Part shown: one piece after another, positions 1 to 64,000 of the stretch
Position numbering within the stretch: position 1 is the stretch's first letter
Layout of the letters: every line of letters begins with the position of its first letter
DNA from: Comamonas testosteroni
GTDB taxonomy: Bacteria; Pseudomonadota; Gammaproteobacteria; Burkholderiales; Burkholderiaceae_C
Direction: 5' to 3'
Assembly: GCA_008727115.1 (NCBI GenBank)
Contig: CP044131.1
Span: 992,001 to 1,056,000 of the forward strand
Length of the DNA stretch: 64,000 nucleotides
Notes under the pieces: generated by a model
Seen by the model: only the letters and a program-made list of their open reading frames with translations
Database searches by the model: none
Told to the model about the DNA's origin: nothing
Made by a program: the position numbers and the translations under genes

Positions 1-732
1 AGCGAAAAAGCAGAGCGACCAGCGCCTGCTAAGGATTTTCCCGCCCTGTTGGAGGATGAGCACATGATTGCGCTGTCCAAGCCCGCAGGTGTGGCGGTCC
101 ATGGTGGCTCAGGCGTGAGCTTTGGTGTGATTGAACAGTTGCGCCAAGCCAGACCCGAGTCCAAGTTTCTTGAGTTGGTGCACCGACTGGATAGAGAAAC
201 TTCGGGCATCTTGCTGGTGGCCAAAAAGCGCTCGGCACTCATCAATTTGCAGGATCAGTTCCGCGAGCGTGAAACGGGGAAGACTTATCTGGCACTGGTG
301 CAAGGGACTTGGCCTGCCAATAAAAAGGTGATTGATGCGCCGCTGCACAAATATCTGCAGGCCGACGGCGAGCGCCGCGTGCGCGTGACCACGCAGGACG
401 ATCCGGATGGCATGCGTTCCATCACCTTGGTCAAGATTCGCAAGCTCATTGAAGCGCGCCCCTTGCAGGGCCTGCCCGCCATGAGCCTGCTGGAGGTGAC
501 GATCAAGACCGGGCGCACGCACCAGATTCGCGTTCACCTGTCTTCACAAGGTCACTCCATCGTGGGCGATGACAAATATGGTGATTTTGATCTCAACCGT
601 CGTGTCCAGAAGCATGGACTCAAACGCATGTTTCTGCATGCCTGGCGGCTACAGTTCAATCATCCTGCCAGCGGTGAGCGCATCGAGCTGCGTGCCGAGC
701 TGCCACCGGAGCTGGCGGATTTTGTGAACTGA
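1..732 (+). CDS. rluC: 23S rRNA pseudouridine synthase RluC, 5' end outside window
   Basis: Converts specific uridines of 23S rRNA to pseudouridine (RluC/RluD family). The reading frame is open from base 1, so the true start and the N-terminal S4 RNA-binding domain lie upstream of the window; the TTG at 49 is an in-frame codon, not a likely start. The catalytic motif HRLDRETSG with its aspartate is visible, followed by the family motifs GKTYLALV and GRTHQIRVHL. The stop is 9 bp before the HAD gene, so it heads an apparent operon. RluC rather than RluD is inferred from its rluC-HAD neighbourhood, which I recall as usual in this group. Confidence 0.9.
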   Translation, partial: SEKAERPAPAKDFPALLEDEHMIALSKPAGVAVHGGSGVSFGVIEQLRQARPESKFLELVHRLDRETSGILLVAKKRSALINLQDQFRERETGKTYLALVQGTWPANKKVIDAPLHKYLQADGERRVRVTTQDDPDGMRSITLVKIRKLIEARPLQGLPAMSLLEVTIKTGRTHQIRVHLSSQGHSIVGDDKYGDFDLNRRVQKHGLKRMFLHAWRLQFNHPASGERIELRAELPPELADFVN

Positions 733-741
733 AAAGGCTTC

Positions 742-1437
742 ATGATTACTGAAAACCATAGCGGAAATGATAGCAAGCAGCGCCCGCGCCGCTTTGATTT
801 GATTGCCTTTGACTGGGATGGGACCGTGGCGGACTCCACCGCCATCATCAGCCGCAGCATTCAGGAGGCGGTGCGCGATGTGGGAGGCACCGTGCCCAGT
901 GACGAGCAGGCTGCCTATGTGATCGGCATGGCGCTGATGCCCGCCCTGGCCCGTGCTGCACCCGATGTGCCGTCTGAAAAATACCCGGAGCTGGCGAATC
1001 GCTACCGTCACCACTTTTTCAAGCATCAGGACGATATTTGCCTGTTTGACGGCATATTGCCGCTGCTGGACGATTTGCGCAGCCGGGGTCACTGGCTGAC
1101 CGTGGCCACGGGCAAGAGCCGCATGGGGCTGAATCAGGCGCTGCAGGATCCGCAACTCAAAGGTTTGTTTGATGGCTCGCGCACGGCCGATGAAACGGCA
1201 GGCAAGCCCAGCCCGCTGATGTTGCATGAGCTGATGTCCGAGTTTGGGGTGGAGCCTGAGCGCACGCTGATGATTGGCGACACCACACACGACTTGCAAA
1301 TGGCGGTGAACGCCGGCTGCGCCTGTGTCGGTGTTTCCTATGGGGCGCATGCGCCCGACAGCTTTTCTCAATTCAAGCCGTTGTTTGTGGCTGATTCGGC
1401 GCAGCAATTGCGCACTTGGCTGCTGGCCAACGCCTGA
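742..1437 (+). CDS. HAD-IA family hydrolase, phosphoglycolate phosphatase-like
   Basis: A 231-residue cytosolic haloacid-dehalogenase fold phosphatase. Motif I is FDWDGTVADS near residue 27 (nucleophile and acid/base aspartates), motif II is the threonine in TVATGKS, and motif III/IV is the MIGDTTHD stretch, which provides the metal-binding aspartates. An alpha-helical cap sits between motifs I and II, as in subfamily IA (Gph/PpaX type). The substrate cannot be read from the sequence; phosphoglycolate or another small phosphate ester is plausible. ATG at 742 follows a GAAAAGG ribosome-binding site and lies 9 bp after rluC, implying co-transcription. Confidence 0.88.
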   Translation: MITENHSGNDSKQRPRRFDLIAFDWDGTVADSTAIISRSIQEAVRDVGGTVPSDEQAAYVIGMALMPALARAAPDVPSEKYPELANRYRHHFFKHQDDICLFDGILPLLDDLRSRGHWLTVATGKSRMGLNQALQDPQLKGLFDGSRTADETAGKPSPLMLHELMSEFGVEPERTLMIGDTTHDLQMAVNAGCACVGVSYGAHAPDSFSQFKPLFVADSAQQLRTWLLANA

Positions 1438-1444
1438 GGTGGAT

Positions 1445-1810
1445 ATGAAGGATGCTGTGAACTTGTGCAGCAGTGCAGAGCTGATTGACGGTGGCAAGGC
1501 GCTGGGTTTCGATGTGCTGTATGCAGGGCAAAGCAGCCGGGCTTTTGCGATTCGTTATCAAGGACAGGTCCATGCCTATCTGAATCGCTGCACCCATATC
1601 CCCATGGAAATGGACTATCAGGAGGGGCAGTTCTTTGATGACTCCGGGCGCTGGCTGTTGTGTTCTACCCACGGAGCGGCCTATGAACCTGACAGTGGCG
1701 CCTGCGCCGGCGGCCCTTGCCGGGGTGGCTTGGTGAAAATCGCCTTGAGCGAAAGCGATGGCATGGTGCGCTGGCATACTGGCCCACAACTAAAACCTAT
1801 TGAGTTTTGA
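1445..1810 (+). CDS. Small Rieske [2Fe-2S] domain protein
   Basis: A 121-residue free-standing Rieske protein. The two cluster-binding boxes are C-T-H (in NRCTHIPME) and C-S-T-H-G-A, each giving one Cys and one His ligand. There is no transmembrane helix or signal peptide, so it is a soluble ferredoxin-like protein rather than a bc1 subunit. An open frame extends upstream into the HAD gene, but ATG 1445, 7 bp after the HAD stop, fits an operon start and the domain length. It sits between the HAD gene and sppA. The redox partner is unknown. Confidence 0.87.
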   Translation: MKDAVNLCSSAELIDGGKALGFDVLYAGQSSRAFAIRYQGQVHAYLNRCTHIPMEMDYQEGQFFDDSGRWLLCSTHGAAYEPDSGACAGGPCRGGLVKIALSESDGMVRWHTGPQLKPIEF

Positions 1811-1811
1811 G

Positions 1812-2864
1812 ATGAGTTCCCCAAACACTCCTGATAACCATGATTCGCAGTCCCATGTGACGCCGGGTGCTGACCTGTGGTCCAAGGCCTCAGCCGGATC
1901 GGCCGAGGCTTCCGCGACTCCTAAAGCATCCGGTAGCGGGGGCTGGGAGCGGGATGTGCTGGAAAAGCTGGTCTTTGCCTCTATCAAAGAGCAGCGTGCC
2001 GCAAGGCGCTGGAGATTTTTTAGCCGCTTGCTGTGGTCTGTCGTGGTGTTGCTGGTGTTGTGGATGGTGTTCTTCAAGGACACGGCGACCAAGACCAGCA
2101 CTACGCCCCATACGGCGGTGGTGGAGATCAAGGGAGAAATCGCCTCGGGGGCTGACGCGAGTGCAGAGTTTGTTGTTGCGGCCATGCGCAGTGCGTTTGA
2201 GGACTCGGGTTCGCGCGCTGTCGTGCTGCTGATCAACTCTCCGGGGGGCAGCCCCGTGCAGGCAGGCATCATCAATGATGAGATGACGCGCCTGAAAGCC
2301 AAATACAACAAGCCTTTGTATGCAGTGGTTGAAGAAACCTGTGCCTCGGCTGCTTACTACATTGCAGCGGCGGCCGATGAAATCTTTGTCGACAAAGCCA
2401 GCATCGTGGGCAGCATTGGTGTCTTGATGGATGGCTTTGGCTTTACGGGGGTCATGGACAAGGTCGGCGTGGAGCGGCGACTGCTGACAGCGGGCGAGAA
2501 CAAGGGATTCCTGGATCCGTTCAGCCCCATGTCTGAGCAGCAAAAAGAGTTTGCGCTGCAGATGCTGGAGCAGATTCACGGACAGTTTATTGGCGTGGTC
2601 AAAGCCGGTCGTGGCGACCGCCTGCACGAAACTCCCGAAATGTTCAGTGGCCTTTTCTGGACGGGGCAGCAAGCTGTGGAGCTTGGGCTGGCTGACAAGC
2701 TGGGCAGCCTCGACTATGTAGCGCGTGAAGTGGTCAAGGCCGAGGAGGTCATTGACTACACCCGTAGGGACAATGTGGCCGAGCGCTTGGCCAAGCGCTT
2801 TGGTGCAGCCGTCGGTGCTGGTTCGGTTCAGGCCATGCGAGAGTTGGCCCCCAGCATTCGTTGA
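1812..2864 (+). CDS. sppA: Signal peptide peptidase SppA-type S49 protease
   Basis: A 350-residue inner-membrane serine protease of family S49, expected to degrade cleaved signal peptides. A low-complexity cytosolic N-terminus is followed by one transmembrane segment at about residues 68-88. The protease domain contains the oxyanion motif NSPGGSP, the presumed nucleophile Ser179 in CASAAYYIA and the presumed general base Lys231 in TAGENKG. This is the single-domain form rather than the 67-kDa tandem form of E. coli. ATG 1812 is 1 bp after the Rieske stop; a TTG four codons upstream is less likely. It ends the rluC-HAD-Rieske operon. Confidence 0.9.
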   Translation: MSSPNTPDNHDSQSHVTPGADLWSKASAGSAEASATPKASGSGGWERDVLEKLVFASIKEQRAARRWRFFSRLLWSVVVLLVLWMVFFKDTATKTSTTPHTAVVEIKGEIASGADASAEFVVAAMRSAFEDSGSRAVVLLINSPGGSPVQAGIINDEMTRLKAKYNKPLYAVVEETCASAAYYIAAAADEIFVDKASIVGSIGVLMDGFGFTGVMDKVGVERRLLTAGENKGFLDPFSPMSEQQKEFALQMLEQIHGQFIGVVKAGRGDRLHETPEMFSGLFWTGQQAVELGLADKLGSLDYVAREVVKAEEVIDYTRRDNVAERLAKRFGAAVGAGSVQAMRELAPSIR

Positions 2865-2865
2865 A

Positions 2866-2897
2866 AGCTATTTTGATAGCGCTTTGCGCTTGACTGC
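2866..2897. repeat. Degenerate copy of dispersed palindromic repeat family A
   Basis: Directly after the sppA stop the sequence carries AGCTAT, GATAGCGC and GCGCTTGA, the word set of the AGCTGC...GCGCTT repeat found at 21941, 22404, 44505, 56900 and 61849. The second arm is poorly preserved, so this copy is assigned with low confidence. Confidence 0.35.
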
Positions 2898-2963
2898 TCT
2901 TGAGTTGCGTTTGAAATCAGTCTGAAGTCCATACCTGAACAGCGGTACAAGCTATCAAAAAAG

Positions 2964-2983
2964 AAAGCGGCAAAAGCCGCTTT
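2964..2983. terminator. Bidirectional intrinsic terminator between sppA and rsmI-like gene
   Basis: A perfect 8-bp stem AAAGCGGC/GCCGCTTT with an AAAA loop, flanked by a T run on the plus side and by A residues (T on the minus strand) at 2956-2962. It can serve both convergent units. Confidence 0.8.
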
Positions 2984-2990
2984 TCTGATT

Positions 2991-3779
2991 TCATCGTCCT
3001 ATGGCGAAAACCACGGGGGTGCGATTGTCTGGCGGGGCATTGCGCTGACGCCATTCGCGCACCAGGTGGCTTTCGATGCGTGCAGTCTCCAGTGTCAGTC
3101 CGCTGGCCATTGCCAGGCGGGTGTTGGGCTGAAGCGTCTGCAGCAGCGCCTGCCAAAGTGCCGCATTGCGATAAGGCGTCTCGATGAACTGCTGTGTCTG
3201 GCCGTGGCGCAAAGCCAGACCTTCCAGCTCCTTGATGCGGGCCGTGCGCTCGCCGTGATCCTGCGGTACATAGCCGACAAAGGCAAAGTTCTGGCCGTTC
3301 AGTCCACTGGCAGCCAGTCCCAAGAGCAGTGAAACAGGCCCTACCAGCGGCACAACGCGAATGCCCAGGTCATGCGCTGCACGCACGATAGAGCTGCCGG
3401 GGTCGGCCACCGCAGGCATGCCTGCCTCGCTGATCAAACCCATGTCATGGCCCGCCAGCGCAGGTGCCAGCAAAGGCTTGGGGTCAAACATGGCAGCTCC
3501 CTTGTTGCCATGGTCGCCTTTTTTGTGGGCTTCGCGGGGGAGCTCGGTAATGCTTTGGGCTTGCAGCGGCGCGGCAAGCGGGAACAGGGCGTCGATGCGC
3601 TTGAGATAGGCGCGGGCCGTCTTGGCGTTTTCGCTGATCCAGTGAGTCAGTGTGGCGGCACGGCGCAGCGTTCCTTCGGGCAACACTTCGGTCAGTGTGG
3701 TCTGGCTTTCGCAGCCAAAATCGAGTGGAGCGGGCACCAGATACAGAGTGCCTGTTTTGCTTTTTGATGTTTCGCTCAT
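2991..3779 (-). CDS. RsmI-like SAM-dependent methyltransferase (tetrapyrrole methylase superfamily)
   Basis: A 262-residue protein related to the 16S rRNA ribose methyltransferase RsmI. Family signatures are SEAGMPAVADPGS (glycine/proline loop at the SAM site), VVPLVGPVSLL and the closing FIETPYRN. The N-terminus reads YLVPAPLD where RsmI normally has VATPIGN, and the usual AEDTR motif is not apparent, replaced by a divergent stretch around SENAKTARAYLK. I therefore call it a paralogue rather than RsmI itself; the substrate is uncertain. It overlaps maf by 4 bp (ATGA) and forms a two-gene operon with it. Confidence 0.82.
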   Translation of the reverse strand: MSETSKSKTGTLYLVPAPLDFGCESQTTLTEVLPEGTLRRAATLTHWISENAKTARAYLKRIDALFPLAAPLQAQSITELPREAHKKGDHGNKGAAMFDPKPLLAPALAGHDMGLISEAGMPAVADPGSSIVRAAHDLGIRVVPLVGPVSLLLGLAASGLNGQNFAFVGYVPQDHGERTARIKELEGLALRHGQTQQFIETPYRNAALWQALLQTLQPNTRLAMASGLTLETARIESHLVREWRQRNAPPDNRTPVVFAIGR

Positions 3780-4384
3780 GGCAGAACCACTCCTGCGGCA
3801 CGCAGCAATTGGCAGGTGCGGATCAGTGGCAGACCTATCAGTGCTGTGGGGTCGTCGCTGACGATGGCATCCAGCAAGGCGATGCCCAAGCCTTCACTCT
3901 TGGCCGAGCCTGCGCAGTCATAGGGTTGCTCGGCGCGCAAATAGCGTTCGATCTCAAGGTCGTTCAATTCGCGAAATCGCACTTTAACCGTCACTACGCT
4001 TGATTCTGAGAAGCCGCTTTCCAGGCAGGTGACGCATACACCCGTGTGGAAATTCATCTGGCGGCCACTCATCTGGCGCAACTGCTCGGTCGCACGCTCG
4101 TGGGTACCGGGCTTGGACAGCGGCTGGCCATCGAGCTCCGGAACCTGGTCTGAGCCGATGATGATGGCTCCGGGGTTCAACTCAGCCACGGCTTGCGCTT
4201 TGGCGATGGCCAGGCGCAGGCTCAGCTCGTAAGGGGTTTCTTGCTCGAATGGGGTCTCGTCAACTTCTGGGGAGACCGTCTCGAATGGCAGTTGCAGGCG
4301 GCCCAGCAGCTCGCGGCGATAGCGCGAGGTGGAGCCAAGAATGAGGGGACGCTCAAGTCGTCCGGCAATCAATAAGTCAGGCAT
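3776..4384 (-). CDS. Maf family nucleotide pyrophosphatase (YceF type)
   Basis: A 202-residue pyrophosphatase of the Maf fold that removes pyrophosphate from modified nucleotides; YceF-type members prefer 7-methyl-GTP. Visible motifs are GSTSRYRRELL at the N-terminus, SPEVDE, a mid-chain GSDQV and the C-terminal GLPL. The only Met near the start is at 4384, giving about 11 extra residues before the usual first strand. The gene is divergent from yceD with a 25-bp gap, matching the yceF-yceD-rpmF-plsX arrangement of E. coli, which supports the YceF assignment. Confidence 0.88.
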   Translation of the reverse strand: MPDLLIAGRLERPLILGSTSRYRRELLGRLQLPFETVSPEVDETPFEQETPYELSLRLAIAKAQAVAELNPGAIIIGSDQVPELDGQPLSKPGTHERATEQLRQMSGRQMNFHTGVCVTCLESGFSESSVVTVKVRFRELNDLEIERYLRAEQPYDCAGSAKSEGLGIALLDAIVSDDPTALIGLPLIRTCQLLRAAGVVLP

Positions 4385-4409
4385 TGCGGGATTCTCTTAC
4401 ACTGGCTGC

Positions 4410-4964
4410 ATGAGCAAGGATTTTTCTGTGACCCGGCTGGATGTGCGTGCTTTTGCACAGGCTGAAGGTCATTTGCGTGGTCAGGCACCATTGTCGGACT
4501 TCAAGCGTTTGGCGGCCGATGCGCTGGCGATTTCTGGCGAGCAGCCGCTGGTTCATTGGGAAGCTGAAGGCGAGCTGGTTGCGCAAAAAGGCGGCAGCGG
4601 TCATGTCTGGCTGCACTTGACGGCTGAAGTTGAGATGCCCCTGACTTGCCAGCGTTGCCTGACGGAGGCTGATATTCCCCTTTATGTGGATCGGTCATTT
4701 CGCTTTGTGACGGACGAAGCAACGGCAGAGCTGGAAGATGATGACAGCGATGAAGATGTACTGGCATTGAGCAGTGACTTCAATCTGCTGGAGCTGATTG
4801 AGGATGAGCTGCTGATGGAGGTGCCTGTGGTACCCCGTCATGAAGAGTGTCCGGTTCCGGTCAAGCTGGAGGTCAGTGACGCTGAATTTGAGCAGGCGAA
4901 TGAGCAAAAGGAAAACCCTTTTGCCGTGCTGCAGTCTCTCAATGTAGGTAAATCTGCCAACTGA
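4410..4964 (+). CDS. yceD: YceD family protein (DUF177)
   Basis: A 184-residue protein of the DUF177/YceD family, known elsewhere for a role linked to 23S rRNA and ribosome accumulation. It has the conserved Cys pair TCQRCL near residue 80 and a strongly acidic stretch (EDDDSDEDV) in the middle. An open frame runs back to 4329 inside maf on the opposite strand; ATG 4410 gives the normal family length and avoids that overlap, although no good ribosome-binding site is visible. It is followed by the rpmF-plsX-fab cluster, the classic context. Confidence 0.88.
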   Translation: MSKDFSVTRLDVRAFAQAEGHLRGQAPLSDFKRLAADALAISGEQPLVHWEAEGELVAQKGGSGHVWLHLTAEVEMPLTCQRCLTEADIPLYVDRSFRFVTDEATAELEDDDSDEDVLALSSDFNLLELIEDELLMEVPVVPRHEECPVPVKLEVSDAEFEQANEQKENPFAVLQSLNVGKSAN

Positions 4965-5022
4965 TCTAACCCGAGGCATGGGTGGGGATTGGATTTGCAT
5001 GAGCTACGAAAAGCGTTTGCGC

Positions 5023-5028
5023 TATAAT
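5023..5028 (+). promoter_or_regulatory. Consensus -10 box (TATAAT) of a probable rpmF promoter
   Basis: A perfect TATAAT 169 bp upstream of rpmF. The -35 region is weak (TGAGCT at 17-bp spacing; TTGCAT is too far away). Transcription would begin near 5035, immediately before the hairpin at 5040-5083. Confidence 0.5.
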
Positions 5029-5039
5029 CGTGAGCTTCG

Positions 5040-5083
5040 CGCGAAACCCCCTCGTGTCTTTAATGGGCTGATCGCGTTTTTTT
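5040..5083 (+). promoter_or_regulatory. Possible attenuator hairpin with T7 tract in the rpmF leader
   Basis: CGCGA at 5040-5044 pairs with TCGCG at 5072-5076, and CCC within 5047-5051 can pair with GGG at 5065-5067. Seven T residues follow (5077-5083). It lies at the very 5' end of the predicted rpmF transcript, so read-through rather than simple termination would control rpmF. The structure is modest and is an inference. Confidence 0.35.
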
Positions 5084-5196
5084 AGGACTTGCACGGACGG
5101 AAGGCGCACTTGCGGTGTGTCTAAGGGTAGATCTATTTACCCATTCTTGATGTGTGGGTCGTGTTACCAACCCTTTCAAGATACACAGGAGCCATC

Positions 5197-5379
5197 ATGG
5201 CTGTTCAGCAAAACAAGAAGTCTCCCTCCAAGCGCGGCATGCACCGTTCGCACAATGCACTGAATGTGCCTGGCATCGCTGTCGAAGCCACGACTGGTGA
5301 GACACACCTGCGCCACCACATCAGCCCCAACGGCGTGTACCGTGGCCGCCAAGTGCTGAAGAACAAGTCCGAAGCCTAA
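5197..5379 (+). CDS. rpmF: 50S ribosomal protein L32
   Basis: A 60-residue basic protein starting [19 protein letters not shown], the L32 signature. It has no Cys residues, so it is the zinc-independent form usual in Proteobacteria. ATG 5197 is preceded by CAGGAG at good spacing; an upstream in-frame start at 5152 would add an unrelated tail. It lies between yceD and plsX. A strong terminator directly downstream implies that part of its mRNA ends before plsX. Confidence 0.97.
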
Positions 5380-5396
5380 GCGACGACTGCATTCGC

Positions 5397-5434
5397 AAAG
5401 CCTGTTGCTACATTGTCTGTAGCAACAGGCTTTT
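5397..5434 (+). terminator. Strong intrinsic terminator after rpmF
   Basis: A perfect 16-bp stem (5397-5412 with 5418-5433), TTGTC loop and TTTT tail. It separates rpmF from plsX and implies that plsX-fab transcription depends on read-through or a separate start within 5435-5577. Confidence 0.9.
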
Positions 5435-5455
5435 GTGTTTATGGGAGATATTTGC

Positions 5456-5490
5456 AAAATTAGCTGCGGCAAGACCTGCGGCCTAATTTT
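5456..5490 (+). repeat. Inverted repeat upstream of plsX
   Basis: AAAATTAG (5456-5463) is mirrored by CTAATTTT (5483-5490) across a loop containing CTGCGG twice. It lies about 90 bp before plsX. The function is unknown; it may be a regulatory site of the fatty-acid cluster. Confidence 0.4.
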
Positions 5491-5577
5491 TGAGCTGTTT
5501 TTGTAAATAACTCCTGTGCGCGCTCTCTGGAACATTCAACCTATAACCTCAAGCCCGAATGGACTTGTCAGTCGCCC

Positions 5578-6618
5578 ATGATTACTTTGGCTGTTGACTG
5601 CATGGGGGGCGATCATGGCCCCCGCGTCACGCTGGCTGCGTGTCGTCAGTTTTTGAATACTCATCCTGAAGCCCATTTGCTGCTGGTCGGCAAGGTTGAT
5701 GAGTTGGCAAACTTCAAGCACGACCGTGCGACGGTGGTGCCTGCCACTGAAGTGGTCGGCATGGACGACCCGGTGGAAGTGGCGCTGCGCAAGAAAAAGG
5801 ATTCGTCCATGCGCGTGGCCATCAGCCAGGTCAAGACGGGAGCAGCCCAGGCTGCGGTGTCTGCCGGCAATACCGGTGCGCTGATGGCGATTTCGCGCTA
5901 TCTGCTCAAGACGCTGGAGGGTATTGATCGTCCTGCTATCGCTTTTGGTTTGCCCAATGCCAAGGGCAGCGACACCACCATGCTGGACCTGGGTGCCAAC
6001 GTGGACTGCACGGCAGAGCATCTGCTGCAGTTTGCGGTCATGGGGTCGGCTTTAGTGTCTGCACTCAAAAATGCGGAAGCGCCTTCCGTGGGTCTGCTCA
6101 ATATCGGCGAAGAGCTGATCAAGGGCAGCGAAGTCATCAAGCGTGCGGGCGAATTGCTGCGCGCTGCGGGCGATGCGGGCAATCTGAACTTCTATGGCAA
6201 CGTGGAAGGTAATGACACTTTCAAGGGTGTAGTGGACATCGTGGTCTGCGACGGCTTTGTCGGCAATGTCGCGCTCAAGACGACCGAAGGCGTGGCGTCG
6301 ATGATTTCGGGCATCTTGAAGGAAGAGTTCAAGCGCAATATCTTCACCAAAATGGCTGCCATCATTGCCTATCCGGTGTTATCTGCGCTGATGAAGCGCG
6401 TTGATCACCGCCGTTACAACGGCGCCGCATTGCTGGGCCTGCGCGGTCTGGTTTTCAAAAGCCATGGCTCTGCTGATGCAATGGCTTTCGAGCACGCACT
6501 CAATCGTGCGTATGATGCGGCACGCAACAATTTGCTGGAACGTGTCCGCACCCGTATTGCTGCAGCTGCACCTTTGCTGCTGGCTGCTCAGGCGGAACAA
6601 GGAACGTCGGAGACCTGA
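5578..6618 (+). CDS. plsX: Phosphate acyltransferase PlsX
   Basis: A 346-residue peripheral-membrane enzyme that converts acyl-ACP to acyl-phosphate for phospholipid synthesis. The N-terminus [14 protein letters not shown] is the PlsX signature, with [13 protein letters not shown] and the C-terminal [19 protein letters not shown] also typical. Length is normal for the family. ATG 5578 follows no strong ribosome-binding site but aligns with the conserved first strand. It heads the plsX-fabH-fabD-fabG run, with fabH 8 bp downstream. Confidence 0.96.
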
Positions 6619-6626
6619 TAGAAGAC

Positions 6627-7607
6627 ATGAGACGCTACGCACGCATCATAGGCACCGGCAGCTATCTGCCTCCCCGCCGCCTTACCAATGACGACCTCGC
6701 TGCCGAGTTGGCAACGCGTGGACTGGAAACCTCTGACGAATGGATTGTCGAGCGTACGGGCATTCGTGCGCGCCACTTTGCTGCGCCTGATGTGACCAGT
6801 AGCGACTTGGCTCTGGAGGCCAGTCGTAAAGCGATCGAGGCTGCCGGCATTGATGCGCAGGATATTGACCTGATCATCGTTGCCACGTCTACGCCGGACA
6901 TGGTTTTCCCATCGACCGCAGCCATCCTGCAGAACAAACTAGGAATCACCAATGGTTGCCCTGCGTTTGATGTGCAGGCTGTATGCAGTGGCTTCGTCTA
7001 TGCATTGACGGTGGCCGACTCCATGATTCAGTCGGGCGCAGCCAAGCGCGTCCTGGTTGTGGGCTCGGAAGTTTTCAGTCGTATTCTGGATTTCAACGAC
7101 CGCACCACCTGCGTGCTGTTTGGTGATGGAGCGGGCGCCGTGGTGCTGGAAGCTTCTGACGAGCCGGGCATTCTGTCCACCGAACTGCATGCCGATGGCA
7201 GTCATGTAGGCATTCTCTGCGTTCCAGGCAATGTGTCGGGCGGCAATGTGCTGGGCGATCCTTTGCTTAAGATGGATGGTCAGGCCGTGTTCAAGCTGGC
7301 GGTCAGCGTGCTGGACAAGGCCGCGCGTGCCACGTTGGAAAAAGCGGGTCTGACAGAAGCTGATATCGACTGGCTGATTCCTCATCAGGCCAATATCCGC
7401 ATCATGCAAAGCACGGCGCGCAAGCTCAAGTTGTCCATGGACAAGGTGGTGGTCACTGTGGACCAGCACGGCAACACCTCGGCTGCATCCATTCCTCTGG
7501 CGCTGGACCATGGCGTGCGCACAGGTCAGGTCAAAAAAGGCCAGACCGTGCTGCTCGAAGGTGTGGGTGGTGGTTTCACCTGGGGCGCTGTGCTCCTCAA
7601 GATGTAG
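6627..7607 (+). CDS. fabH: 3-oxoacyl-ACP synthase III FabH
   Basis: A 326-residue enzyme that condenses acetyl-CoA with malonyl-ACP to start type II fatty-acid synthesis. The Cys-His-Asn triad is visible: Cys120 in AVCSGF, His253 in PHQANIRI and Asn283 in [10 protein letters not shown]. The Gly-rich end [15 protein letters not shown] is standard. It sits 8 bp after plsX and 51 bp before fabD. Confidence 0.97.
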
Positions 7608-7658
7608 CTATAAGCGCACAGTACATAAGCGTTACAAGTACTTTTTATACTAAGAAAT

Positions 7659-8603
7659 ATGAAGAAGTTCGCATTTGTATTTCCCGGCCAGGGCTCGCAA
7701 GCAGTAGGCATGCTGGACGGCTGGGGTGATCATCCCGTGGTGGCCCAAACCGTGGCCGAAGCCTCGGATGCTCTGGGTGAGGATATTGGTCTGCTGATTC
7801 AGCAAGGCCCCAAGGAAGCTCTGGCGCTGACCACCAATACCCAGCCCGTGATGCTGGTGGCGGGTGTGGCTGCCTGGCGCGTCTGGCAAGCCGAAGGCGG
7901 CGCGCTGCCTGATGCCGTGGCTGGTCACTCTCTGGGTGAATACTCGGCGCTGGTCGCCTCTGGCGTGCTGACGCTGGCTCAGGCTGCACCTCTGGTGCGC
8001 CTGCGCGCTGCTGCCATGCAGGATGCGGTGCCCGTGGGTACCGGTGGCATGGCTGCTGTGCTGGCTCTTGATGCCGAAAAGGTCAAGGCCGTCTGCGCTG
8101 AAGTGACTGCCCAGTTGGGCGGCGCTGAAGTGGTGGAAGCAGTGAACTTCAACGACCCTGGCCAAACCGTGATTGCCGGCAGCAAGCTGGCCGTGGAAAA
8201 AGCCTGCGAAGCCGTCAAGGCAGCAGGCGCCAAGCGCGCGCTGCCTCTGCCCGTGTCTGCACCTTTCCACTCCAGCCTGATGAAGCCTGCTGCGGAAAAG
8301 CTCAAGGCTGCGCTGGCAGACCTGACGCTGGCTACTCCTCAGATTCCCGTCATCAACAATATCGACGTTACCGTCCAAACGGACGCTGATGCGATTCGTG
8401 ATGCCTTGTATCGTCAGGCTTTCGGCCCTGTGCGCTGGGTGGAATGCGTGCAGGCCATCAAGGCGCGCGGCGTGACCCATATCATCGAGTGCGGCCCAGG
8501 CAAGGTGCTGGCAGGTATGGTCAAGCGTATTGACGCTGACCTGACGGGTGCTCCCCTGTTTGATACAGCCACCCTGGCTGACGTGAAAGAATTGCTCGCA
8601 TGA
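7659..8603 (+). CDS. fabD: Malonyl-CoA:ACP transacylase FabD
   Basis: A 314-residue enzyme that loads malonyl groups onto ACP. It has the FVFPGQGSQ N-terminal motif, the nucleophile Ser91 in GHSLGEYSAL, and the His of SAPFHSSLM. Full length for the family. Its stop overlaps the fabG start by 4 bp (ATGA), suggesting translational coupling. Confidence 0.97.
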   Translation: MKKFAFVFPGQGSQAVGMLDGWGDHPVVAQTVAEASDALGEDIGLLIQQGPKEALALTTNTQPVMLVAGVAAWRVWQAEGGALPDAVAGHSLGEYSALVASGVLTLAQAAPLVRLRAAAMQDAVPVGTGGMAAVLALDAEKVKAVCAEVTAQLGGAEVVEAVNFNDPGQTVIAGSKLAVEKACEAVKAAGAKRALPLPVSAPFHSSLMKPAAEKLKAALADLTLATPQIPVINNIDVTVQTDADAIRDALYRQAFGPVRWVECVQAIKARGVTHIIECGPGKVLAGMVKRIDADLTGAPLFDTATLADVKELLA

Positions 8604-9343
8604 CTGATAACCAGACCAAGCCTCAGGTCGCCCTGGTCACTGGTGCCACCCGTGGCATCGGCGCCGCCATCGCGCAAGAGCTGGCCTCCAAGGGCTATCA
8701 AGTGATCGGCACCGCTACTTCAGATGCCGGCGCTGAAAAAATCTCTCAAGCCCTGGCTGCCTTTGGTGGCCGTGGCGTGACCCTGAACGTGACTGACGGC
8801 GCTGCCGTCGATGCGCTGATCGACTCCATCGTCAAGAACGATGGCGGCCTGCATGTACTGGTCAACAACGCCGGTATTACCCGCGACACCCTGGCCATGC
8901 GCATGAAGGATGACGATTGGGATGCCGTCACAGACACCAATCTGAAGGCCGTTTTCCGAGTCAGCCGTGCGGCTATTCGCCCCATGATGAAGCAGCGTTT
9001 TGGCCGCATCATCAGCATCACCAGCGTGGTTGGAGCCTCCGGCAACGCTGGTCAGGCCAACTACGCGGCAGCCAAGGCTGGCGTGGCCGGTATGACCCGC
9101 GCGCTGGCCAAGGAACTGGGCAGCCGCGGCATCACCGTGAACTGCGTGGCCCCTGGCTTTATTGCCACCGACATGACGGCAGACCTGCCAGAGGCGCAGA
9201 AAGCGGCTCTGAAGGCACAAATTGCCATGGGTGATCTGGGTCAGCCCAGCGACATCGCACATGCCGTGGCCTATCTGGCTTCGTCTGGTGCAGGCTATGT
9301 GACGGGGCAGGAATTGCACGTCAACGGCGGCATGTACATGTAA
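8600..9343 (+). CDS. fabG: 3-oxoacyl-ACP reductase FabG
   Basis: A 247-residue short-chain dehydrogenase that reduces 3-oxoacyl-ACP with NADPH. The cofactor motif is TGATRGIG near residue 15, NNAG near 89, and the catalytic set is Ser142, Tyr155 and Lys159 (YAAAK). The C-terminal VTGQELHVNGGMYM is typical of FabG. It overlaps fabD by 4 bp; a 160-bp gap containing an inverted repeat separates it from acpP. Confidence 0.97.
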   Translation: MTDNQTKPQVALVTGATRGIGAAIAQELASKGYQVIGTATSDAGAEKISQALAAFGGRGVTLNVTDGAAVDALIDSIVKNDGGLHVLVNNAGITRDTLAMRMKDDDWDAVTDTNLKAVFRVSRAAIRPMMKQRFGRIISITSVVGASGNAGQANYAAAKAGVAGMTRALAKELGSRGITVNCVAPGFIATDMTADLPEAQKAALKAQIAMGDLGQPSDIAHAVAYLASSGAGYVTGQELHVNGGMYM

Positions 9344-9390
9344 AGAATTTCGGTAGTTTGGGCGGTGTTTGTCGCACTTGCTGCCAGAAG

Positions 9391-9412
9391 CTGAACACTT
9401 TTGCAAGTTCAG
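9391..9412. repeat. 22-bp imperfect palindrome between fabG and acpP
   Basis: CTGAA...TTCAG arms with inner CTT/AAG around a TTGC centre. No T run follows, so it is not an obvious terminator. It lies upstream of a TAGAAT box at 9465-9470 that may be the acpP -10 element, so it could be a regulator site or an mRNA-processing hairpin. Confidence 0.4.
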
Positions 9413-9467
9413 TGGCCGATTCCTCGCGACGGCCAGCCGAAAAAGGTCTTAGGCCTGAAACGGCTAG

Positions 9468-9743
<276 letters not shown>

Positions 9744-9780
9744 GGTCTTTTTTTCAGCGATCAGTTAAAGGTTTGAACGC

Positions 9781-11028
9781 ATGAGCCGTCGTCGCGTTGT
9801 CGTGACCGGCCTGGGTTGCATCTCCCCCGTGGGTAACACGGTGGGCGAAGCCTGGGCCAATCTTTTAGCCGGCCAGTCCGGTATTGACCTTATTACCAAG
9901 TTCGATGCGTCGAACTTCTCCTGCAAGATTGCCGGTGAGGTCAAGGGATTTGATGTGGAGAAGTACATGAGCGCCAAAGATGCGCGCTCCATGGACACCT
10001 TCATTCATTACGGTATTGCGGCTGCGGAACAAGCTGTTCTCGACGCAGGCCTGCCCACAGGTGAAGCCCTGTCTGAAGACTTGGCCACACGCATTGCATG
10101 TGTGATTGGCTCGGGTATCGGCGGCCTGCCGCTGATCGAAAATACCCACGCAGAACTGGCGGCGCGCGGCCCTCGCCGTATTACGCCGTTCTTCGTGCCT
10201 GCTTCCATCATCAATATGGTGGCAGGGCATGTGTCCATGCGTTTTGGCTTCAAGGGGCCAAATCTGTCGATCGTGACAGCCTGCACCACAGGTCTGCACT
10301 GCATCGGCGAAGCAGGCCGCATGATTGAATACGGCGATGCTGACATCGTCGTGGCCGGTGGCACGGAAGCCACCGTATCGCCTCTGGGTGTTGGTGGCTT
10401 TGCTGCCATGCGTGCGCTCTCGACGCGCAACGACGACCCCAAGGCGGCTTCGCGCCCCTGGGACAAGGACCGTGACGGCTTTGTGCTGGGTGAAGGTGCT
10501 GGTGTGCTGGTGCTTGAAGAGTACGAGCACGCCAAGGCCCGCGGCGCCAAGATTTACGCGGAGCTGGCAGGCTTTGGCATGAGTGCCGATGCCGGTCACA
10601 TGACGGCTCCCAACATGGACGGCCCCCGCCGCGCCATGCTCAACGCTCTGCGCAACGCTGGAGTGAACCAGGATCAGGTCAATTACCTGAATGCGCACGG
10701 CACATCCACGCCTTTGGGTGATGCGAACGAGTCCAACGCCATCAAGGCGGCCATGGGTGAGTACGCAAAGAAGGGGCTGGTCGTCAGCTCGACCAAGTCC
10801 ATGACAGGTCACCTGCTGGGCGGCGCTGGTGGTATCGAAAGCGTGTTCACCGTGATGGCGCTGCACGATCAGAAGATCCCGCCAACCATCAACCTGGACA
10901 ACCAGGACCCCGACTGCGATCTGGACTACTGCGCCAATGTGGCGCGTGACGCCAAGCTGGAAGTGGCTGTAAAGAACAACTTCGGCTTTGGTGGTACCAA
11001 CGGTACCCTGGTCTTCAAGCGCGTCTAA
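9781..11028 (+). CDS. fabF: 3-oxoacyl-ACP synthase II FabF
   Basis: A 415-residue elongating condensing enzyme. Cys168 lies in [10 protein letters not shown] and the two catalytic histidines in NAHGTST and [10 protein letters not shown], followed by the Gly-rich [10 protein letters not shown]. Length is as expected for FabF. It closes the fatty-acid cluster and is followed by a clear terminator at 11050. Confidence 0.97.
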
Positions 11029-11049
11029 GTCGCATTGATCTATTTTTGT

Positions 11050-11084
11050 AAGCCCGCCTGGTTCAGACTTGGCGGGCTTTTTCA
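11050..11084 (+). terminator. Intrinsic terminator after fabF
   Basis: A 9-bp GC-rich stem AAGCCCGCC/GGCGGGCTT followed by TTTTC, 21 bp after the fabF stop. Confidence 0.9.
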
Positions 11085-11146
11085 TTGATAAGCGGCTGTG
11101 TTTTCCCTAGCTTTGATGTCATAAGACTTTCGCGCATCGTTGTGGC

Positions 11147-11632
11147 ATGAGTTCTCGCTACCATGCTCCAGCCGTCGCTTATGCCTTCTTCAGGCCGCGC
11201 TGGGCTGGGTTTGCCCTGTCCTTGCTGGGACTTGTGCTGTTGGCGAGTTCGCTGGCTTGGTGTCGGCAGGCTCAGTCGGACCTGCTGCCGGTACTTCTTT
11301 CTGTATTGGTGGTGCTGTCAGCATTCTCATTGCTGTATGGAGTGTGGCGCGACTGGCCGCAAGGGCGAATATTTTGGAGCGGGGAGGACTGGTCGCTTGA
11401 ATTGCAAAGCTCAGGTACTGCGCAGACTTCGCAATCCGTGCAATTGGATGTAGGGCTGGATGGTGGCGGCTGGCTGTGGCTCAGAGTCTCGAGCGTTTTA
11501 GGCCTGAAGCTTGGGCACGGAAAGCAGAGAGTGCTATGGATTTTTATAACGCAGCAGCACATCCCTGAGCAATGGGGAGACTTGCGGCGTGCGGTATATT
11601 CCTCCATCGTGCTGCGGACAGAGCAAGGCTGA
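11147..11632 (+). CDS. Small two-helix membrane protein upstream of rpoE
   Basis: A 161-residue protein of unknown function. Residues about 18-38 and 45-65 form two adjacent hydrophobic helices, followed by a polar domain containing GWLWLRVSS and ending in a conserved-looking WGDLRRAVYS. The two-helix hairpin plus soluble tail resembles the YgfX/CptA layout, but I do not see enough to assign that. Its position just ahead of rpoE (38 bp) suggests it may share the envelope-stress transcript. An overlapping frame from 11572 belongs to the rpoE frame. Confidence 0.7.
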   Translation: MSSRYHAPAVAYAFFRPRWAGFALSLLGLVLLASSLAWCRQAQSDLLPVLLSVLVVLSAFSLLYGVWRDWPQGRIFWSGEDWSLELQSSGTAQTSQSVQLDVGLDGGGWLWLRVSSVLGLKLGHGKQRVLWIFITQQHIPEQWGDLRRAVYSSIVLRTEQG

Positions 11633-11670
11633 GCTTTTGCAGGTCTGAGCAGTGCGTCGCCTGGCATCTC

Positions 11671-12300
11671 ATGACACCTTCCGATTTCTCCACTCCCTCT
11701 GCTGATAGCGACCTGGCTCTGGTTGAGCGCGCCAATGCTGGTGATACACGGGCCTTTGAGCTGCTGGTCATTAAGTATCAACGCCGTATTGAACGCTTGG
11801 TGGGACGTATGGTGCGTGATGTGGATCTGGTACCTGATATCACGCAGGAAACCTTTATCCGTGCCTATAAAGCCTTGCATCAGTTTCGCGGCGAGGCGCA
11901 GTTCTATACCTGGCTGTACCGGATTGCGGTGAATACGGCCAAGAAAGCTTTGATGGAAATGCACCGCTCCCCGGTCATGACCGAGAGTGCGTTACACATT
12001 GGGGATGACGAGGATGAAACTTCTGCTCACAGACAGGAACTAACGACTCAGGAAACCCCGGAGACGGTGTTGGCGGCGCGCGAAATAGCTGAGGCTGTCA
12101 ATGCCGCGATGGAAGCTTTGCCCGAGGATTTGCGCCAAGCGGTCACGCTGCGCGAAATCGAAGGGCTGAGTTACGAGGAAATCGCTCAGGCGATGGACTG
12201 CCCCATTGGTACAGTGCGCTCGCGCATCTTTCGGGCGCGTGAGGCAATTTCGGCCAGGGTCAAGCCCTTGCTGGAGCGCCAGGGCGGCAAACGTTGGTAG
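11671..12300 (+). CDS. rpoE: RNA polymerase sigma factor RpoE (sigma-E/AlgU)
   Basis: A 209-residue group IV sigma factor for envelope stress. Region 2 is seen in ELLVIKYQRRIERLVGRMV with the DLVPDITQETFIRAYKAL core, and region 4 in DLRQAVTLREIEGLSYEEIAQ ending in GTVRSRIFRARE. The frame is open back to 11572, overlapping the previous gene, but ATG 11671 matches the usual start of RpoE. It is followed after 26 bp by its anti-sigma factor and then a DegP-type protease. Confidence 0.95.
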   Translation: MTPSDFSTPSADSDLALVERANAGDTRAFELLVIKYQRRIERLVGRMVRDVDLVPDITQETFIRAYKALHQFRGEAQFYTWLYRIAVNTAKKALMEMHRSPVMTESALHIGDDEDETSAHRQELTTQETPETVLAAREIAEAVNAAMEALPEDLRQAVTLREIEGLSYEEIAQAMDCPIGTVRSRIFRAREAISARVKPLLERQGGKRW

Positions 12301-12326
12301 TACAGCAAGACGAGCAGGTGAACTTC

Positions 12327-13115
12327 ATGAATGACGATCTGATCAAGCAGGAACAGCTATCGGCCCTGGTGGATGGTGAGGCTTCGTCTCTCCATGTTCA
12401 GGCAGCTCTGTCTTTTGCAGAAAGCGACGAAGGCCAGCACTCCTGGGCTATGTATCACCTCATCGGGGATGTACTGCGCTCACCGGAGCTCGCACATCAT
12501 TGTCAGCACGATATTCTGAGTGGTGTGCGCGCCCATATGGAGCGTGAGCCGATTCGAGGTATTCATTTGCCCGGTGTGACCGCTGGTGTCGCAGGCGCAT
12601 TGGACTTGGGTTCTCTGGAGCAGATCGCTGAGGCAGATCAGCAAGACAAGGCTGTGGCCCACGGAGCGAACATCGTCAGCTTGCCTGCACGTCATGCGGC
12701 CAATGCTTCTGTCTTTCGCTGGAAGATGGCAGCAGGCTTTGCCTCAGTTGCAGCAGTCGCTGCTGTAGGCTGGGGGGTGATGTTGGCGGGCTCTGGAGGC
12801 CTTTCTAGCCGCCAAGGTGGTGCACAGCTCGCAGCCTATCGGCCTAGCGCAGTGGTGGCAGCCGCTCCTGCGGCCTCATTGGGACTCAGTCAGCCAGTGG
12901 CTGTGGCTAGCGATGAGGCAGTTCAACTGGGAGCCGAAGCACAGGCCTCTACCGTGGTTGCCGTAGCTAGTCACAATGGTCAGACCGTCATGCTGAGGGA
13001 TCCGCGTCTGGATGAGCTGCTGGCTGCTCAAACTCAGCAAAGCACTGTCCCTAGTCTGCAAATGCCAGCGAGCTTCTTGCGCAATGCAAGCTTTGCTACG
13101 GCCACACGTCATTGA
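12327..13115 (+). CDS. rseA: Anti-sigma-E factor RseA/MucA
   Basis: A 262-residue single-pass inner-membrane protein expected to hold sigma-E inactive. The N-terminal cytosolic domain carries the signature QLSALVDGEAS and a SWAMYHLIGDVLRS helix typical of RseA_N. A transmembrane helix lies near residues 140-162 (FASVAAVAAVGWGVMLAG), followed by an Ala/Gln-rich periplasmic domain. ATG 12327 is chosen over a possible GTG three codons upstream because it gives the standard MNDD start. The usual next gene, rseB, is absent; 245 bp separate it from degP. Confidence 0.9.
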   Translation: MNDDLIKQEQLSALVDGEASSLHVQAALSFAESDEGQHSWAMYHLIGDVLRSPELAHHCQHDILSGVRAHMEREPIRGIHLPGVTAGVAGALDLGSLEQIAEADQQDKAVAHGANIVSLPARHAANASVFRWKMAAGFASVAAVAAVGWGVMLAGSGGLSSRQGGAQLAAYRPSAVVAAAPAASLGLSQPVAVASDEAVQLGAEAQASTVVAVASHNGQTVMLRDPRLDELLAAQTQQSTVPSLQMPASFLRNASFATATRH

Positions 13116-13360
13116 CTCAGTTCAAATGAGTATGGCTTCTTGCTGGATTTGAAGGTTTTTGCCTTTAAATCCTTATGGGCTAAGCGTACTCAGCTATTGA
13201 ATTTGATGTGTTTAAGCCCATGTTGCTCTCATGAAAGCTGGAGGCTTTGATGCCATCTAGCGCCTTTGCCAAGAATGGGCATTCACTCTTGTCAGCAATC
13301 TTTCATTGGGGTTACTGTATGCCCCGCTCTGTCAGACGAATCGAACAAGGAATAACAAAG

Positions 13361-14860
13361 ATGCGCACACCCGCCTGGAAGACACTCAAATCCCGTGTTT
13401 CTGCGACGGCCCTGGTCAGCGCCATGATGGCGGCCTCCTTGGCTGGAGGCGGCTTGCTGTCGACCTCTGTTGCACACGCACAAAGCGCAGCTGTGGCACG
13501 TGGCTTGCCAGACTTCACGGATCTGGTCGACCAGGTGGGGCCCTCTGTGGTGAACATTCGCACACTGGAGAAAGTTTCGAATAACGGCGCTGAGGCTCTG
13601 GGCATGGATGAAGACATGCTGGAGTTCTTCCGTCGTTTTGGTCTGCCTGTGCCCAATGTGCCGCGCCAACGCTCTCCGAAAGGAGGACAGGCCGAGGAGG
13701 AGCAGCCACGGGGTGTCGGATCGGGCTTTATTCTCACTGCTGATGGCTATGTAATGACCAACGCCCATGTGGTCGAGGGTGCAGATGAAGTCATTGTGAC
13801 CTTGACCGACAAGCGTGAGTTCAAGGCAAAAATAGTCGGTGCTGATAAGCGCACCGATGTGGCCGTTGTCAAAATTGATGCCAAGAACCTGCCCGCCGTC
13901 AAGATTGGCGATGTGAGCAAGCTGCGTGTGGGCGAATGGGTCATGGCCATTGGCTCACCTTTTGGGCTTGAAAACTCCGTGACGGCAGGCATCGTTTCTG
14001 CCAAGCAGCGTGACACGGGCGACTACCTGCCTTTCATTCAGACGGACGTGGCTATCAATCCTGGTAACTCGGGCGGTCCGCTGATCAATATGCGCGGCGA
14101 GGTGGTGGGCATCAACAGCCAGATTTATTCGCGCTCGGGTGGCTTCATGGGCATCAGCTTTGCGATTCCTGTGGATGAAGCAATTCGCGTCAGTGATCAA
14201 TTGCGGGCTTCCGGGAAGGTCACTCGTGGCCGCATTGGTGTGCAGATTGGTCCTGTGACCAAGGATGTGGCTGAGTCCATTGGCCTGGGCAAGGCAGAAG
14301 GCGCGCTGGTATCGGCGGTTGAGCCTGATTCTCCCGCAGCCAAGGCTGGTGTGGAGCCGGGTGACGTCATTACCAAGTTCGATGGTAAATCCATTGAAAA
14401 AGTCTCTGATTTGCCGCGCCTGGTAGGTAATACCAAGCCTGGCACCAAGAGCGCTATCACCGTGCTGCGTCGGGGCAAGCTCAAAGAATTGAGCATGGTG
14501 ATTGCCGAAGTGCCTGCCGATGATGCGGGCAAGGCCAAGGCAGGTAGTGGTGGTGGCAAGGCTCCATCCTCTGGCATGCTTGAGAACAAGGCGCTTGGCC
14601 TGACCTTGAGTGAGCTGACAGCCGCGCAGAAAAAGGAACTCGAGATCAAGGGCGGAGTGCGAGTGTCGGCAGCAGTGGATGCAGCGGCACGTGCGGGCTT
14701 GCGCGAAGGCGATGTCATCTTGCAACTGGCGAATGCAGAAGTCTTGGATCTCAAGAGCTTTGAGGCCGCTTGGGCCAAAGCGGACAAATCCAAGCCCGTC
14801 AATGTGCTCGTGCGCCGTGGTGACTGGGCGCAATATGTGCTGATTCGCCCTTCCAAATAA
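13361..14860 (+). CDS. degP: DegP/MucD-type periplasmic serine protease (Do family)
   Basis: A 499-residue S1C protease and chaperone. A signal peptide covers about residues 1-40 with cleavage after AHA. The triad is His136 (TNAHVV), Asp166 (TDVAVV) and Ser237 (GNSGGPL). Two PDZ domains follow, the first around RGRIGVQIG and the second around LGLTLSELT. Gly/Lys-rich linker between the PDZs. ATG 13361 has an AAGGAATA ribosome-binding site; an in-frame upstream frame to 13247 would bury the signal peptide. Association with rpoE-rseA supports an envelope quality-control role. Confidence 0.94.
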   Translation: MRTPAWKTLKSRVSATALVSAMMAASLAGGGLLSTSVAHAQSAAVARGLPDFTDLVDQVGPSVVNIRTLEKVSNNGAEALGMDEDMLEFFRRFGLPVPNVPRQRSPKGGQAEEEQPRGVGSGFILTADGYVMTNAHVVEGADEVIVTLTDKREFKAKIVGADKRTDVAVVKIDAKNLPAVKIGDVSKLRVGEWVMAIGSPFGLENSVTAGIVSAKQRDTGDYLPFIQTDVAINPGNSGGPLINMRGEVVGINSQIYSRSGGFMGISFAIPVDEAIRVSDQLRASGKVTRGRIGVQIGPVTKDVAESIGLGKAEGALVSAVEPDSPAAKAGVEPGDVITKFDGKSIEKVSDLPRLVGNTKPGTKSAITVLRRGKLKELSMVIAEVPADDAGKAKAGSGGGKAPSSGMLENKALGLTLSELTAAQKKELEIKGGVRVSAAVDAAARAGLREGDVILQLANAEVLDLKSFEAAWAKADKSKPVNVLVRRGDWAQYVLIRPSK

Positions 14861-15165
14861 ATGTGACGAAAACCAACAGGCCTTGCGGTCATTTCATGAT
14901 CTGGAATGTCCTCAAGACCTGTACCCGACAGTGTCCCTATGCCATTGGGTAGAATCCCGTGCAAATGCATGGTGGTTGGACGCAAAAAATCTGCGCATAA
15001 AAGCAGTTTTCAAGCGGTGCAAAAGCCTTTGCAATTTCCGGCTGCTGACGGCTAAATGCAGGTTTCGTGATTGTGAATAATTTGTTGATACATGAAAATG
15101 AAATCACAAACCGGAACTTGTCAAGCCTTGCTGGGTCTTGGTTTGAGGCCAGTTTTGCCTACAAT
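14861..15165. other. Gene-free stretch between degP and the candidate sRNA
   Basis: I see no convincing coding frame, tRNA or repeat here. At its end lie two overlapping promoter candidates: GGAACTT (15113-15119) with TCTTGG after 16 bp, a partial sigma-E match, and TTGGTT (15138-15143) with TACAAT (15160-15165), a sigma-70 match at 16-bp spacing. Confidence 0.5.
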
Positions 15166-15236
15166 GAAGTCCCAACTATCGCAGTTGCCAGAGATTGTTG
15201 GTTAAGGGCGCGCCGCTGAGGGACGCGCCCTTTTTT
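15166..15236 (+). ncRNA. Candidate small RNA with two hairpins between degP and lepA
   Basis: A possible ~65-nt transcript starting a few bases after TACAAT (15160-15165). Hairpin 1 pairs CCAACTATC (15172-15180) with GATTGTTGG (15193-15201), 8 of 9 pairs, across a 12-nt loop. Hairpin 2 is a perfect intrinsic terminator: GGGCGCG (15206-15212) with CGCGCCC (15224-15230), then TTTTTT. The degP stop is 345 bp upstream, so this is unlikely to be simply its terminator. The alternative is a 5' leader attenuator of lepA, whose start codon is 51 bp beyond the T run. The plus strand is indicated because only there does the stem end in T. Confidence 0.5.
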
Positions 15237-15286
15237 CTTGCTGCTGCAGACCACTCTTTTTTAATTCCAAGCTGTCTTTCTCGTTG

Positions 15287-17095
15287 ATGAATCACATCCG
15301 TAATTTCTCCATCATTGCGCACATTGACCATGGCAAGTCCACGCTGGCAGACCGCCTGATCCAGCGCTGCGGCGGCCTCGCCGAACGCGATATGGAATCC
15401 CAGGTGCTGGACTCGATGGACATCGAGAAAGAGCGTGGCATCACCATCAAGGCACAGACGGCTGCACTGCAGTACAAGGCTCAGGATGGCAAGATCTACA
15501 ACCTGAATCTGATCGACACCCCCGGTCACGTGGACTTCTCCTATGAAGTCTCGCGCTCGCTGTCAGCCTGTGAAGGTGGTCTGCTGGTGGTCGATGCCTC
15601 CCAGGGCGTGGAAGCCCAGACCGTGGCGAACTGCTACACCGCGCTGGACCTTGGCGTGGAAGTGTTCGCCGTGCTGAACAAGATGGATCTGCCACAGGCC
15701 GATCCTGAGAATGCCAAGGCAGAGATTGAAGACGTGATCGGCATTGATGCCAGTGACGCCATTCCTTGCTCGGCCAAGACTGGCATGGGCATTGACGAGA
15801 TTCTGGAAGCCATTGTGCGCAAGGTGCCGCCACCTGAGGGCAATCCTGATGGCCCGCTGCGCGCCATGATTGTGGACAGCTGGTTTGATCCCTATGTAGG
15901 TGTCGTGATGTTGGTGCGCGTTGTTGATGGAGAGCTCAAGAAGAACGAGCGCTTCAAGATGATGGCCACAGGCGCTGCCTACGAGGCCAACAATATTGGC
16001 GTGTTTACCCCTGCCAACCAGCCGCGTGACGTGCTCAAGGCGGGTGAGGTGGGTTACATCATTGCCGGCATCAAGGAACTCAAGGCCGCCAAGGTGGGCG
16101 ACACCATCACGCTCGAAAAGAAGCTGCCCAATAACCTGGGTCCTGCCAGCGAAGCACTGCCAGGCTTCAAGGAGGTGAAGCCCCAGGTGTTTGCGGGCCT
16201 TTACCCGACCGAAGCCAGCGAATACGACCAGTTGCGTGATGCCCTGGAAAAGCTGCAGCTCAATGATGCTGCGCTGCAGTTCGAGCCTGAAGTCTCGCAG
16301 GCCCTGGGCTTTGGCTTCCGCTGCGGTTTCTTGGGTCTGCTGCACATGGAAATCGTGCAGGAACGACTGGAGCGTGAATTCGATCAGGACCTGATCACTA
16401 CGGCCCCGAGCGTGGTCTACCAGGTGGTCAAGGGTGATGGTGAGCTGATCGATGTGGAGAACCCCTCCAAGATGCCCGATGTGGGACGCATTCAGGAGAT
16501 CCGCGAACCTATCGTGACCGTTCATCTGTATATGCCGCAGGACTATGTGGGTCCAGTGATGACACTGGCCAACCAGAAGCGCGGTATTCAGATGAATATG
16601 CAATACCACGGGCGTCAGGTCATGCTGACTTACGAGATGCCGCTGGGTGAGATCGTGCTGGACTTCTTTGACAAGCTCAAGAGCGTCTCGCGCGGCTATG
16701 CCTCCATGGACTATGAGTTCCTGGAGTACCGCCCGTCGGATGTGGTGAAGGTGGATATTTTGCTCAACGGCGAGAAGGTTGATGCGCTGTCCATCATCGT
16801 GCACCGTACGCAAGCCACCTACCGTGGTCGTGCCGTGGTCGCCAAGATGCGTGAAATCATCAGCCGCCAGATGTTCGATGTGGCGATTCAGGCTGCCATT
16901 GGCGCCAACATCATTGCTCGAGAAACCGTCAAGGCCATGCGCAAGAACGTGCTGGCCAAGTGCTATGGCGGCGACGTGTCGCGTAAGCGCAAGCTGCTGG
17001 AAAAGCAGAAGGCCGGCAAGAAGCGTATGAAGCAGATCGGCTCGGTGGAAGTGCCTCAGGAAGCCTTCCTGGCCATTCTGCAAGTGGAGGACTGA
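15287..17095 (+). CDS. lepA: Elongation factor 4 (LepA) GTPase
   Basis: A 602-residue ribosome-associated GTPase that back-translocates stalled ribosomes. G1 is [10 protein letters not shown]2/G3 include RGITIK and DTPGHVDF, G4 is NKMD. The LepA-specific C-terminal domain is present, ending [23 protein letters not shown] 15287 directly follows an in-frame TTG; ATG is the more likely start and gives the normal [16 protein letters not shown] beginning. It overlaps lepB by one base (TGATG), so the two are co-translated. Confidence 0.97.
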
Positions 17096-18072
17096 TGCAA
17101 GTCATGCAGTGGATCACGGCCGCTATCCTGGCGGCCTTTGTAGGCTACATCGCAGCTTGGTACACAGGCTCCATCGAAGGCAACTTTGCGTTGCTGCTGT
17201 TTCTGGCAACGGTGGTGACGGGTGTGTACTGGCTGGCTGAGCGCTTTTACTTCTGGCCCAAGCGTCGTGCAGCAGCGGTTGCACTGGAGCAGGCGGCTGT
17301 CGAGCGTCGTGCCGAGCTGGATCGTATGGGCATTGCCAAGACGGATATTGAAGTCTCGGAGGACGCCAAGGACCGCATTCTCATGCAGCCCTGGTGGCTG
17401 GACTGGACAGCAGGACTGTTCCCGGTAATTGCGATTGTGTTCGTGCTGCGCTCCTTCTTGTTTGAGCCTTTCAAGATTCCATCGGGCTCCATGATTCCCA
17501 CGCTGATGGTGGGTGACCTCATCCTCGTGAACAAGTTCACCTATGGCGTTCGGCTGCCCGTGATCAACAAGAAGATCATTGAAGGCAACCAGCCCCAGCG
17601 CGGCGATGTGATGGTGTTTCGTTACCCCCCACAGCCTACGCTGGACTACATCAAGCGTGTCGTGGGCGTGCCCGGTGACGAAGTGGCCTATATCAACAAG
17701 CGCCTGACCATCAATGGTCAAGAGTTGCCTACGCGCGAACTGCCGGACTTTCTGGATCGTGACGTGATGCGCTACTTCAAGCAGATCGAAGAGTCGCTGG
17801 GTGAAAAGCCGCACCGAGCCATCGTCAACAACGATGTGCCGGCTTTCATTCAAGGTGCAACAAGCTTCGAGTTCAAGGAAAACTGCCGCTATAGCGTCGA
17901 AGGCGTTACCTGCAAGGTGCCGGAAGGCCATTACTTCATGATGGGCGACAACCGCGACAATTCGCTGGATTCGCGCTACTGGGGTTTTGTGCCGGACAAG
18001 AACATTGTGGGCAAGGCCTTCTTTGTCTGGATGAACTTTGGTGATTTGAGCCGTATTGGCCGCTTTAACTAA
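17095..18072 (+). CDS. lepB: Signal peptidase I
   Basis: A 325-residue inner-membrane protease that removes signal peptides from exported preproteins. Two N-terminal hydrophobic segments (about residues 7-23 and 31-48) are followed by a third before the active site. Catalytic Ser132 is in IPSGSMIPTL and Lys187 in YIKRVVGVPGD; the box MMGDNRDNSLDSR is also present. It shares one base with the lepA stop, the widely conserved lepA-lepB pairing. Confidence 0.97.
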   Translation: MQVMQWITAAILAAFVGYIAAWYTGSIEGNFALLLFLATVVTGVYWLAERFYFWPKRRAAAVALEQAAVERRAELDRMGIAKTDIEVSEDAKDRILMQPWWLDWTAGLFPVIAIVFVLRSFLFEPFKIPSGSMIPTLMVGDLILVNKFTYGVRLPVINKKIIEGNQPQRGDVMVFRYPPQPTLDYIKRVVGVPGDEVAYINKRLTINGQELPTRELPDFLDRDVMRYFKQIEESLGEKPHRAIVNNDVPAFIQGATSFEFKENCRYSVEGVTCKVPEGHYFMMGDNRDNSLDSRYWGFVPDKNIVGKAFFVWMNFGDLSRIGRFN

Positions 18073-18144
18073 GTTCGCAAGTCTTTCGGTATTTTTCTGG
18101 GGTGAGCGGGCATTGAGAGATGTCCGCCTTGAGAGGAGAAAAAC

Positions 18145-18495
18145 ATGAAAAATCTGGCATTACGTTCGCGTCAGCGTGGCCTGTCCTTCATTGGTCTGGT
18201 GTTTCTCGTAGCCATCATCGTGTCTGCCGCGGTAATTGGCGCACAATCGGTGCCCGTCTTCCTGGAGTATCAAGCCATCACCAAGGCCGCCAACAAGGCG
18301 GCCGCTGAAGGCAACACCGTGGCTGAAGTCAAGGCCAGCTTTGATCGTTCAGCCGCCATTGATGACTTCAAGTCCGTTTCCGGCAGTGACTTGGAGGTGA
18401 CCAAGGTCAACGACAAGATCGTCGTCGGCTTTGAATACTCTCGTGAAATTCATCTGGTAGGTCCGGCCTACCTTGTTTATCGTTTCAAGAAATAG
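18145..18495 (+). CDS. DUF4845 membrane-anchored protein
   Basis: A 116-residue protein with a pilin-like N-terminus: RQRGLSFIGLVFLVAIIVSAAVIG is one hydrophobic helix preceded by basic residues. The remainder is a small alpha/beta domain ending YLVYRFKK. The composition and the lepB-DUF4845-rnc context match the DUF4845 family common in beta- and gammaproteobacteria. No function is established. An AGGAG-containing ribosome-binding site precedes ATG 18145, and rnc starts 9 bp downstream. Confidence 0.85.
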   Translation: MKNLALRSRQRGLSFIGLVFLVAIIVSAAVIGAQSVPVFLEYQAITKAANKAAAEGNTVAEVKASFDRSAAIDDFKSVSGSDLEVTKVNDKIVVGFEYSREIHLVGPAYLVYRFKK

Positions 18496-18504
18496 ACCTT
18501 TCAG

Positions 18505-19188
18505 GTGGAACCTGCTCTAGTTGCACTGCAGCAAAGGCTGCAACATCAATTTGCCAACCCGGCTTTGCTGCAACGTGCCCTCACGCACCGCAGCTTCTCG
18601 GCCGACAACAACGAGCGCCTGGAATTTCTGGGTGACTCGGTCCTGAGTCTGGCGATTTCCAGCTTGCTCTATGCCAAGCTGGCTTCCATGCCCGAAGGCG
18701 ATCTCTCGCGTGTTCGGGCCAATCTCGTCAAAGAGGGCACTCTGCACAAGATTGCATTGAAGCTGCAGTTGCCTGAGCTGCTCCGCCTGGGTGAGGGAGA
18801 GTCCAAGTCCGGTGGCAAGCAACGCGCATCCATCCTGGCCGATGCCGTGGAAGCGCTGATTGGCGCCGTCTATCTGGATGCCGGATTTGCGGCAGGTGAG
18901 ACAGTGGTTCACCACCTTTTCGAAGGCGTGGACATCAACCCGCACATGCGTGCGGCCGACAAAGACCCTAAAACCGCACTGCAGGAATTGTTGCAGGGCA
19001 AGCGCATGAAGCTGCCTCAATACCATGTAGTCGAGATCACGGGAGCTGCGCACAAGCAGACCTTCAAGGTCGAGTGCACGGTTGCCGAATGGAACATCAC
19101 TGCCCAAGGCGCGGGAGCATCCCGTCGCATCGGCGAACAGGCGGCAGCCGCTGCCGTACTGGAAAAATTGAAAGCCAAAAAACCATGA
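18505..19188 (+). CDS. rnc: Ribonuclease III
   Basis: A 227-residue double-strand RNA endonuclease that processes rRNA and mRNA. The catalytic motif [13 protein letters not shown] lies near residue 37, and the second acidic cluster is [20 protein letters not shown]-terminal dsRNA-binding domain ends [13 protein letters not shown]. The start is GTG 18505, preceded by TTTCAGG. Its stop overlaps the era start by 4 bp (ATGA), as in many rnc-era operons. Confidence 0.96.
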
Positions 19189-20288
19189 CCGATGCTGCTA
19201 AGAAAAAAATAGCAGGCACCGCAGGTGCAGCAAGCGCCAAGGGCCGAAAAGGCCCTCAAGCTGCTACAACAGATATTACAGACCCTGGTCTGGACTACAT
19301 CAGCGCCATGCTGGCTGCTGCTAAGCCCGGCAGCGCCCCCACAGCCATCCGAGATCAGGAAGAGGAAGCGCCGGCGCGCGTCTATGCGCCTGAAGAGCAG
19401 CGCTGCGGTCTGATTGCCATTGTTGGCAAGCCCAACGTGGGTAAGTCCACGCTGATGAATGCGCTGGTGGGGCAGAAGATCTCGATCACCTCGCGCAAGG
19501 CCCAGACCACGCGTCACCGCATCACCGGCATCCGCACCAAGGATGAGACCCAGTTCGTATTTGTGGACACGCCTGGCTTCCAGACCAAGCACTCCACGGC
19601 GCTGAACAAATCGCTCAACAAGACCGTGATGGGCGCGATCGGCGATGTGGACCTGATCCTGTTTGTGGTGGAAGCGGGCAGCTTTACCCTGGCCGATGCC
19701 AAGGTGCTGAGCCTGTTCAAGCCCGGAATCCCTACGCTGCTGATTGCCAACAAGCTGGACACCGTGGGGCGTCGCCATGAAATTGCGCCCTGGCTGCGTG
19801 ACATGCAGGAGCGCCATCCTTTTGCCGAGTTCGTGCCCATGTCGGCCAAGAACAAAAAGGATATCGAACGCATGTTCGGCATCTGCTCCAAGTATCTGCC
19901 TCAGCAGCCCTGGTTCTACGGCGAAGATGAACTGACCGATCGCAGCGAAAAGTTTCTGGCTTCCGAGACGCTGCGCGAAAAGCTGTTCCGCTTCACGGGC
20001 GACGAGCTGCCTTATACCTCCACCGTGGTCATCGACAAGTTCGAGGAAGAGCCAAGCCCCAAGTTTGGCCGCTTCATGCGCATTGCCGCCACCATCGTGG
20101 TCGAGCGCGACGGTCACAAGGCCATGGTGATTGGGCAGGGGGGCGAGCGCCTCAAGCGCATCTCCACAGAAGCCCGTCAGGAGCTGGAAAAGATTCTGGA
20201 CGCCAAGGTATTCTTGGAAGTCTGGGTCAAGGTCAAGTCCGGCTGGGCCGACGACGAGGCCCGCGTCAAATCGTTCGGTTACGAATGA
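19185..20288 (+). CDS. era: GTPase Era with long N-terminal extension
   Basis: A 367-residue GTPase that binds the 3' end of 16S rRNA during 30S assembly. G1 is GKPNVGKST at residues 81-89, G3 DTPGF, G4 NKLD, and a C-terminal KH domain contains [10 protein letters not shown]. Era is usually about 300 residues; here about 75 residues rich in Ala, Lys and Gly precede the G domain. The ATG at 19185 overlaps the rnc stop in ATGA, so the extended form is probably translated. Followed by a terminator at 20340. Confidence 0.95.
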
Positions 20289-20339
20289 TCTCCTTGCAGC
20301 CAGTATCAGATACAGGCTGCAAGCTATCATTTCTGCACC

Positions 20340-20365
20340 AAGGCCTCTGCTGAGGCCTTTTCTTT
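20340..20365 (+). terminator. Intrinsic terminator after era
   Basis: A perfect 8-bp stem AAGGCCTC/GAGGCCTT with TGCT loop and a TTTCTTTT tail, 51 bp after the era stop and just ahead of recO, so recO may depend on read-through. Confidence 0.8.
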
Positions 20366-20378
20366 TATGTGATTTCCT

Positions 20379-21155
20379 GTGGCAGCCAAACGCGTCAGCG
20401 ACGAACCCGCATACATCCTCCATCAGTACGACTGGAGCGAATCCAGTCTGATTCTGGAGGTGTTCACACGCCATCGCGGGCGGGTGGCGCTGGCGGCCAA
20501 GGGCGTCAAGCGCCACACCTCCAACTTCCGCCCGGTACTGTTGGCACTGCAGCCACTCAAGCTCAGCTACACCCTGGGTGCAGAAGGCAATGCGGAGATT
20601 CACACGCTCAAGGGGGCGGAGTGGGCTGGCGGGCATGTCATGCCGCAGGGCGAGGCTTTGTGGTCGGGCATGTATCTGAACGAGCTGCTGCTGCGCTTGC
20701 TGGCGCGCGATGACCCCTATGCGGCCCTGTTCGATATCTATGCGGGTGTGGTGCGTGTGCTGGCGGGTCAGCACGGCAACACCAACGATGCGATCGAGCC
20801 AGTGCTGCGTGCCTTTGAGTTGGTGCTGCTGCGTGAGCTGGGACATCTGCCCGACCTGACGCAGGAAAGCGCCACACTGAGCCCACTGGACATGGGGCAG
20901 CGCTATACGCTGGTGGCCGATGGCGGCTTGCGTCAGGCGGCAGCGCATGAGCGTGCAGCGCTTACGAGTCTGCAATGGCGAACCATAGAGCAGGCCTTGC
21001 AAACAGATCAACCCTTCCCCCGTACCCTGAATGCTCTGGCCGAGCCCGAAGTGGCCCAGGCCCTGAAGCCGCAATTGCGCCATCTTCTGCAATACCATTG
21101 CGGCTCAACCATGCTGCGCACCCGCCAGCTGATGATGGATTTGCAATCGCTATGA
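20379..21155 (+). CDS. recO: DNA repair protein RecO
   Basis: A 258-residue protein that works with RecR to load RecA at gaps. It has the N-terminal OB-fold start [23 protein letters not shown] and the [12 protein letters not shown] segment typical of RecO, and a helical C-terminus. No zinc-finger cysteine cluster is visible, as in many proteobacterial members. The start is GTG 20379; the stop overlaps the pdxJ start by 4 bp. Confidence 0.94.
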
Positions 21156-21919
21156 ACACCTCTGCCTCCCCGCGCACCGCGCTCTCGGTCAATGTCAACA
21201 AGGTGGCGCTGCTGCGCAATACCCGCCACCTGGGAATTCCTTCTGTGACACGCGCGGCGCAAATCTGCCTGGAAGCCGGGGCGCAAGGCATCACGATTCA
21301 TCCACGTCCCGATGAACGCCATATCCGCGCCCAGGATGTGTTCGAGCTGCATGCGCTGATGCAGAACTGGCCCCAGGCCGAGTTCAATATCGAAGGCAAC
21401 CCTACGCAGAATCTGATGGACTTCATCCGTCAGACACGCCCGCATCAGGCCACGTTTGTGCCCGACAGCGAAGACCAGTTCACCAGCGACCATGGCTGGA
21501 GCTTTCCTCAGGATGCCGAACGCCTCAAGCCCTTGATTGCCGAATGCAAGGCGCTGGGCGTGCGCGTGAGCCTGTTCATGGACCCCATCCCCGAGCAGAT
21601 GGCGGCGGCCAAGGCTGTAGGTGCCGACCGCGTGGAGCTCTACACCGAGCCTTTTGCTGCCAACTGGGGCAAGGCCGAGCAGGAGCAACAACTGCAGACC
21701 TATGCCAGGGCCGCGCAGGCCGCGCTGGATGCCGGGCTGGGCATCAACGCCGGCCATGACCTGAACCGCGACAACCTGGCCGCTTTTGTGGCCCGTGTGC
21801 CCGGTCTGGCCGAAGTCTCCATCGGCCACGCGCTGATTGCCGATGCGCTGGAGCTGGGCTACGCCGAAACCGTCAAGGCCTACCAGGCTTGCATCGACGC
21901 AGGCATGGCGCAGAAGTAA
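21152..21919 (+). CDS. pdxJ: Pyridoxine 5'-phosphate synthase PdxJ
   Basis: A 255-residue TIM-barrel enzyme of the DXP-dependent vitamin B6 pathway, condensing 3-amino-2-oxopropyl phosphate with deoxyxylulose phosphate. Signatures are [36 protein letters not shown] and [14 protein letters not shown] 21152 overlaps the recO stop (ATGA); a longer upstream frame is only the overlap with recO. The recO-pdxJ-acpS order is conserved in Proteobacteria. Confidence 0.96.
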
Positions 21920-21940
21920 ACACGGAAGCATTCCTGAAAA

Positions 21941-21976
21941 GATAGCTGCCAGCGCTTGACTGATAAGCGCTGGAGG
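21941..21976. repeat. Dispersed palindromic repeat family A, pdxJ-acpS copy
   Basis: GATAGCTGCC precedes the arms CCAGCGCTT (21949-21957) and AAGCGCTGG (21965-21973) around a 7-nt spacer. Nearly the same unit recurs at 22404-22440, only about 460 bp away. Confidence 0.8.
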
Positions 21977-22002
21977 CCTTTTTCTCTATAAGGAGCCTTG
22001 AG

Positions 22003-22398
22003 ATGATCTACGGCATAGGCACCGACATCTGCGATGTGCGCCGCATTCGCGCCAGCCTGGAAAAGCATGGCGAACGCTTTGCGCTCAAGGTGCTGGCCGA
22101 GGGTGAAATCGCCACCTGGAAGGCCCGCAGCGCGCGCTGGCCCGAGCGCGGCATTCGCTATCTGGCCACGCGCTTTTCGGCCAAGGAAGCGTTCAGCAAA
22201 GCCGTTGGCATGGGCATGCGCATGCCCATGACCTGGCGGCACTGCGAAGTCATCAAACTGCCCAGCGGCCAGCCTGCGATTCGTCTTCATGGCGAGTTGA
22301 AAGAATGGTTTGAAAAAAATAACCTGACCGCGCACCTTTCTGTCACCGACGAATCCGATTACGCAGCCAGCTTCTGTGTGGTTGAGAGAAAAGAATGA
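22003..22398 (+). CDS. acpS: Holo-ACP synthase AcpS
   Basis: A 131-residue enzyme that transfers 4'-phosphopantetheine from CoA to Ser37-type serines of ACP (acpP at 9504). Conserved motifs are [14 protein letters not shown] with the metal-binding Asp and [13 protein letters not shown] with the catalytic Glu/Lys. An AAGGAGCC ribosome-binding site precedes ATG 22003. It is bracketed by two family A repeats. Confidence 0.95.
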
Positions 22399-22403
22399 AA
22401 TTG

Positions 22404-22440
22404 GCCTCTAGCGCTTGATGGATAAGCGCTAGCAGCTATA
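22404..22440. repeat. Dispersed palindromic repeat family A, acpS-nagZ copy
   Basis: CTAGCGCTT (22408-22416) and AAGCGCTAG (22424-22432) form perfect 9-bp arms, followed by CAGCTAT. This is the cleanest copy in the window. Confidence 0.85.
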
Positions 22441-22454
22441 AAAATTGATAAATC

Positions 22455-23546
22455 ATGAGCATGCACGCCCCTCTCATCATTGATATTGCCGGCACGACGC
22501 TCACCGATGTGGACCGCCAGCGTCTGGCCCATCCACTGGTGGGCGGCATCATTCTGTTCAAGCGCAACTGGGAAGACCGCAGCGCGCTGGTGCAGCTGTG
22601 CGCGGACATCAAGGCCGTCAAGCCTGATCTGCTGATTTGCGTAGACCACGAAGGCGGTCGCGTGCAGCGCTTTCGCACGGATGGATTCACCCATATCCCG
22701 CCCATGCGCGCCTTGGGCGAGATGTGGATGGACGATGGCAAGGGCAAAAAGCACCGCGAAGGCAGCGGAGCCATGCGCGCCATGAATGCGGCCACGGCTG
22801 CTGGCTATGTGCTGGGCACCGAACTGCGCGCCTGCGGCGTGGACTTCAGCTTCACACCGGTGCTGGATCTGGACTATGGCGAATCGTCCGTCATCGGTGA
22901 CCGAAGCTTTCACCGCGACCCGCGCGTGGTGGCCGCGCTGGCCAAAAGCCTGATGCATGGCCTGCTGCAAGCGGGCATGGGCAACTGCGGCAAGCACTTC
23001 CCCGGTCACGGTTTTGTGAAGGCGGATTCGCACGTCGATATTCCCGTGGACAAGCGCAGCCTGACCGCGATTCTGGATGAAGACGCCGCACCGTACCCTT
23101 GGCTGTCCAGCGTGCTCACGGCCGTTATGCCGGCGCATGTGATCTACCCCAAGGTGGACAAGCGCCCTGCGGGCTTCAGCGAAAAATGGCTCAAGGACAT
23201 TCTGCGCAGCCGCCTGCGCTATGACGGCGCTATCTTCAGCGATGACTTGAGCATGGAGGGCGCGCGCCGCATCAACGGCCAACTCATCAGCTATACCGAA
23301 GCTGCCCTGGAAGCACTGAATGCGGGTTGCGACATGGTGCTGCTGTGCAACCAGAGTCTGGGCTTTGGCGAGCATGTGGATCAATTGCTGGATGGTATGG
23401 ATGCCGCGCTGCGCGACGGTCGCTGGCAGCCCGATGAAGACAGCGAATCGCGCCGCATCTCGCTGCTGCCCGATACCGAGCCACAGGCTTGGGATGACTT
23501 GATGCTGCAACCTGCCTATCTGCAGGCGCTGGATCAGCTGCCCTGA
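22455..23546 (+). CDS. nagZ: Beta-N-acetylhexosaminidase NagZ
   Basis: A 363-residue cytosolic GH3 enzyme that trims GlcNAc from anhydro-muropeptides during cell-wall recycling. The GH3 signature is seen in VDHEGGRVQRFR, and NCGKHFPGHGFVKADSH carries the catalytic loop histidine; the nucleophile Asp lies in FSDDLSMEG. Full length for proteobacterial NagZ. It is preceded by a family A repeat and follows acpS. Confidence 0.95.
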   Translation: MSMHAPLIIDIAGTTLTDVDRQRLAHPLVGGIILFKRNWEDRSALVQLCADIKAVKPDLLICVDHEGGRVQRFRTDGFTHIPPMRALGEMWMDDGKGKKHREGSGAMRAMNAATAAGYVLGTELRACGVDFSFTPVLDLDYGESSVIGDRSFHRDPRVVAALAKSLMHGLLQAGMGNCGKHFPGHGFVKADSHVDIPVDKRSLTAILDEDAAPYPWLSSVLTAVMPAHVIYPKVDKRPAGFSEKWLKDILRSRLRYDGAIFSDDLSMEGARRINGQLISYTEAALEALNAGCDMVLLCNQSLGFGEHVDQLLDGMDAALRDGRWQPDEDSESRRISLLPDTEPQAWDDLMLQPAYLQALDQLP

Positions 23547-23587
23547 AAGCGGCCATATAGATCAATAAGAACAAGGAGAGATATTCC

Positions 23588-24643
23588 ATGCGTGTAGGTG
23601 TGTTGACGGGTGGTGGTGACTGCCCAGGACTGAATGCGGTGATCCGTGCAGTCACCAAGTCTTTGATCAATCATGGCCAGTGCGAGGTGCTGGGCATTGC
23701 CGACGGCTTTGAGGGCTTGATGGGCGCGCAGCCGCGTGTCAAAAGCCTGAGCTGGGATGAGGTCAGCGGCATCTTGCATATTGGCGGCACGATTCTGGGC
23801 ACCAGCAACAGTGCCAATCCGCTGCGTGATGCGGCCACGCTGGAGCAGGTGGGGCGCAATGTGCAGCAGCTGGGTCTGGATGTGGTGGTCGCCATCGGCG
23901 GCGACGGCACGATGAGCCTGGCCCATGGCCTGGCGCAAGTGGGGCTGCAGTGCGTGGGTGTGCCCAAGACCATCGATAACGACATTGCCAGCTGCGAGCG
24001 CAGCTTTGGCTTTGATACTGCAGTGGCCACGGTGACGGAAAGCCTGCGCCGCATCGAGAGCACGGCCATGAGTCATCACCGCGTGATGATTGTCGAAACC
24101 ATGGGCCGACACGCGGGCTGGCTGGCGCTGGAGTCCGGCATTGCCGGTGCGGCCGACATCATCCTGCTGCCCGAAATCGATTACGACCTGAAGTCCATCA
24201 TCAAAGTCTGCAAGGATCGTGAAGAGCGCCAGCGCTACACCATCATCTGCATCGGCGAAGGGGCCAAGGAAAGCGGTCAGAGCCTGACGGTGCGTGAACG
24301 CATAGAGCACAGCCCCGACCCTGTGCGTCTTGGTGGCGTGGGTCATGTGCTGCGCGAGCGCCTGCAACCTCATCTCAAGAGCGAAGTGCGCACCACGGTG
24401 CTGGGCCATGTGCAGCGCGGCGGCGACCCGACTCCCTATGACCGGGTTCTGGCCACCCAGTTTGGCCACCATGCGGCGCAGCTGGTGCTGAGCGGGCAGC
24501 TGGGGCATATGGTCACACTGCAATACGGGCGTATCGGCAGCGTGGCGATTGCCGATGTGGCGAACACGCAGCGAACGGTGCCGCTGGACAGCCCATTGCT
24601 GAGCATGGCGCGAGACATTGGCATTTGCTTGGGCGAAGTCTGA
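23588..24643 (+). CDS. 6-phosphofructokinase with mixed ATP/PPi signature
   Basis: A 351-residue phosphofructokinase of the PfkA superfamily. The N-terminus VGVLTGGGDCPGLNAVIR binds the phosphoryl donor. GGDGT (Gly107, equivalent to E. coli Gly104) is the ATP-type residue, whereas PKTIDND (Lys127, equivalent to E. coli 124) is the PPi-type residue, so donor preference cannot be read directly. ETMGRHAGW and the C-terminal LGHVQRGGDP are standard. A strong AAGGAGAG ribosome-binding site precedes ATG 23588. It appears to be its own unit after nagZ. Confidence 0.9.
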   Translation: MRVGVLTGGGDCPGLNAVIRAVTKSLINHGQCEVLGIADGFEGLMGAQPRVKSLSWDEVSGILHIGGTILGTSNSANPLRDAATLEQVGRNVQQLGLDVVVAIGGDGTMSLAHGLAQVGLQCVGVPKTIDNDIASCERSFGFDTAVATVTESLRRIESTAMSHHRVMIVETMGRHAGWLALESGIAGAADIILLPEIDYDLKSIIKVCKDREERQRYTIICIGEGAKESGQSLTVRERIEHSPDPVRLGGVGHVLRERLQPHLKSEVRTTVLGHVQRGGDPTPYDRVLATQFGHHAAQLVLSGQLGHMVTLQYGRIGSVAIADVANTQRTVPLDSPLLSMARDIGICLGEV

Positions 24644-24698
24644 GCTGCGCTAAGGTGTGAGCCTGCGCACACTTTTTGAGGCGCTGGAGAGATACAGC

Positions 24699-25169
24699 AT
24701 GGATCGACATGACGAAGCCGTGATGCAGCTGCTCACGGCCAACGGGGAAACCTTTGTAGCCCCCAAATACGAAGTGGCAGACGGCTGGCAATGCCCGGCC
24801 TTTGTGGCGCTGCGACCAGCGCGCAAACAGGTCTATGTGGTGGAGGTTTCGGCTTCCGGCTATCCGCTGGCGCAGGTCAACCGCCTCAATGAGCGGCTGG
24901 AGAAGTGGGTGGCACCGCTGCTGTCACAACTGCATGGGCTGGGAGTGACGGCACCAGACTGGGATATTGCATGCTTGGTCTTTGTGCGCAGCGATCAGAT
25001 CGACTGGCTCAAGGAGCGCGTCAAGGATTTGAGCGGCGTGCATGTGCTGAGTCTGGAGCAGGCCAGCAGTCCCTGGCTCTGGGACGATTCGGTCTGGACT
25101 TCCGAGATGCAATTCAATGCGGGCGCGATTCCTTTGAAGCTCGCCAAGCCGAGCGGCCTCACCCATTGA
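24699..25169 (+). CDS. Conserved-looking cytosolic protein of unknown function
   Basis: A 156-residue soluble protein with no signal peptide or membrane helix. I do not recognise the family. An alpha/beta pattern is suggested by QVYVVEVSASG, DIACLVFVRSDQIDWLKERV and VHVLSLEQ. ATG 24699 has GGAGAGA upstream; a longer form from GTG 24657 is possible. It lies 55 bp after the phosphofructokinase and may be co-transcribed. Confidence 0.6.
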   Translation: MDRHDEAVMQLLTANGETFVAPKYEVADGWQCPAFVALRPARKQVYVVEVSASGYPLAQVNRLNERLEKWVAPLLSQLHGLGVTAPDWDIACLVFVRSDQIDWLKERVKDLSGVHVLSLEQASSPWLWDDSVWTSEMQFNAGAIPLKLAKPSGLTH

Positions 25170-25207
25170 GAGGCAATCTTGCGGACCTCTGAATGGAAGG
25201 GACAGGA

Positions 25208-25630
25208 ATGAAGGATTTGCACATGTCTCTCTTGGCCCATGCAAGACAGGCCATGAACGTCTGGGGACCGCTCATGCCTGTGCATAGGGTGCTGATGCTG
25301 ACTGCCTTGTTGATATGCGCGGCCTTGCCCGTGCGGGCTGCGCAGTGGCAGATCTGTGATCTGGAGGTGGAAGTGCGGGACAAGCAAAGCAGTCGCCGCG
25401 AACTGCAGGTACGTGTGCTGGAGACCCGAGCGCAGGCTCAGGCCGAATGCCCACAGCCCGGAACGGCACTGAGCTTCAGGCCCGAGACTCAGGACTATCA
25501 AAGCGAGCTGCCACGACGCCAGTGGCCCAAGTCCGGTAGCAAGGTCAAGTTGCGCTTTCGCTATCTGGATGGGTATTGCAAGGATCGAGGTCCCTGTCGC
25601 ATTTCTCACTACTCGCCCGTGCTGAATTGA
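25208..25630 (+). CDS. Small exported protein of unknown function
   Basis: A 140-residue protein with an N-terminal hydrophobic segment (VLMLTALLICAALPVRA) preceded by basic residues, consistent with a signal peptide ending at about residue 44 before AQWQICDLEVEV. The mature part is about 95 residues with three spaced Cys pairs-like residues (ICDL, AECP, YCKDRGPC) that could form disulfides in the periplasm. ATG 25208 follows CAGGA; an in-frame start at 25193 is possible. The function is unknown. Confidence 0.6.
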   Translation: MKDLHMSLLAHARQAMNVWGPLMPVHRVLMLTALLICAALPVRAAQWQICDLEVEVRDKQSSRRELQVRVLETRAQAQAECPQPGTALSFRPETQDYQSELPRRQWPKSGSKVKLRFRYLDGYCKDRGPCRISHYSPVLN

Positions 25631-25655
25631 AATATTGATAAAAAATGGCTTTGGC

Positions 25656-25697
25656 CCTTACCCATTAAGCGCTGATAGCTATTGAATTGGTAGTGAT
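25656..25697. repeat. Degenerate family A repeat upstream of purT
   Basis: The words AAGCGCTGATAGCTATTG match the right half of the family; the left arm is reduced. The purT promoter must lie in or just after this segment. Confidence 0.4.
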
Positions 25698-25762
25698 CTT
25701 GCGCGCTGTGCACATGCTGTGGCCTATGATCGGGCACTGGCCCATATCTGCAGGACGCGACA

Positions 25763-26980
25763 ATGACTACCTTAGGAACCCCTCTCTCCCCCCATGCCAC
25801 CAAAGTCATGCTGCTAGGCAGCGGCGAGCTGGGCAAGGAGGTACTGATTGCCTTGCAGCGTCTGGGTGTAGAGACCATTGCCGTGGATCGCTACGAGAAC
25901 GCGCCCGGCCAGCAAGTGGCGCATCACGCTCGCACCATCACCATGAGTGATCCAGCGCAGCTCAAGGCGCTGATTGAAGAGATCAAGCCCGACCTGGTGG
26001 TGCCAGAGATTGAAGCCATCGCCACGCCCATGCTCGAAGAGCTGGAGGCAGCGGGTGTCGTGACCTGCATTCCCACAGCGCGTGCTGCGCGCCTGACCAT
26101 GGATCGCGAAGGTATTCGCCGTCTGGCTGCCGAAACACTGGGTCTGCCTACCAGCCCCTATCGCTTCTGCGACTCGCTGGCTGAACTGCAGGCAGCGATT
26201 GATGGCAGCGATGGCCAGAGCGCCATTGGCTACCCCTGCGTGGTCAAGCCGGTGATGAGCAGCTCTGGCAAAGGCCAAAGCAAGATCGACAGCGCCGCCG
26301 ATGTGGCTAAGGCCTGGGATTACGCCATGGCCGGTGGTCGTGTGGCCAAGGGCCGCGTGATCGTTGAAGGCTTTATCGACTTTGACTACGAAATCACCCA
26401 ACTGACCGTGCGTGCCAAGGGCGCGAATGGTCAGGTGGAAACCCATTTTTGCGACCCTGTAGGTCATATCCAGCAAGCGGGTGACTATGTGGAAAGCTGG
26501 CAACCGCATCCCATGCACCCCGCGGCGCTGGAAAAGTCGCGCCAGATTGCCAAGGCAGTGACCGATGACCTTGGTGGCTTGGGACTGTTCGGCGTAGAGC
26601 TGTTTGTGAAGGGCGAGCAGGTCTGGTTCAGCGAGGTGTCGCCGCGCCCACATGACACGGGTCTGGTCACGCTGTGCACACAATGGCAAAGCGAGTTTGA
26701 GCTGCATGCCCGCGCTATTTTGGGCTTGCCCGTGGATGCCAGCTTGCGCAACCCCGGTGCCAGTGCCGTGATTTATGGCGGTCAGGATGCTGAGGGGCTG
26801 GTGTTTGACGGAGTGGACGAGGCGCTGGCCATTGCCGGAACGGACCTGCGTCTGTTTGGCAAGCCCGAGAGCTTTGTGAAGCGCCGCATGGGTGTGGCCC
26901 TGGCCCGCGCTGCTGATGTGGAGCAGGCACGAGTGACTGCCAAGCTGGCTGCAAGCAAGGTCAAGCCACGACTGCCATAA
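25763..26980 (+). CDS. purT: Formate-dependent GAR transformylase PurT
   Basis: A 405-residue ATP-grasp enzyme that makes formyl-GAR from GAR, formate and ATP in purine synthesis. Motifs include [12 protein letters not shown], the [13 protein letters not shown] start of the PurK/PurT fold, [14 protein letters not shown] (ATP-binding), and [14 protein letters not shown] (metal-binding Glu). Full length. It stands alone, ending 19 bp before a strong bidirectional terminator shared with the convergent mscS gene. Confidence 0.96.
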
Positions 26981-26999
26981 ACAGGAAAACATGAAAAAA

Positions 27000-27033
27000 G
27001 GGCTGCTGGAAGATATTTCCAGCAGCCCTTTTT
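27000..27033. terminator. Bidirectional terminator between purT and mscS
   Basis: A 12-bp perfect stem (27000-27011 with 27017-27028), GATAT loop, T run on the plus side and A run (T on minus) upstream. Confidence 0.9.
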
Positions 27034-27049
27034 GATGGTGAGAGAAAAC

Positions 27050-27715
27050 TTAGTTGCCAGCCTTGCTGGATTCGGTCGTGGAGCCAGGGGTCATCAGGGA
27101 GACGACGCTTGCCTCTTCATTGGCCGTGGCGGGGGTGCTCTCTGTCACGGCGTGCATGCCACCTTTCCAGCGGCGGATGACGCGCTGGAAAATCAGGGAG
27201 TTAGGGATTTGCAACAGGTTCGGGCGCCCTTCGGGGGCGCTGTCGTCCTGCAAAGTGGTGTAGAGCATGTTGAGGTCTATGACCCGGCCTTTGGCTCCAG
27301 GCTTGTCTGCGGTATCCAGTATCTCGATGTAGTCGCCCAGCCTGAAGGGCCCGACTGTCATGATGAGAACGGCGCAAAACAGGTTGGAAAGCACGCTCCA
27401 AGCTGCAAAGAAGGCGACGGCACCAACGGTGGCAAAGCCGGTAAAGGCTGTCCACAGCACGGTCGCCGACATGCCCAGGCGCTCCAGCACAGCCAGAACG
27501 GCCGCGGCGATGATGAGCCATCGCAGAGCTCCGCGCAAAGGCATCAGGATTTCATGCGGCAGGTCGTAGGCTTGGCCTACGCGCAAGATGATGCGTTTGA
27601 GCAGCCGATTGAGCAGCCACGCCACAAAGACGATGCAAAAGATCTGTATCCCGGGGACCAGAATTTCTATCCAATCCTGCATCCACGAGGGCAGGTGCAT
27701 TTGAAGACGATGCAT
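27050..27715 (-). CDS. MscS-family mechanosensitive channel, small
   Basis: A 221-residue inner-membrane protein. Three hydrophobic helices (about 12-38, 60-80, 85-115) lead into the pore-like segment and the MscS beta domain with GPFRLGDYIEI and RVIDLNMLYTTLQDD. The C-terminal alpha/beta domain of larger MscS proteins is shortened, ending in a Ser/Thr-rich tail. It is expected to release solutes on hypo-osmotic shock. ATG 27715 is used; the frame reaches a TTG two codons upstream. Confidence 0.85.
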   Translation of the reverse strand: MHRLQMHLPSWMQDWIEILVPGIQIFCIVFVAWLLNRLLKRIILRVGQAYDLPHEILMPLRGALRWLIIAAAVLAVLERLGMSATVLWTAFTGFATVGAVAFFAAWSVLSNLFCAVLIMTVGPFRLGDYIEILDTADKPGAKGRVIDLNMLYTTLQDDSAPEGRPNLLQIPNSLIFQRVIRRWKGGMHAVTESTPATANEEASVVSLMTPGSTTESSKAGN

Positions 27716-27726
27716 AACCAAGAAAT

Positions 27727-27751
27727 AAAAAAGCTAGGAGGGAATCCTAGC
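27727..27751 (-). terminator. Intrinsic terminator after the REC-GGDEF gene
   Basis: GCTAGGA (27733-27739) pairs perfectly with TCCTAGC (27745-27751); on the minus strand six T residues follow. It separates the GGDEF gene from mscS. Confidence 0.85.
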
Positions 27752-27850
27752 GTTTATTGTGGGGTGCGTTGAGAAAGCAGGGGCAAGTGGCAGGATGGCT
27801 GGGATCAAGCCCTGCGGATGAAGGCGCGGGGCGAGGTTGTTTGCAGAGGG

Positions 27851-28909
27851 TCAGATTTGCCGCTGCTCTATGGTGTCCATCTGCATCTCAAAGCTGAAGA
27901 AGCGGTTGCGGCCTTGGGATTTTGCAGCATACAGGGCTTCATCTGCACGCATCAGCATGGATTCGGCGCTGGTGTTTTCATCCGGTATGCAGGTTGTGAT
28001 GCCGCCTGACAGCGTGAGCAGAATCTCGTCGGGTGTTCCCGGTGGTCGGATTTTGAGAAATTTCAGCATCTGCCCCAAGGCCCGCGCAAAGGTCATGGCC
28101 CCCGAGCGAGGCGTGTTGGGAAGAATCAGCGCGAATTCTTCGCCGCCGTAGCGCGCCGCAATATCACGGGGGCGAACGCAGACTTCGCGCAGCAGTCGGC
28201 CCACTTGCTTGAGACACTCATCGCCCTGAACATGGCCGTAGGTGTCGTTGAAGCGCTTGAAATGATCCAGGTCACAGAGCATCAGTGTCAGCGGCTTGCC
28301 CTCGCGCTTTGCGGCAGCAATTTCTGCATGCAGCATGCGATCAAGCCCGCGGCGGTTGACCAGGCCTGTGAGTGCATCCAGCTCCACCATTTCGTTGAGC
28401 TTCTGGTTGGCCAGATGGAGCTCTGCAGAAACGGTGACCAGCCGGCGGCGCATGTCCAGCAGGCGGCGCATGGCCCGCAGTTTGGCCACCAGTACGATGG
28501 GTTTGACGGGCTTGACGAGGTAGTCGTCGCCACCAGCCTCGATGCCGCGCCAGACATCCAGGTCGTTGTCGAGACCGGACAAAAAGATAATGGGAGTCCA
28601 CTCGCCAGGTTCGGCCTCGCGCAATTGGCGAGCGACCCAGTACCCATCCTCTCCGGGCAGGCGAATGTTCAGCAATACCAGGTCAGGACGCTCGCTGCGA
28701 AACAGCGCGAGAGCAGTACGACCATTTTCTGCTTCTAGCACTTGGGTGACGCCCGCCTGATGCAGTTCTGTGACCAGGGCCGCACGCATGACGGCCTGAT
28801 CTTCTACGACGAGAACGGAGAACGGTGCTGTGGAGTCTTGTGAGGAGAGGCGTGCCCCGCTGGGCTCAATGGCTGGCGGGGCTGAAGCGGAAGATGGCAG
28901 AGCTGTCAT
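27851..28909 (-). CDS. REC-GGDEF protein, predicted diguanylate cyclase with Asn at the phosphoacceptor site
   Basis: A 352-residue soluble two-domain protein. Residues about 30-150 form a receiver domain: acidic pair in VVEDQ, Lys in LVKPV, but the phosphorylation position reads LVLLNIRLPGEDG, with Asn81 (codon AAC) in place of Asp. Residues about 175-340 form a GGDEF domain with active GGEEF (255-259) and an inhibitory RxxD site, RPRD (246-249), at the correct 5-residue distance. It should therefore make c-di-GMP with product feedback, but not through standard aspartyl phosphorylation. No kinase gene is adjacent. A terminator follows at 27727. Confidence 0.88.
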   Translation of the reverse strand: MTALPSSASAPPAIEPSGARLSSQDSTAPFSVLVVEDQAVMRAALVTELHQAGVTQVLEAENGRTALALFRSERPDLVLLNIRLPGEDGYWVARQLREAEPGEWTPIIFLSGLDNDLDVWRGIEAGGDDYLVKPVKPIVLVAKLRAMRRLLDMRRRLVTVSAELHLANQKLNEMVELDALTGLVNRRGLDRMLHAEIAAAKREGKPLTLMLCDLDHFKRFNDTYGHVQGDECLKQVGRLLREVCVRPRDIAARYGGEEFALILPNTPRSGAMTFARALGQMLKFLKIRPPGTPDEILLTLSGGITTCIPDENTSAESMLMRADEALYAAKSQGRNRFFSFEMQMDTIEQRQI

Positions 28910-29030
28910 GGGCGCGAAAGAAAAAACGAGGTCAGGCCAAATCTGTTACTCAGGCCGCTGCTGGGCAATATCTCGTTACTTTATACGCTAGTTTTAAGAA
29001 ATAAGCTTTCTCAAAGTCCCGAGGCCTGAC

Positions 29031-30047
29031 TCAGGCCAATGAGTATGTGGAATGGGCCTTGCTGGCTTCGTCATGCCAGTGGATGAAAGCCTGGGCCTCA
29101 GTGCAGAACAAGCTCGGACCATGCTGCTCAAGAAAGCGGCAAGCGGCGAACTTTTGGGCGGCTGATTCATAGCGATCCACCCACTGTTGACGGGAAACTT
29201 GGTGTTCTTTTGGGGTGGGCCAGCGGCGCTCTGAAGTGGAAAGCCCGCTTAGACCCATGCGCCAGGGCTTGCCGCTGACTCGTGCACGAAAGCATTTCTG
29301 CTTTTGGCACAACAAAGCGTAGAGCGGGTCTACTTCCAATTGTGTGAACAGGTTCTGCGCTTCTGCGGACTCGGGGTGAAATGCAGCATGACTGACGATG
29401 ACGCGCAGCCCCTTCGGGGTCTCGTAGATCCTCAATCCCCAGTCAGGATGTGCTGCAGCAAAGGCTCTGACTTTTGCCAGAGCTGCCTCTGCTTGAGTTG
29501 GCGCTGAAGGAAGGCTGCGTTGTTGCTGGCGGCTAGCAAACCACCTTTGAAGGCCGGACCAGAATACGAGTCCAACGCTTGCAATAACCAGCAGCAATGC
29601 AACAAGACCGGGAGACCAAGAGAGCGGTGTTACCCACAGCCAGGGCAAAGCCGCGGCGATGAGCAGGGCTGAGATGATAGGGAAGCGGGGGCGCTTTTTT
29701 TCCTGTGGGTAGTCAATGTCTGCAATGGCTACCTGTTCGGTATTGAGGCAGTGCGCGCCATAGCTATTTCGCGTCAGGACTGCTTGCCCACGGCGCTCCA
29801 GAATTTCTTCGCGAATCGGGGTGCTGCCGCCCAGACCGTATTCGCTTTGCCATTCCATGCGTTCAAAGTGTAACTCCTGCTGGCCGTTGAGCACGGCCTC
29901 CAAGGCCTGCTGAGCCCTTTGCTCGGCATGAACCTCGGCGTCGCTCTCACTGAGATCAGACCAGCCCCAGCGCTGCACCGAGATGCCATGACGCATGCCG
30001 CTTTGATGGCGCATACGCTTTTGAGCCCAGTATTGCGGAATCTGCAT
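29031..30047 (-). CDS. Two-helix membrane protein of unknown function
   Basis: A 338-residue protein I do not recognise. An N-terminal soluble part of about 120 residues is followed by two close hydrophobic helices (about residues 122-140 and 146-166, FPIISALLIAAALPWLWV and LVALLLVIASVGLVFW), then a C-terminal cytosolic domain rich in Trp, Arg and Cys, including CQKQKCFRARVSGKPWRMG. This layout suggests an inner-membrane protein with both ends in the cytosol. It is flanked by the GGDEF gene and the lysS terminator and appears monocistronic. Confidence 0.7.
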   Translation of the reverse strand: MQIPQYWAQKRMRHQSGMRHGISVQRWGWSDLSESDAEVHAEQRAQQALEAVLNGQQELHFERMEWQSEYGLGGSTPIREEILERRGQAVLTRNSYGAHCLNTEQVAIADIDYPQEKKRPRFPIISALLIAAALPWLWVTPLSWSPGLVALLLVIASVGLVFWSGLQRWFASRQQQRSLPSAPTQAEAALAKVRAFAAAHPDWGLRIYETPKGLRVIVSHAAFHPESAEAQNLFTQLEVDPLYALLCQKQKCFRARVSGKPWRMGLSGLSTSERRWPTPKEHQVSRQQWVDRYESAAQKFAACRFLEQHGPSLFCTEAQAFIHWHDEASKAHSTYSLA

Positions 30048-30056
30048 GCATGGCAG

Positions 30057-30085
30057 TATAGCCAGCGCTTATGACATAAATGGCA
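30057..30085. repeat. Degenerate family A repeat upstream of the two-helix protein gene
   Basis: ATAGCCAGCGCTTATGACATAAATGGCAGC-like wording shares the AGC...GCGCTT core, with the right arm degraded. Confidence 0.3.
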
Positions 30086-30091
30086 GCAAAG

Positions 30092-30124
30092 AAAAAAGGC
30101 ATCGTGCGTGAACACGATGCCTTT
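30092..30124 (-). terminator. Intrinsic terminator after lysS
   Basis: A 12-bp perfect stem (30095-30106 with 30113-30124) and, on the minus strand, a run of T from the A tract at 30092-30097. Confidence 0.88.
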
Positions 30125-30147
30125 GAGGTGCAGTGAATAGGCGGAGC

Positions 30148-31692
30148 TTATTGTTCGCGGCGCAGAGCAGGGAACAGGATCACATCACGAATGCTGGCGC
30201 TGTCAGTCAACAGCATTAGCAGGCGATCGATACCGATACCGCAGCCGCCTGTGGGGGGCATGCCGTATTCCAGTGCGCGCACAAAGTCGTGGTCAAAGTA
30301 CATGGCTTCGTCGTCACCGCCGTCCTTGGCTTCCACCTGAGCGTTAAAGCGTGCGGCTTGGTCTTCGGCGTCGTTCAACTCGGAGAAGCCATTGCCGAAC
30401 TCGCGGCCGGTGATGTACAGCTCAAAGCGCTCGGTCACTTCGGGGCGCTCGTCGTTGGCGCGGGCCAGAGGCGAGATCTCGGTGGGGTGCTCCATGATGA
30501 AGGTGGGGTTCCACAGCTTCTCTTCCACCACTTCTTCGAAGTACAGCACCTGCAGACTGGCCAGCGAACGGGTGGACAGCTTGTCCTTGTCTTCGTTCAT
30601 GCCCAGCTTTTTCAGTGCATTGGTCAGCCAGTCACGGTTGATCACGTTGTCGCCGGCTTCGGTGTACTTGACGATGGCTTCGGGGATGGTCAGGCGCTCA
30701 AAAGGCTTGGTCAAGTCCACAGGCTTGCCACCATAGGTGCACTCCAGCGTACCCACGGCCTTCAAGGCTGCGTCCCGCACCAGCTTTTCGGTGTAGTCCA
30801 TCAGGTCCTGGTAGTTCCAGTACGTGGCGTAGAACTCCATCATGGTGAACTCGGGGTTGTGGCGTACCGAGATGCCTTCGTTGCGGAAGTTGCGGTTGAT
30901 TTCGAACACGCGCTCAAAGCCGCCGACGATCAGGCGCTTCAGGTACAGCTCCGGAGCAATGCGCAGGTACATCTCCTGGTCAAGTGCGTTGTGGTGCGTG
31001 ACGAAGGGCTTGGCGTTGGCACCGCCGGGGATGGGGTGCAGCATGGGGGTTTCCACTTCTAGGAAACCATTGCTCACCATGAAGTCACGGATGCCTGCCA
31101 CGGCCTTGGAGCGGGCAACAAAGCGGGCGCGAGCGTCTTCGTTCATCATCAGATCAACGTAGCGCTGACGGATTTTTTGCTCTGGGTCGGCCATGCCATG
31201 GAACTTGTCGGGCATGGGGCGCAGGCTCTTGGTGAGCATGCGGATCTTGCTGGCCTTGATCGACAGCTCGCCGGTCTTGGTCTTCATCAGTGAGCCTTCG
31301 ATGGAGATGATGTCGCCCAGGTCCCACTTCTTGAAGTCGGCATACACGTCTTCGCCAACGGCGTCGCGGGTGATGTAGGCCTGAATGCGGCCTGTGGCAT
31401 CTTGCACGGTGGCAAAGCTGGCCTTGCCCATCACGCGCTTGAGCATCATGCGACCTGCAACAGATACAGACAGGCCTTCGGCTTCCAGTGCTTCGGCTTC
31501 TTTTTCGCCGTGGGCCTGCACCAGAGGCAGAGCGCGGTCAGCGGGCTTGAAGTCGTTGGGGAAGGCGACGCCGCCACTGGCCTTGGCAGACTCGCGCAAG
31601 GCTTTGAGTTTTTCGCGGCGCTCGGCGATGAGTTTGTTTTCGTCCTGAGGGGCGGTGTTATCTGCCGCAGAAGAGGTGTTTTGTTCAGTCAT
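30148..31692 (-). CDS. lysS: Lysyl-tRNA synthetase, class II
   Basis: A 514-residue class II enzyme that charges tRNA-Lys. The N-terminal OB-fold anticodon-binding domain includes [23 protein letters not shown]; class II motif 1 lies around [21 protein letters not shown], motif 2 around [20 protein letters not shown], and motif 3 in [13 protein letters not shown]. The frame extends 14 codons upstream, but ATG 31692 (MTEQN) fits the family. An in-frame-independent 57-codon frame upstream overlaps this ATG as ATGA. A terminator follows at 30092. Confidence 0.96.
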
Positions 31693-31842
31693 GAAAAGAG
31701 AGCGCCAGCGGCAAGCGCTGGTTGGAGGCCACAAGGGAATGAGGGGGGCAACAAGACTTGCTGCAGCCCGAAACGCATGATTTTAAGTTTTTTGCCGAAG
31801 CAGCGGTCAATGGGTGGGCAAAGCGCTGGCTTGAACTGCGGT

Positions 31843-31875
31843 ATGGCATTGCCGAATGCCATCACTGGTGCAGTG
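31843..31875. repeat. Two adjacent perfect hairpins upstream of lysS
   Basis: ATGGCATT/AATGCCAT (31843-31850, 31855-31862; GCCG loop) and CACTG/CAGTG (31863-31867, 31871-31875). They lie about 150-180 bp before the lysS start, with no T run on either strand. They may be protein-binding or leader structures. Confidence 0.45.
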
Positions 31876-31954
31876 AAATTATTCCAATTGCTATGAAAAA
31901 AGAAGCTTAAACCCTTTGTTTGTAAAGAGGTGGGCGATCTTTTTGCAGTGATTT

Positions 31955-32593
31955 TTACTTTGCGCTGCCTGTGATGCCGCTCTGATCCAGCAGGTCTGAA
32001 ATCAGCTCAAGCCTCAGCAGCGGGGCATCCAATGTCATCAGTTGCTGCTTGATCTGCAGTGGCAGTGGCAGGATTTCTGCCCAGCGATTGGCGACCCATC
32101 CGCAATCGTTGATTTGCTCTGCTGAGGGGAGGGAGGCATGGTCGGGGTCTTGGCCGTACATATTCAGCAGAACCTGCGAAAGAGCATGTGCCGTGATGCG
32201 CAGGTGTGCGGGGATGCTGATCCGAGTGTCATGGGGCAGCATGTGGACATCGGCAACCCACAAGCCATGCGGCAGTTGTCTGCAGCGTTGAATATGAAAG
32301 CGCTGGCTGCCTTTGCACTGCAGATGCAAAAGGCCTGGCTGAGGAGCATCGACATGTGCGATATGGGCCAGTACACCCTCGGAGTGCAGACGCTCCGCCT
32401 GAGCGCCGGCTTTGCGTACTTCCTGGCCTGAATGAAGGGCGACGATGCCAAAGGGGGCCTGGGTCTGCTGGCATTTGCGAATCATGTCCAGATAGCGCAC
32501 CTCAAATACCTGCAGGCTTAGCAGGCCTTCGGGAAACAGCACAGTGTTCAAAGGGAACAGGGGCAGAGAGTGCAGACTTGGAGTATCAGTCAT
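31955..32593 (-). CDS. Lon N-terminal (substrate-binding) domain protein, no protease
   Basis: A 212-residue protein consisting only of the LON substrate-binding domain: LPLFPLNTVLFPEGLLSLQVFEVRYLDMI is the hallmark. There is no ATPase or protease domain. Such stand-alone proteins are common, and their role is not established. It is divergent from yggT with about 60 bp between, and separated from lysS by 262 bp. Confidence 0.85.
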   Translation of the reverse strand: MTDTPSLHSLPLFPLNTVLFPEGLLSLQVFEVRYLDMIRKCQQTQAPFGIVALHSGQEVRKAGAQAERLHSEGVLAHIAHVDAPQPGLLHLQCKGSQRFHIQRCRQLPHGLWVADVHMLPHDTRISIPAHLRITAHALSQVLLNMYGQDPDHASLPSAEQINDCGWVANRWAEILPLPLQIKQQLMTLDAPLLRLELISDLLDQSGITGSAK

Positions 32594-32653
32594 GGTGCAC
32601 GGCTATCATCCCACGAATAGGCGAGGACCTCGTCACCTTATGAACTGAGTTAC

Positions 32654-33223
32654 ATGCTATTTGAAATTGTTTTGTTTCTGCTGGATGTGGTGGTCGGCTT
32701 GATCAGCGGAGCCTGCCTGCTGCGTATGTATATGCAGGCGCAGCGTGTGCCATTTGGCAATCCTGTGGGGCAACTGGTGTTTGCGCTGAGCGACTGGGTC
32801 GTCATGCCGCTGCGCAAGCTGGTTCCTGCAAAAGGACGTTGGGATACCTCCAGCCTGATTGCAGCGCTGGCTTTGCAGCTGGTGCAGGCTTTGCTGATCT
32901 GGCTGCTGCTGGGGGCGAAAGGCAATGTACTGGCTTTGCCGTGGTTGGCCATCTGTGGGCTGGTCAAGGTGGCTCTGTCTGGAATGATGGGCATTTTGCT
33001 GATCTACGCCATTCTGTCCTGGGTTCAGCCTTATTCGCCCATCTATGGTGTGCTGCAGCGCCTGGCGGATCCGTTGGTGGCACCGATTCGTAAACATGTG
33101 CCCATGATTGGGAATGTGGATTTTTCGGCGCTGATCGCCTTGATTGGCTTGCAGGTGCTGCTGATGGTGCTCAATTACGTACAGGCAGGTGGCTTAGCCA
33201 TGATTGCCAGCCCAGCCTTTTGA
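32654..33223 (+). CDS. YggT family membrane protein
   Basis: A 189-residue integral membrane protein with two YggT repeats, each of two hydrophobic helices. The characteristic YSPIYGVLQRLADPLVAPIRKHVP motif near residue 138 marks the second repeat, and NPVGQLVFALSDWVVMPLRKLVP the first. YggT proteins are linked to osmotic or membrane functions in other organisms, without a defined activity. It lies alone, convergent with two tiny minus-strand genes. Confidence 0.88.
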   Translation: MLFEIVLFLLDVVVGLISGACLLRMYMQAQRVPFGNPVGQLVFALSDWVVMPLRKLVPAKGRWDTSSLIAALALQLVQALLIWLLLGAKGNVLALPWLAICGLVKVALSGMMGILLIYAILSWVQPYSPIYGVLQRLADPLVAPIRKHVPMIGNVDFSALIALIGLQVLLMVLNYVQAGGLAMIASPAF

Positions 33224-33244
33224 TCCAAGGGCCTCAAAGAGTCA

Positions 33245-33424
33245 TCACCTCTGTGCTTCTCCCTTCAGTTTGACCAGATGGCTTTGGCAGAGACTGCAGT
33301 GCATGGGGAGCCATTGGTGCAGTTTGCGGCCTAGCCATCCATGAGGCATTGGCTTGAAGAATTCGTTCTTGCATTCCATGCACTCATAGATGAGGGAGTG
33401 CCCAGACAGGGGTGGCCTGGGCAT
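33245..33424 (-). CDS. 59-residue zinc-ribbon-like microprotein
   Basis: A small frame of 59 codons with two Cys pairs, CMEC and CSLC, about 26 residues apart, giving a likely four-Cys zinc site; the stretch between contains KPMPHGWLGRKLHQWLP. It begins ATG 33424, only 2 bp after the stop of the SHOCT-like gene, with AAGG nearby as ribosome-binding site, so the two probably form an operon. It is too short for most gene callers. The function is unknown; a rubredoxin- or transcription-associated zinc ribbon is possible. Confidence 0.6.
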   Translation of the reverse strand: MPRPPLSGHSLIYECMECKNEFFKPMPHGWLGRKLHQWLPMHCSLCQSHLVKLKGEAQR

Positions 33425-33426
33425 TT

Positions 33427-33741
33427 TTAGGCCTTGTTATTCATGGCCGGCTCTGCCTTGAACGGGGTGAGCAACATAGCCTTGAGATGCTCAAACCCTG
33501 CCTCATCAATGGAGTTGCTTTCGCGAAGCTGCTGGATCTGTCGCAGGCTGGTAATGGTCTGATGCAAGTCCGCTACGGCAGTCACTGTGGTAGTGCTCTG
33601 AGGCCTCCAGACAGCATTCTCCGAGGTGGCTTTATGGACCCTGGTATGAACTGCTTTGTGGATGCCGTTGACGATGGAGGCAGCACCCCAGACAAGGCTG
33701 ATAAACAGAAAAAACACTATGACAATGCAGCCACCTTTCAT
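33427..33741 (-). CDS. Small membrane protein with SHOCT-like C-terminus
   Basis: A 104-residue protein. Residues about 4-22 form one hydrophobic helix (CIVIVFFLFISLVWGAAS), followed by a Thr-rich linker and a C-terminal motif IQQLRESNSIDEAGFEHLKAMLL that matches the SHOCT pattern (a short oligomerisation domain with Leu and Phe/Lys spacing). ATG 33741 is the only start. It directly precedes the zinc-ribbon gene and is followed there by the end of the unit. The function is unknown. Confidence 0.65.
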   Translation of the reverse strand: MKGGCIVIVFFLFISLVWGAASIVNGIHKAVHTRVHKATSENAVWRPQSTTTVTAVADLHQTITSLRQIQQLRESNSIDEAGFEHLKAMLLTPFKAEPAMNNKA

Positions 33742-33835
33742 TCCGCTCTCCGAAGTTCTGTGAAGCGATGAGGTGACTGTAGAGACCAGCGAAGACAGGG
33801 TGTGTCAGTCTGTTTAAAAGTGGAAAACTTTCAAT

Positions 33836-33879
33836 AAAAAAAGCAGCCTGGGCATATGGTGACTGCCCTGGCTGCTTTT
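33836..33879. terminator. Terminator after accD
   Basis: Stem AAAGCAGCC-GGGCA paired with TGCCC-GGCTGCTTT (33840-33854 with 33864-33878, one T bulge each side). The minus strand ends in a T run of seven, 21 bp after the accD stop. Confidence 0.88.
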
Positions 33880-33899
33880 GTTTTGATAGTGGTGGTGGT

Positions 33900-34775
33900 T
33901 TATTCCACTGCGTCAGCAGGTAGGCGCTGCAACATGGCCAGAGAGTTGGCGACACGGTCACGCAGTTCACGGCGGTCCACGATCATGTCAACGGCGCCCT
34001 TTTCCTGCAGGAACTCGGCACGCTGGAAGCCTTCAGGCAGTTTTACGCGAACGGTGGTCTCGATCACGCGGGGGCCGGCAAAGCCGATCAGGGCCTTGGG
34101 TTCGGCAATCACGATGTCGCCCACAAAGGCAAAGCCGGCAGACACGCCGCCCATGGTGGGGTCGGTCAGCACGGAGATATAGGGCAAGCCCTTCTTGGCC
34201 AGGCGGGTCAGTGCTGCATTGGTCTTGGCCATTTGCATCAGCGAGAGCAGGCCTTCTTGCATGCGGGCACCACCGGTGGCGGTGAAGCAGACGAAGGGGA
34301 CTTTTTGCTCGATGGCGGTTTCCACGCCACGCACAAAGCGCTCGCCCACCACTGAGCCCATGGAGCCGCCCATGAAGTCGAACTCGAAGCAGGCGACAAC
34401 GACATTGATGCTCTTGACGGAACCTCCCATGACGATCAGGGCATCGGTTTCACCAGTGTTCTCGAGCGCTTCCTTCAGACGCTCTGGGTACTTGCGGCTG
34501 TCCTTGAACTTCAGGGGGTCAACGGGAATGACTTCCTGGCCGATTTCGTAGCGGCCTTCAGCGTCGAGGAAGTGATTCAGACGTGCGCGTGCACCGATGC
34601 GGTGGTGGTGACCGCAGGTGGGGCAGACGTTCTGGTTCTTTTCCAGATCGGTCTTGTAGAGCACGGTTTCGCAGCTGGGGCACTTGATCCACAGACCTTC
34701 GGGAATCTGCTGGTGGCGTTCCGTCGGGTTGGTCTGCTGGATTTTTGCAGGCAGAAGTTTTTCAAGCCAGGACAT
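33900..34775 (-). CDS. accD: Acetyl-CoA carboxylase carboxyltransferase beta subunit
   Basis: A 291-residue subunit that, with AccA, transfers carboxyl groups to acetyl-CoA to make malonyl-CoA, feeding FabD. The N-terminal zinc ribbon has two CPXC pairs, CPSC and CPTC. The carboxyltransferase core includes [15 protein letters not shown] and [18 protein letters not shown]. Length is normal. It is downstream of trpA on the same strand, with a family B repeat in the 148-bp gap, and ends at a terminator. Confidence 0.97.
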
Positions 34776-34841
34776 TGGTTGTTTCCTTTTCAGTTTCCGT
34801 TGCTCTGCATTCCACCCAACACATCTAAAGGCTGGGGCAAG

Positions 34842-34920
34842 GGGCAGCGAGCAAGGGCCGCCCCGCAGCGAGGCTGCTGTCCCCCTTCAGGGGGAAGCGG
34901 CGCAGCCGCTCAGGGGGATC
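34842..34920 (-). repeat. GC-rich repeat family B directly after trpA
   Basis: On the minus strand the element begins about 4 nt after the trpA stop with CCCCCTGAGCGGCTGCG, then GCCGCTTCCCCC, a CCCCCT/AGGGGG hairpin and GCTGCGGGGCGGCCCTTGCTCG. The same order is found after leuD (44703) and hom (63244). Confidence 0.8.
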
Positions 34921-34923
34921 TAA

Positions 34924-35733
34924 TTATGCGTCGAGTGCCTTACGCACACCACGCAGAAAGTCTATTGCCAGAGGAACGATCTTCTCGTGGGGCTGGTTGT
35001 CGAGCAAATCGATGATGCGGCTGCCGATGATGACAGCGTCGGCGACCTGTCCCAAGGCCTGTGCAGTCTGGGCATCACGGATGCCGAAGCCCACTCCGAC
35101 TGGAACACTCACATGCTGGCGAATGCGAGGCAGCATGGCTTCTACGGCCGAAGTATCTACGGCAGCTGTCCCGGTCACGCCTTTGAGCGAGACATAGTAG
35201 ACGTAGCCGCTGGCCACGCGGGCCACTTGTTGCATGCGCTCTTCCGTGCTGGTGGGGGCCAGCAGGAAGATCAGATCCATGTCGCGAGCCTTGAGCTTGG
35301 CGGCGAACTCTTCGCACTCTTCAGGCGGATAGTCCACGACTAGCATGCCGTCTACGCCGGATTCGGCGGCATGATTGACAAATGCGTCCTCGCCATGGAT
35401 CTGGTCGTAGCGCTCCACCGGATTGGCGTAGCCCATCAGTACCACGGGCGTGGCTTGGTCTTTTTTACGGAACTCGGCCACGTAGGCCAGTACCTGGGCA
35501 AGGCCTACGCCGTTGGCAATGGCCTTGTCACCCGCACGCTGGATGGTCGGACCGTCCGCCATGGGGTCGGAAAAGGGCACGCCCAGCTCGATCACGTCTG
35601 CCCCTGCTTCCACCATGCCGTGCATGAGGGAAGGGGTGATGGCGGCAAAGGGGAAGCCGGCTGTCACATAGGGAATCAGGGCTGTGCGGCCCTCTTCCTT
35701 GAGCTGGCTGAAAGTGGCGGTGATTCGGCTCAT
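34924..35733 (-). CDS. trpA: Tryptophan synthase alpha subunit
   Basis: A 269-residue TIM-barrel subunit that cleaves indole-glycerol phosphate to indole. The catalytic Glu and Asp lie in [24 protein letters not shown] and the C-terminal [12 protein letters not shown] (phosphate-binding) are typical. It overlaps the trpB stop by 4 bp, consistent with coupled translation of the alpha-beta complex. Confidence 0.97.
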
Positions 35734-37025
35734 AACTTGCTTGCTCCCGCAGAAGCCGCTTTGGCTGCTTCATGTCCGGGTGCACCTTTGACAGTGAGAC
35801 CGCGCATGGAAGGGCGGTCAAAATACTCAGCGCCCGAGAGGTCGGCCACGGTGCCAATGTCCTTGTCGCCACGGCCAGAGAGGCTGACGAGGATCGATTG
35901 ATCCGGGCGCATGGTCTTGGCCAGCTTCATGGCATAGGCCACGGCGTGGCTGGATTCCAGTGCGGGGATGATGCCCTCGGCGCGGCACAGATAGTGAAAG
36001 GCGTCCAGCGCTTCGGTATCCGTGATGCCCACATACTCAGCGCGCTTGATCTCCTGCAACCAGGCGTGCTCTGGGCCCACGCCGGGGTAGTCCAGGCCCG
36101 CGCTGATCGAATGGGTCTCGGTGATCTGGCCGTTTTCATCCTGCAGGATGAAAGTGCGGTTGCCGTGCAACACGCCCGAGCTGCCTTTTTGCAGCGAAGC
36201 CGAGTGCTTGCCGGACTCCAGGCCTTCACCCGCGGCTTCCACGCCAAACAGCTTGGTGCTCTCAAACGGGATGTAGGGGTAGAAGATGCCCATGGCATTG
36301 CTGCCGCCGCCCACGCAGGCCACGACGGCGTCGGGCTGCTTCTCGGGGCCCAGAAATTCAGGCATCTGCGTCAGACACTCATCGCCAATGACTTTCTGGA
36401 AATCCCGCACCATCATGGGATAGGGATGGGGGCCGGCCACGGTACCGATGATGTAGAAGGTGTTATCCACATTGGCCACCCAGTCGCGCATGGCTTCGTT
36501 GAGCGCATCCTTGAGGGTCTTGGAGCCGGACTCCACGGGCACCACGGTGGCGCCCAGCAGCTTCATGCGATAGACATTGGGACTCTGGCGTTTCACATCC
36601 TCGGCACCCATGTAGATGATGCATTCCAGGCCGTAGCGCGCGCAGATGGTGGCCGTGGCCACGCCATGCTGGCCGGCACCGGTCTCGGCAATGATGCGAG
36701 GCTTGCCCATGCGCTTGGCAAGCATGGCCTGGCCGATCACGTTGTTGATCTTGTGCGCGCCCGTGTGGTTCAGGTCTTCGCGCTTGAGATAGATCTGCGC
36801 GCCTCCCATCTCACGCGACATGCGGTCTGCGTGATAGACGGGCGAGGGACGACCTACGTAGTGCGCCAGTTCGGACTGGAATTCTGCGATGAACTCGGGG
36901 TCGTTCTGATACTTGGCATAGGCCTCACGCAGCTCGGTGAGGGCGTGGGTCAGGGTTTCGCTGGCGAAGCTGCCGCCGTAGCGGCCAAAGTGGCCAAGGG
37001 CGTCGGGATACTGGTATTCAAACAT
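35730..37025 (-). CDS. trpB: Tryptophan synthase beta subunit
   Basis: A 431-residue PLP enzyme that joins indole and serine. The PLP lysine is in [10 protein letters not shown], and the phosphate-binding loop is [10 protein letters not shown]. The protein ends with a 20-residue Ala-rich tail. The ATG at 37025 lies inside the trpF coding sequence, 76 nt out of frame before the trpF stop. It overlaps trpA by 4 bp. Start is supported by the conserved N-terminus [17 protein letters not shown]. Confidence 0.97.
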
Positions 37026-37735
37026 GTGTCAGTCTGCAAAATTTGGGCATCTGCTGCGCGCACGGCAGCAATGAAGCAATGAATCTTGTGGGCATCCTTG
37101 ATGCCTTTGAGGGGCTTTCCGTCGGGGCCTTCGGCCTCGACACCAGAGCTCACGTCAACGGCCAGAGACAGCCCGCGAGGACGTACTTGCAGGATGCCAC
37201 CGGTCACGTTTGCAGGCGTGAGTCCACCAGACAAAACGAGGTGAGAGGCGACGCTTGCTGGAAGGAGTGACCAATTGAATGCTTTGCCACCGCCACCATA
37301 ACCATCGACATGGGCGTCGAGCAGGATGGCTTGGGCTTTTGAATAACGTTGGGCATATTCTACGAGGTCGAAGCGGGCCGCATCGTCCCCAAGGGGTATG
37401 CGGGCGGCGCGCATCCAAGGCTGTACGCCTTGGGTAGCGGCTTCGCAGTCCTCGGGTGATTCATCACCATGAAATTGCACGCAAGCGTTTGGTATACGTG
37501 CGCTAGAAGCTATTACATTGGTAGCACTTTCGTTCACAAAGAGCAAAACAGGTGTGACAAAAGGCGGCAGGCGGCGGGCTAGCTCAGCCGCGCGCTCCAG
37601 CGTTACGGCCCGCGGGCTTTTGGCGTAGAGCACAAAGCCTATGGCATCGGCTCCGGCTTGAACGGCGGCGTCAACGTCCTGCTCACGAGTCAGGCCGCAG
37701 ATTTTGATGCGAGTACGGTAGGAAATGGGGAGCAT
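36950..37735 (-). CDS. trpF: Phosphoribosylanthranilate isomerase
   Basis: A 261-residue TIM-barrel enzyme for the third tryptophan step. It shows [11 protein letters not shown] (catalytic Cys), [12 protein letters not shown] (catalytic Asp region) and [12 protein letters not shown], then [10 protein letters not shown], where family members normally end. The frame continues for about 30 residues (ends [10 protein letters not shown]) because the stop is at 36950, overlapping the first 76 nt of trpB in another reading frame. The start is ATG 37735. It follows truA by 42 bp in the same operon. Confidence 0.94.
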
Positions 37736-37777
37736 GGCAGTTCTCTGATTGTGCTGCGACTGGTTGCACTTGAGTGA

Positions 37778-38608
37778 TCAGGGAAGCCAGGCAAACGGAG
37801 GTGTGGAGGAGGGCAGGCTCCAGCGTGCGTCGTAGATGGGGCCCAGAAAGTACAGTCCGTCCGGAGAGAAGGTCGGAGCAGCGACGTCGCGTGAGCGTGC
37901 ATCCAGTACCTGCTGCATCCACTCCACAGGCTTGGAGCCTTGGCCTACATAAATCAGGCAGCCCATGATGTTGCGGATCATGTGATGAAGAAAGGCGCTG
38001 CCTTCGAACTCGAAGTGCCAGTAGCCGCACTCCATCTCTCCATCGCGCATAGGGGCAAGACCTGCCGGTCGGTAACTCACATCGATGCGATACAGGGTTT
38101 TGACAGGGCTTTTGGCCTGGCAGCCTGCGGCCCGGAATGAGGAGAAATCATGTTCACCCAGCAGCAACTCTGCAGCAGCGCGCATGCACTGGCCGTCCAG
38201 AGGCTGAAACACCCAGCCCACGCGACCGTGCTCTACGCTGGGGCGTACAGGGGACTGCAGCAGCACATAGGCATAACGACGTGCGGTGGCACAGGCGCGG
38301 GAGTGAAAGCCTTCGGGGCCGCTGGGCACCTCGACAGCCCACTGCACGGCAATGTCCTTGGGGAGGAAGGTGTTGGTGCCACGTACCCAGGAGTTGGGCG
38401 CACGCTGCAGCTCGGTGTCGAAGTGAACAACTTGCATCAGTCCGTGAACACCGGAGTCGGTGCGGCCTGCACAAATGGTGGACACCTCTTGAGCAGCAAA
38501 GCGGCCCAGGGCCGCTTCGAGTTTGTCTTGTACGGTGTGGCCATCGGGCTGACTTTGCCAGCCGCGATAAGCCTGACCGTTGTAGCTGACGCCCAGAGCT
38601 ATGCGCAT
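37778..38608 (-). CDS. truA: tRNA pseudouridine synthase TruA
   Basis: A 276-residue enzyme that makes pseudouridine at positions 38-40 of tRNA anticodon arms. The catalytic aspartate is in [12 protein letters not shown], and the N-terminus is the typical [16 protein letters not shown]. The C-terminus is complete. It lies between fimV (37 bp upstream) and trpF, an arrangement I recall as common in beta- and gammaproteobacteria. Confidence 0.96.
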
Positions 38609-38645
38609 GGCATGGCTCCTGGCGCGAGTTTTTCACACATCAAAT

Positions 38646-41555
38646 TCAACCAATCTGAGAAAGCAGAGACTGAGCCTTGGCCTTCAGGTCACCATGGGCT
38701 TCGGCGATCACTTCTTCAATGAGTGTACGCGCTCCATCACTATCGCCGATGGCATTGAATTCCTCTGCCAAAGCCAGCTTGGTAGCCAGAGGGTCTTCGG
38801 GCTCGGTGGGTGGCGCGACGGCATCAATTTGCGGTGCTGTACCGGAGTTGCCCAGGTCCAGAGACAGGCCGCTCAGGTCAAAAACTGCCTCGGGCTGTGC
38901 CTGCTCGGGAGTGAGGGCGGAGATGTTGCGCTCGTGCTCGTCAATGGGCAACTGCAGGGTCATGGCCTCGGTGCTGTGCTCATCTGCTCCTGTGGCTGTG
39001 AAGTTCAAAGATGCTGCGTCCTGAGTGCTCTCCTGAGCGGACTGAGGCTGCAGTGGCAGGGCAAAGCTGTCGAGGTCGAACTCAAGTGCATTCAAGGAGG
39101 CCTGCTCTGCAGGAGCTGGAGCTGCTACTGGAGTAGGGGCTTGAGAGGCTGTTGCAGGCAGGCTGAACGATGCAAGGTCGTCGAGATCCAGGCTCAGGCC
39201 ATTGTCTGCAGCAGCGTCAGATGCCGGTTTTGCCGGCGCTGCTGCGGGAGCTTCCCACTGAGCCAGTGCTGCGAAGTCCTGTTCGGAGGGCTGTGCAACC
39301 GGCTCAGAAGTCACAGGTTTGGCATTGGCTGAAGCCTCGGGAAGGCCCAGATCCAGGCTGAAGTCCATGCTGGAGGGTTCTGTAGGAGGACCTTCGCGAT
39401 TGACGGCTGTTTCGTTGGCCTGAGCCGCCGCCAAAGCCGAGCCAAAAGCTACTGCGGAACCTGCCCCGCCTTTTAGCGCTGTAGAGGGGTCGGTTGGGCT
39501 GAAGGCACTGGACGCGGCTGCGCTCTTGGCTTGTGGCGATCCGCCGGGCTGGTAGAGCTGATTTTCTGGATCCAGGATGCGACCTTGGTCTGCCAGGCGT
39601 TGCCACTCGGGGCCCTTGCCTTGAGTGAGGGCGTACAAGTTGCCAGCGACTGCAGCGTAGGCCATACGGTCATGGCGCTTGGCGTAGATCTCCGCCAGCT
39701 TCTGGTGCAGTACCAGGCGGTTGGGGTCAGTACGCAGGGCTTCCTTGAGAATCTCTTCGGCCTGGAGGTCTCGCCCATAGGCCAAGTAAACATCGGCTTC
39801 GGCTAGAGGGTCGACATCACCTGCATCCAACTGGCTGGGAGAGTACTGCATGGACTGGCCGGACATCTGACTGCTGGTGGTCGTCGTATCCACGCGCTGG
39901 CCACCGCTGGCGCCAAAGAATGAGTCGGCAGACAGCTGACTGTCGCCCAGTGTGCTATCGGCCTGTGCTGCAGCCGCAGCCTTGCGGCGCTGGGCTACGC
40001 GGTAACCGCCATATCCCAGTAACAAAGCCAACAGAGCAGCTCCGGCCAATGGAATGGTGGGGTCCTCCATCAGGCTGTCGATAAAGCTGGGTTCCTCTGG
40101 CACTGGGGCAGGAGGCGCTGCAGGCTTGGGAGGCGCAACCGGAGCAGGTGCAGGAGCAGGAGGCTCGACAGGTTCCGGTGCAGGTGCTGTCTCACCTGCG
40201 GGCTCGGTAGCTGCTTTGGGCTTGCCCAGGTCTGTGCTCACGGCCCCGGGTTCGCTCACTGCCTCTGTGGGGGCAGCAGGCATTGTGGTTGCTTCCGCAC
40301 CTGTGGCAGGCACAGCAGCAGTGGCTGTCGTGGCGGCTGGAACATTGATGCCAGGGGCTGAAGGAGGCGTTGCCGCAGGCACTGCAGGTGTCGCAGCATC
40401 GCCTGCTGGCTTGGCTGCAGCGGCAATCTGGCTCAGTTCAGCCATGTTCCGCTTGAGCTCGTCCGCGCGAGCCGATTGCTCTGCAGCCTGCTTTTGCTGT
40501 GCCAGCTGCTCATCAGCCACAACTCCCTTGACTGCGCCCTTGGAGAGGGTCAGTTTGTCTGGTGCAGCAGTGCTGGGCTTGCCGTCTTCCACGTGGGCCT
40601 GGACCTGGCCGGAAGCGCTGCGGGATGCAGCTTCCACGGGCGCGACAGGGGCGACACCCGCGAGCTGGCGGCGAAACTGGTTGAAGTCCTGAGACTGGGC
40701 CGCCATGATCTTGCGCGCTTCCTTGGCGGAGGTGGCCTGCGCAGCAGTCTGGTCGGGAAGCTGAATGACAGCGCCGCTGCGCATGCGGTTGACGTTGCCA
40801 CCGATGAAAGCCTGGGGGTTGCTGCGCAGCATGGCTACCAGCATCTGATCCAGAGATACTCCTGCGGGCTTGTGAGCGGCGGCAATGCGGCCGGCCGTGT
40901 CGCCAGTCTTGACTCGCATCTCACCAAGGCTGCGGGCTGGAGCCGCTGCACTGTCCGGGGCCTGGCGAGTACGCTGAGACTTGGAAGATGCAGTATCCAG
41001 GTCACGATCATTGCGCAGGTCGCGGCCCGGGGCATTGATGGCGGCAATCGTTGGGCGTGTGGTCGCAGCAGGGCGAGCAGGAGTGACTGCGGGGGTGGGC
41101 GCAGGTGCCGCTTGAGCCGCCGTGGTGGGGGCGGGAGCTGCACGGCGTGATGAAGGGGGATCCAGCAGCAGGGTGTAGTTGCGCTGCAGCTTGCCCGATG
41201 CCCAGTTGGCATCGATCACCAGGTCTACAAAGGGATCGTTAACAGGCTGAAAGCTGCTGAGCTTGAGGATAGTGCTGCCATTGGCGCGCTTTTGCACTTG
41301 CACGCGAACGGAGTTTGCTGTGCCCGTGTACTCCATGCCTTGAGCGCGGAATGCCGCAGGTGAAGCAATGGCTGCTTGCAGACTGTCGGCTTCCGCAGCG
41401 CTGAGCTGGGGAATTTCGACCTCGGCGCGCAAGGGCTCTCCCAGAGCCGACTGAACCGTGATGCGGCCCAGTGCCAATGCCCATGCATCGGTGGCCGAAA
41501 GGCTTGACAGTGCGAGGGTGGCTGCGGCGAGCGCAGAGAGTTTCCAGCGTTGCAT
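38646..41555 (-). CDS. fimV: FimV/HubP-like peptidoglycan-binding polar protein
   Basis: A 969-residue inner-membrane protein. Start at ATG 41555 gives a signal peptide (QRWKLSALAAATLALSSL) ending before WALALGRITVQSALGEPLRAEVEI, the FimV N-terminal domain. A LysM-type region follows (VKTGDTAGRIAAAHKPAGVSLDQML). A long Ala/Pro/Glu-rich stretch precedes one transmembrane helix near residue 510 (IPLAGAALLALLLGYGGY). The cytosolic part is acidic with a TPR-like segment (DVYLAYGRDLQAEEILKEAL) and the FimV C-terminal domain (ALAEEFNAIGDSDGARTLI). Such proteins organise type IV pili and cell poles. An in-frame region extends to 41624. Confidence 0.93.
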   Translation of the reverse strand: MQRWKLSALAAATLALSSLSATDAWALALGRITVQSALGEPLRAEVEIPQLSAAEADSLQAAIASPAAFRAQGMEYTGTANSVRVQVQKRANGSTILKLSSFQPVNDPFVDLVIDANWASGKLQRNYTLLLDPPSSRRAAPAPTTAAQAAPAPTPAVTPARPAATTRPTIAAINAPGRDLRNDRDLDTASSKSQRTRQAPDSAAAPARSLGEMRVKTGDTAGRIAAAHKPAGVSLDQMLVAMLRSNPQAFIGGNVNRMRSGAVIQLPDQTAAQATSAKEARKIMAAQSQDFNQFRRQLAGVAPVAPVEAASRSASGQVQAHVEDGKPSTAAPDKLTLSKGAVKGVVADEQLAQQKQAAEQSARADELKRNMAELSQIAAAAKPAGDAATPAVPAATPPSAPGINVPAATTATAAVPATGAEATTMPAAPTEAVSEPGAVSTDLGKPKAATEPAGETAPAPEPVEPPAPAPAPVAPPKPAAPPAPVPEEPSFIDSLMEDPTIPLAGAALLALLLGYGGYRVAQRRKAAAAAQADSTLGDSQLSADSFFGASGGQRVDTTTTSSQMSGQSMQYSPSQLDAGDVDPLAEADVYLAYGRDLQAEEILKEALRTDPNRLVLHQKLAEIYAKRHDRMAYAAVAGNLYALTQGKGPEWQRLADQGRILDPENQLYQPGGSPQAKSAAASSAFSPTDPSTALKGGAGSAVAFGSALAAAQANETAVNREGPPTEPSSMDFSLDLGLPEASANAKPVTSEPVAQPSEQDFAALAQWEAPAAAPAKPASDAAADNGLSLDLDDLASFSLPATASQAPTPVAAPAPAEQASLNALEFDLDSFALPLQPQSAQESTQDAASLNFTATGADEHSTEAMTLQLPIDEHERNISALTPEQAQPEAVFDLSGLSLDLGNSGTAPQIDAVAPPTEPEDPLATKLALAEEFNAIGDSDGARTLIEEVIAEAHGDLKAKAQSLLSQIG

Positions 41556-41921
41556 AGGGCTCAAACTTGATTTGTGCAGCCTACAGCCCTTTTGTTTTTG
41601 ATCGGGTTCGTGGCTGCGGTGCACATGAAAATTGAAAATTCGGCAGGTGACAAAGGTCTTGCTACCCGACTATTACAGCTTGCATTGTCAACGACGCTAT
41701 TGCCTTGTGAGCAAAAGCCGCCTTGCCAAGGCGCGCAATTGTTGTCGATTGGCAACGAGATGAAACCTAATGTAGGTCTGAAGCCTGTCTTCGTTCATTC
41801 GAATAGGCAAACAATTGTCGCCCAGCCCGAGCCTTGGAGATGAAAAAGCGCCAGCCATCAAAAGGATGACTGGCGCTTTGCTGTGCTGGATCAAGCCCTT
41901 GGCGGGCTGATGGTGGCTGAA
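41556..41921. other. fimV-asd intergenic region
   Basis: A 366-bp stretch holding the asd terminator (41845-41879) and, presumably, the fimV promoter. I see no convincing gene. A minus-strand 33-codon frame starting near 41795 (begins MNEDRLQ) lacks a ribosome-binding site and is not called. Confidence 0.5.
41845..41879 (-). terminator. Intrinsic terminator after asd
   Basis: AAAGCGCCAG (41845-41854) pairs with CTGGCGCTTT (41870-41879), extended by CATC/GATG. On the minus strand a T run follows. It makes asd a monocistronic unit separate from fimV. Confidence 0.88.
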
Positions 41922-43034
41922 TCAGTCAGCCAGCAAGATACGCAGCATGCGGCGCAGCGGCTCGGCAGCGCCCCACAGCAACTGGTCACCGATGACGAAG
42001 GCCGACAGGTACTCGGGGCCCATGTTCAGCTTGCGCACGCGACCCACGGCGATGTCCAGGCCACCGGTGGTGGCTGCGGGTGTCAGTTGCTTGACGGTTT
42101 CGGCACGGTCGTTGGCCACGAACTTGACCCATGGGTTGCCCCCCTTGATCAAGGCTTCGATCTCTTCAAGAGGCAGATCCTTTTTCAGCTTCAGCGTCAG
42201 CGCCAGGCTGTGGCAGCGCATGGCGCCGATGCGCACGCACAGGCCATCCACGGGGATGGTGGCTTCGGTGCCGAGGATCTTGTTGACTTCAGCCTGGCCC
42301 TTCCACTCTTCCTTGGACTGGCCGTTGGGCAGTTGCACATCGATCCAGGGGATCAGGCCGCCAGCCAAGGGGGCACCGAAAAATTCGGTGGGCACATCTT
42401 CGCGGATGGTGGTGGCAACCTTGCGGTCGATGTCCAGAATGGCGGAAGCGGGAGTGGCCAGCTCGTCGGCCACGGCGGCATGCACCACGCCCATGCCCTT
42501 GAGCAGCTCGCGCATGTGGTTGGCGCCGCCACCCGATGCGGCTTGATAAGTCATGGAGGAGACCCATTCCACCAGACCGGCCTTGAACAGGCCGCCCAGG
42601 CCCATCAGCAAGATGGAGTTGGTGCAGTTGCCGCCGATCCAGTTCTTGCCGCCTGCGGCCAGCTTGGCTTTGATCAGCTCGTCGTTGACGGGATCCAGCA
42701 CGATGACGGCGTCATCTTCCATGCGCAGCGACGAAGCTGCATCGATCCAGTGGCCGTTCCAGCCGGCTGCGCGGATCTTGGGGAAGACTTCCTTGGTGTA
42801 GTCGCCGCCCTGGCAGGTGATGATGATGTCGCACTTGGACAGCTCGGCGATGTCGTTGGCATCCTTGAGCTGGGTATGCACCGTGGCCATCGCGGGGGCC
42901 TTGCCGCCGGCGTTGGAGGTGGAGAAGAACACCGGCTCGATCAGGGCAAAGTCGCCCTCGGCCTGCATGCGATCCATCAGCACGGAGCCGACCATGCCAC
43001 GCCAGCCTACCAAACCAACCAGTTGCTTGCTCAT
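41922..43034 (-). CDS. asd: Aspartate-semialdehyde dehydrogenase
   Basis: A 370-residue enzyme that reduces aspartyl phosphate to aspartate semialdehyde, the common precursor of lysine, threonine, methionine, isoleucine and diaminopimelate. NADP-binding start [13 protein letters not shown], catalytic Cys137 in [15 protein letters not shown], and the conserved His of the RIGAMRCHS region. ATG 43034 has an AAAGGG ribosome-binding site 8 bp upstream. A leader with a small peptide gene and alternative hairpins precedes it (43083-43228). Confidence 0.96.
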
Positions 43035-43082
43035 TTGAAATGCCCTTTCAGTTTTGAAAACCGTTGTTTTCGACTGCTTCCT

Positions 43083-43135
43083 CCGGCTCGTCTGAGCCGG
43101 ATCAAGGGCGCACGACGAACCGGGCTGGGTCAGCC
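43083..43135 (-). promoter_or_regulatory. Mutually exclusive RNA hairpins in the asd leader
   Basis: Reading the minus strand: segment 1 GGCUG (43135-43131) pairs with CAGCC (43127-43123); segment 2 CCGGUUCGUC (43123-43114) pairs over 10 bp (one G-U) with segment 4 GACGAGCCGG (43092-43083); segment 3 CCGGCUC (43100-43094) pairs with GAGCCGG (43089-43083). Segment 4 cannot pair with both 2 and 3. Segment 1 overlaps the peptide stop codon. No T run follows segment 4, so it is not a plain terminator; a Rho- or translation-based switch is possible. Confidence 0.5.
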
Positions 43136-43228
43136 TGTAATCGTCTTAATAGTGATTGCGCGCATGTCCAGGCCGGCAAGCATTGCAGGCTTGGCTGTTT
43201 CAGTATTGAAGGTCGGTGCGGCAAACAT
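43130..43228 (-). CDS. Candidate asd leader peptide, 32 residues, Thr/Ile-rich end
   Basis: ATG 43228 has GGAG 5 bp upstream. The 32-codon frame reads [16 protein letters not shown] then [16 protein letters not shown] and stops at 43130. Six Thr and three Ile occur, with I-T-I-K-T-I-T in seven consecutive codons right before the stop. This resembles the threonine-operon leader of E. coli. It lies 95 bp ahead of asd, an enzyme of the Thr/Ile/Lys/Met branch. Whether it is translated or regulatory is inferred. Confidence 0.5.
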
Positions 43229-43291
43229 AAGAGCTCCATTCTAGCGACTGCAGAAAAAGTCTGAAGATTTAAAATGGATTGATGACATTGT

Positions 43292-43329
43292 CAAAACGTC
43301 GAAATAAATGATTTATTTTTGACGTTTTG
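43292..43329. repeat. 38-bp AT-rich inverted repeat upstream of asd
   Basis: Arms CAAAACGTC (43292-43300) and GACGTTTTG (43321-43329) are perfect; inside, AAATAAAT and ATTTATTT are mirrored. Its inner edge touches the TTGACA candidate -35 box of asd on the minus strand, so it could be an operator, or an extra terminator arm. Confidence 0.6.
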
Positions 43330-43359
43330 ATTTGTTTTTAAGAAGTAAACACATCGAAC

Positions 43360-43393
43360 AAAAAAAGCCACCGTTTGTGGTGGCGGCTTTTTT
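43360..43393 (-). terminator. Intrinsic terminator after leuB
   Basis: On the minus strand GCCACC/GGTGGC stem with a preceding GCC and a run of seven T residues, 17 bp after the leuB stop. Confidence 0.88.
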
Positions 43394-43410
43394 GTCATCA
43401 GTGCATGAAC

Positions 43411-44484
<1,074 letters not shown>

Positions 44485-44504
44485 GATGTTCCTTTGATTA
44501 ATTT

Positions 44505-44584
44505 GATAGCTGCTGGCGCTTGATATTCATAGACTTCAGATTGAATGAATGCTGAGATGTATGAATAGAAGGCGCAAGCAGCTC
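44505..44584. repeat. Long-armed family A repeat between leuD and leuB
   Basis: The left arm contains GATAGCTGCTGGCGCTTGA then TATTCATA (44505-44531), mirrored by TATGAATAGAAGGCGCAAGCAGC (44559-44583). Unlike the short copies, the arms are separated by about 27 bp. Confidence 0.75.
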
Positions 44585-44702
44585 ATTTATTGATAGTTTT
44601 ACTTCGGGCCCAAAAGGCGGGCATCCCTCAACTGAGTGAGGCCGGCGCAGTAGAGAGCCTTATCTCCAGCGCGGCTCACGTGAGAGACGGTCAGCAAGAG
44701 CT

Positions 44703-44760
44703 GCTTAGCGGCAAAGGCCGTCGTCCCCCCTTGGGGGAAGCCGCCAAGCGGCTCAGGGGC
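44703..44760 (-). repeat. Family B repeat directly after leuD (partial)
   Basis: On the minus strand, starting 1 nt after the leuD stop: CCCCTGAGCCGCTTGGCGG, then CTTCCCCC and AAGGGGGGACGAC. The 3' part of the longer copies is missing. Confidence 0.75.
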
Positions 44761-45417
44761 TTACTTCTGAATCAACGTATGCGCCAGCCAGGGCTTTTGC
44801 GCCAGACGCTCGGCTTCAAAGGCCTTGATCTTGTCGGCATGGCGCATGGTCAGGCCGATGTCGTCAAACCCGTTGAGCAGGCAGTACTTGCGGAAAGCAA
44901 TGACGTCGAACGGGATCTCTTCGCCTTGCGGGCGGACGATGACCTGGCGCTCCAGATCAATGGTCAGCTCGTAGCCGGGGAAGGCTGCGACGTCGTTGAA
45001 CAGCTGATCGATCGTGGCCTCAGGCAGGACGATGGGCAGCAGGCCATTCTTGAAGCTGTTGTTGAAGAAGATGTCCGCAAAGCTGGGCGCCAGGATGGCG
45101 CGGAAGCCGTACTGGTCCAGCGCCCAGGGGGCATGCTCGCGGCTGGAGCCGCAGCCGAAGTTCTTGCGCGCGATCAGGATGGAGGCACCCTTGTAACGTG
45201 GCTGGTTCAGCACGAAGTCGGGGTTGGGCTTGCGGTCGGCTTCGGGCACGCCGGGCTGGCCGGGTTGGTCCAGATAGCGCCATTCGTCAAACAGATTGGG
45301 GCCGAAGCCGGTCTTCTTGATGGACTTCAGGAACTGCTTGGGGATGATGGCGTCGGTATCGACGTTCTCGCGGTCCATGGGTGCCACGAGGCCCTTGTGC
45401 ACGGTGAATTTCTGCAT
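44761..45417 (-). CDS. leuD: 3-isopropylmalate dehydratase small subunit
   Basis: A 218-residue small subunit that, with LeuC, isomerises 2- to 3-isopropylmalate. It starts [30 protein letters not shown] and contains the [14 protein letters not shown] substrate loop. The complete length matches bacterial LeuD. It lies 32 bp after leuC on the same strand, no gene between, and carries a family B repeat directly behind its stop. Confidence 0.97.
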
Positions 45418-45449
45418 GGTGTGATTCCAGAATCTTGTGTCTTGGCCGC

Positions 45450-46871
45450 TTAAGCGAATTTTCTAATGTCAACGAAATGACCGTGGATGGCAGCAGCCGC
45501 TGCCATGGCGGGGCTGACCAAGTGGGTGCGGCCACCGGCGCCTTGACGGCCTTCGAAGTTGCGGTTGCTGGTCGATGCGCAGCGCTCGCCGGGCTCCAGG
45601 CGGTCGGCGTTCATGGCCAGGCACATGGAGCAACCGGGTTCCCGCCATTCAAAGCCTGCGGCCACAAAGATCTTGTCCAGACCTTCGGCTTCGGCTTGGG
45701 CCTTGACAAGACCGGAGCCGGGTACGACCATGGCCAGCTTGATGTTCTTGGCGACCTTTTGGCCCAGGTTCTTGACCACGGCAGCGGCTTCGCGCATGTC
45801 TTCGATGCGGCTGTTGGTGCAGGAGCCAATGAACACCTTGTCGACAAAGATGTCGTTCAGAGGCTTGCCGGGCTGCAGATCCATATAGGTCAGCGCGCGT
45901 TCGATGGCGCCGCGCTTGTTGGCGTCCTTTTCCTTATCGGGATCGGGCACGGAGGCGTCGATGCCCAGCACCATTTCGGGCGATGTGCCCCAGGTGACCT
46001 GCGGCACGATGTCTGCGGCGTTCAGCTCCACCACGCGGTCAAACTTCGCGTCGGCGTCGGAGTGCAGCGTCTTCCAGTAGGCGACGGCGGCATCCCACTC
46101 TGCACCGGTGGGAGCCAGGGGGCGGCCCTTGACGTAGGCAATGGTCTTGTCGTCCACGGCCACCAGGCCGGCGCGTGCGCCACCTTCGATGGCCATGTTG
46201 CAGACGGTCATGCGGCCTTCGATGCTCAGGTCGCGAATGGCTTCACCAGCAAATTCAATGGTGTAGCCCGTGCCGCCGGCGGTACCGATCTTGCCGATGA
46301 TGGCCAGCACGATGTCCTTGGCGGTGATGCCGGGCGCGACCTTGCCATTGACCTGTACCAGCATATTCTTGGCCTTCTTGGCCAGCAGGGTCTGGGTAGC
46401 CATCACGTGCTCGACCTCGGAAGTGCCGATGCCGTGGGCCAGAGCGCCAAAAGCGCCGTGGGTGGAGGTGTGGCTGTCGCCGCAGACTACGGTCATGCCG
46501 GGCAGGGTGGCGCCTTGCTCGGGGCCCATCACGTGAACAATGCCCTGGCCCTTGTCCATGAAGGGGAAGAAGGCGGCCGAGCCAAACTCGGCGATGTTGG
46601 TGTTCAGCGTGGTGATCTGTTCCTTGCTGATGGGGTCGGCAATGCCGTCATAGCCGCGCTCCCAGCCGTCGGTAGGTGTGTTGTGGTCGGCTGTCGCCAC
46701 CACGGAGCTGACGCGCCACAGCTTGCGGCCCGCCATGCGCAGGCCTTCGAAGGCCTGGGGGCTGGTCACTTCGTGCACCAGATGGCGGTCGATGTAGAGG
46801 ACGGAGGTGCCGTCTTCCTCGGTGTGAACGACGTGTTCGTCAAAAATCTTGTCGTAGAGGGTGCGTCCCAT
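45450..46871 (-). CDS. leuC: 3-isopropylmalate dehydratase large subunit
   Basis: A 473-residue aconitase-family enzyme with a [4Fe-4S] cluster. The Cys ligands are in FIGSCTNSR and GCSMCLAMN, with the aconitase motif [13 protein letters not shown] in the middle. It is the large partner of LeuD. A LysR gene lies 66 bp upstream on the same strand and may be co-transcribed or regulate it. Confidence 0.97.
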
Positions 46872-46937
46872 GGTGCTTGCTCTCGTGAGTAGGAGTTGTT
46901 GGGTGGTTTATTCGGTTGGGGCGTGAAGCGGCTGGCT

Positions 46938-47906
46938 TCAGGCCTTGATGCTGGTGGGGCACAGGTGGTCGACCAGCAAGCGCGTTGTGACGGGCAGCGC
47001 CTCAAAGTCACGGGCGACTACACACAGTTCGCGGTGTGCCCAGTCATCCGTCAGTTGCACGGCACGCAATTGGCCCACGCCATGCATGAGCTCAAAGGCG
47101 CGGTCGGGCAGCAGGCCCAGGCCCAGGCCGTTGTCGATCATGCGGCACATGGCGTCCAGACTGGTGACCTGAATGCGCTGGTGCAGAGGGTGGCCGGCCT
47201 GGGCTGCAGCGGAGCGCATGGCCAGGCTGATGGACGAGCCTGCGTGCAGGCCCACGATGTCCCATTCCAGCACTTCAGAGAAGGCCACGCTCTCGCGAGC
47301 TGCCAGTGCGTGGCGCTCGGGCACAACCACCACCAGGCGGTCGGCGCGGTAAGGGCGGTATTGCAGCGTCACATTGCCCTGTGCCAGTTGCACGGTGGCC
47401 TGGTTGCCCTCGCTGTTCTTGATATTGCCCAGCGTGCAGATGCCGATATCGGCCGTGCCTTCGGCCACGGCGCTCAGCACATCGGGACTGAGGTGTTCCT
47501 GCAGGTCAATCTTGATCTGGCTGTGCTCGCGGGCAAAGGCACCCAGGTCCTCGGGCAGAAACTGCACGATGGCCGACATATTGGCGTGCATGCGCACATG
47601 GCCGCGCACCCCTTCGGCATATTCGGAGAGCTCGCCCTGCATGCGCTCCAGGCCATAGAGCACGTTGCGCGCATGGTGCAGCAGGCTCTCGCCGGCGGGG
47701 GTCAGTGTCACGCCACGGCTGTGACGGTAGAGGAGGGCGGTGTCCACCGTCGCTTCCAGGTCGGACAGGCGCTTGCTCACGGCCGAGGCGGCAATGAACT
47801 CGCGTTCAGCGGCGCGGCCAATGCTGCCCAGCTCGCACACGGCGACGAACAGTTGAAGCGAGGTGAGGTCGATGCGGCGCGCAAAACTGCGCTCTGAATT
47901 CTTCAT
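46938..47906 (-). CDS. LysR-family transcriptional regulator
   Basis: A 322-residue regulator. The N-terminal helix-turn-helix is LQLFVAVCELGSIGRAAEREFIAASAVSKRLSDLE, and the C-terminal effector domain covers about residues 95-300. The start is ATG 47906 (MKNSERS); the frame extends 23 codons further. A perfect palindrome CTTCTCG...CGAGAAG (47921-47937) sits 15 bp upstream, and a LysR-type TACCGA...TCGATA site lies at 47951-47968. It precedes leuC on the same strand. The ligand is unknown. Confidence 0.9.
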   Translation of the reverse strand: MKNSERSFARRIDLTSLQLFVAVCELGSIGRAAEREFIAASAVSKRLSDLEATVDTALLYRHSRGVTLTPAGESLLHHARNVLYGLERMQGELSEYAEGVRGHVRMHANMSAIVQFLPEDLGAFAREHSQIKIDLQEHLSPDVLSAVAEGTADIGICTLGNIKNSEGNQATVQLAQGNVTLQYRPYRADRLVVVVPERHALAARESVAFSEVLEWDIVGLHAGSSISLAMRSAAAQAGHPLHQRIQVTSLDAMCRMIDNGLGLGLLPDRAFELMHGVGQLRAVQLTDDWAHRELCVVARDFEALPVTTRLLVDHLCPTSIKA

Positions 47907-48350
47907 GTGGAGGCTTAAGTCTTCTCGTTTCGAGAAGTTGAAGCCATTTTTACCGATTAATTTCGATAAATCCATCTTCTAATGAGATGTCGCATATGGA
48001 GATGGGTGAATTTTGGCGATGGCTTGTTTCTTGATGGGCGATGGCTTTGGGAGAGCAGGCAATCAAGAAGGGGTTTTTTGAAGCCAAGCACTTGTATTTT
48101 GATAGCTGCAGCCCTAGATGCAGAAGGCATTTGAGCCCGAAAGGGCTTGAAGTCTCCTGAGGATGCCTGAATGCACTCTTTGCTTGCCTGTTGCCAGGCA
48201 TGGCGCAGCTTGTCATGTAGTCCCTCGTTTGTTGGCTAGACGAGAGAGGCAAGTGCTGGATAGCCACAAAATATCCGTGTGTCGCCGTCGCGGCATTTTC
48301 AAAGTAAATCGTCAGTAAAGCAGCCGGCGACTGGGCCATTCGCTGCAAAA
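47907..48350. other. Divergent intergenic region between the LysR gene and the Sel1 gene
   Basis: A 444-bp region with two possible LysR operators: 47921-47937 (perfect 7-bp arms) and 47951-47968 (one mismatch). Further on are a partial family A word (GATAGCTGCAG near 48101) and a small AGCCC/GGGCT hairpin at 48134-48147. I see no gene. Confidence 0.5.
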
Positions 48351-49664
48351 ATGAGAGTCATGACCGCTCCCAATCATCCGATGTCCGAAAGTGAACCTTC
48401 AGAACGGCCTGCCTCCACTTTAGGTGGGCTTGCTTCTCGCCGATCCACGTATTGGGGGCAAGCCTGCCTGCTGGCCGCCGCCTTGGCGCTGGGCTCGGGA
48501 GTCACCCTGCCCGCCATGGCCAAAGGCAAGACCCAGGCCAAGTCCAGTGCAGCAGCACCTGCAAAATCCTCCAAGCAAGCCAAGGCCAAGGGGGCCAAGT
48601 CTTCGGCCAAGCCCGCCTCTCAATCTGGCAAAGCCGGTAAAAAATCACGTGCCGGCCGGGCGGCCGCGGTGGGCGCAGCAGCTGCTGCTGGAGCCGCTGC
48701 CGCAGCCCCGCTGGGCCGTGAGCACTGGACACCAGAGGCCAAGTCCAATCAGGCAGAAGATGCCAAGGAACTGGCAACTATCCGTGCTGCCGCCCAGGAA
48801 GGAGATGCCAAGGCGCAATACCTGCTGGGCTCACGCTATCGCTTTGGCAAAGGGGTGAAGCAAGATCTGCCCCTGGCCGTGCAGTGGTATCGCAAGGCCG
48901 CTGATCAGGGCTATGCACCTGCACAGTCCGATCTGGGTGTGCTGTATGCCAATGGGCGAGGCGTGGCTCAGGATGAGGCGCAGGCCGTGCATTGGTACCG
49001 CAAGGCGGCGGATCAGGGCGATGGCATTGCGCAGAACAACCTGGGGCTGATGTATGCCGAAGGTCGGGGAGCGCTGCAAGATGATGCACAGGCGGTGCAA
49101 TGGTTTGAGCGCTCGGCCCAAAGCGGTGAAGCCTCTGGACAGTACAGCCTGGGCGTGATGCTCTCGAGCGGCCGAGGCGTCAAGGAGGATGGAGTTGCTG
49201 CGTTGCAGTGGTTTGACAAGGCTGCCGCCCAAGGCCATGCCGATGCCCAGTACAACGCCGGCATGATTTACGCCGTGGGCGCTTTGGTGCCGCAAGACCT
49301 GACGCGTGCAGCGCAGTGGCTGGAAAAGTCTGCGAACCAGGGGAATCCGTCGGCTCAGTCATCGCTGGGCTTTTTGTATGCCAATGGGCAGGGGGTGGCT
49401 CAGGATGCGGCCCAGGCTGCTCGCTGGTTTGACCGGGCGGCCAAGCAGGGCTACACCTTGGCGCAATCCAATCTGGCAGCCATGTATGCCAGCGGCCTGG
49501 GCGTGCAAAAAGATTTGGGTAGAGCGTACTTCTGGCTCTCCGTGGCGCAGGCCAAAGATGCATCGCTGGGAAGTCGGCTGCAGGCTGCCGAGCAAACGCT
49601 CAATCCAGCGGAGAGCGTGAAGGTGCAGCGTGAGGCGCGTAACTGGAAGCCGAGCAAGGAGTAA
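48351..49664 (+). CDS. Secreted Sel1-repeat (TPR-like) protein
   Basis: A 437-residue protein with an N-terminal signal segment (WGQACLLAAALALGSG, cleavage likely after AMA), a Lys/Ala-rich low-complexity stretch, and seven Sel1-like repeats of 36 residues starting near residue 150 (each with the A-Q-x-x-L-G and A-x-x-W-x-x-K-A pattern). Sel1 repeats form protein-binding solenoids. ATG 48351 is used; a start at 48360 is also possible, and the frame is open to 48279. The partner is unknown. Confidence 0.88.
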   Translation: MRVMTAPNHPMSESEPSERPASTLGGLASRRSTYWGQACLLAAALALGSGVTLPAMAKGKTQAKSSAAAPAKSSKQAKAKGAKSSAKPASQSGKAGKKSRAGRAAAVGAAAAAGAAAAAPLGREHWTPEAKSNQAEDAKELATIRAAAQEGDAKAQYLLGSRYRFGKGVKQDLPLAVQWYRKAADQGYAPAQSDLGVLYANGRGVAQDEAQAVHWYRKAADQGDGIAQNNLGLMYAEGRGALQDDAQAVQWFERSAQSGEASGQYSLGVMLSSGRGVKEDGVAALQWFDKAAAQGHADAQYNAGMIYAVGALVPQDLTRAAQWLEKSANQGNPSAQSSLGFLYANGQGVAQDAAQAARWFDRAAKQGYTLAQSNLAAMYASGLGVQKDLGRAYFWLSVAQAKDASLGSRLQAAEQTLNPAESVKVQREARNWKPSKE

Positions 49665-49677
49665 TTTCTTGCTTATG

Positions 49678-49714
49678 AAAAAAGCCCATCAGGACATAGC
49701 TGATGGGCTTTTTT
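49678..49714. terminator. Bidirectional terminator between sel1 and dnaJ
   Basis: A GCCCATCAG/CTGATGGGC 9-bp stem with A6/T6 flanks (49684-49692 with 49700-49708), functional for both convergent genes. Confidence 0.9.
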
Positions 49715-49728
49715 GTGGGGCTCGAAAC

Positions 49729-50856
49729 TTAGCTGAAAAAGCTCTTGAGACGATCCGTCCAGCTTTCGCCGCTGGGTGAATGCTTGGAGCCGCCCTTCTT
49801 GAGCGATTCATCCAGGTCCTTCAGCAGCTTGCGCTGGTACTCGGTCAGCTTGACCGGTGTCTCCACCACGATGTGGCAGTACAGGTCACCGGGGTAGCTG
49901 GAGCGAATGCCCTTGATGCCCTTGCCGCGCAGGCGGAACTGCTTGCCGGCTTGCGTGCCTTCGGGGATGTCGATCGCAGCTTTGCCCGCCAGGGTCGGCA
50001 CTTCGATCTCGCCACCCAGGGCTGCCGTGATGAAGCTCACGGGCACATTGCAGTGCAGGTCGTCGCCATCGCGCTCGAAGATGTCGTGGTCCTTGACGCG
50101 AATCTCGATATAGAGATCGCCTGCAGGGCCGCCATTGGTGCCGGGCTCGCCGTTGCCGGCCGAGCGAATGCGCATGCCGTCGTCGATACCGGCGGGAATC
50201 TTCACTTCCAGCGTCTTCTGGCGCTTGACCTTGCCCTGGCCGCCGCAGGATGTGCAGGGCTCGGGAATGATCTTGCCCGTGCCGCGGCAGTGCGGGCAGG
50301 TCTGCTGCACGCTGAAGAAGCCCTGGCGCATCTGCACCGTGCCCATGCCGTTACAGGTAGAGCAGGTCTTGGTGCTGGTGCCGGGCTTGGCACCGCTGCC
50401 GCTGCAGGTGTCGCAGTTGTCCCAGCTGGGGATGCGGATTTGCGCATCCTTGCCCTTGGCGGCTTCTTCCAGGGTGATTTCCATGGAATAGCTGAGGTCG
50501 TTGCCGCGATAGACCTGGCGGCCACCACGGCCACCACGGCCCTGGTTGAACATGTCGCCAAAGATATCGCCAAAGGCTTCGGCAAAACCGCCAAAGCCTT
50601 CGCCGCCGCCCATGCCGCGGTTGGGGTCCACGCCAGCGTGGCCGTACTGGTCATACGCCGCACGCTTTTGGCCGTCGGAAAGCATCTCGTAGGCCTCTTT
50701 GACCTCCTTGAATTTCTCTTCGGCTTCCTTGGCGGCATCGCCCTGATTGCGGTCAGGGTGGTACTTCATCGCCAGCTTGCGATAGGCCTTTTTGATTTCA
50801 TCGTCCGAGGCGCTTTTGGCAACGCCCAGAACTTCGTAATAGTCACGTTTGGACAT
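49729..50856 (-). CDS. dnaJ: Chaperone DnaJ
   Basis: A 375-residue Hsp40 co-chaperone. J domain with HPD in [10 protein letters not shown], a Gly/Phe-rich region, and four CXXCXGXG zinc repeats ([32 protein letters not shown]). The start [12 protein letters not shown] at 50856 is chosen over an upstream in-frame start. Located 102 bp after dnaK in the heat-shock operon. Confidence 0.97.
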
Positions 50857-50958
50857 GTTGATTTCCGGTCGGATAGAACAGCAACGCCGCGCCAGCCCTT
50901 GGCAGAGCATGGCGCGGCGGCAAGCGGTCAGTGGTTTGAGGCCAGGACCTGCCCGCGC

Positions 50959-52899
50959 TTAGTCCTTCTTGACTTCCTTGACTTCAGCATCAACGACGTT
51001 GTCGTCGGAAGCTGCGGCGGATGCACCGGCTCCGGCAGCACCAGCTGCAGCAGCGGCTTCGGCGCCACCTGCGGCCTGTGCGTCGGCGTACATCTTCTCG
51101 CCCAGCTTCTGCGCGGCAGTCATCAGCGCTGTGGTCTTGGCATCGATGGCGTCCTTGTCCTCGCCCTTCAGGGCCTCTTCCAGCTCCTTGACGGCGGCTT
51201 CGATAGCGCTCTTTTCAGCGGCGTCCAGCTTGTCACCGTGCTCAGCCAGGCTCTTGTTCACGCTGTGAACTGCGGCTTCACCCTGGTTCTTGGCAGTCAC
51301 CAGTTCCAGCTTCTTCTTGTCGTCGGCTGCATTGAGCTCAGCATCCTTGACCATTTGCTGGATCTCTTCGTCCGACAGACCGGAGTTGGCCTTGATGGTG
51401 ATCTTGTTTTCCTTGCCGGAAGCCTTGTCCTTGGCAGAGACGTTCAAGATGCCGTTGGCGTCGATGTCGAATGTCACTTCAATCTGAGGCACACCACGAC
51501 CTGCGGGCGGGATGCCTTCCAGGTTGAACTCGCCCAGCATCTTGTTAGCGCTGGCGATTTCACGCTCACCCTGGAATACCTTGATGGTCACGGCAGGCTG
51601 GTTGTCTTCAGCGGTGGAGAAAGTCTGCGCGAACTTGGTGGGGATGGTCGTGTTCTTGGTGATCATCTTGGTCATGACGCCGCCCAGGGTTTCGATACCC
51701 AGGGACAGAGGAGTCACGTCCAGCAGCAGCACGTCGGAACGCTCGCCACCCAGCACCTGGCCTTGCACGGCAGCGCCCACGGCCACGGCTTCGTCAGGGT
51801 TCACGTCCTTGCGGGGATCCTTGCCGAAGAATTCCTTGACCTTTTCCTGCACCTTGGGCATGCGGCTCATACCGCCGACCAGGATGATGTCATCGATGTC
51901 GGACACGGAGATGCCGGCATCCTTGATGGCGGTACGGCAAGGAGCGATGGTGCGCTCGATCAGGTCGTCCACCAGCGACTCCAGCTTGGCGCGAGTCAGC
52001 TTGATGTTCAGGTGCTTGGGGCCTGTGGCGTCGGCAGTGATGTAGGGCAGGTTGATGTCGGTCTGTGCGGAGTTCGACAGCTCGATCTTGGCCTTTTCAG
52101 CGGCTTCCTTCAGACGCTGCAGAGCCAGCACGTCCTTGGATAGATCAACGCCTTGCTCTTTCTTGAACTCGTCGATGATGTAGTTGATGATGCGCTGGTC
52201 AAAGTCTTCACCGCCCAGGAAGGTGTCGCCGTTGGTCGACAGCACTTCAAACTGCTTTTCGCCGTCCACGTCGGCAATTTCGATGATGGACACGTCGAAG
52301 GTACCGCCGCCCAGGTCATACACGGCCACCTTGCGGTCGGCCTTGCCCACCTTGTCCAGGCCAAAGGCCAGAGCAGCTGCGGTAGGCTCGTTGATGATGC
52401 GCTTGACTTCCAGGCCGGCGATGCGGCCAGCGTCCTTGGTGGCCTGGCGCTGAGCGTCGTTGAAGTAGGCGGGCACGGTGATGACGGCCTCGGTCACGGC
52501 TTCGCCCAGGAAGTCTTCGGCAGTCTTCTTCATCTTGCGCAGCACTTCTGCGGAGATCTGAGGAGGAGCCAGCTTCTGGTCACGCACTTGCACCCAGGCG
52601 TCGCCGTTGTCGGCCTTGACGATCTGGAAAGGCATCAGGTTGATGTCCTTTTGCACTTCAGCTTCGTCGAACTTGCGGCCGATCAGGCGCTTGGCGGCGT
52701 AGATGGTGTTCTTCGGGTTGGTGACGGCCTGGCGCTTGGCGGATGCGCCCACCAGGATTTCGCCGTCTTCTTGATAGGCGACGATAGAGGGAGTGGTGCG
52801 GGTGCCTTCGCTGTTTTCGATCACGCGGGTGTTGTTACCCTCCAGGATCGCGACGCAGCTGTTGGTGGTGCCCAGGTCAATACCGATGATTTTTCCCAT
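50959..52899 (-). CDS. dnaK: Chaperone DnaK (Hsp70)
   Basis: A 646-residue ATP-dependent chaperone. It begins [21 protein letters not shown], the Hsp70 signature, with [13 protein letters not shown] and the [12 protein letters not shown] linker, and ends in the EVKEV-type tail. ATG 52899 is the canonical start; the longer in-frame form is a frame artefact. Partner of GrpE (upstream) and DnaJ (downstream) on the same strand. Confidence 0.98.
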
Positions 52900-53004
52900 A
52901 ATTCTCTCCGTAATCTGTTGAATGTTTGCTTGATCGTCACTTGTGGGCTGTGGGGCGGGCTTCAAGAGCCGCAGGACACAATTTTTTGCCCGTGACGGTA
53001 ATGC

Positions 53005-53550
53005 TCAGCCTTGTGCGACGGTTACCAGCGCGGGGCGCAGGATGCGGTCGGCAATCACATAGCCCTTTTGCAGCACGCTCACCACGGTGTTGGCGGGCTG
53101 GTCGGCGGGAACCATGGAGATGGCCTGGTGGTGGTGAGGGTCGAACTTCTCGCCTGCAGCGGGGTTGATGGCCAGAACCTTGTTGCGCTCCAGTGCGGAG
53201 ATCAGCTGGCGCAGCGTGGCGTCCGAGCCTTCGCGCAGCTGCTCGGGTGTGGCGCTTTGGATGGCCAGCGCGGCATCCAGGCTGTCGATCACGGGCAGCA
53301 GGCTTTCGGCGAAGCTCTCGATGCCGAACTTGCGTGCCTTGGAGACTTCCTCTTCTGCGCGGCGGCGCATGTTCTCGGCTTCGGCCTTGGCGCGCAGGTA
53401 CTGGTCGGCCAGATCGGCGCTTTTGGCCTTGAGTTCTTCCAGCTCAGCCTGCAGACGACCCAGCTCGTCCGACGCGTTGGCGGCCATTGCGGCTTCCAGC
53501 TCTTCGGGGCTGGCGTCGTTGATAGTGTTGGGGTTGTTGTTCTCGGTCAT
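53005..53550 (-). CDS. grpE: Nucleotide exchange factor GrpE
   Basis: A 181-residue co-chaperone that releases ADP from DnaK. The N-terminal acidic/helical part ([13 protein letters not shown]) leads to a long coiled coil ([30 protein letters not shown]) and ends with the beta domain [20 protein letters not shown]. Start at ATG 53550; the frame extends 32 codons further upstream. It heads grpE-dnaK-dnaJ behind a sigma-32-like promoter. No hrcA lies immediately upstream. Confidence 0.96.
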
Positions 53551-53591
53551 AGGTGGTGAAGGTTTCTCAAAACTGAAGACAATCTGTTTGC

Positions 53592-53620
53592 TAGATGCGT
53601 TCCTGTCAGCTGATTTCAAG
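53592..53620 (-). promoter_or_regulatory. Sigma-32-like heat-shock promoter of grpE-dnaK-dnaJ
   Basis: On the minus strand CTTGAAA (53620-53614) is a perfect -35 box; after 13 bp comes ACGCATCTA (53600-53592), close to the CCCCATNTA consensus. Transcription would start near 53585, leaving a 35-nt leader before grpE. Confidence 0.75.
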
Positions 53621-53729
53621 ACCTGGCTCTTGAATATCAACGCCAAGATGCAAGGGACAAGGCTTTTGCATTCTTTGCATGGCTTAAATTGAAAGCGAGT
53701 GCTTGCAATTTTTGGATAATTTGCTCGAA

Positions 53730-53758
53730 TTGACCAATAGCGCTTGCAGGTTTATAGG
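53730..53758 (+). promoter_or_regulatory. Sigma-70-like promoter of rpsF
   Basis: TTGACC (53730-53735), 17-bp spacer, TATAGG (53753-53758). The transcript would carry a leader of about 95 nt including the hairpin at 53812-53840. A second TAGAAT box lies near 53791. Confidence 0.6.
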
Positions 53759-53811
53759 CTCCAGAGTGTACAGACAGTCTGGGACTCAGCTAGAATCTAA
53801 CGTTTTGCCTT

Positions 53812-53840
53812 GCCGCACCACTAGCGACGCAGTGGGCGGC
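53812..53840 (+). promoter_or_regulatory. Bulged hairpin in the rpsF leader, candidate S6:S18 binding site
   Basis: GCCGC (53812-53816) pairs with GCGGC (53836-53840), and CCACT (53818-53822) with AGTGG (53831-53835), leaving one A bulge and an 8-nt loop, 12 bp before the AAGGAG ribosome-binding site of rpsF. S6:S18-binding hairpins are known in front of rpsF in many bacteria; the exact core match is not verified here. Confidence 0.5.
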
Positions 53841-53861
53841 GTTTACCCAAAAGGAGTTGTT

Positions 53862-54224
53862 ATGCGTCATTACGAAATCATTTTGTTGATCCATCCGGAT
53901 CAAAGCGAGCAAGTTCCCGCGATGCTGGAGCGCTACAAGGGCATGATCGCCGCTGGTGGCGGTAAGGTGCACCGCGAAGAAGACTGGGGCCGTCGTCAGC
54001 TGGCTTACATGATCAACAAGCTCGCCAAGGCTCACTACCTGTGCCTGAACATCGAAGCCGACCAGGCTGTGATGGCTGAACTGGAGCACGCCTTCAAGTT
54101 CAACGATGCCGTGCTGCGTCACCTGACTGTGCAGAAGAAGAAGGCTGATACAGCTCCTTCCGCCATGATGAAGAGCGTTGAGCGCGAAGAAGCTCGCAAG
54201 GCCAACCAGGCTGAGCACGCTTAA
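53862..54224 (+). CDS. rpsF: 30S ribosomal protein S6
   Basis: A 120-residue protein starting [19 protein letters not shown] with the [19 protein letters not shown] core; it binds S18 in the 30S platform. AAGGAG at 53852 supports ATG 53862, and the longer frame upstream is leader sequence. First gene of rpsF-priB-rpsR-rplI, the conserved order. Confidence 0.97.
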
Positions 54225-54256
54225 GCTCTCGCTTTCGGCATTCAGATACTGAAGGA

Positions 54257-54547
54257 GTGGAAAACCGCGTTGTATTGACGGGATGCCTCTCAGAGCAAGC
54301 TGCTTTGCGCTACACCCCCGCCGGATTGCCCGCGCTGGATTTGCGAATTGAACACAGTTCGCAGCAGCAAGAGTTGGGTAATACACGCAACGTCACTGCA
54401 TCTGTCAAAGCTGTTGCCTTTGGTGCCCTGGCTGAAAAGCTGGCCCGCCAAGAGCCTGGTAGCCAATGGACCTTTCAAGGTTTTCTGGCCACGCCACGCA
54501 ACAGCAAGATGTTGGTTTTGCATATTCAGGATATTCAACAAAATTAA
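54257..54547 (+). CDS. priB: Primosomal replication protein N (PriB)
   Basis: A 96-residue OB-fold single-strand DNA-binding protein of replication restart. The start is GTG 54257; the N-terminus ENRVVLTGCLSEQAALRYTPAGLP matches PriB. The ribosome-binding site GAAGGAG touches the GTG directly, an unusual zero spacing, so translation may depend on coupling to rpsF 32 bp upstream. Located between rpsF and rpsR as usual. Confidence 0.9.
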   Translation: MENRVVLTGCLSEQAALRYTPAGLPALDLRIEHSSQQQELGNTRNVTASVKAVAFGALAEKLARQEPGSQWTFQGFLATPRNSKMLVLHIQDIQQN

Positions 54548-54565
54548 TTTTCAAGAGGTCCAGAA

Positions 54566-54847
54566 ATGGCCACGTTCAAGAAATTCAACAAGGACAAGCG
54601 TCCTAAGCGCAACACCCAGTCGCTGCTGTTCAAGCGCAAGCGCTTCTGCCGCTTCACCGTCGCCGGCGTCGAAGAAATCGACTACAAGGATGTCGACACA
54701 CTGCGTGACTTCATCGCTGAAAACGGCAAGATCGTGCCCGCTCGCCTGACCGGCACGCGCGCCATCTACCAGCGTCAGCTGAACACAGCCATCAAGCGCG
54801 CTCGCTTCCTGGCCATGCTGCCCTACTCTGACCAGCACAAGATCTAA
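54566..54847 (+). CDS. rpsR: 30S ribosomal protein S18
   Basis: A 93-residue basic protein with [18 protein letters not shown] and the typical [28 protein letters not shown] end. It binds S6. The start [16 protein letters not shown] is close to the canonical length. It lies 18 bp after priB and 11 bp before rplI. Confidence 0.97.
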
Positions 54848-54858
54848 GGAGCCGAACC

Positions 54859-55311
54859 ATGCAAATCATTCTGCTCGACAAGGTTGTGAACCTGGGTAAC
54901 CTGGGCGATATCGTCAAGGTCAAGGACGGCTACGCACGTAACTTCCTGATCCCCACTGGCGCTGCTCGCCGCGCTACTGCTGCTGCCAAGGCTGAATTCG
55001 AAGCCAAGCGCGCTGATCTGGAAAAGGCTGCTGCTGAGAAGCTGGCTGCTGCTCAAGAACTGGGCGAAAAGCTGAACGGCTCTTCCGTGAAGATCACTCA
55101 GAAGGCTGGCGTTGACGGCCGTCTGTTTGGTTCCATCACCAATGCTGACATCGCTGAAGAACTGGTCAAGGCCGGCTTCGCAGTGCACAAGGCACAGGTT
55201 CGCATGCCCAACGGTCCTATCAAGATGGTTGGCGACGCTACCGTGGTTGTGGCTCTGCACACTGACGTGTCTGCTGAAGTGTCCGTCTCCGTGTTCGGCG
55301 ACCACTCCTAA
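54859..55311 (+). CDS. rplI: 50S ribosomal protein L9
   Basis: A 150-residue two-domain protein. The N-terminal domain shows [31 protein letters not shown]; a long central helix links to a C-terminal domain ending [14 protein letters not shown] 54859 follows AAGGAGCC. Last gene of the ribosomal operon, followed by a terminator. Confidence 0.98.
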
Positions 55312-55340
55312 TCCAGACTCCGGTCTGAATTGGCAAGAAG

Positions 55341-55360
55341 CCGCCTTCGGGCGGTTTTTT
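55341..55360 (+). terminator. Intrinsic terminator after rplI
   Basis: CCGCC/GGCGG stem with TTCG tetraloop and six T residues (55341-55360), 29 bp after the rplI stop. Confidence 0.9.
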
Positions 55361-55461
55361 GTTTTCTGGCAAAGCACAAAGCCTTGCTGGTGTTTTATTG
55401 ATTGCGTCGTGACGTTGTGCTCGCCTCAGGCTACGATGGCGAGCTTGTCTCTAGGAGTCTC

Positions 55462-56895
55462 ATGTCGTCTGTTATGCCCCCGCTTGATCTGGAAGATGAT
55501 GCGTTTGCTCCGGCTCCGTCCGCGGATCCGCAAGTGGCGCAGCTGCGCGTTCCCCCGCACTCCATGGAGTCGGAGTCTTCGGTGCTGGGCGGGCTGCTGC
55601 TGGACAACAACGCCTGGGACCGTGTGGGTGACTTGCTCAGCGAGGGCGACTTCTATCGCCATGAGCACAAGCTGATTTTTGAGGCGATCAGCAAGCTGAT
55701 CAATGCCAGCAAGCCGGCCGACGTGATCACGGTTTATGAGCATTTGCAGGGCATGGGCAAGGCCGAGGAAATCGGCGGCCTGATGTACCTGAACCAGCTG
55801 GCGCAATATGTGCCCAGTGCCAGCAATATCCGCCGTTATGCGGAAATCGTGCGCGAGCGTGCCATCTTGCGCAAGCTGGTCACGGCCAGCGATGAAATCG
55901 CCACCAACGCCTTCAATCCGCAGGGTAAGACGGTGGAGCGCGTGCTCGACGAGGCCGAGCAAAAAATCATGGCCATCGGCGAAGAGGGGGCGCGCAACAA
56001 ACAGGGCTTTCAGTCGCTCGACTCTCTGGTGGTGGATCTGCTGGACCGTGTTCAGGAGATGGCCGACAACCCCATGGATGTGACCGGCGTACCCACAGGT
56101 TTTGTCGATCTCGATCGCATGACCTCGGGTCTGCAGGCCGGTGACATGGTGGTGCTGGCGGCGCGCCCTTCCATGGGCAAGACCTCGTTTGCCGTGAACA
56201 TTGCCGAGCATGTGGCGCTCAATGAAGGCCTGCCGGTTGCCATCTTCTCCATGGAAATGGGTGCGGCCCAGCTGGCGGTTCGTATCGTTGGCTCGATTGG
56301 TCGCGTCAATCAGGGCAATCTGCGCACCGGCAAGCTCAGCGACGATGAGTGGCCGCGTCTGACGGAGGCGATCGAGCGCCTGCGCACGGTGTCGCTGCAT
56401 ATCGATGAAACCCCGGGTCTGTCGCCGACCGAGCTGCGTGCCAACGCGCGTCGTCTGGCGCGCCAGTGCGGCAAGCTGGGTCTGATCGTGGTTGACTACT
56501 TGCAGCTGATGAGCGGTTCAGGCTCTGCCGCAAGCTCGGACAACCGAGCCACCGAGCTCGGCGAAATCTCGCGTGGCTTGAAGATGCTGGCCAAGGAGCT
56601 GCAGTGTCCGGTGATTGCGCTGTCCCAGCTCAACCGCTCGGTGGAGCAGCGCACGGACAAGCGCCCCATGATGTCGGACCTGCGTGAATCGGGTGCCATC
56701 GAGCAGGACGCGGACATCATCATGTTCATCTACCGCGACGACTACTACAACAAAGAGAGCAAAGAGCCCAATATTGCCGAAGTCATCATCGGCAAGCAGC
56801 GTAATGGTCCGACGGGGACGGTGAAGCTTTTCTTCCAGAAGAACCAGACACGCTTCGAGAATCTGGCACAAGGCTACGGTACCGACGAATATTAA
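55462..56895 (+). CDS. dnaB: Replicative DNA helicase DnaB
   Basis: A 477-residue hexameric helicase of the replication fork. The N-terminal domain includes PPHSMESESSVLGGLLLDN; the RecA-like domain has Walker A ARPSMGKT at about residues 235-242, Walker B LIVVDYLQLM and the DNA-binding QLNRSVEQR. No intein interrupts the usual sites. CTAGGAG precedes ATG 55462. It follows rplI in the common rplI-dnaB order but after a terminator. Confidence 0.97.
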   Translation: MSSVMPPLDLEDDAFAPAPSADPQVAQLRVPPHSMESESSVLGGLLLDNNAWDRVGDLLSEGDFYRHEHKLIFEAISKLINASKPADVITVYEHLQGMGKAEEIGGLMYLNQLAQYVPSASNIRRYAEIVRERAILRKLVTASDEIATNAFNPQGKTVERVLDEAEQKIMAIGEEGARNKQGFQSLDSLVVDLLDRVQEMADNPMDVTGVPTGFVDLDRMTSGLQAGDMVVLAARPSMGKTSFAVNIAEHVALNEGLPVAIFSMEMGAAQLAVRIVGSIGRVNQGNLRTGKLSDDEWPRLTEAIERLRTVSLHIDETPGLSPTELRANARRLARQCGKLGLIVVDYLQLMSGSGSAASSDNRATELGEISRGLKMLAKELQCPVIALSQLNRSVEQRTDKRPMMSDLRESGAIEQDADIIMFIYRDDYYNKESKEPNIAEVIIGKQRNGPTGTVKLFFQKNQTRFENLAQGYGTDEY

Positions 56896-56899
56896 AAAT

Positions 56900-56981
56900 C
56901 ATAGCTGCCAGCGCACGCTGGGCCTCAAATTCTTATATCTATGAATATGAATTTGAGACAGCACATGCGCAGCCAGCTATC
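56900..56981. repeat. Long-armed family A repeat after dnaB
   Basis: ATAGCTGCCAGCGCA ... CTCAAATTC on the left are mirrored by GAATTTGAG ... TGCGCAGCCAGCTAT on the right, with a centre around 56940. Very similar in architecture to the leuD-leuB copy. Confidence 0.75.
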
Positions 56982-57001
56982 AAATTGTTTTGACCCATAA
57001 A

Positions 57002-57033
57002 AAAGCCCGCAGGCCATAGGCTGTGCGGGCTTT
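57002..57033. terminator. Bidirectional terminator between dnaB and the coiled-coil gene
   Basis: AAAGCCCGCA (57002-57011) with TGCGGGCTTT (57024-57033), A tract upstream. Confidence 0.85.
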
Positions 57034-57072
57034 GTGGTGAATGGCGGCTTGGGCCGCTTTTTTGCAAGGCTC

Positions 57073-57477
57073 TCAGAGTCTGAAAACGTAGATGGCAAGA
57101 CCCAGCAGGCAGGTGCCCAGAATGCCGCAGGCCCAGGCCAGGCGCTGCGCACCTGTGCGCAGAGCACCCACGGTTGCAACGATCTGCGTGTTCTGCTGAG
57201 CCAGCTTTTCTATGATTTCCAGCGACTGACGCTGGGCTTGCTCCAGCTGGGCAATGCGCTCTTCCTGCTGCTGGATCAGCAGCAAAGCCTGCTCGCCTGC
57301 CGAAGAAGGCGCAGGGATGCGCTGAGATGCACTGCCTGTGCTGGCCTGCTGCTCGCGCGCTTCTTCCTGGGCATCTGTTTTCTTGAGCATGCTCTGCGCG
57401 GCCTTCATCACCTGGGGCGTGGCCTTGATGACCTCGCTCCAGGGGACCAGCTTGAGAGCCGTAATCCAGCCTGCCAC
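57073..57477 (-). CDS. Small coiled-coil tail-anchored membrane protein
   Basis: A 134-residue protein of unknown function. A Gln/Glu/Leu-rich stretch (about residues 66-105, QQQEERIAQLEQAQRQSLEIIEK segment region) is predicted coiled coil, followed by a C-terminal hydrophobic helix LAWACGILGTCLLGLAIYVFRL, i.e. tail-anchored. It starts at 57477, directly adjoining the phoH stop at 57478, so it is the second gene of the phoH operon. No family recognised. Confidence 0.7.
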   Translation of the reverse strand: MAGWITALKLVPWSEVIKATPQVMKAAQSMLKKTDAQEEAREQQASTGSASQRIPAPSSAGEQALLLIQQQEERIAQLEQAQRQSLEIIEKLAQQNTQIVATVGALRTGAQRLAWACGILGTCLLGLAIYVFRL

Positions 57478-59163
57478 TTACAGCACCTCGCTGGCGAAGT
57501 CTGCCAGGCGCGAGCGCTCGCCGCGTGCCAGCGTGATATGGCCGCTATGGGGCCAGCCCTTGAAGCGGTCCACCACATAGGTCAGGCCCGAGCTGCCTTC
57601 GGTCAGGTAGGGCGTGTCGATCTGCGCCAGGTTACCCATGCAGATGATCTTGGTGCCGGGACCGGCGCGCGTGATCAGGGTCTTCATCTGCTTGGGTGTC
57701 AGGTTCTGGGCCTCGTCGATGATGACGTACTTGTTCAGGAATGTGCGCCCGCGCATGAAGTTCATGCTCTTGATCTTGATGCGGCTGCGAATCAGCTCAT
57801 TGGTGGCGGCGCGCCCCCATTCGCCAGCATTGCCGCCGTCGCCCTTGGCCAGAAACTCCAGGTTGTCGTCCAGGGCGCCCATCCAGGGGCCCATTTTTTC
57901 CTCTTCGGTGCCGGGCAGGAAGCCGATGTCCTCGCCCACGCTCACGGTGGCGCGGGTCATGATGATTTCGGTGTAGCGGCGCTCGTCCAGCACCTGGGCC
58001 AGACCTGCGGCCAGTGCCAGCAAGGTCTTGCCGGTGCCGGCTGTGCCCGTCAGTGTGACAAAGTCGACTTCGGGGTTCACCAGCAGGTTCATCGCGAAGT
58101 TCTGCTCGCGGTTGCGTGTGGACACGCCCCAGACGGCATTCTTGGGGTTGCCGAAGTCGCGCAGCGTTTTGAGAACGGCTGTTCTGTCGCGGATCTCGGT
58201 CACGCGCATATAGAGGCTGGGCTCGCCCGGTGCCTCGTAGTAGACGAACTGATTGATCATCAGCGAGTCCACCACGGCACCGCTGACGCGGTAGAAGGTG
58301 ATCGAGCCTTCCTGCCAGCTCTCCACATTCTTGCCGGCCTTGGTCCAGAAATCGGCAGGCAGTGCCAGAGCACCGGAGTACAGCAGATCACCGTCTTCCA
58401 GCACCTTGTCGTTCTGGTAGTCCTCGGCGGCCAGGCCCAATGCGCGCGCCTTGACACGCATATTGATGTCCTTGGAAACCAGCACGACTTCGCGATCCTT
58501 GTGCTGCTCGCGCAGCGCCGCGACGACACCCAGAATCTGGTTGTCGGCCTTGCCCTGGGGCAGGCTGTCCGGCAGGGCTGCGTCCAGAGGATTAGTCTGG
58601 AAATACAGTGTGCCGGTAGCACTTTTCTGGCCTGTGGCGTTCAGTGGCAGGCCTTTTTCCAGGCCGTCTGCTGGCTGCGATGCAACCAGCGAATCAAGGG
58701 TGCGGCTGACCTGGCGGCCATTGCGCGCCACCTCGGTCATGCCCTTTTTATGGTTGTCCAGCTCTTCCAGCACCACCATGGGCAGGAAGATGTCGTGCTC
58801 TTCGAAGCGGAACAGACTGGACGGGTCGTGCAGCAGCACATTGGTGTCCAGCACGAACAGCGTGGTGGGGCCGCTGTGCGTGTTGCGCGTGCGGCGTGCT
58901 GGCTTGGCTGTCTGGCTGACGCTGGCTTTGCTGCTCTTGGTGGCTGCAGTGCTCGTGCTTGCAGGGGGCTTTGGTTTTGCCGGAGTGCTTGTCTTGCTGC
59001 TGCGGGGCTTGGTGCTGGATGCAGGAGCAACCGCACTGACTGTGCTGGAGGGGCTCAGTTCATCATCAGGCGCATTGGCTTTCTTGGCTGTTTTGCGGCT
59101 GGATGAAAAGGCTTCTGCGGGGAGCTTGGCGGCGCGGTGGCCAGGGGCGGGAGGCAGGGGCAT
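57478..59163 (-). CDS. PhoH family PIN-domain ATPase
   Basis: A 561-residue protein. About 90 residues of Ser/Thr/Pro/Ala/Lys-rich low-complexity precede a PIN nuclease domain (LFVLDTNVLLHDPSSL ... PMVVLEELDNHKKG, acidic active site). The C-terminal half is the PhoH ATPase domain with Walker A GTAGTGKT and the Walker B region YVIIDEAQNLTPKQMKT. PIN-PhoH proteins act on RNA in other bacteria. ATG 59163 chosen; the frame runs 8 codons further. Operon with the small tail-anchored gene. Confidence 0.9.
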   Translation of the reverse strand: MPLPPAPGHRAAKLPAEAFSSSRKTAKKANAPDDELSPSSTVSAVAPASSTKPRSSKTSTPAKPKPPASTSTAATKSSKASVSQTAKPARRTRNTHSGPTTLFVLDTNVLLHDPSSLFRFEEHDIFLPMVVLEELDNHKKGMTEVARNGRQVSRTLDSLVASQPADGLEKGLPLNATGQKSATGTLYFQTNPLDAALPDSLPQGKADNQILGVVAALREQHKDREVVLVSKDINMRVKARALGLAAEDYQNDKVLEDGDLLYSGALALPADFWTKAGKNVESWQEGSITFYRVSGAVVDSLMINQFVYYEAPGEPSLYMRVTEIRDRTAVLKTLRDFGNPKNAVWGVSTRNREQNFAMNLLVNPEVDFVTLTGTAGTGKTLLALAAGLAQVLDERRYTEIIMTRATVSVGEDIGFLPGTEEEKMGPWMGALDDNLEFLAKGDGGNAGEWGRAATNELIRSRIKIKSMNFMRGRTFLNKYVIIDEAQNLTPKQMKTLITRAGPGTKIICMGNLAQIDTPYLTEGSSGLTYVVDRFKGWPHSGHITLARGERSRLADFASEVL

Positions 59164-59192
59164 AGTAGGCGAGCCGTTTCTCAACAAGATTC

Positions 59193-59229
59193 AAAAAGCA
59201 CAAAGCCGCCAGGAAACCCAGGCGGCTTT
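59193..59229 (-). terminator. Hairpin between bcp and phoH, probable terminator
   Basis: AAAGCCGCC (59202-59210) pairs with GGCGGCTTT (59221-59229); on the minus strand a CTTTTTG stretch follows 3 nt later. It may end the bcp transcript. Confidence 0.65.
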
Positions 59230-59384
59230 GGTAGGGTGAACAGAGATGCTGCGTAGCACTGAGGCATGGAGCCATTATGCATAGCCTGAAGGGCTGTCAC
59301 GCAGTATTTGCTGTGCTGCTTTGTTTAAAGACCTTGAAATACTAGGCTGCTAGAGAGCGGCGCAAATTCAGGGTCTCAATCGGC

Positions 59385-59873
59385 TCAGGCCACCTTTTTG
59401 TCTTGAGCCTTCAGAGCCTTGACGGCCTTGAGCACTTCATCGACGTGACCGGGAACCTTGAGGCCACGCCACTCTTGAACCAGAAGGCCATCTGTGCCAA
59501 CCAGGAAGGTGGAGCGCTCAATGCCCTTGACCTTCTTGCCGTACATGATCTTGTTCTTGACGACGCCGAACATGTGGCACATTTTCTCTTCGGTGTCAGC
59601 GATGAGCTCAAAAGGCAGCTCCAGCTTTTCCTTGAAGTCGTTGTGCGAGTTCATGTTGTCGCGGGACACGCCAAACACCGTCGCGCCAGCCTTGACAAAA
59701 TCTTTGTACTTGTCGCGGAATTGCATAGCTTCCGTGGTACAACCGGGCGTATTGTCCTTGGGGTAGAAATACAGGATCAGAATCTGGCCATTGTGCGAGG
59801 TGTTGGACACCTTGATGCCACCGGTCGCGTTGGCTTCAAATTCTGGGAGGGGTTTGTTGACAACGATCGCCAT
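59385..59873 (-). CDS. bcp: Peroxiredoxin Bcp
   Basis: A 162-residue thiol peroxidase of the BCP/PrxQ class. Peroxidatic Cys45 is in the YPKDNTPGCTTEA motif; a second Cys (Cys99, in EKMCHMFG) could resolve the sulfenic acid, although it is not at the usual CxxxxC distance of some Bcp. The N-terminal thioredoxin fold is intact. It detoxifies hydroperoxides in the cytosol. It is the middle gene of minus-strand units between Mth938 and phoH. Confidence 0.93.
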   Translation of the reverse strand: MAIVVNKPLPEFEANATGGIKVSNTSHNGQILILYFYPKDNTPGCTTEAMQFRDKYKDFVKAGATVFGVSRDNMNSHNDFKEKLELPFELIADTEEKMCHMFGVVKNKIMYGKKVKGIERSTFLVGTDGLLVQEWRGLKVPGHVDEVLKAVKALKAQDKKVA

Positions 59874-60012
59874 GCGCTTGTATCTCTCGGGTGTGTTCGT
59901 TGAAATGCCGAGGGCGTCGGTGGTATTTTTGTTTTTATCAATCGATCGCCCCCAACCGCAACCTGCGATTTTACCCTGAAATACGTATTTTTCTCAATAG
60001 ATGCGTACAAGT

Positions 60013-60381
60013 CTATGCTAGCAGCAGGGCTGCAACCACGTTTCTCCCCTCGCTGGCCAGTACGTTGTACGTGCGGCAGGCGGATGCGGTATCCATGGAT
60101 TCCAGCCCAATTCGCTTGGACATCAAGGGCTTGAGCCAGGCCACGGGGGGGAAGCGATTCTTGCTTCCGCTGCCAAAGAGCACAACTTCTACGTCCAGCT
60201 TGGCAAGCTCTTCAAAGTGCTCAGCCGTCAGATCTTCGAAGCGGGCGCAGCTCCATGGTGTCAGCAGACCACGTGAGCCGACCAGCAAACTGGTCTCATG
60301 GTTTTGCTTGTCGACGGCAATCCAGCCCTGGCCATAGGCGGTAATGGTCTGCGCATCGGATTTGTCAGTCTGGAATTTCAT
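60013..60381 (-). CDS. Mth938-like domain protein (DUF498)
   Basis: A 122-residue protein starting MKFQTDKSDAQTITAYGQGWIAV. The segment VEVVLFGSGSKNRFPP is typical of the Mth938-like fold, and CRTYNVLASEGRNVVAALL is the conserved end. Related proteins are found as complex-I-assembly associated in eukaryotes; no function is assigned in bacteria. ATG 60381 was chosen; the longer in-frame start is in the divergent promoter region. Divergent from alaA. Confidence 0.85.
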   Translation of the reverse strand: MKFQTDKSDAQTITAYGQGWIAVDKQNHETSLLVGSRGLLTPWSCARFEDLTAEHFEELAKLDVEVVLFGSGSKNRFPPVAWLKPLMSKRIGLESMDTASACRTYNVLASEGRNVVAALLLA

Positions 60382-60547
60382 GGTCAAGAGTGTGCGCAAT
60401 CGGCGCGCAGGAGAGGGGCGATGGCTGCTGTCTCCATACGGCGAGGGTGGGGACATTGCTGCAGCGCGGAACTGTGTTCAAATTATAGGTTTCACCATGG
60501 CGTTTGCTGCGTCATGGCGTGCCTGAAATCCTTTTACATAGATTCGC

Positions 60548-61837
60548 ATGAAAACCGTTCTCAAATCCGCCAAATTAGCAAACGTCTGTTACGACATCCG
60601 CGGGCCGATCATGGACGCGGCGAAGAAGATGGAGGACGACGGCCAGAAGATCATCAAGCTCAACATCGGCAATCTGGCTGTGTTTGGCTTCGATGCCCCT
60701 GAAGAAGTCCAGCAGGACATGATCCGCAACCTGCCCAACTCGGCAGGCTATTCGGACAGCAAGGGCATCTTCGCCGCCCGCAAGGCCGTGATGCACGAGA
60801 CGCAGCATCAGGGCATCAAGGGCGTGACGCTGGACGATATCTATCTGGGCAATGGTGCATCTGAGCTGATCAGCCTGGCGACCAACGCGCTGCTGGACAA
60901 CGGCGATGAGATGCTGCTGCCCGCGCCCGACTATCCACTGTGGACGGCAGCGACCAGCCTGTCGGGTGGCACGCCCGTGCATTACATGTGTGACGAGGCC
61001 AATGGCTGGATGCCCAATATGGCTGACATCCGCGCCAAGATCACGCCACGCACCAAGGGCATCGTCGTCATCAACCCCAACAACCCCACGGGCGCGCTGT
61101 ACAGCAAGGAGCTGCTGCTGGAGATCGTGGAACTGGCGCGCGAGCATGGCCTGGTGATCTTTGCGGACGAGGTCTACGACAAAGTGCTGTATGACGATGT
61201 GGTGCATACGCCGCTGGCCAGCCTGTCCACCGATGTGCTGACCATCACTTTCAACTCCCTGTCCAAGGCCTATCGCAGCTGCGGCTATCGCGCGGGCTGG
61301 ATGGTGATCTCGGGCGATAAGAAGCCTGCCAAGGATTACATCGAGGGCCTGAACATGCTCTCGAACATGCGCCTGTGCGCCAACGTGCCTGGCCAGTGGG
61401 CTGTGCAGACGGCGCTGGGCGGTCACCAGAGCATTGACTCGCTGGTGCAGGAGGGCGGACGCCTGCGTGTGCAGCGTGATCTGGCCTGGGAGCTGATCAA
61501 CGCCATTCCGGGTGTGTCCTGCGTGAAGCCCCAGGGCGCTCTGTACATGTTTCCGCGTCTGGACCCCGAGGTTTACCCGATCAAGGATGACCAGGAGTTC
61601 TTCCTCGAGGTGCTGCAGGAAACCAAGGTCATGCTGGTGCAGGGCACAGGCTTCAACTGGCCCAACCCCGATCACTTCCGCATCGTTTTTCTGCCGCATG
61701 AGGCGGACCTGCGCGAAGCCATCAACCGTCTGGCGGCCTTCCTCGAGAAGTACCGCAAGCGCCATGGCACGGACAAGCCCAAGGCGGTGCAATCGGACAA
61801 GGTGGCAAAGCCCGCCAAGACCGAAAAAGCCGCGTAA
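60548..61837 (+). CDS. alaA: Alanine transaminase AlaA (PLP-dependent)
   Basis: A 429-residue fold-type I aminotransferase. It matches AlaA closely: KLANVCYDIRGP at the N-terminus, KLNIGNLAVFGFDAPEE, NPNNPTGA, and the PLP-lysine in SLSKAYRSCGYRAGW. It makes alanine from glutamate and pyruvate. The C-terminus has a 30-residue Lys/Ala-rich tail not seen in E. coli AlaA. Just upstream of hom; the pair is common in Comamonadaceae. Confidence 0.92.
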   Translation: MKTVLKSAKLANVCYDIRGPIMDAAKKMEDDGQKIIKLNIGNLAVFGFDAPEEVQQDMIRNLPNSAGYSDSKGIFAARKAVMHETQHQGIKGVTLDDIYLGNGASELISLATNALLDNGDEMLLPAPDYPLWTAATSLSGGTPVHYMCDEANGWMPNMADIRAKITPRTKGIVVINPNNPTGALYSKELLLEIVELAREHGLVIFADEVYDKVLYDDVVHTPLASLSTDVLTITFNSLSKAYRSCGYRAGWMVISGDKKPAKDYIEGLNMLSNMRLCANVPGQWAVQTALGGHQSIDSLVQEGGRLRVQRDLAWELINAIPGVSCVKPQGALYMFPRLDPEVYPIKDDQEFFLEVLQETKVMLVQGTGFNWPNPDHFRIVFLPHEADLREAINRLAAFLEKYRKRHGTDKPKAVQSDKVAKPAKTEKAA

Positions 61838-61848
61838 ACCTTTCTTTT

Positions 61849-61893
61849 TGATAGCTGGTGGCGCTTGCTATTCAAGCGCTTCGGCGCTTTTTT
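61849..61893 (+). repeat. Family A repeat acting as a terminator-like hairpin before hom
   Basis: GATAGCTGGTGGCGCTTG then a perfect AAGCGC/GCGCTT stem (61874-61879, 61884-61889) with TTCG loop and six T residues, only 14 bp before the hom start. An alternative stem pairs GCGCTTG (61861-61867) with CAAGCGC (61873-61879) and would break the first. Confidence 0.7.
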
Positions 61894-61906
61894 GACCTTA
61901 GAACTT

Positions 61907-63241
61907 ATGAAACCCATCCAAGTAGGCCTGTTGGGCATTGGCACCGTAGGTAGCGGTACTTTCAATGTGCTGGAACGCAACCAAGACGAGATTCGCCGTC
62001 GTGCGGGTCGCGGCATTGAAATTACGATGGTGGCCGACTTGGATACCGAGCGCGCCAAGAGCGTGGTGGGTGACAAGGCCAAGGTCGTTGGCGACGCACG
62101 CGAAATCATTGCCAACCCCGACATCGACGTCGTGGTCGAGCTGATCGGTGGCTACGGCATTGCCAAGGCCCTGGTGCTGGAGGCGATTGCCGCTGGCAAG
62201 CATGTGGTGACCGCCAACAAGGCGCTGCTGGCCGTGCACGGCACGGAAATCTTCAAGGCCGCCGCCGAAAAGGGTGTGATCGTGGCCTATGAGGCGGCCG
62301 TGGCTGGTGGCATTCCCATCATCAAGGCGCTGCGCGAAGGCCTGACGGCCAACTCCATCCAGTGGGTGGCCGGCATCATCAACGGCACGACCAACTTCAT
62401 CCTGTCCGAAATGCGCGACAAGGGTTTGGACTTCGATGTGGTGCTCAAGGAAGCCCAGCGACTGGGTTACGCCGAAGCCGACCCCACCTTCGACATCGAA
62501 GGTGTGGACGCTGCCCACAAGGCCACGCTGATGAGCGCGATTGCCTTCGGCATCCCCGTGCAGTTCGACAAGGCCTATGTGGAAGGCATCACCAAGCTGG
62601 CCGGCGCCGACATCAAGTACGCCGAACAACTGGGCTACCGCATCAAGCTGCTGGGCATCACCAAGCGCACCGACAAGGGCGTTGAGCTGCGCGTTCACCC
62701 CTCGCTCGTGCCATCCAAGCGCCTGATTGCCAATGTGGAAGGTGCGATGAACGCCGTGGTCGTGAACGGCGATGCCGTGGGCACCACGCTGTACTACGGC
62801 AAGGGAGCGGGTTCCGAGCCTACGGCTTCTGCCGTGATCGCTGACCTGGTGGACATTGCCCGCCTGCACGGCGCTGACCCTGCGCACAGCGTGCCTGCGC
62901 TGGCCTTCCAGTCGAACACCCTGGCTGCCGCAGGCAATGAACTGCCCGTGCTGCCTATGGCCGAAGTCATCACCAGCTACTACCTGCGCATCCGCGTGGC
63001 CGATGAAGCCGGTGTACTGGCCAAGATCACCGGCCTGCTGGCGGGTGCGGGCATCAGCATCGACGCCGTGCTGCAGCGCGAAGCCGATGAAGTGGGCGGC
63101 GAGGGTTCGACCCAGACCGATCTGATCATCCTGACACATGACACCCGCGAGGGTGATATGGACAAGGCTCTGGCCGAAATCCAGAGTCTGCCCACAGTGC
63201 TGGCTCCCATCACGCGTATCCGCAAAGAAGAGCTGAATTAA
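61907..63241 (+). CDS. hom: Homoserine dehydrogenase
   Basis: A 444-residue NAD(P)-dependent enzyme reducing aspartate semialdehyde to homoserine, the branch to threonine and methionine. The Rossmann start is IQVGLLGIGTVGSGTFNVL, with GRGIEITMVADLD, and a C-terminal ACT domain (SYYLRIRVADEAGVLAKITGLL) for threonine feedback. ATG 61907 gives the normal start; the upstream frame is repeat DNA. A family A hairpin ends 14 bp upstream; a family B repeat follows the stop, then thrC. Confidence 0.95.
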   Translation: MKPIQVGLLGIGTVGSGTFNVLERNQDEIRRRAGRGIEITMVADLDTERAKSVVGDKAKVVGDAREIIANPDIDVVVELIGGYGIAKALVLEAIAAGKHVVTANKALLAVHGTEIFKAAAEKGVIVAYEAAVAGGIPIIKALREGLTANSIQWVAGIINGTTNFILSEMRDKGLDFDVVLKEAQRLGYAEADPTFDIEGVDAAHKATLMSAIAFGIPVQFDKAYVEGITKLAGADIKYAEQLGYRIKLLGITKRTDKGVELRVHPSLVPSKRLIANVEGAMNAVVVNGDAVGTTLYYGKGAGSEPTASAVIADLVDIARLHGADPAHSVPALAFQSNTLAAAGNELPVLPMAEVITSYYLRIRVADEAGVLAKITGLLAGAGISIDAVLQREADEVGGEGSTQTDLIILTHDTREGDMDKALAEIQSLPTVLAPITRIRKEELN

Positions 63242-63243
63242 GC

Positions 63244-63340
63244 TCCCCCTGAGCGGCTTTGCCGCTTCCCCCTCTCTGGCGTTGCACGCCGGAGGGGGAC
63301 GACGCCCTTGCTGCGGGGCGGCCCTTGCTCGGCGTCTCTG
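63244..63340 (+). repeat. Family B repeat directly after hom
   Basis: Begins 2 nt after the hom stop with TCCCCCTGAGCGGCTTTG, then GCCGCTTCCCCCT, an AGGGGGACGACGCCC arm and GCTGCGGGGCGGCCC. Same order and same orientation relative to the preceding gene as at trpA and leuD. Confidence 0.85.
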
Positions 63341-63402
63341 AGTGGGGGAGTGCCAGTTTTGGGCGTTGCGCCCTGTGCTTAGATTTCTGACGAGGAAGCA
63401 CC

Positions 63403-64000
63403 ATGCTTTATCTGTCCACCCGCGGTCACGCAGACCGCAAGCGTTTTTGTGACATCCTGCTCGAAGGTCTGGCGCCCGATGGCGGCCTGTACCTGCCGGT
63501 TGAGTACCCCCAGATCAGCGATGCCAAGCTGACACAGCTGCGCGAGACCTTGGCCACCAAGGGCTATGCCGCGCTGGCCTTCGAGATTCTGTCGCTGTAC
63601 ATCGACGACATTCCCGCAGCTGATCTGCAAGCCCTGTGCGCCAAGACATACACCAAGGAAGTCTTTGGCTCCGACGCCATCGTGCCCGTGCGCCAGCTCG
63701 ATGGCGTGCTGCACATCGAAGCCCTGTCCAACGGCCCCACGCTGGCCTTCAAGGACATGGCCATGCAGCTGCTGGGCAATCTGTTCGAGTACGAACTGGC
63801 CCGCCGCAATGAAGAGCTGAACATCCTGGGTGCCACCAGCGGCGACACCGGCAGCGCGGCCGAATACGCCATGCGCGGCAAAAAGGGCGTGCGCGTCTTC
63901 ATGACCAGCCCGCACGGCCGCATGAGCCCCTTCCAGCAGGCGCAAATGTTCAGTCTGCAGGACGAGAACATCCACAACATTGCCATCGAAGGCGTGTTTG
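63403..64000 (+). CDS. thrC: Threonine synthase, 3' end outside window
   Basis: The first 199 residues of a PLP enzyme converting homoserine phosphate to threonine. It begins MLYLSTRGHADRKRFCDILLEGLAPDGGLYLP, the ThrC signature, and the PLP lysine lies in SNGPTLAFKDMAMQ, followed by GATSGDTGSAAEYAMRGK. The start ATG 63403 is preceded by GAGGAAGC. It lies 161 bp after hom with a family B repeat between. The rest of the gene is beyond base 64000. Confidence 0.96.
   Translation, partial: MLYLSTRGHADRKRFCDILLEGLAPDGGLYLPVEYPQISDAKLTQLRETLATKGYAALAFEILSLYIDDIPAADLQALCAKTYTKEVFGSDAIVPVRQLDGVLHIEALSNGPTLAFKDMAMQLLGNLFEYELARRNEELNILGATSGDTGSAAEYAMRGKKGVRVFMTSPHGRMSPFQQAQMFSLQDENIHNIAIEGVF

Follow-up and report, generated by a model that had tools for sequence, protein, structure and literature searches.

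A conserved candidate small RNA between degP and lepA of the Comamonadaceae with a loop complementary to many ftsZ leaders

The gap between degP and lepA in Comamonas testosteroni and its relatives probably encodes a core trans-acting small RNA (sRNA) that, in many of these relatives, acts on the translation of ftsZ and is possibly tied to DnaA. At the level of sequence, the gene, its structure, its synteny, the complementarity and the conserved upstream boxes can be regarded as established. The fuller scheme is more tentative: under the control of DnaA via tandem boxes, this core sRNA might pair with the ftsZ leader and so couple the start of replication to Z-ring synthesis.

Architecture and conservation of the element

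The stretch analyzed here (the window, 64,000 nt) comprises positions 992001-1056000 of the C. testosteroni genome, which consists of one contig of 4.14 Mb. By eye, the named loci closest to it belong to Comamonas (L077, C. testosteroni; L154, C. terrae). The following features were located in the window:

13247..14860 (+): degP/mucD-type protease gene, the 5′ neighbor (ORF as listed; the true start may be later)
15072..15080 (+): DnaA-box-like 9-mer 1, TGTGAATAA, at a constant position of about -96 relative to the end of the -10 box
15083..15091 (+): DnaA-box-like 9-mer 2, TGTTGATAC, a direct repeat 11 bp further on, at about -85
15113..15119 (+): sigma-E-like -35 match GGAACTT, not conserved and not part of the element
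15138..15143 (+): -35-like box TTGGTT, weakly conserved (letters read directly)
15160..15165 (+): -10 box TACAAT, 16-nt spacer from TTGGTT, unchanged in all 69 aligned loci (these had been extracted with a pattern that itself includes TACAAT; 1 of 70, L070, failed this pattern)
15170..15237 (+): predicted sRNA of about 65 nt, start placed by the -10 spacing (± 3 nt)
15172..15201 (+): hairpin 1, CCAAC-U-AUC (15172-15180) with GAU-U-GUUGG (15193-15201)
15181..15190 (+): near-invariant loop GCAGTTGCCA, the proposed seed, with reverse complement TGGCAACTGC
15204..15236 (+): intrinsic terminator, GC stem followed by T6 (15231-15236)
15287..17095 (+): lepA (EF4) gene, directly downstream of the sRNA

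Direct reading confirmed the promoter boxes (TTGGTT-16-TACAAT), the hairpin of eight pairs and the perfect terminator with T6 that a preliminary description of this DNA had listed. In the window, the stem of hairpin 1 consists of eight pairs and one U-U mismatch, and the terminator arms (AAGGGCGCG and CGCGCCCTT) pair perfectly. The RNA folded from 15168-15238 reached -29 kcal/mol compared with -20.4 for shuffled sequences (z -2.9). The element thus combines features expected of a trans-acting base-pairing sRNA, i.e. a predicted promoter of its own, an intrinsic terminator with a U-tail, and no apparent coding frame. The absence of a frame, as originally described, was nearly right: an ATG frame of 13 codons starts at 15164 within the -10 box, 5′ of the predicted RNA start. 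A small protein starting from this ATG was rejected because the frame is not conserved among relatives; the ATG is present in 65 of 69 loci, of which 34 are open to the end and the others stop at six different lengths. The sRNA promoter was not listed by a generic promoter scan of the window, so that the evidence for it is its conservation. A TTGACA-like -35 box was not conserved, being found within two mismatches at a spacing of 16-18 nt in 7 of 69 loci.

The family considered here includes the Comamonadaceae together with Rubrivivax/Roseateles-type relatives. Using 15110-15245 as BLASTN query, the element was detected in 127 of 200 family genomes. Most matches began at query base 44 (window 15153), just 5′ of the -10 box, and ended past the terminator, indicating constraint on the promoter core and the RNA but not on the sequence 5′ of them. 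With a covariance model (R2) derived from 47 loci, the sRNA was recognized in 178 of the 200 genomes and in 125 of 141 genera. When genomes were drawn from the order, 14 of 399 matched the model (12 in the family, and two outside it at E about 1e-4); when they were drawn from the class, 17 of 369 matched, 15 of them outside the family (E 2e-6 to 8e-4). Matches outside the family were taken as chance; eight of the 15 outsiders in the class draw were inspected, and none had LepA. No convincing paralog was found in the C. testosteroni genome (next best E 0.03).

The genomic context was highly uniform. LepA lay downstream of the element in all 71 entries (including the window's own genome twice and L070), and a strong DegP match was found 5′ of it in 65; the other six had no match or a weak one in a short stretch. 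Among 119 named contigs found by pattern, LepA followed in all 112 with sufficient room (seven contigs end first), with 108 cases within 400 nt, three touching the element, and one at about 410 nt. DegP preceded the element in all 103 named contigs with room. L070 (G135:C49, 1503-1572) is a decayed copy that retained the terminator and lost hairpin 1; genome G135 has no ftsZ site. We also noted an AT-rich block before the lepA ATG (window 15237-15286 and relatives), conserved by eye in the first group of loci. The view of the sRNA as a core gene of the family appears well supported.

Covariation was measured on the 47-locus alignment fitted to the structure, in which 97.3% of pair cells were standard pairs. 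Two-sided changes occurred in 9 of 17 pairs and in both stems, none of 500 shuffles reached any of five covariation measures, and sliding the alignment by 1-3 columns lowered the paired cells to 35-50%. In this structure-fitted alignment, terminator pairs were kept in 98.6% of cells; hairpin 1 pairs were kept in 99.6% (outer part) and 87.3%, with changes on both sides. The loop GCAGUUGCCA was near-invariant, with single-letter differences in L033, L043, L044, L061, and L068. A structure proposed by RNAalifold on a MAFFT alignment, with CAAC paired to the loop GUUG, was set aside in favor of the outer stem, since the latter covaries (UCAACUU/AAGUUGA in L048) and the loop GUUG is broken in L068.

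The preliminary description had suggested examining the conservation of both hairpins in relatives and scanning Rfam with Infernal. The former was borne out by compensatory changes in both stems, and its proposal of an independent RNA of about 65 nt with its own promoter and terminator finds strong support in the conservation across the family. Rfam 15 gave no match in the window at gathering threshold, the best sub-threshold hits lying far below the cut-off. In the literature searched, which covered a minority of the subscription journals, no sRNA at degP-lepA and no ftsZ-directed sRNA in the family was found among the matches listed. That the sRNA family is new relative to Rfam and to this literature, among the matches listed, is well supported.

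As an alternative, the RNA had been proposed to be a terminated leader (attenuator) of lepA, with hairpins controlling read-through into this gene. The element does lie just upstream of lepA wherever checked, and the short stretch after the terminator contains no evident lepA promoter or Shine-Dalgarno sequence; as lepA lacks a clear promoter of its own, some read-through may occur. However, no upstream segment was found by inspection that could pair with the terminator 5′ arm GGGCGCG, and thus no antiterminator is visible; all eight family members folded displayed two independent hairpins. Moreover, the terminator is preserved with covariation, its distance to lepA varies freely between 31 and 188 nt, and the most conserved part of the RNA is an exposed loop complementary to the leader of another gene. 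We therefore regard attenuation of lepA as quite improbable compared with an independent sRNA.

Complementarity to ftsZ leaders and other candidate targets

Within the loop GCAGUUGCCA lies the reverse complement of GGCAACUGC, which is the 9-mer found most often in the ftsZ leaders of sRNA-positive genomes. Taken alone, GGCAACTGC occurs too often to be of diagnostic value (126 times in the window's own genome vs 57 for the reversed word); the target scan of 13 genomes required GGCAACTGC with a Shine-Dalgarno sequence and an ATG just downstream. This pattern was found at 38 places compared with 8 for its reversed form, and ftsZ was the recurrent gene (7 of 13 genomes).

FtsZ was located in 195 of the 200 family genomes, and the ftsZ leaders of 110 of these were read (104 parsed and six by eye). 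Sites were scored within 80 nt of the start codon, and sRNA status was taken from the covariance-model search. The exact 9-mer was present in 45 of 94 sRNA-positive genomes and in 55 when G-U pairs were allowed, so that in these genomes, the window's own not among them, the conserved seed is complementary to the leader of an unlinked gene. By shuffling, 0.05 occurrences were expected for the 90 parsed sRNA-positive genomes; no other 9-mer was as frequent as GGCAACTGC. With the 13 discovery genomes left out, the exact site was still found in 40 of 79 parsed sRNA-positive genomes. The site lies 16-32 nt 5′ of the ATG, with flanks that are little conserved except for the following A. It was present in none of 16 sRNA-negative family genomes. 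Outside the family, the exact site occurred in 0 of 28 genomes and the G-U-tolerant site in one (28 of the 78 outside genomes in the draw, using tblastn). Within 20 division clusters of about 19 kb, 12 had the site, or the variant with C changed to U, ahead of ftsZ, and the genome's own hairpin 1 paired with its own ftsZ leader better than shuffles did (at most 10 of 200) in 27 of 44 genomes. At the sequence level, a predicted ftsZ link is well supported for about half of the sRNA-bearing genomes examined.

In the remaining 39 of the 94 sRNA-positive genomes, the 9-nt site was absent even when G-U pairs were allowed. These include the window's own genome (G000) and its congener G128, for both of which the duplex energies of hairpin 1 with ftsZ equaled those of shuffles. 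As the loop is equally conserved in genomes without the site, ftsZ cannot be the sole target, and in the window's own genus the predicted RNA must have other targets. When the exact-site label was mapped onto a 50-row LepA tree, 11 changes were required, which indicates gains and losses of the site. Genomes carrying it fall on either side of the midpoint root, and the presence or absence of the site is not phylogenetically independent among genomes. No compensatory changes between loop and site were detected, the genomes with altered loops (G008, G124, and G095) having no ftsZ site. In G018, two ftsZ-like genes were observed in tandem (G018:C1:3288501-3289100 and 3289838-3290437).

The only other start with a site in the 20 division clusters was that of mraY in the window's own genome (G000:C1:3527331-3527356, minus strand; in L438, G000:C1:3515500-3534500), where GGCAACTGC almost touches the Shine-Dalgarno sequence. 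The site was not seen in the congener G128, and mraY is a possible target as a single-genome lead. Several further hits were set aside: (i) 50 sites within coding starts, of which several recurrent ones were read by eye as a coding motif ending in GNC; and (ii) EexN-like genes with the partial site GGCAACTGA, rejected for leaving the last seed base unpaired. In two genomes of the second group, G075 (L269) and G007 (L271), the leader of an OmpA-like porin gene (family assigned by eye) contains the seed complement just before the Shine-Dalgarno sequence.

The invariance of the loop in genomes lacking the ftsZ site, the mraY site, and the finding of 38 leader sites (8 for the reversed pattern), of which seven belong to ftsZ, would also fit a reading in which the sRNA is real but acts mainly on other mRNAs, with ftsZ as one target that depends on the lineage, and in which the upstream 9-mers are bound by a factor other than DnaA. 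Yet, as far as the leader sites were identified, none besides that of ftsZ recurred with the full 9-mer before the same gene in more than two of the 13 genomes, and the upstream boxes fit TGTGNATAA closely. This reading appears rather unlikely to us, and we favor ftsZ as the recurrent target.

DnaA-box-like sites and the question of sigma-E control

We take TTATNCACA to be the DnaA-box consensus and TGTGNATAA to be the same consensus read on the opposite strand. Of 69 loci, 59 had box 1 and 49 had box 2 with at most one mismatch to TGTGNATAA, and 46 had both; elsewhere, 31,878 position-strand tests yielded 26 such matches. Box 2 of the window, TGTTGATAC, is one letter off the family pattern TGTKNATAA, and box 2 of the C. 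testosteroni locus L077 reads TGTGGATAATTTGTTGATAA. Both boxes were present in 73 of 117 distinct upstream regions of named loci, a set that overlaps the 69 loci in lineages. Some lineages (Delftia, L138) lack the boxes or have weak versions of them. Searching 15 whole genomes for the tandem pattern at 0-1 mismatch yielded 20 places and none for the reversed pattern. All 8 exact places and 4 others lay at the sRNA promoter, 7 lay elsewhere, and 1 was situated at the chromosome end of G121 beside further DnaA-box-like sites. The dnaA leader of the window's own genome contains TGTGGATAA. Judged by this consensus, the boxes occupy a conserved position, as would be expected for a DnaA-regulated promoter; DnaA as an input to sRNA transcription, whether by activation or by repression, is plausible.

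Alternatively, the boxes could serve, independently of the sRNA, to titrate or reactivate DnaA in the manner of datA or DARS. Such a function would agree with the near-uniqueness of the tandem arrangement in the genomes tested and with further inverted TCCACA motifs in some loci, but not with the spacing to the -10 box, which is fixed in two diverged groups. We consider it improbable and retain the boxes as candidate elements of the sRNA promoter.

Control by sigma-E had been suggested from a partial match overlapping the promoter. The letters are present in the window (GGAACTT at 15113-15119, N16, and TCTTGG at 15136-15141), and rpoE-rseA-degP lies in the neighborhood. However, GGAACYT occurred anywhere in 3 of 69 promoter regions and at this position in the window alone, and the invariant -10 box TACAAT is sigma-70-like. 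A sigma-E promoter was rejected, since the match is not conserved; the conserved upstream feature consists instead of the two fixed DnaA-box-like sites. Silencing of porin mRNAs, which the preliminary description had mentioned for sigma-E regulons, is not the main signal either: the recurrent leader is that of ftsZ, although an OmpA-like leader carries the seed complement in 2 of 13 genomes. An envelope-stress sRNA controlled by sigma-E and resembling MicA or RybB in role is very improbable. A further upstream feature, common among the loci and conserved in L004-L040, is the imperfect inverted repeat TGTTG-N8-CAACG, which lies at about -69 relative to the end of the -10 box and is perhaps an activator site; neither the window nor L003 showed it.

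Relation to known RNAs and proposed role

Few ftsZ-directed RNAs were found in print among the matches listed: DicF (prophage), DinR (a Klebsiella SOS fragment), and StfZ (cis-antisense). StfZ of E. coli is reportedly transcribed from the ftsA-ftsZ gap in cis-antisense orientation and acts on ftsZ expression; the sRNA described here is trans-encoded, so that the common point would be an RNA acting on ftsZ. DicF is a 53-nt sRNA of the cryptic E. coli prophage Qin that represses ftsZ via direct pairing (PMC5069750), and DinR of Klebsiella pneumoniae represses ftsZ and pairs close to its ribosome-binding site (PMC10907235). Whereas DicF resides on a prophage, the locus of the present sRNA, between degP and lepA, is part of the core chromosome; DinR is described as processed from the 3′ end of dinI, LexA/SOS-controlled, and equipped with a Klebsiella-specific pairing region (PMC10907235), whereas we find a stand-alone, family-wide gene. 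Homology to DicF or DinR was rejected, as the gene location is not common to them; the sRNA would work like them without being a member.

In architecture and in the use of a loop as seed, the sRNA seems to most resemble EcpR1 of Sinorhizobium meliloti and other Rhizobiales (PMC4414408). EcpR1 is likewise an sRNA with two stem-loops, kept over several families, whose strongly conserved loop pairs with cell-cycle mRNAs. Compared by description, the two differ in locus (divK-pleD vs degP-lepA) and in targets: EcpR1, which is regulated by the stringent response, represses dnaA and gcrA (PMC4414408), whereas the present sRNA has ftsZ as its recurrent predicted target and is itself preceded by DnaA-like boxes.

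We propose the following mechanism. A trans-acting sRNA of about 65 nt would start at a dedicated promoter between degP and lepA and end at the intrinsic terminator; the near-invariant loop GCAGUUGCCA, displayed by hairpin 1, would serve as the seed. In many members of the family, this seed would pair, perfectly or with G-U pairs, to GGCAACUGC beside the ftsZ Shine-Dalgarno sequence, 16-32 nt before the start. Most simply, such pairing would lower FtsZ synthesis, repression being favored over activation by analogy with DicF and DinR. The DnaA-box-like pair at its fixed upstream distance suggests that DnaA may set sRNA transcription, which would link the initiation of replication to division.

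How bacterial division is coordinated with replication is still an open question. If the proposal is true, Comamonadaceae-type bacteria would possess an RNA-based link between the two processes. A stand-alone, family-deep sRNA with an ftsZ-complementary loop and DnaA-like boxes would constitute an RNA input devoted to division, and its family would fill a gap, as no Rfam family covers it. Judging from sequence, the sRNA may help to time cell division in these bacteria.

Follow-up and report, generated by a model that had tools for sequence, protein, structure and literature searches.

A predicted threonine-, isoleucine-, and lysine-sensing attenuator in front of asd in Comamonas testosteroni and its relatives

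A codon run rich in Thr, Ile, and Lys, together with the conserved RNA behind it, very probably forms a real and apparently undescribed feedback sensor in front of asd in Comamonas testosteroni, as judged from comparison of related genomes and from RNA folding. Asd stands at the branch point that leads to Thr, Ile, Lys, and Met and to diaminopimelate for cell walls; Thr, Ile, and Lys are all synthesized from aspartate semialdehyde. We consider it likely that the element is a ribosome-sensing attenuator for asd, which would combine sensing of charged tRNA, a leaderless start, and a translational output. An earlier note on this DNA knew of no Thr/Ile leader described for asd in this group, and none was found in the open-access literature here either; a prior description elsewhere is possible. 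A paper on reinitiation at leader peptides (PMC4833913) makes no mention of asd or leuB.

A Thr/Ile/Lys codon run precedes asd

The window, that is, the whole 64,000-nt stretch of DNA that was analyzed, contains the 32-codon minus-strand frame reported in the earlier note, with coordinates and codons as given there (Table 1). The frame ends in AITIKTITG, and its stop codon lies 95 nt from the asd ATG at 43034. At least six Thr plus Ile residues occur in only 2 of the 2126 stop-terminated 12-codon stretches of the window, one of them the leader; the Thr and Ile richness of the leader end is beyond chance. The sole other pre-stop stretch that matches the leader in this respect is found at 15892 on the minus strand. 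The gene behind asd (38646-41624, minus strand) encodes a FimV/HubP-type polar protein.

Table 1. Features of the leuB-asd region, in coordinates of the window
Feature	Position	Strand	Evidence or remark
leuB, 3-isopropylmalate dehydrogenase	43411..44484	minus	TIGR00169, 494 bits (cut-off 353); C-terminal end normal here
Terminator-like hairpin and T run, 3' of leuB	43367..43384	minus	Pattern scan
Putative promoter TTCAGA, 16 nt, TAGAAT	43238..43265	minus	-10 box kept in relatives, ends 9 nt 5' of the leader ATG
Leader peptide, 32 codons	43130..43228	minus	ATG at 43228, TGA 43132-43130; frame conservation
Candidate sensing run ATC ACT ATT AAG ACG ATT ACA (I T I K T I T)	43136..43156	minus	Composition conserved
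Segment a, CCGGTTCGTC	43114..43123	minus	Predicted partner of c in the ON state; first half under a ribosome at the leader stop codon
Anti-Shine-Dalgarno segment GCCCTT	43104..43109	minus	Complementarity, permutation, and covariation analyses
Segment b, CCGGCTC	43094..43100	minus	Partner of GAGCCGG in c in the predicted OFF state
Segment c, GACGAGCCGG	43083..43092	minus	Common partner for a and b
Variable spacer hairpin d (CAGTC...ACTG)	43049..43076	minus	Forms in both predicted ribosome states
asd Shine-Dalgarno region AAGGGC	43042..43047	minus	Complement of GCCCTT
asd, aspartate-semialdehyde dehydrogenase	41922..43034	minus	TIGR01745 asd_gamma, 658 bits (cut-off 403)

The leader proposed in the earlier note gained strong support from relatives, since the run and the RNA switch downstream of it are kept in most of the family. 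Among 60 genomes of the GTDB family, which were fetched regardless of leader presence, 49 carry a Thr/Ile/Lys-rich run shortly 5' of asd. Relatives within the genus retain the start codon, the reading frame, and the terminal ...ITIKTITG ahead of asd, with a middle part that diverges. Farther out, the N-terminal half of the leader diverges and the run persists; leaders of other genera keep its composition, not its order, with ends such as ...ATITKTTTIKG, ...TFTTTTKITG, and ...ATTITTIKG directly before the stop codon.

Across 53 free leaders, the residues at -10 to -2 are 49% Thr, 21% Ile, and 17% Lys. This corresponds to enrichments over neighboring genes of 9.4-fold for Thr and 4.6-fold for Ile, both inflated and partly built in because frames were chosen by their Thr plus Ile content, and of 3.8-fold for Lys, which played no part in the choice. 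Over all runs, Lys enrichment was 3.8- to 5-fold. The representative set comprised 93 non-redundant runs; Thr, Ile, and Lys were all present in 93 of 93, and Met was almost missing from the runs by composition count. The Thr/Ile leader suggested previously is thus to be widened to Lys. No Thr/Ile/Lys run was seen before asd in the Massilia, Herbaspirillum, and more distant loci examined, nor was such a leader found upstream of hom, ilvB, or lysC of the same genome. The start of hom lies 69 nt behind the preceding gene (61838-61907, plus strand of the window), without a Thr/Ile leader of its own.

The leader transcript probably begins at or near the start codon

Of 52 free leaders, 47 have a -10 box with at least 5 of 6 matches ahead of the in-frame ATG, compared with 5 of 1216 random ATGs. 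The boxes mostly read TACAAT or TAGAAT, with a median gap of 8 nt to the ATG, and a Shine-Dalgarno sequence before the leader ATG is missing in most free leaders. Given this spacing of about 8 nt, shared by nearly all of them, the leader mRNA is probably leaderless, with a transcript that starts at the ATG or no more than a few bases from it. The GGAG that the earlier note placed 5 nt before the ATG is present, but its use as a ribosome site is improbable: most relatives are without it, and in the window it sits between the conserved -10 box (TAGAAT, 43243-43238) and the start codon, so that it is probably untranscribed. Leaderless transcripts have been described as rare in Proteobacteria (PMC3896937).

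The run is carried by a free peptide or by the LeuB tail

Comparison of the loci revealed two carriers of the run. In records of Comamonas, Giesbergeria, Macromonas, Melaminivora, Tepidimonas, and Limnohabitans it is carried by a free leader peptide, as in the window; in records of Variovorax, Xenophilus, Xylophilus, Malikia, Rubrivivax, and Aquincola it is the C-terminal tail of leuB (46 loci), with ends such as ...MGDAVVAAITKKTITG and ...AITKTITKS before the stop codon. Run and leuB use one stop in 46 of 46 fused loci. In free-leader loci with a locatable leuB end, leuB terminates normally, in VAAL, VKALG, and similar endings. The idea of a separate leader peptide fits the window and the other free-leader loci, but many relatives carry the run as a LeuB tail instead. 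Placed on a LeuB tree, which is weakly supported, the free and fused states need at least three changes.

A conserved RNA lies between the run and asd

Behind the stop codon, the same order of blocks recurs: segment a (CCGGUUCGUC), GCGCCCU, segment b (CCCGGC), segment c (GACGAGCCGGG), a variable part, and the Shine-Dalgarno region GAAAGGGCG. By complementarity, a (CCGGUUCGUC) and the CCGGC core of b compete for c (GACGAGCCGG), and GCGCCCU is complementary to the asd Shine-Dalgarno sequence AAGGGCG. Several changes on the two sides are matched, among them GCCUUU/AAAGGC in L012, GCCCCUU/AAGGGGC in L041, UGCCCCU/AGGGGCA in L153, CGCCCCU/AGGGGUG in L148, and UGCGCC/GGCGCA in L155; a joint change to CCUGG in a, CCUGG in b, and CCAGG in c is found in L119, L181, and L197.

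RNAalifold consensus folds of whole alignments were poor, with alternative helices and gaps in conflict, and anchored segments, permutation, and folding by ribosome position were therefore used instead. When own partners were compared with partners permuted from other genomes over the 93 representatives, own partners paired better (z of -4.5 for anti-Shine-Dalgarno with Shine-Dalgarno, -5.5 for a with c, and -5.5 for b with c), although these scores are inflated by the relatedness of the genomes; for the first of these pairs in the leuB-tail group alone the signal was weak (z of -1.7). The predicted OFF structure contained nine two-sided compensating cells, a number matched by 0 of 500 shuffles. 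With almost no variation in the a and c arms of the free group, a count of compensating pairs is uninformative there.

A covariance model of the block found 74 of 90 family loci at asd, among them L139, whose run had missed the Thr plus Ile threshold. The genome of the window has one copy of the RNA element by this model, without paralogous switches. In an order-wide search, matches were confined to the window's own family; few candidates were scored by the fast filter, so absence elsewhere is weak evidence. The Asd proteins of L161 and L119 are 73% and 91% identical to that of the window, yet their switches are nearly identical (104 and 108 bits), which may point to a replacement of asd behind a retained switch. 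At L151 (589-689), a weak match of 20.6 bits accompanies a leuB without a Thr/Ile tail, possibly a decaying switch.

Related runs are found elsewhere in the order. A second group of Thr/Ile/Lys-rich leaders before asd comprises L236-L248, L227, and L088. In the Burkholderia/Ralstonia-type family, a label that rests on Ralstonia L088, runs stand 81-88 nt 5' of asd in 24 of 30 loci, and the RNA behind them is different and partly similar (UCGUCCGUCGUGCCCG...); this leader and RNA may represent an earlier version of the switch. In a third family within the order (L208, L209, and L221), Thr/Ile/Lys-rich frames lie about 80 nt 5' of asd and end in STTIITKKTKTTVLV and SIKRTTTIITKTVMKG before the stop, with yet another RNA.

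Ribosome position selects between two hairpins in silico

For the folding comparison, a ribosome whose A site holds the stop codon was assumed to cover 10 nt downstream, and a stalled ribosome was placed three codons earlier. With the ribosome at the stop codon, the 53 free leaders gave 0.9 expected pairs for a with c, 4.7 for b with c, and 4.0 for anti-Shine-Dalgarno with Shine-Dalgarno. With the ribosome stalled in the run, the corresponding values were 8.1, 1.1, and 0.9. Simulated stalling removed the anti-Shine-Dalgarno pairing in 34 of 53 free leaders and created it in none, compared with 26 losses and 30 gains among 265 shuffled controls. Mutually exclusive hairpins set by ribosome position are thus predicted for the free leaders; in the leuB-tail group the effect was weak. 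There, only 10 of 40 loci gained the a:c hairpin, and a switch would have to depend on folding kinetics or on pairing outside the model. Total openness of the Shine-Dalgarno region changed only slightly between the two positions, and in the window's own sequence it was paired in the minimum-energy fold at both. Hairpin d formed in both states (6.4 and 8.2 pairs).

Proposed mechanism and alternative explanations

From the conserved sequences and the folding, we infer translational attenuation that senses Thr-, Ile-, and Lys-tRNA. Transcription from a promoter behind leuB would start at the leader ATG or only a few bases away from it. The ribosome would then read last codons that specify Thr, Ile, and Lys, products downstream of the Asd reaction. 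When all three charged tRNAs are plentiful, it would reach the stop codon and cover the first half of a; c would pair with b, and the exposed GCGCCCU would pair with the asd Shine-Dalgarno sequence, reducing asd translation. When one charged tRNA is scarce, the ribosome would stall in the run, a would be free, and the a:c hairpin would take up the anti-Shine-Dalgarno segment, allowing translation of asd. The sensing would fall to ribosomes finishing LeuB in Variovorax, Xylophilus, Rubrivivax, and others.

The output step is the least certain part of this model. The same sensor might instead act on transcription, with ribosome position setting premature termination before asd as in thrL, either at an intrinsic terminator made of hairpin d and a U-rich tail or through Rho. 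We regard this as rather unlikely. The known amino acid attenuators of Proteobacteria do mostly act on transcription (PMC7298713), an 8-mer with at least 6 T precedes the Shine-Dalgarno region in 31 of 53 free leaders, and the consensus has TTTT behind hairpin d; however, hairpin d forms whether or not the ribosome stalls, in the window it has no T tail, and the pair of anti-Shine-Dalgarno and Shine-Dalgarno covaries. The switching hairpin b:c is never followed by a U-tract (at least 4 T in the next 8 nt, 0 of 93 representatives), and translational control is therefore favored over transcriptional control as the probable output, with an involvement of Rho possible.

Two further explanations concern the role of the frame. 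The TTTIKG or ITKTITG end might stall the ribosome as a nascent peptide rather than through tRNA shortage, in keeping with the conserved flavor of the motif and with the Gly (or Ser) that almost always precedes the stop. We hold such arrest to be improbable: the order and number of Thr, Ile, and Lys vary freely, the residues upstream of the run are wholly different between leader and LeuB carriers, and the Gly and stop codons share nucleotides with RNA capable of pairing with the downstream CAGC(U)C in a hairpin. Least credible of all is a non-coding element in which function resides solely in the conserved RNA and the frame is incidental. The RNA after the stop is conserved better than the peptide, and synonymous changes make up a share of only 0.43 of the single-base codon changes, where 0.27 is expected, from pairs that are not independent. 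Against this, almost every free leader has its in-frame ATG where the transcript is expected to start, Thr plus Ile richness of this degree is rare in the window, and in every fused locus the run is the end of leuB, hence certainly translated. The tRNA-sensing translational attenuator thus remains the preferred reading.

Comparison with known attenuators

The leader of the E. coli thr operon (thrL, Rfam RF00506) is similarly short and rich in Thr and Ile codons, and it precedes aspartate-family genes and uses competing hairpins. The asd leader differs in its target (asd instead of thrABC), in the added Lys codons, in a switching hairpin without a U-tract terminator, and in being probably leaderless. 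Of the thrL-like attenuation first suggested, the short frame enriched in end-product codons was found and competing hairpins were obtained in silico; an intrinsic terminator with a U-tract as the switching hairpin was absent from the 93 representatives, and the likely output is translational, by Shine-Dalgarno sequestration. Rfam families gave no usable match at the locus: RF00506 had regional hits of only 21.2 bits (cut-off 55), on the leuB terminator and none at the leader, and neither a lysine riboswitch (L-box) nor a T-box was present before asd among matches up to an E value of 5.

In translational attenuation of the erm/cat type, stalling on a leader refolds the RNA and frees the Shine-Dalgarno sequence of the next gene. 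The same logic is proposed for asd; erm and cat sense antibiotics, whereas the asd codons point to amino acid supply. At E. coli rph-pyrE, translation of the end of the upstream gene controls the next gene, and the signal is the supply of UTP to RNA polymerase. The leuB-tail form resembles this arrangement, except that it would use specific codons on an enzyme's C terminus instead of UTP supply. The transcript of the Sinorhizobium meliloti trpL attenuator starts with the ATG of the leader frame (PMC7298713). It is leaderless, as the asd leader probably is, and differs by its Trp codons, its transcription terminator, and the gene and class in which it occurs.

Implications

The two carriers suggest a portable codon cassette that switched at least three times within the family between a free leaderless peptide and a LeuB tail, so that the last codons of an enzyme would serve as amino acid sensor for the next gene, reading Thr, Ile, and Lys jointly and acting on asd translation. 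We judge the case for this full picture to be evenly balanced. From the leuB-tail form one can see how a structural gene might acquire a regulatory leader or release one, and a clade with both carriers side by side makes the origin of a leader peptide directly testable. If the proposal is true, the sensor would account for the unusual Thr/Ile/Lys tails of the LeuB proteins concerned, and a branch-point sensor that reads three products would achieve multivalent feedback in a simple way.
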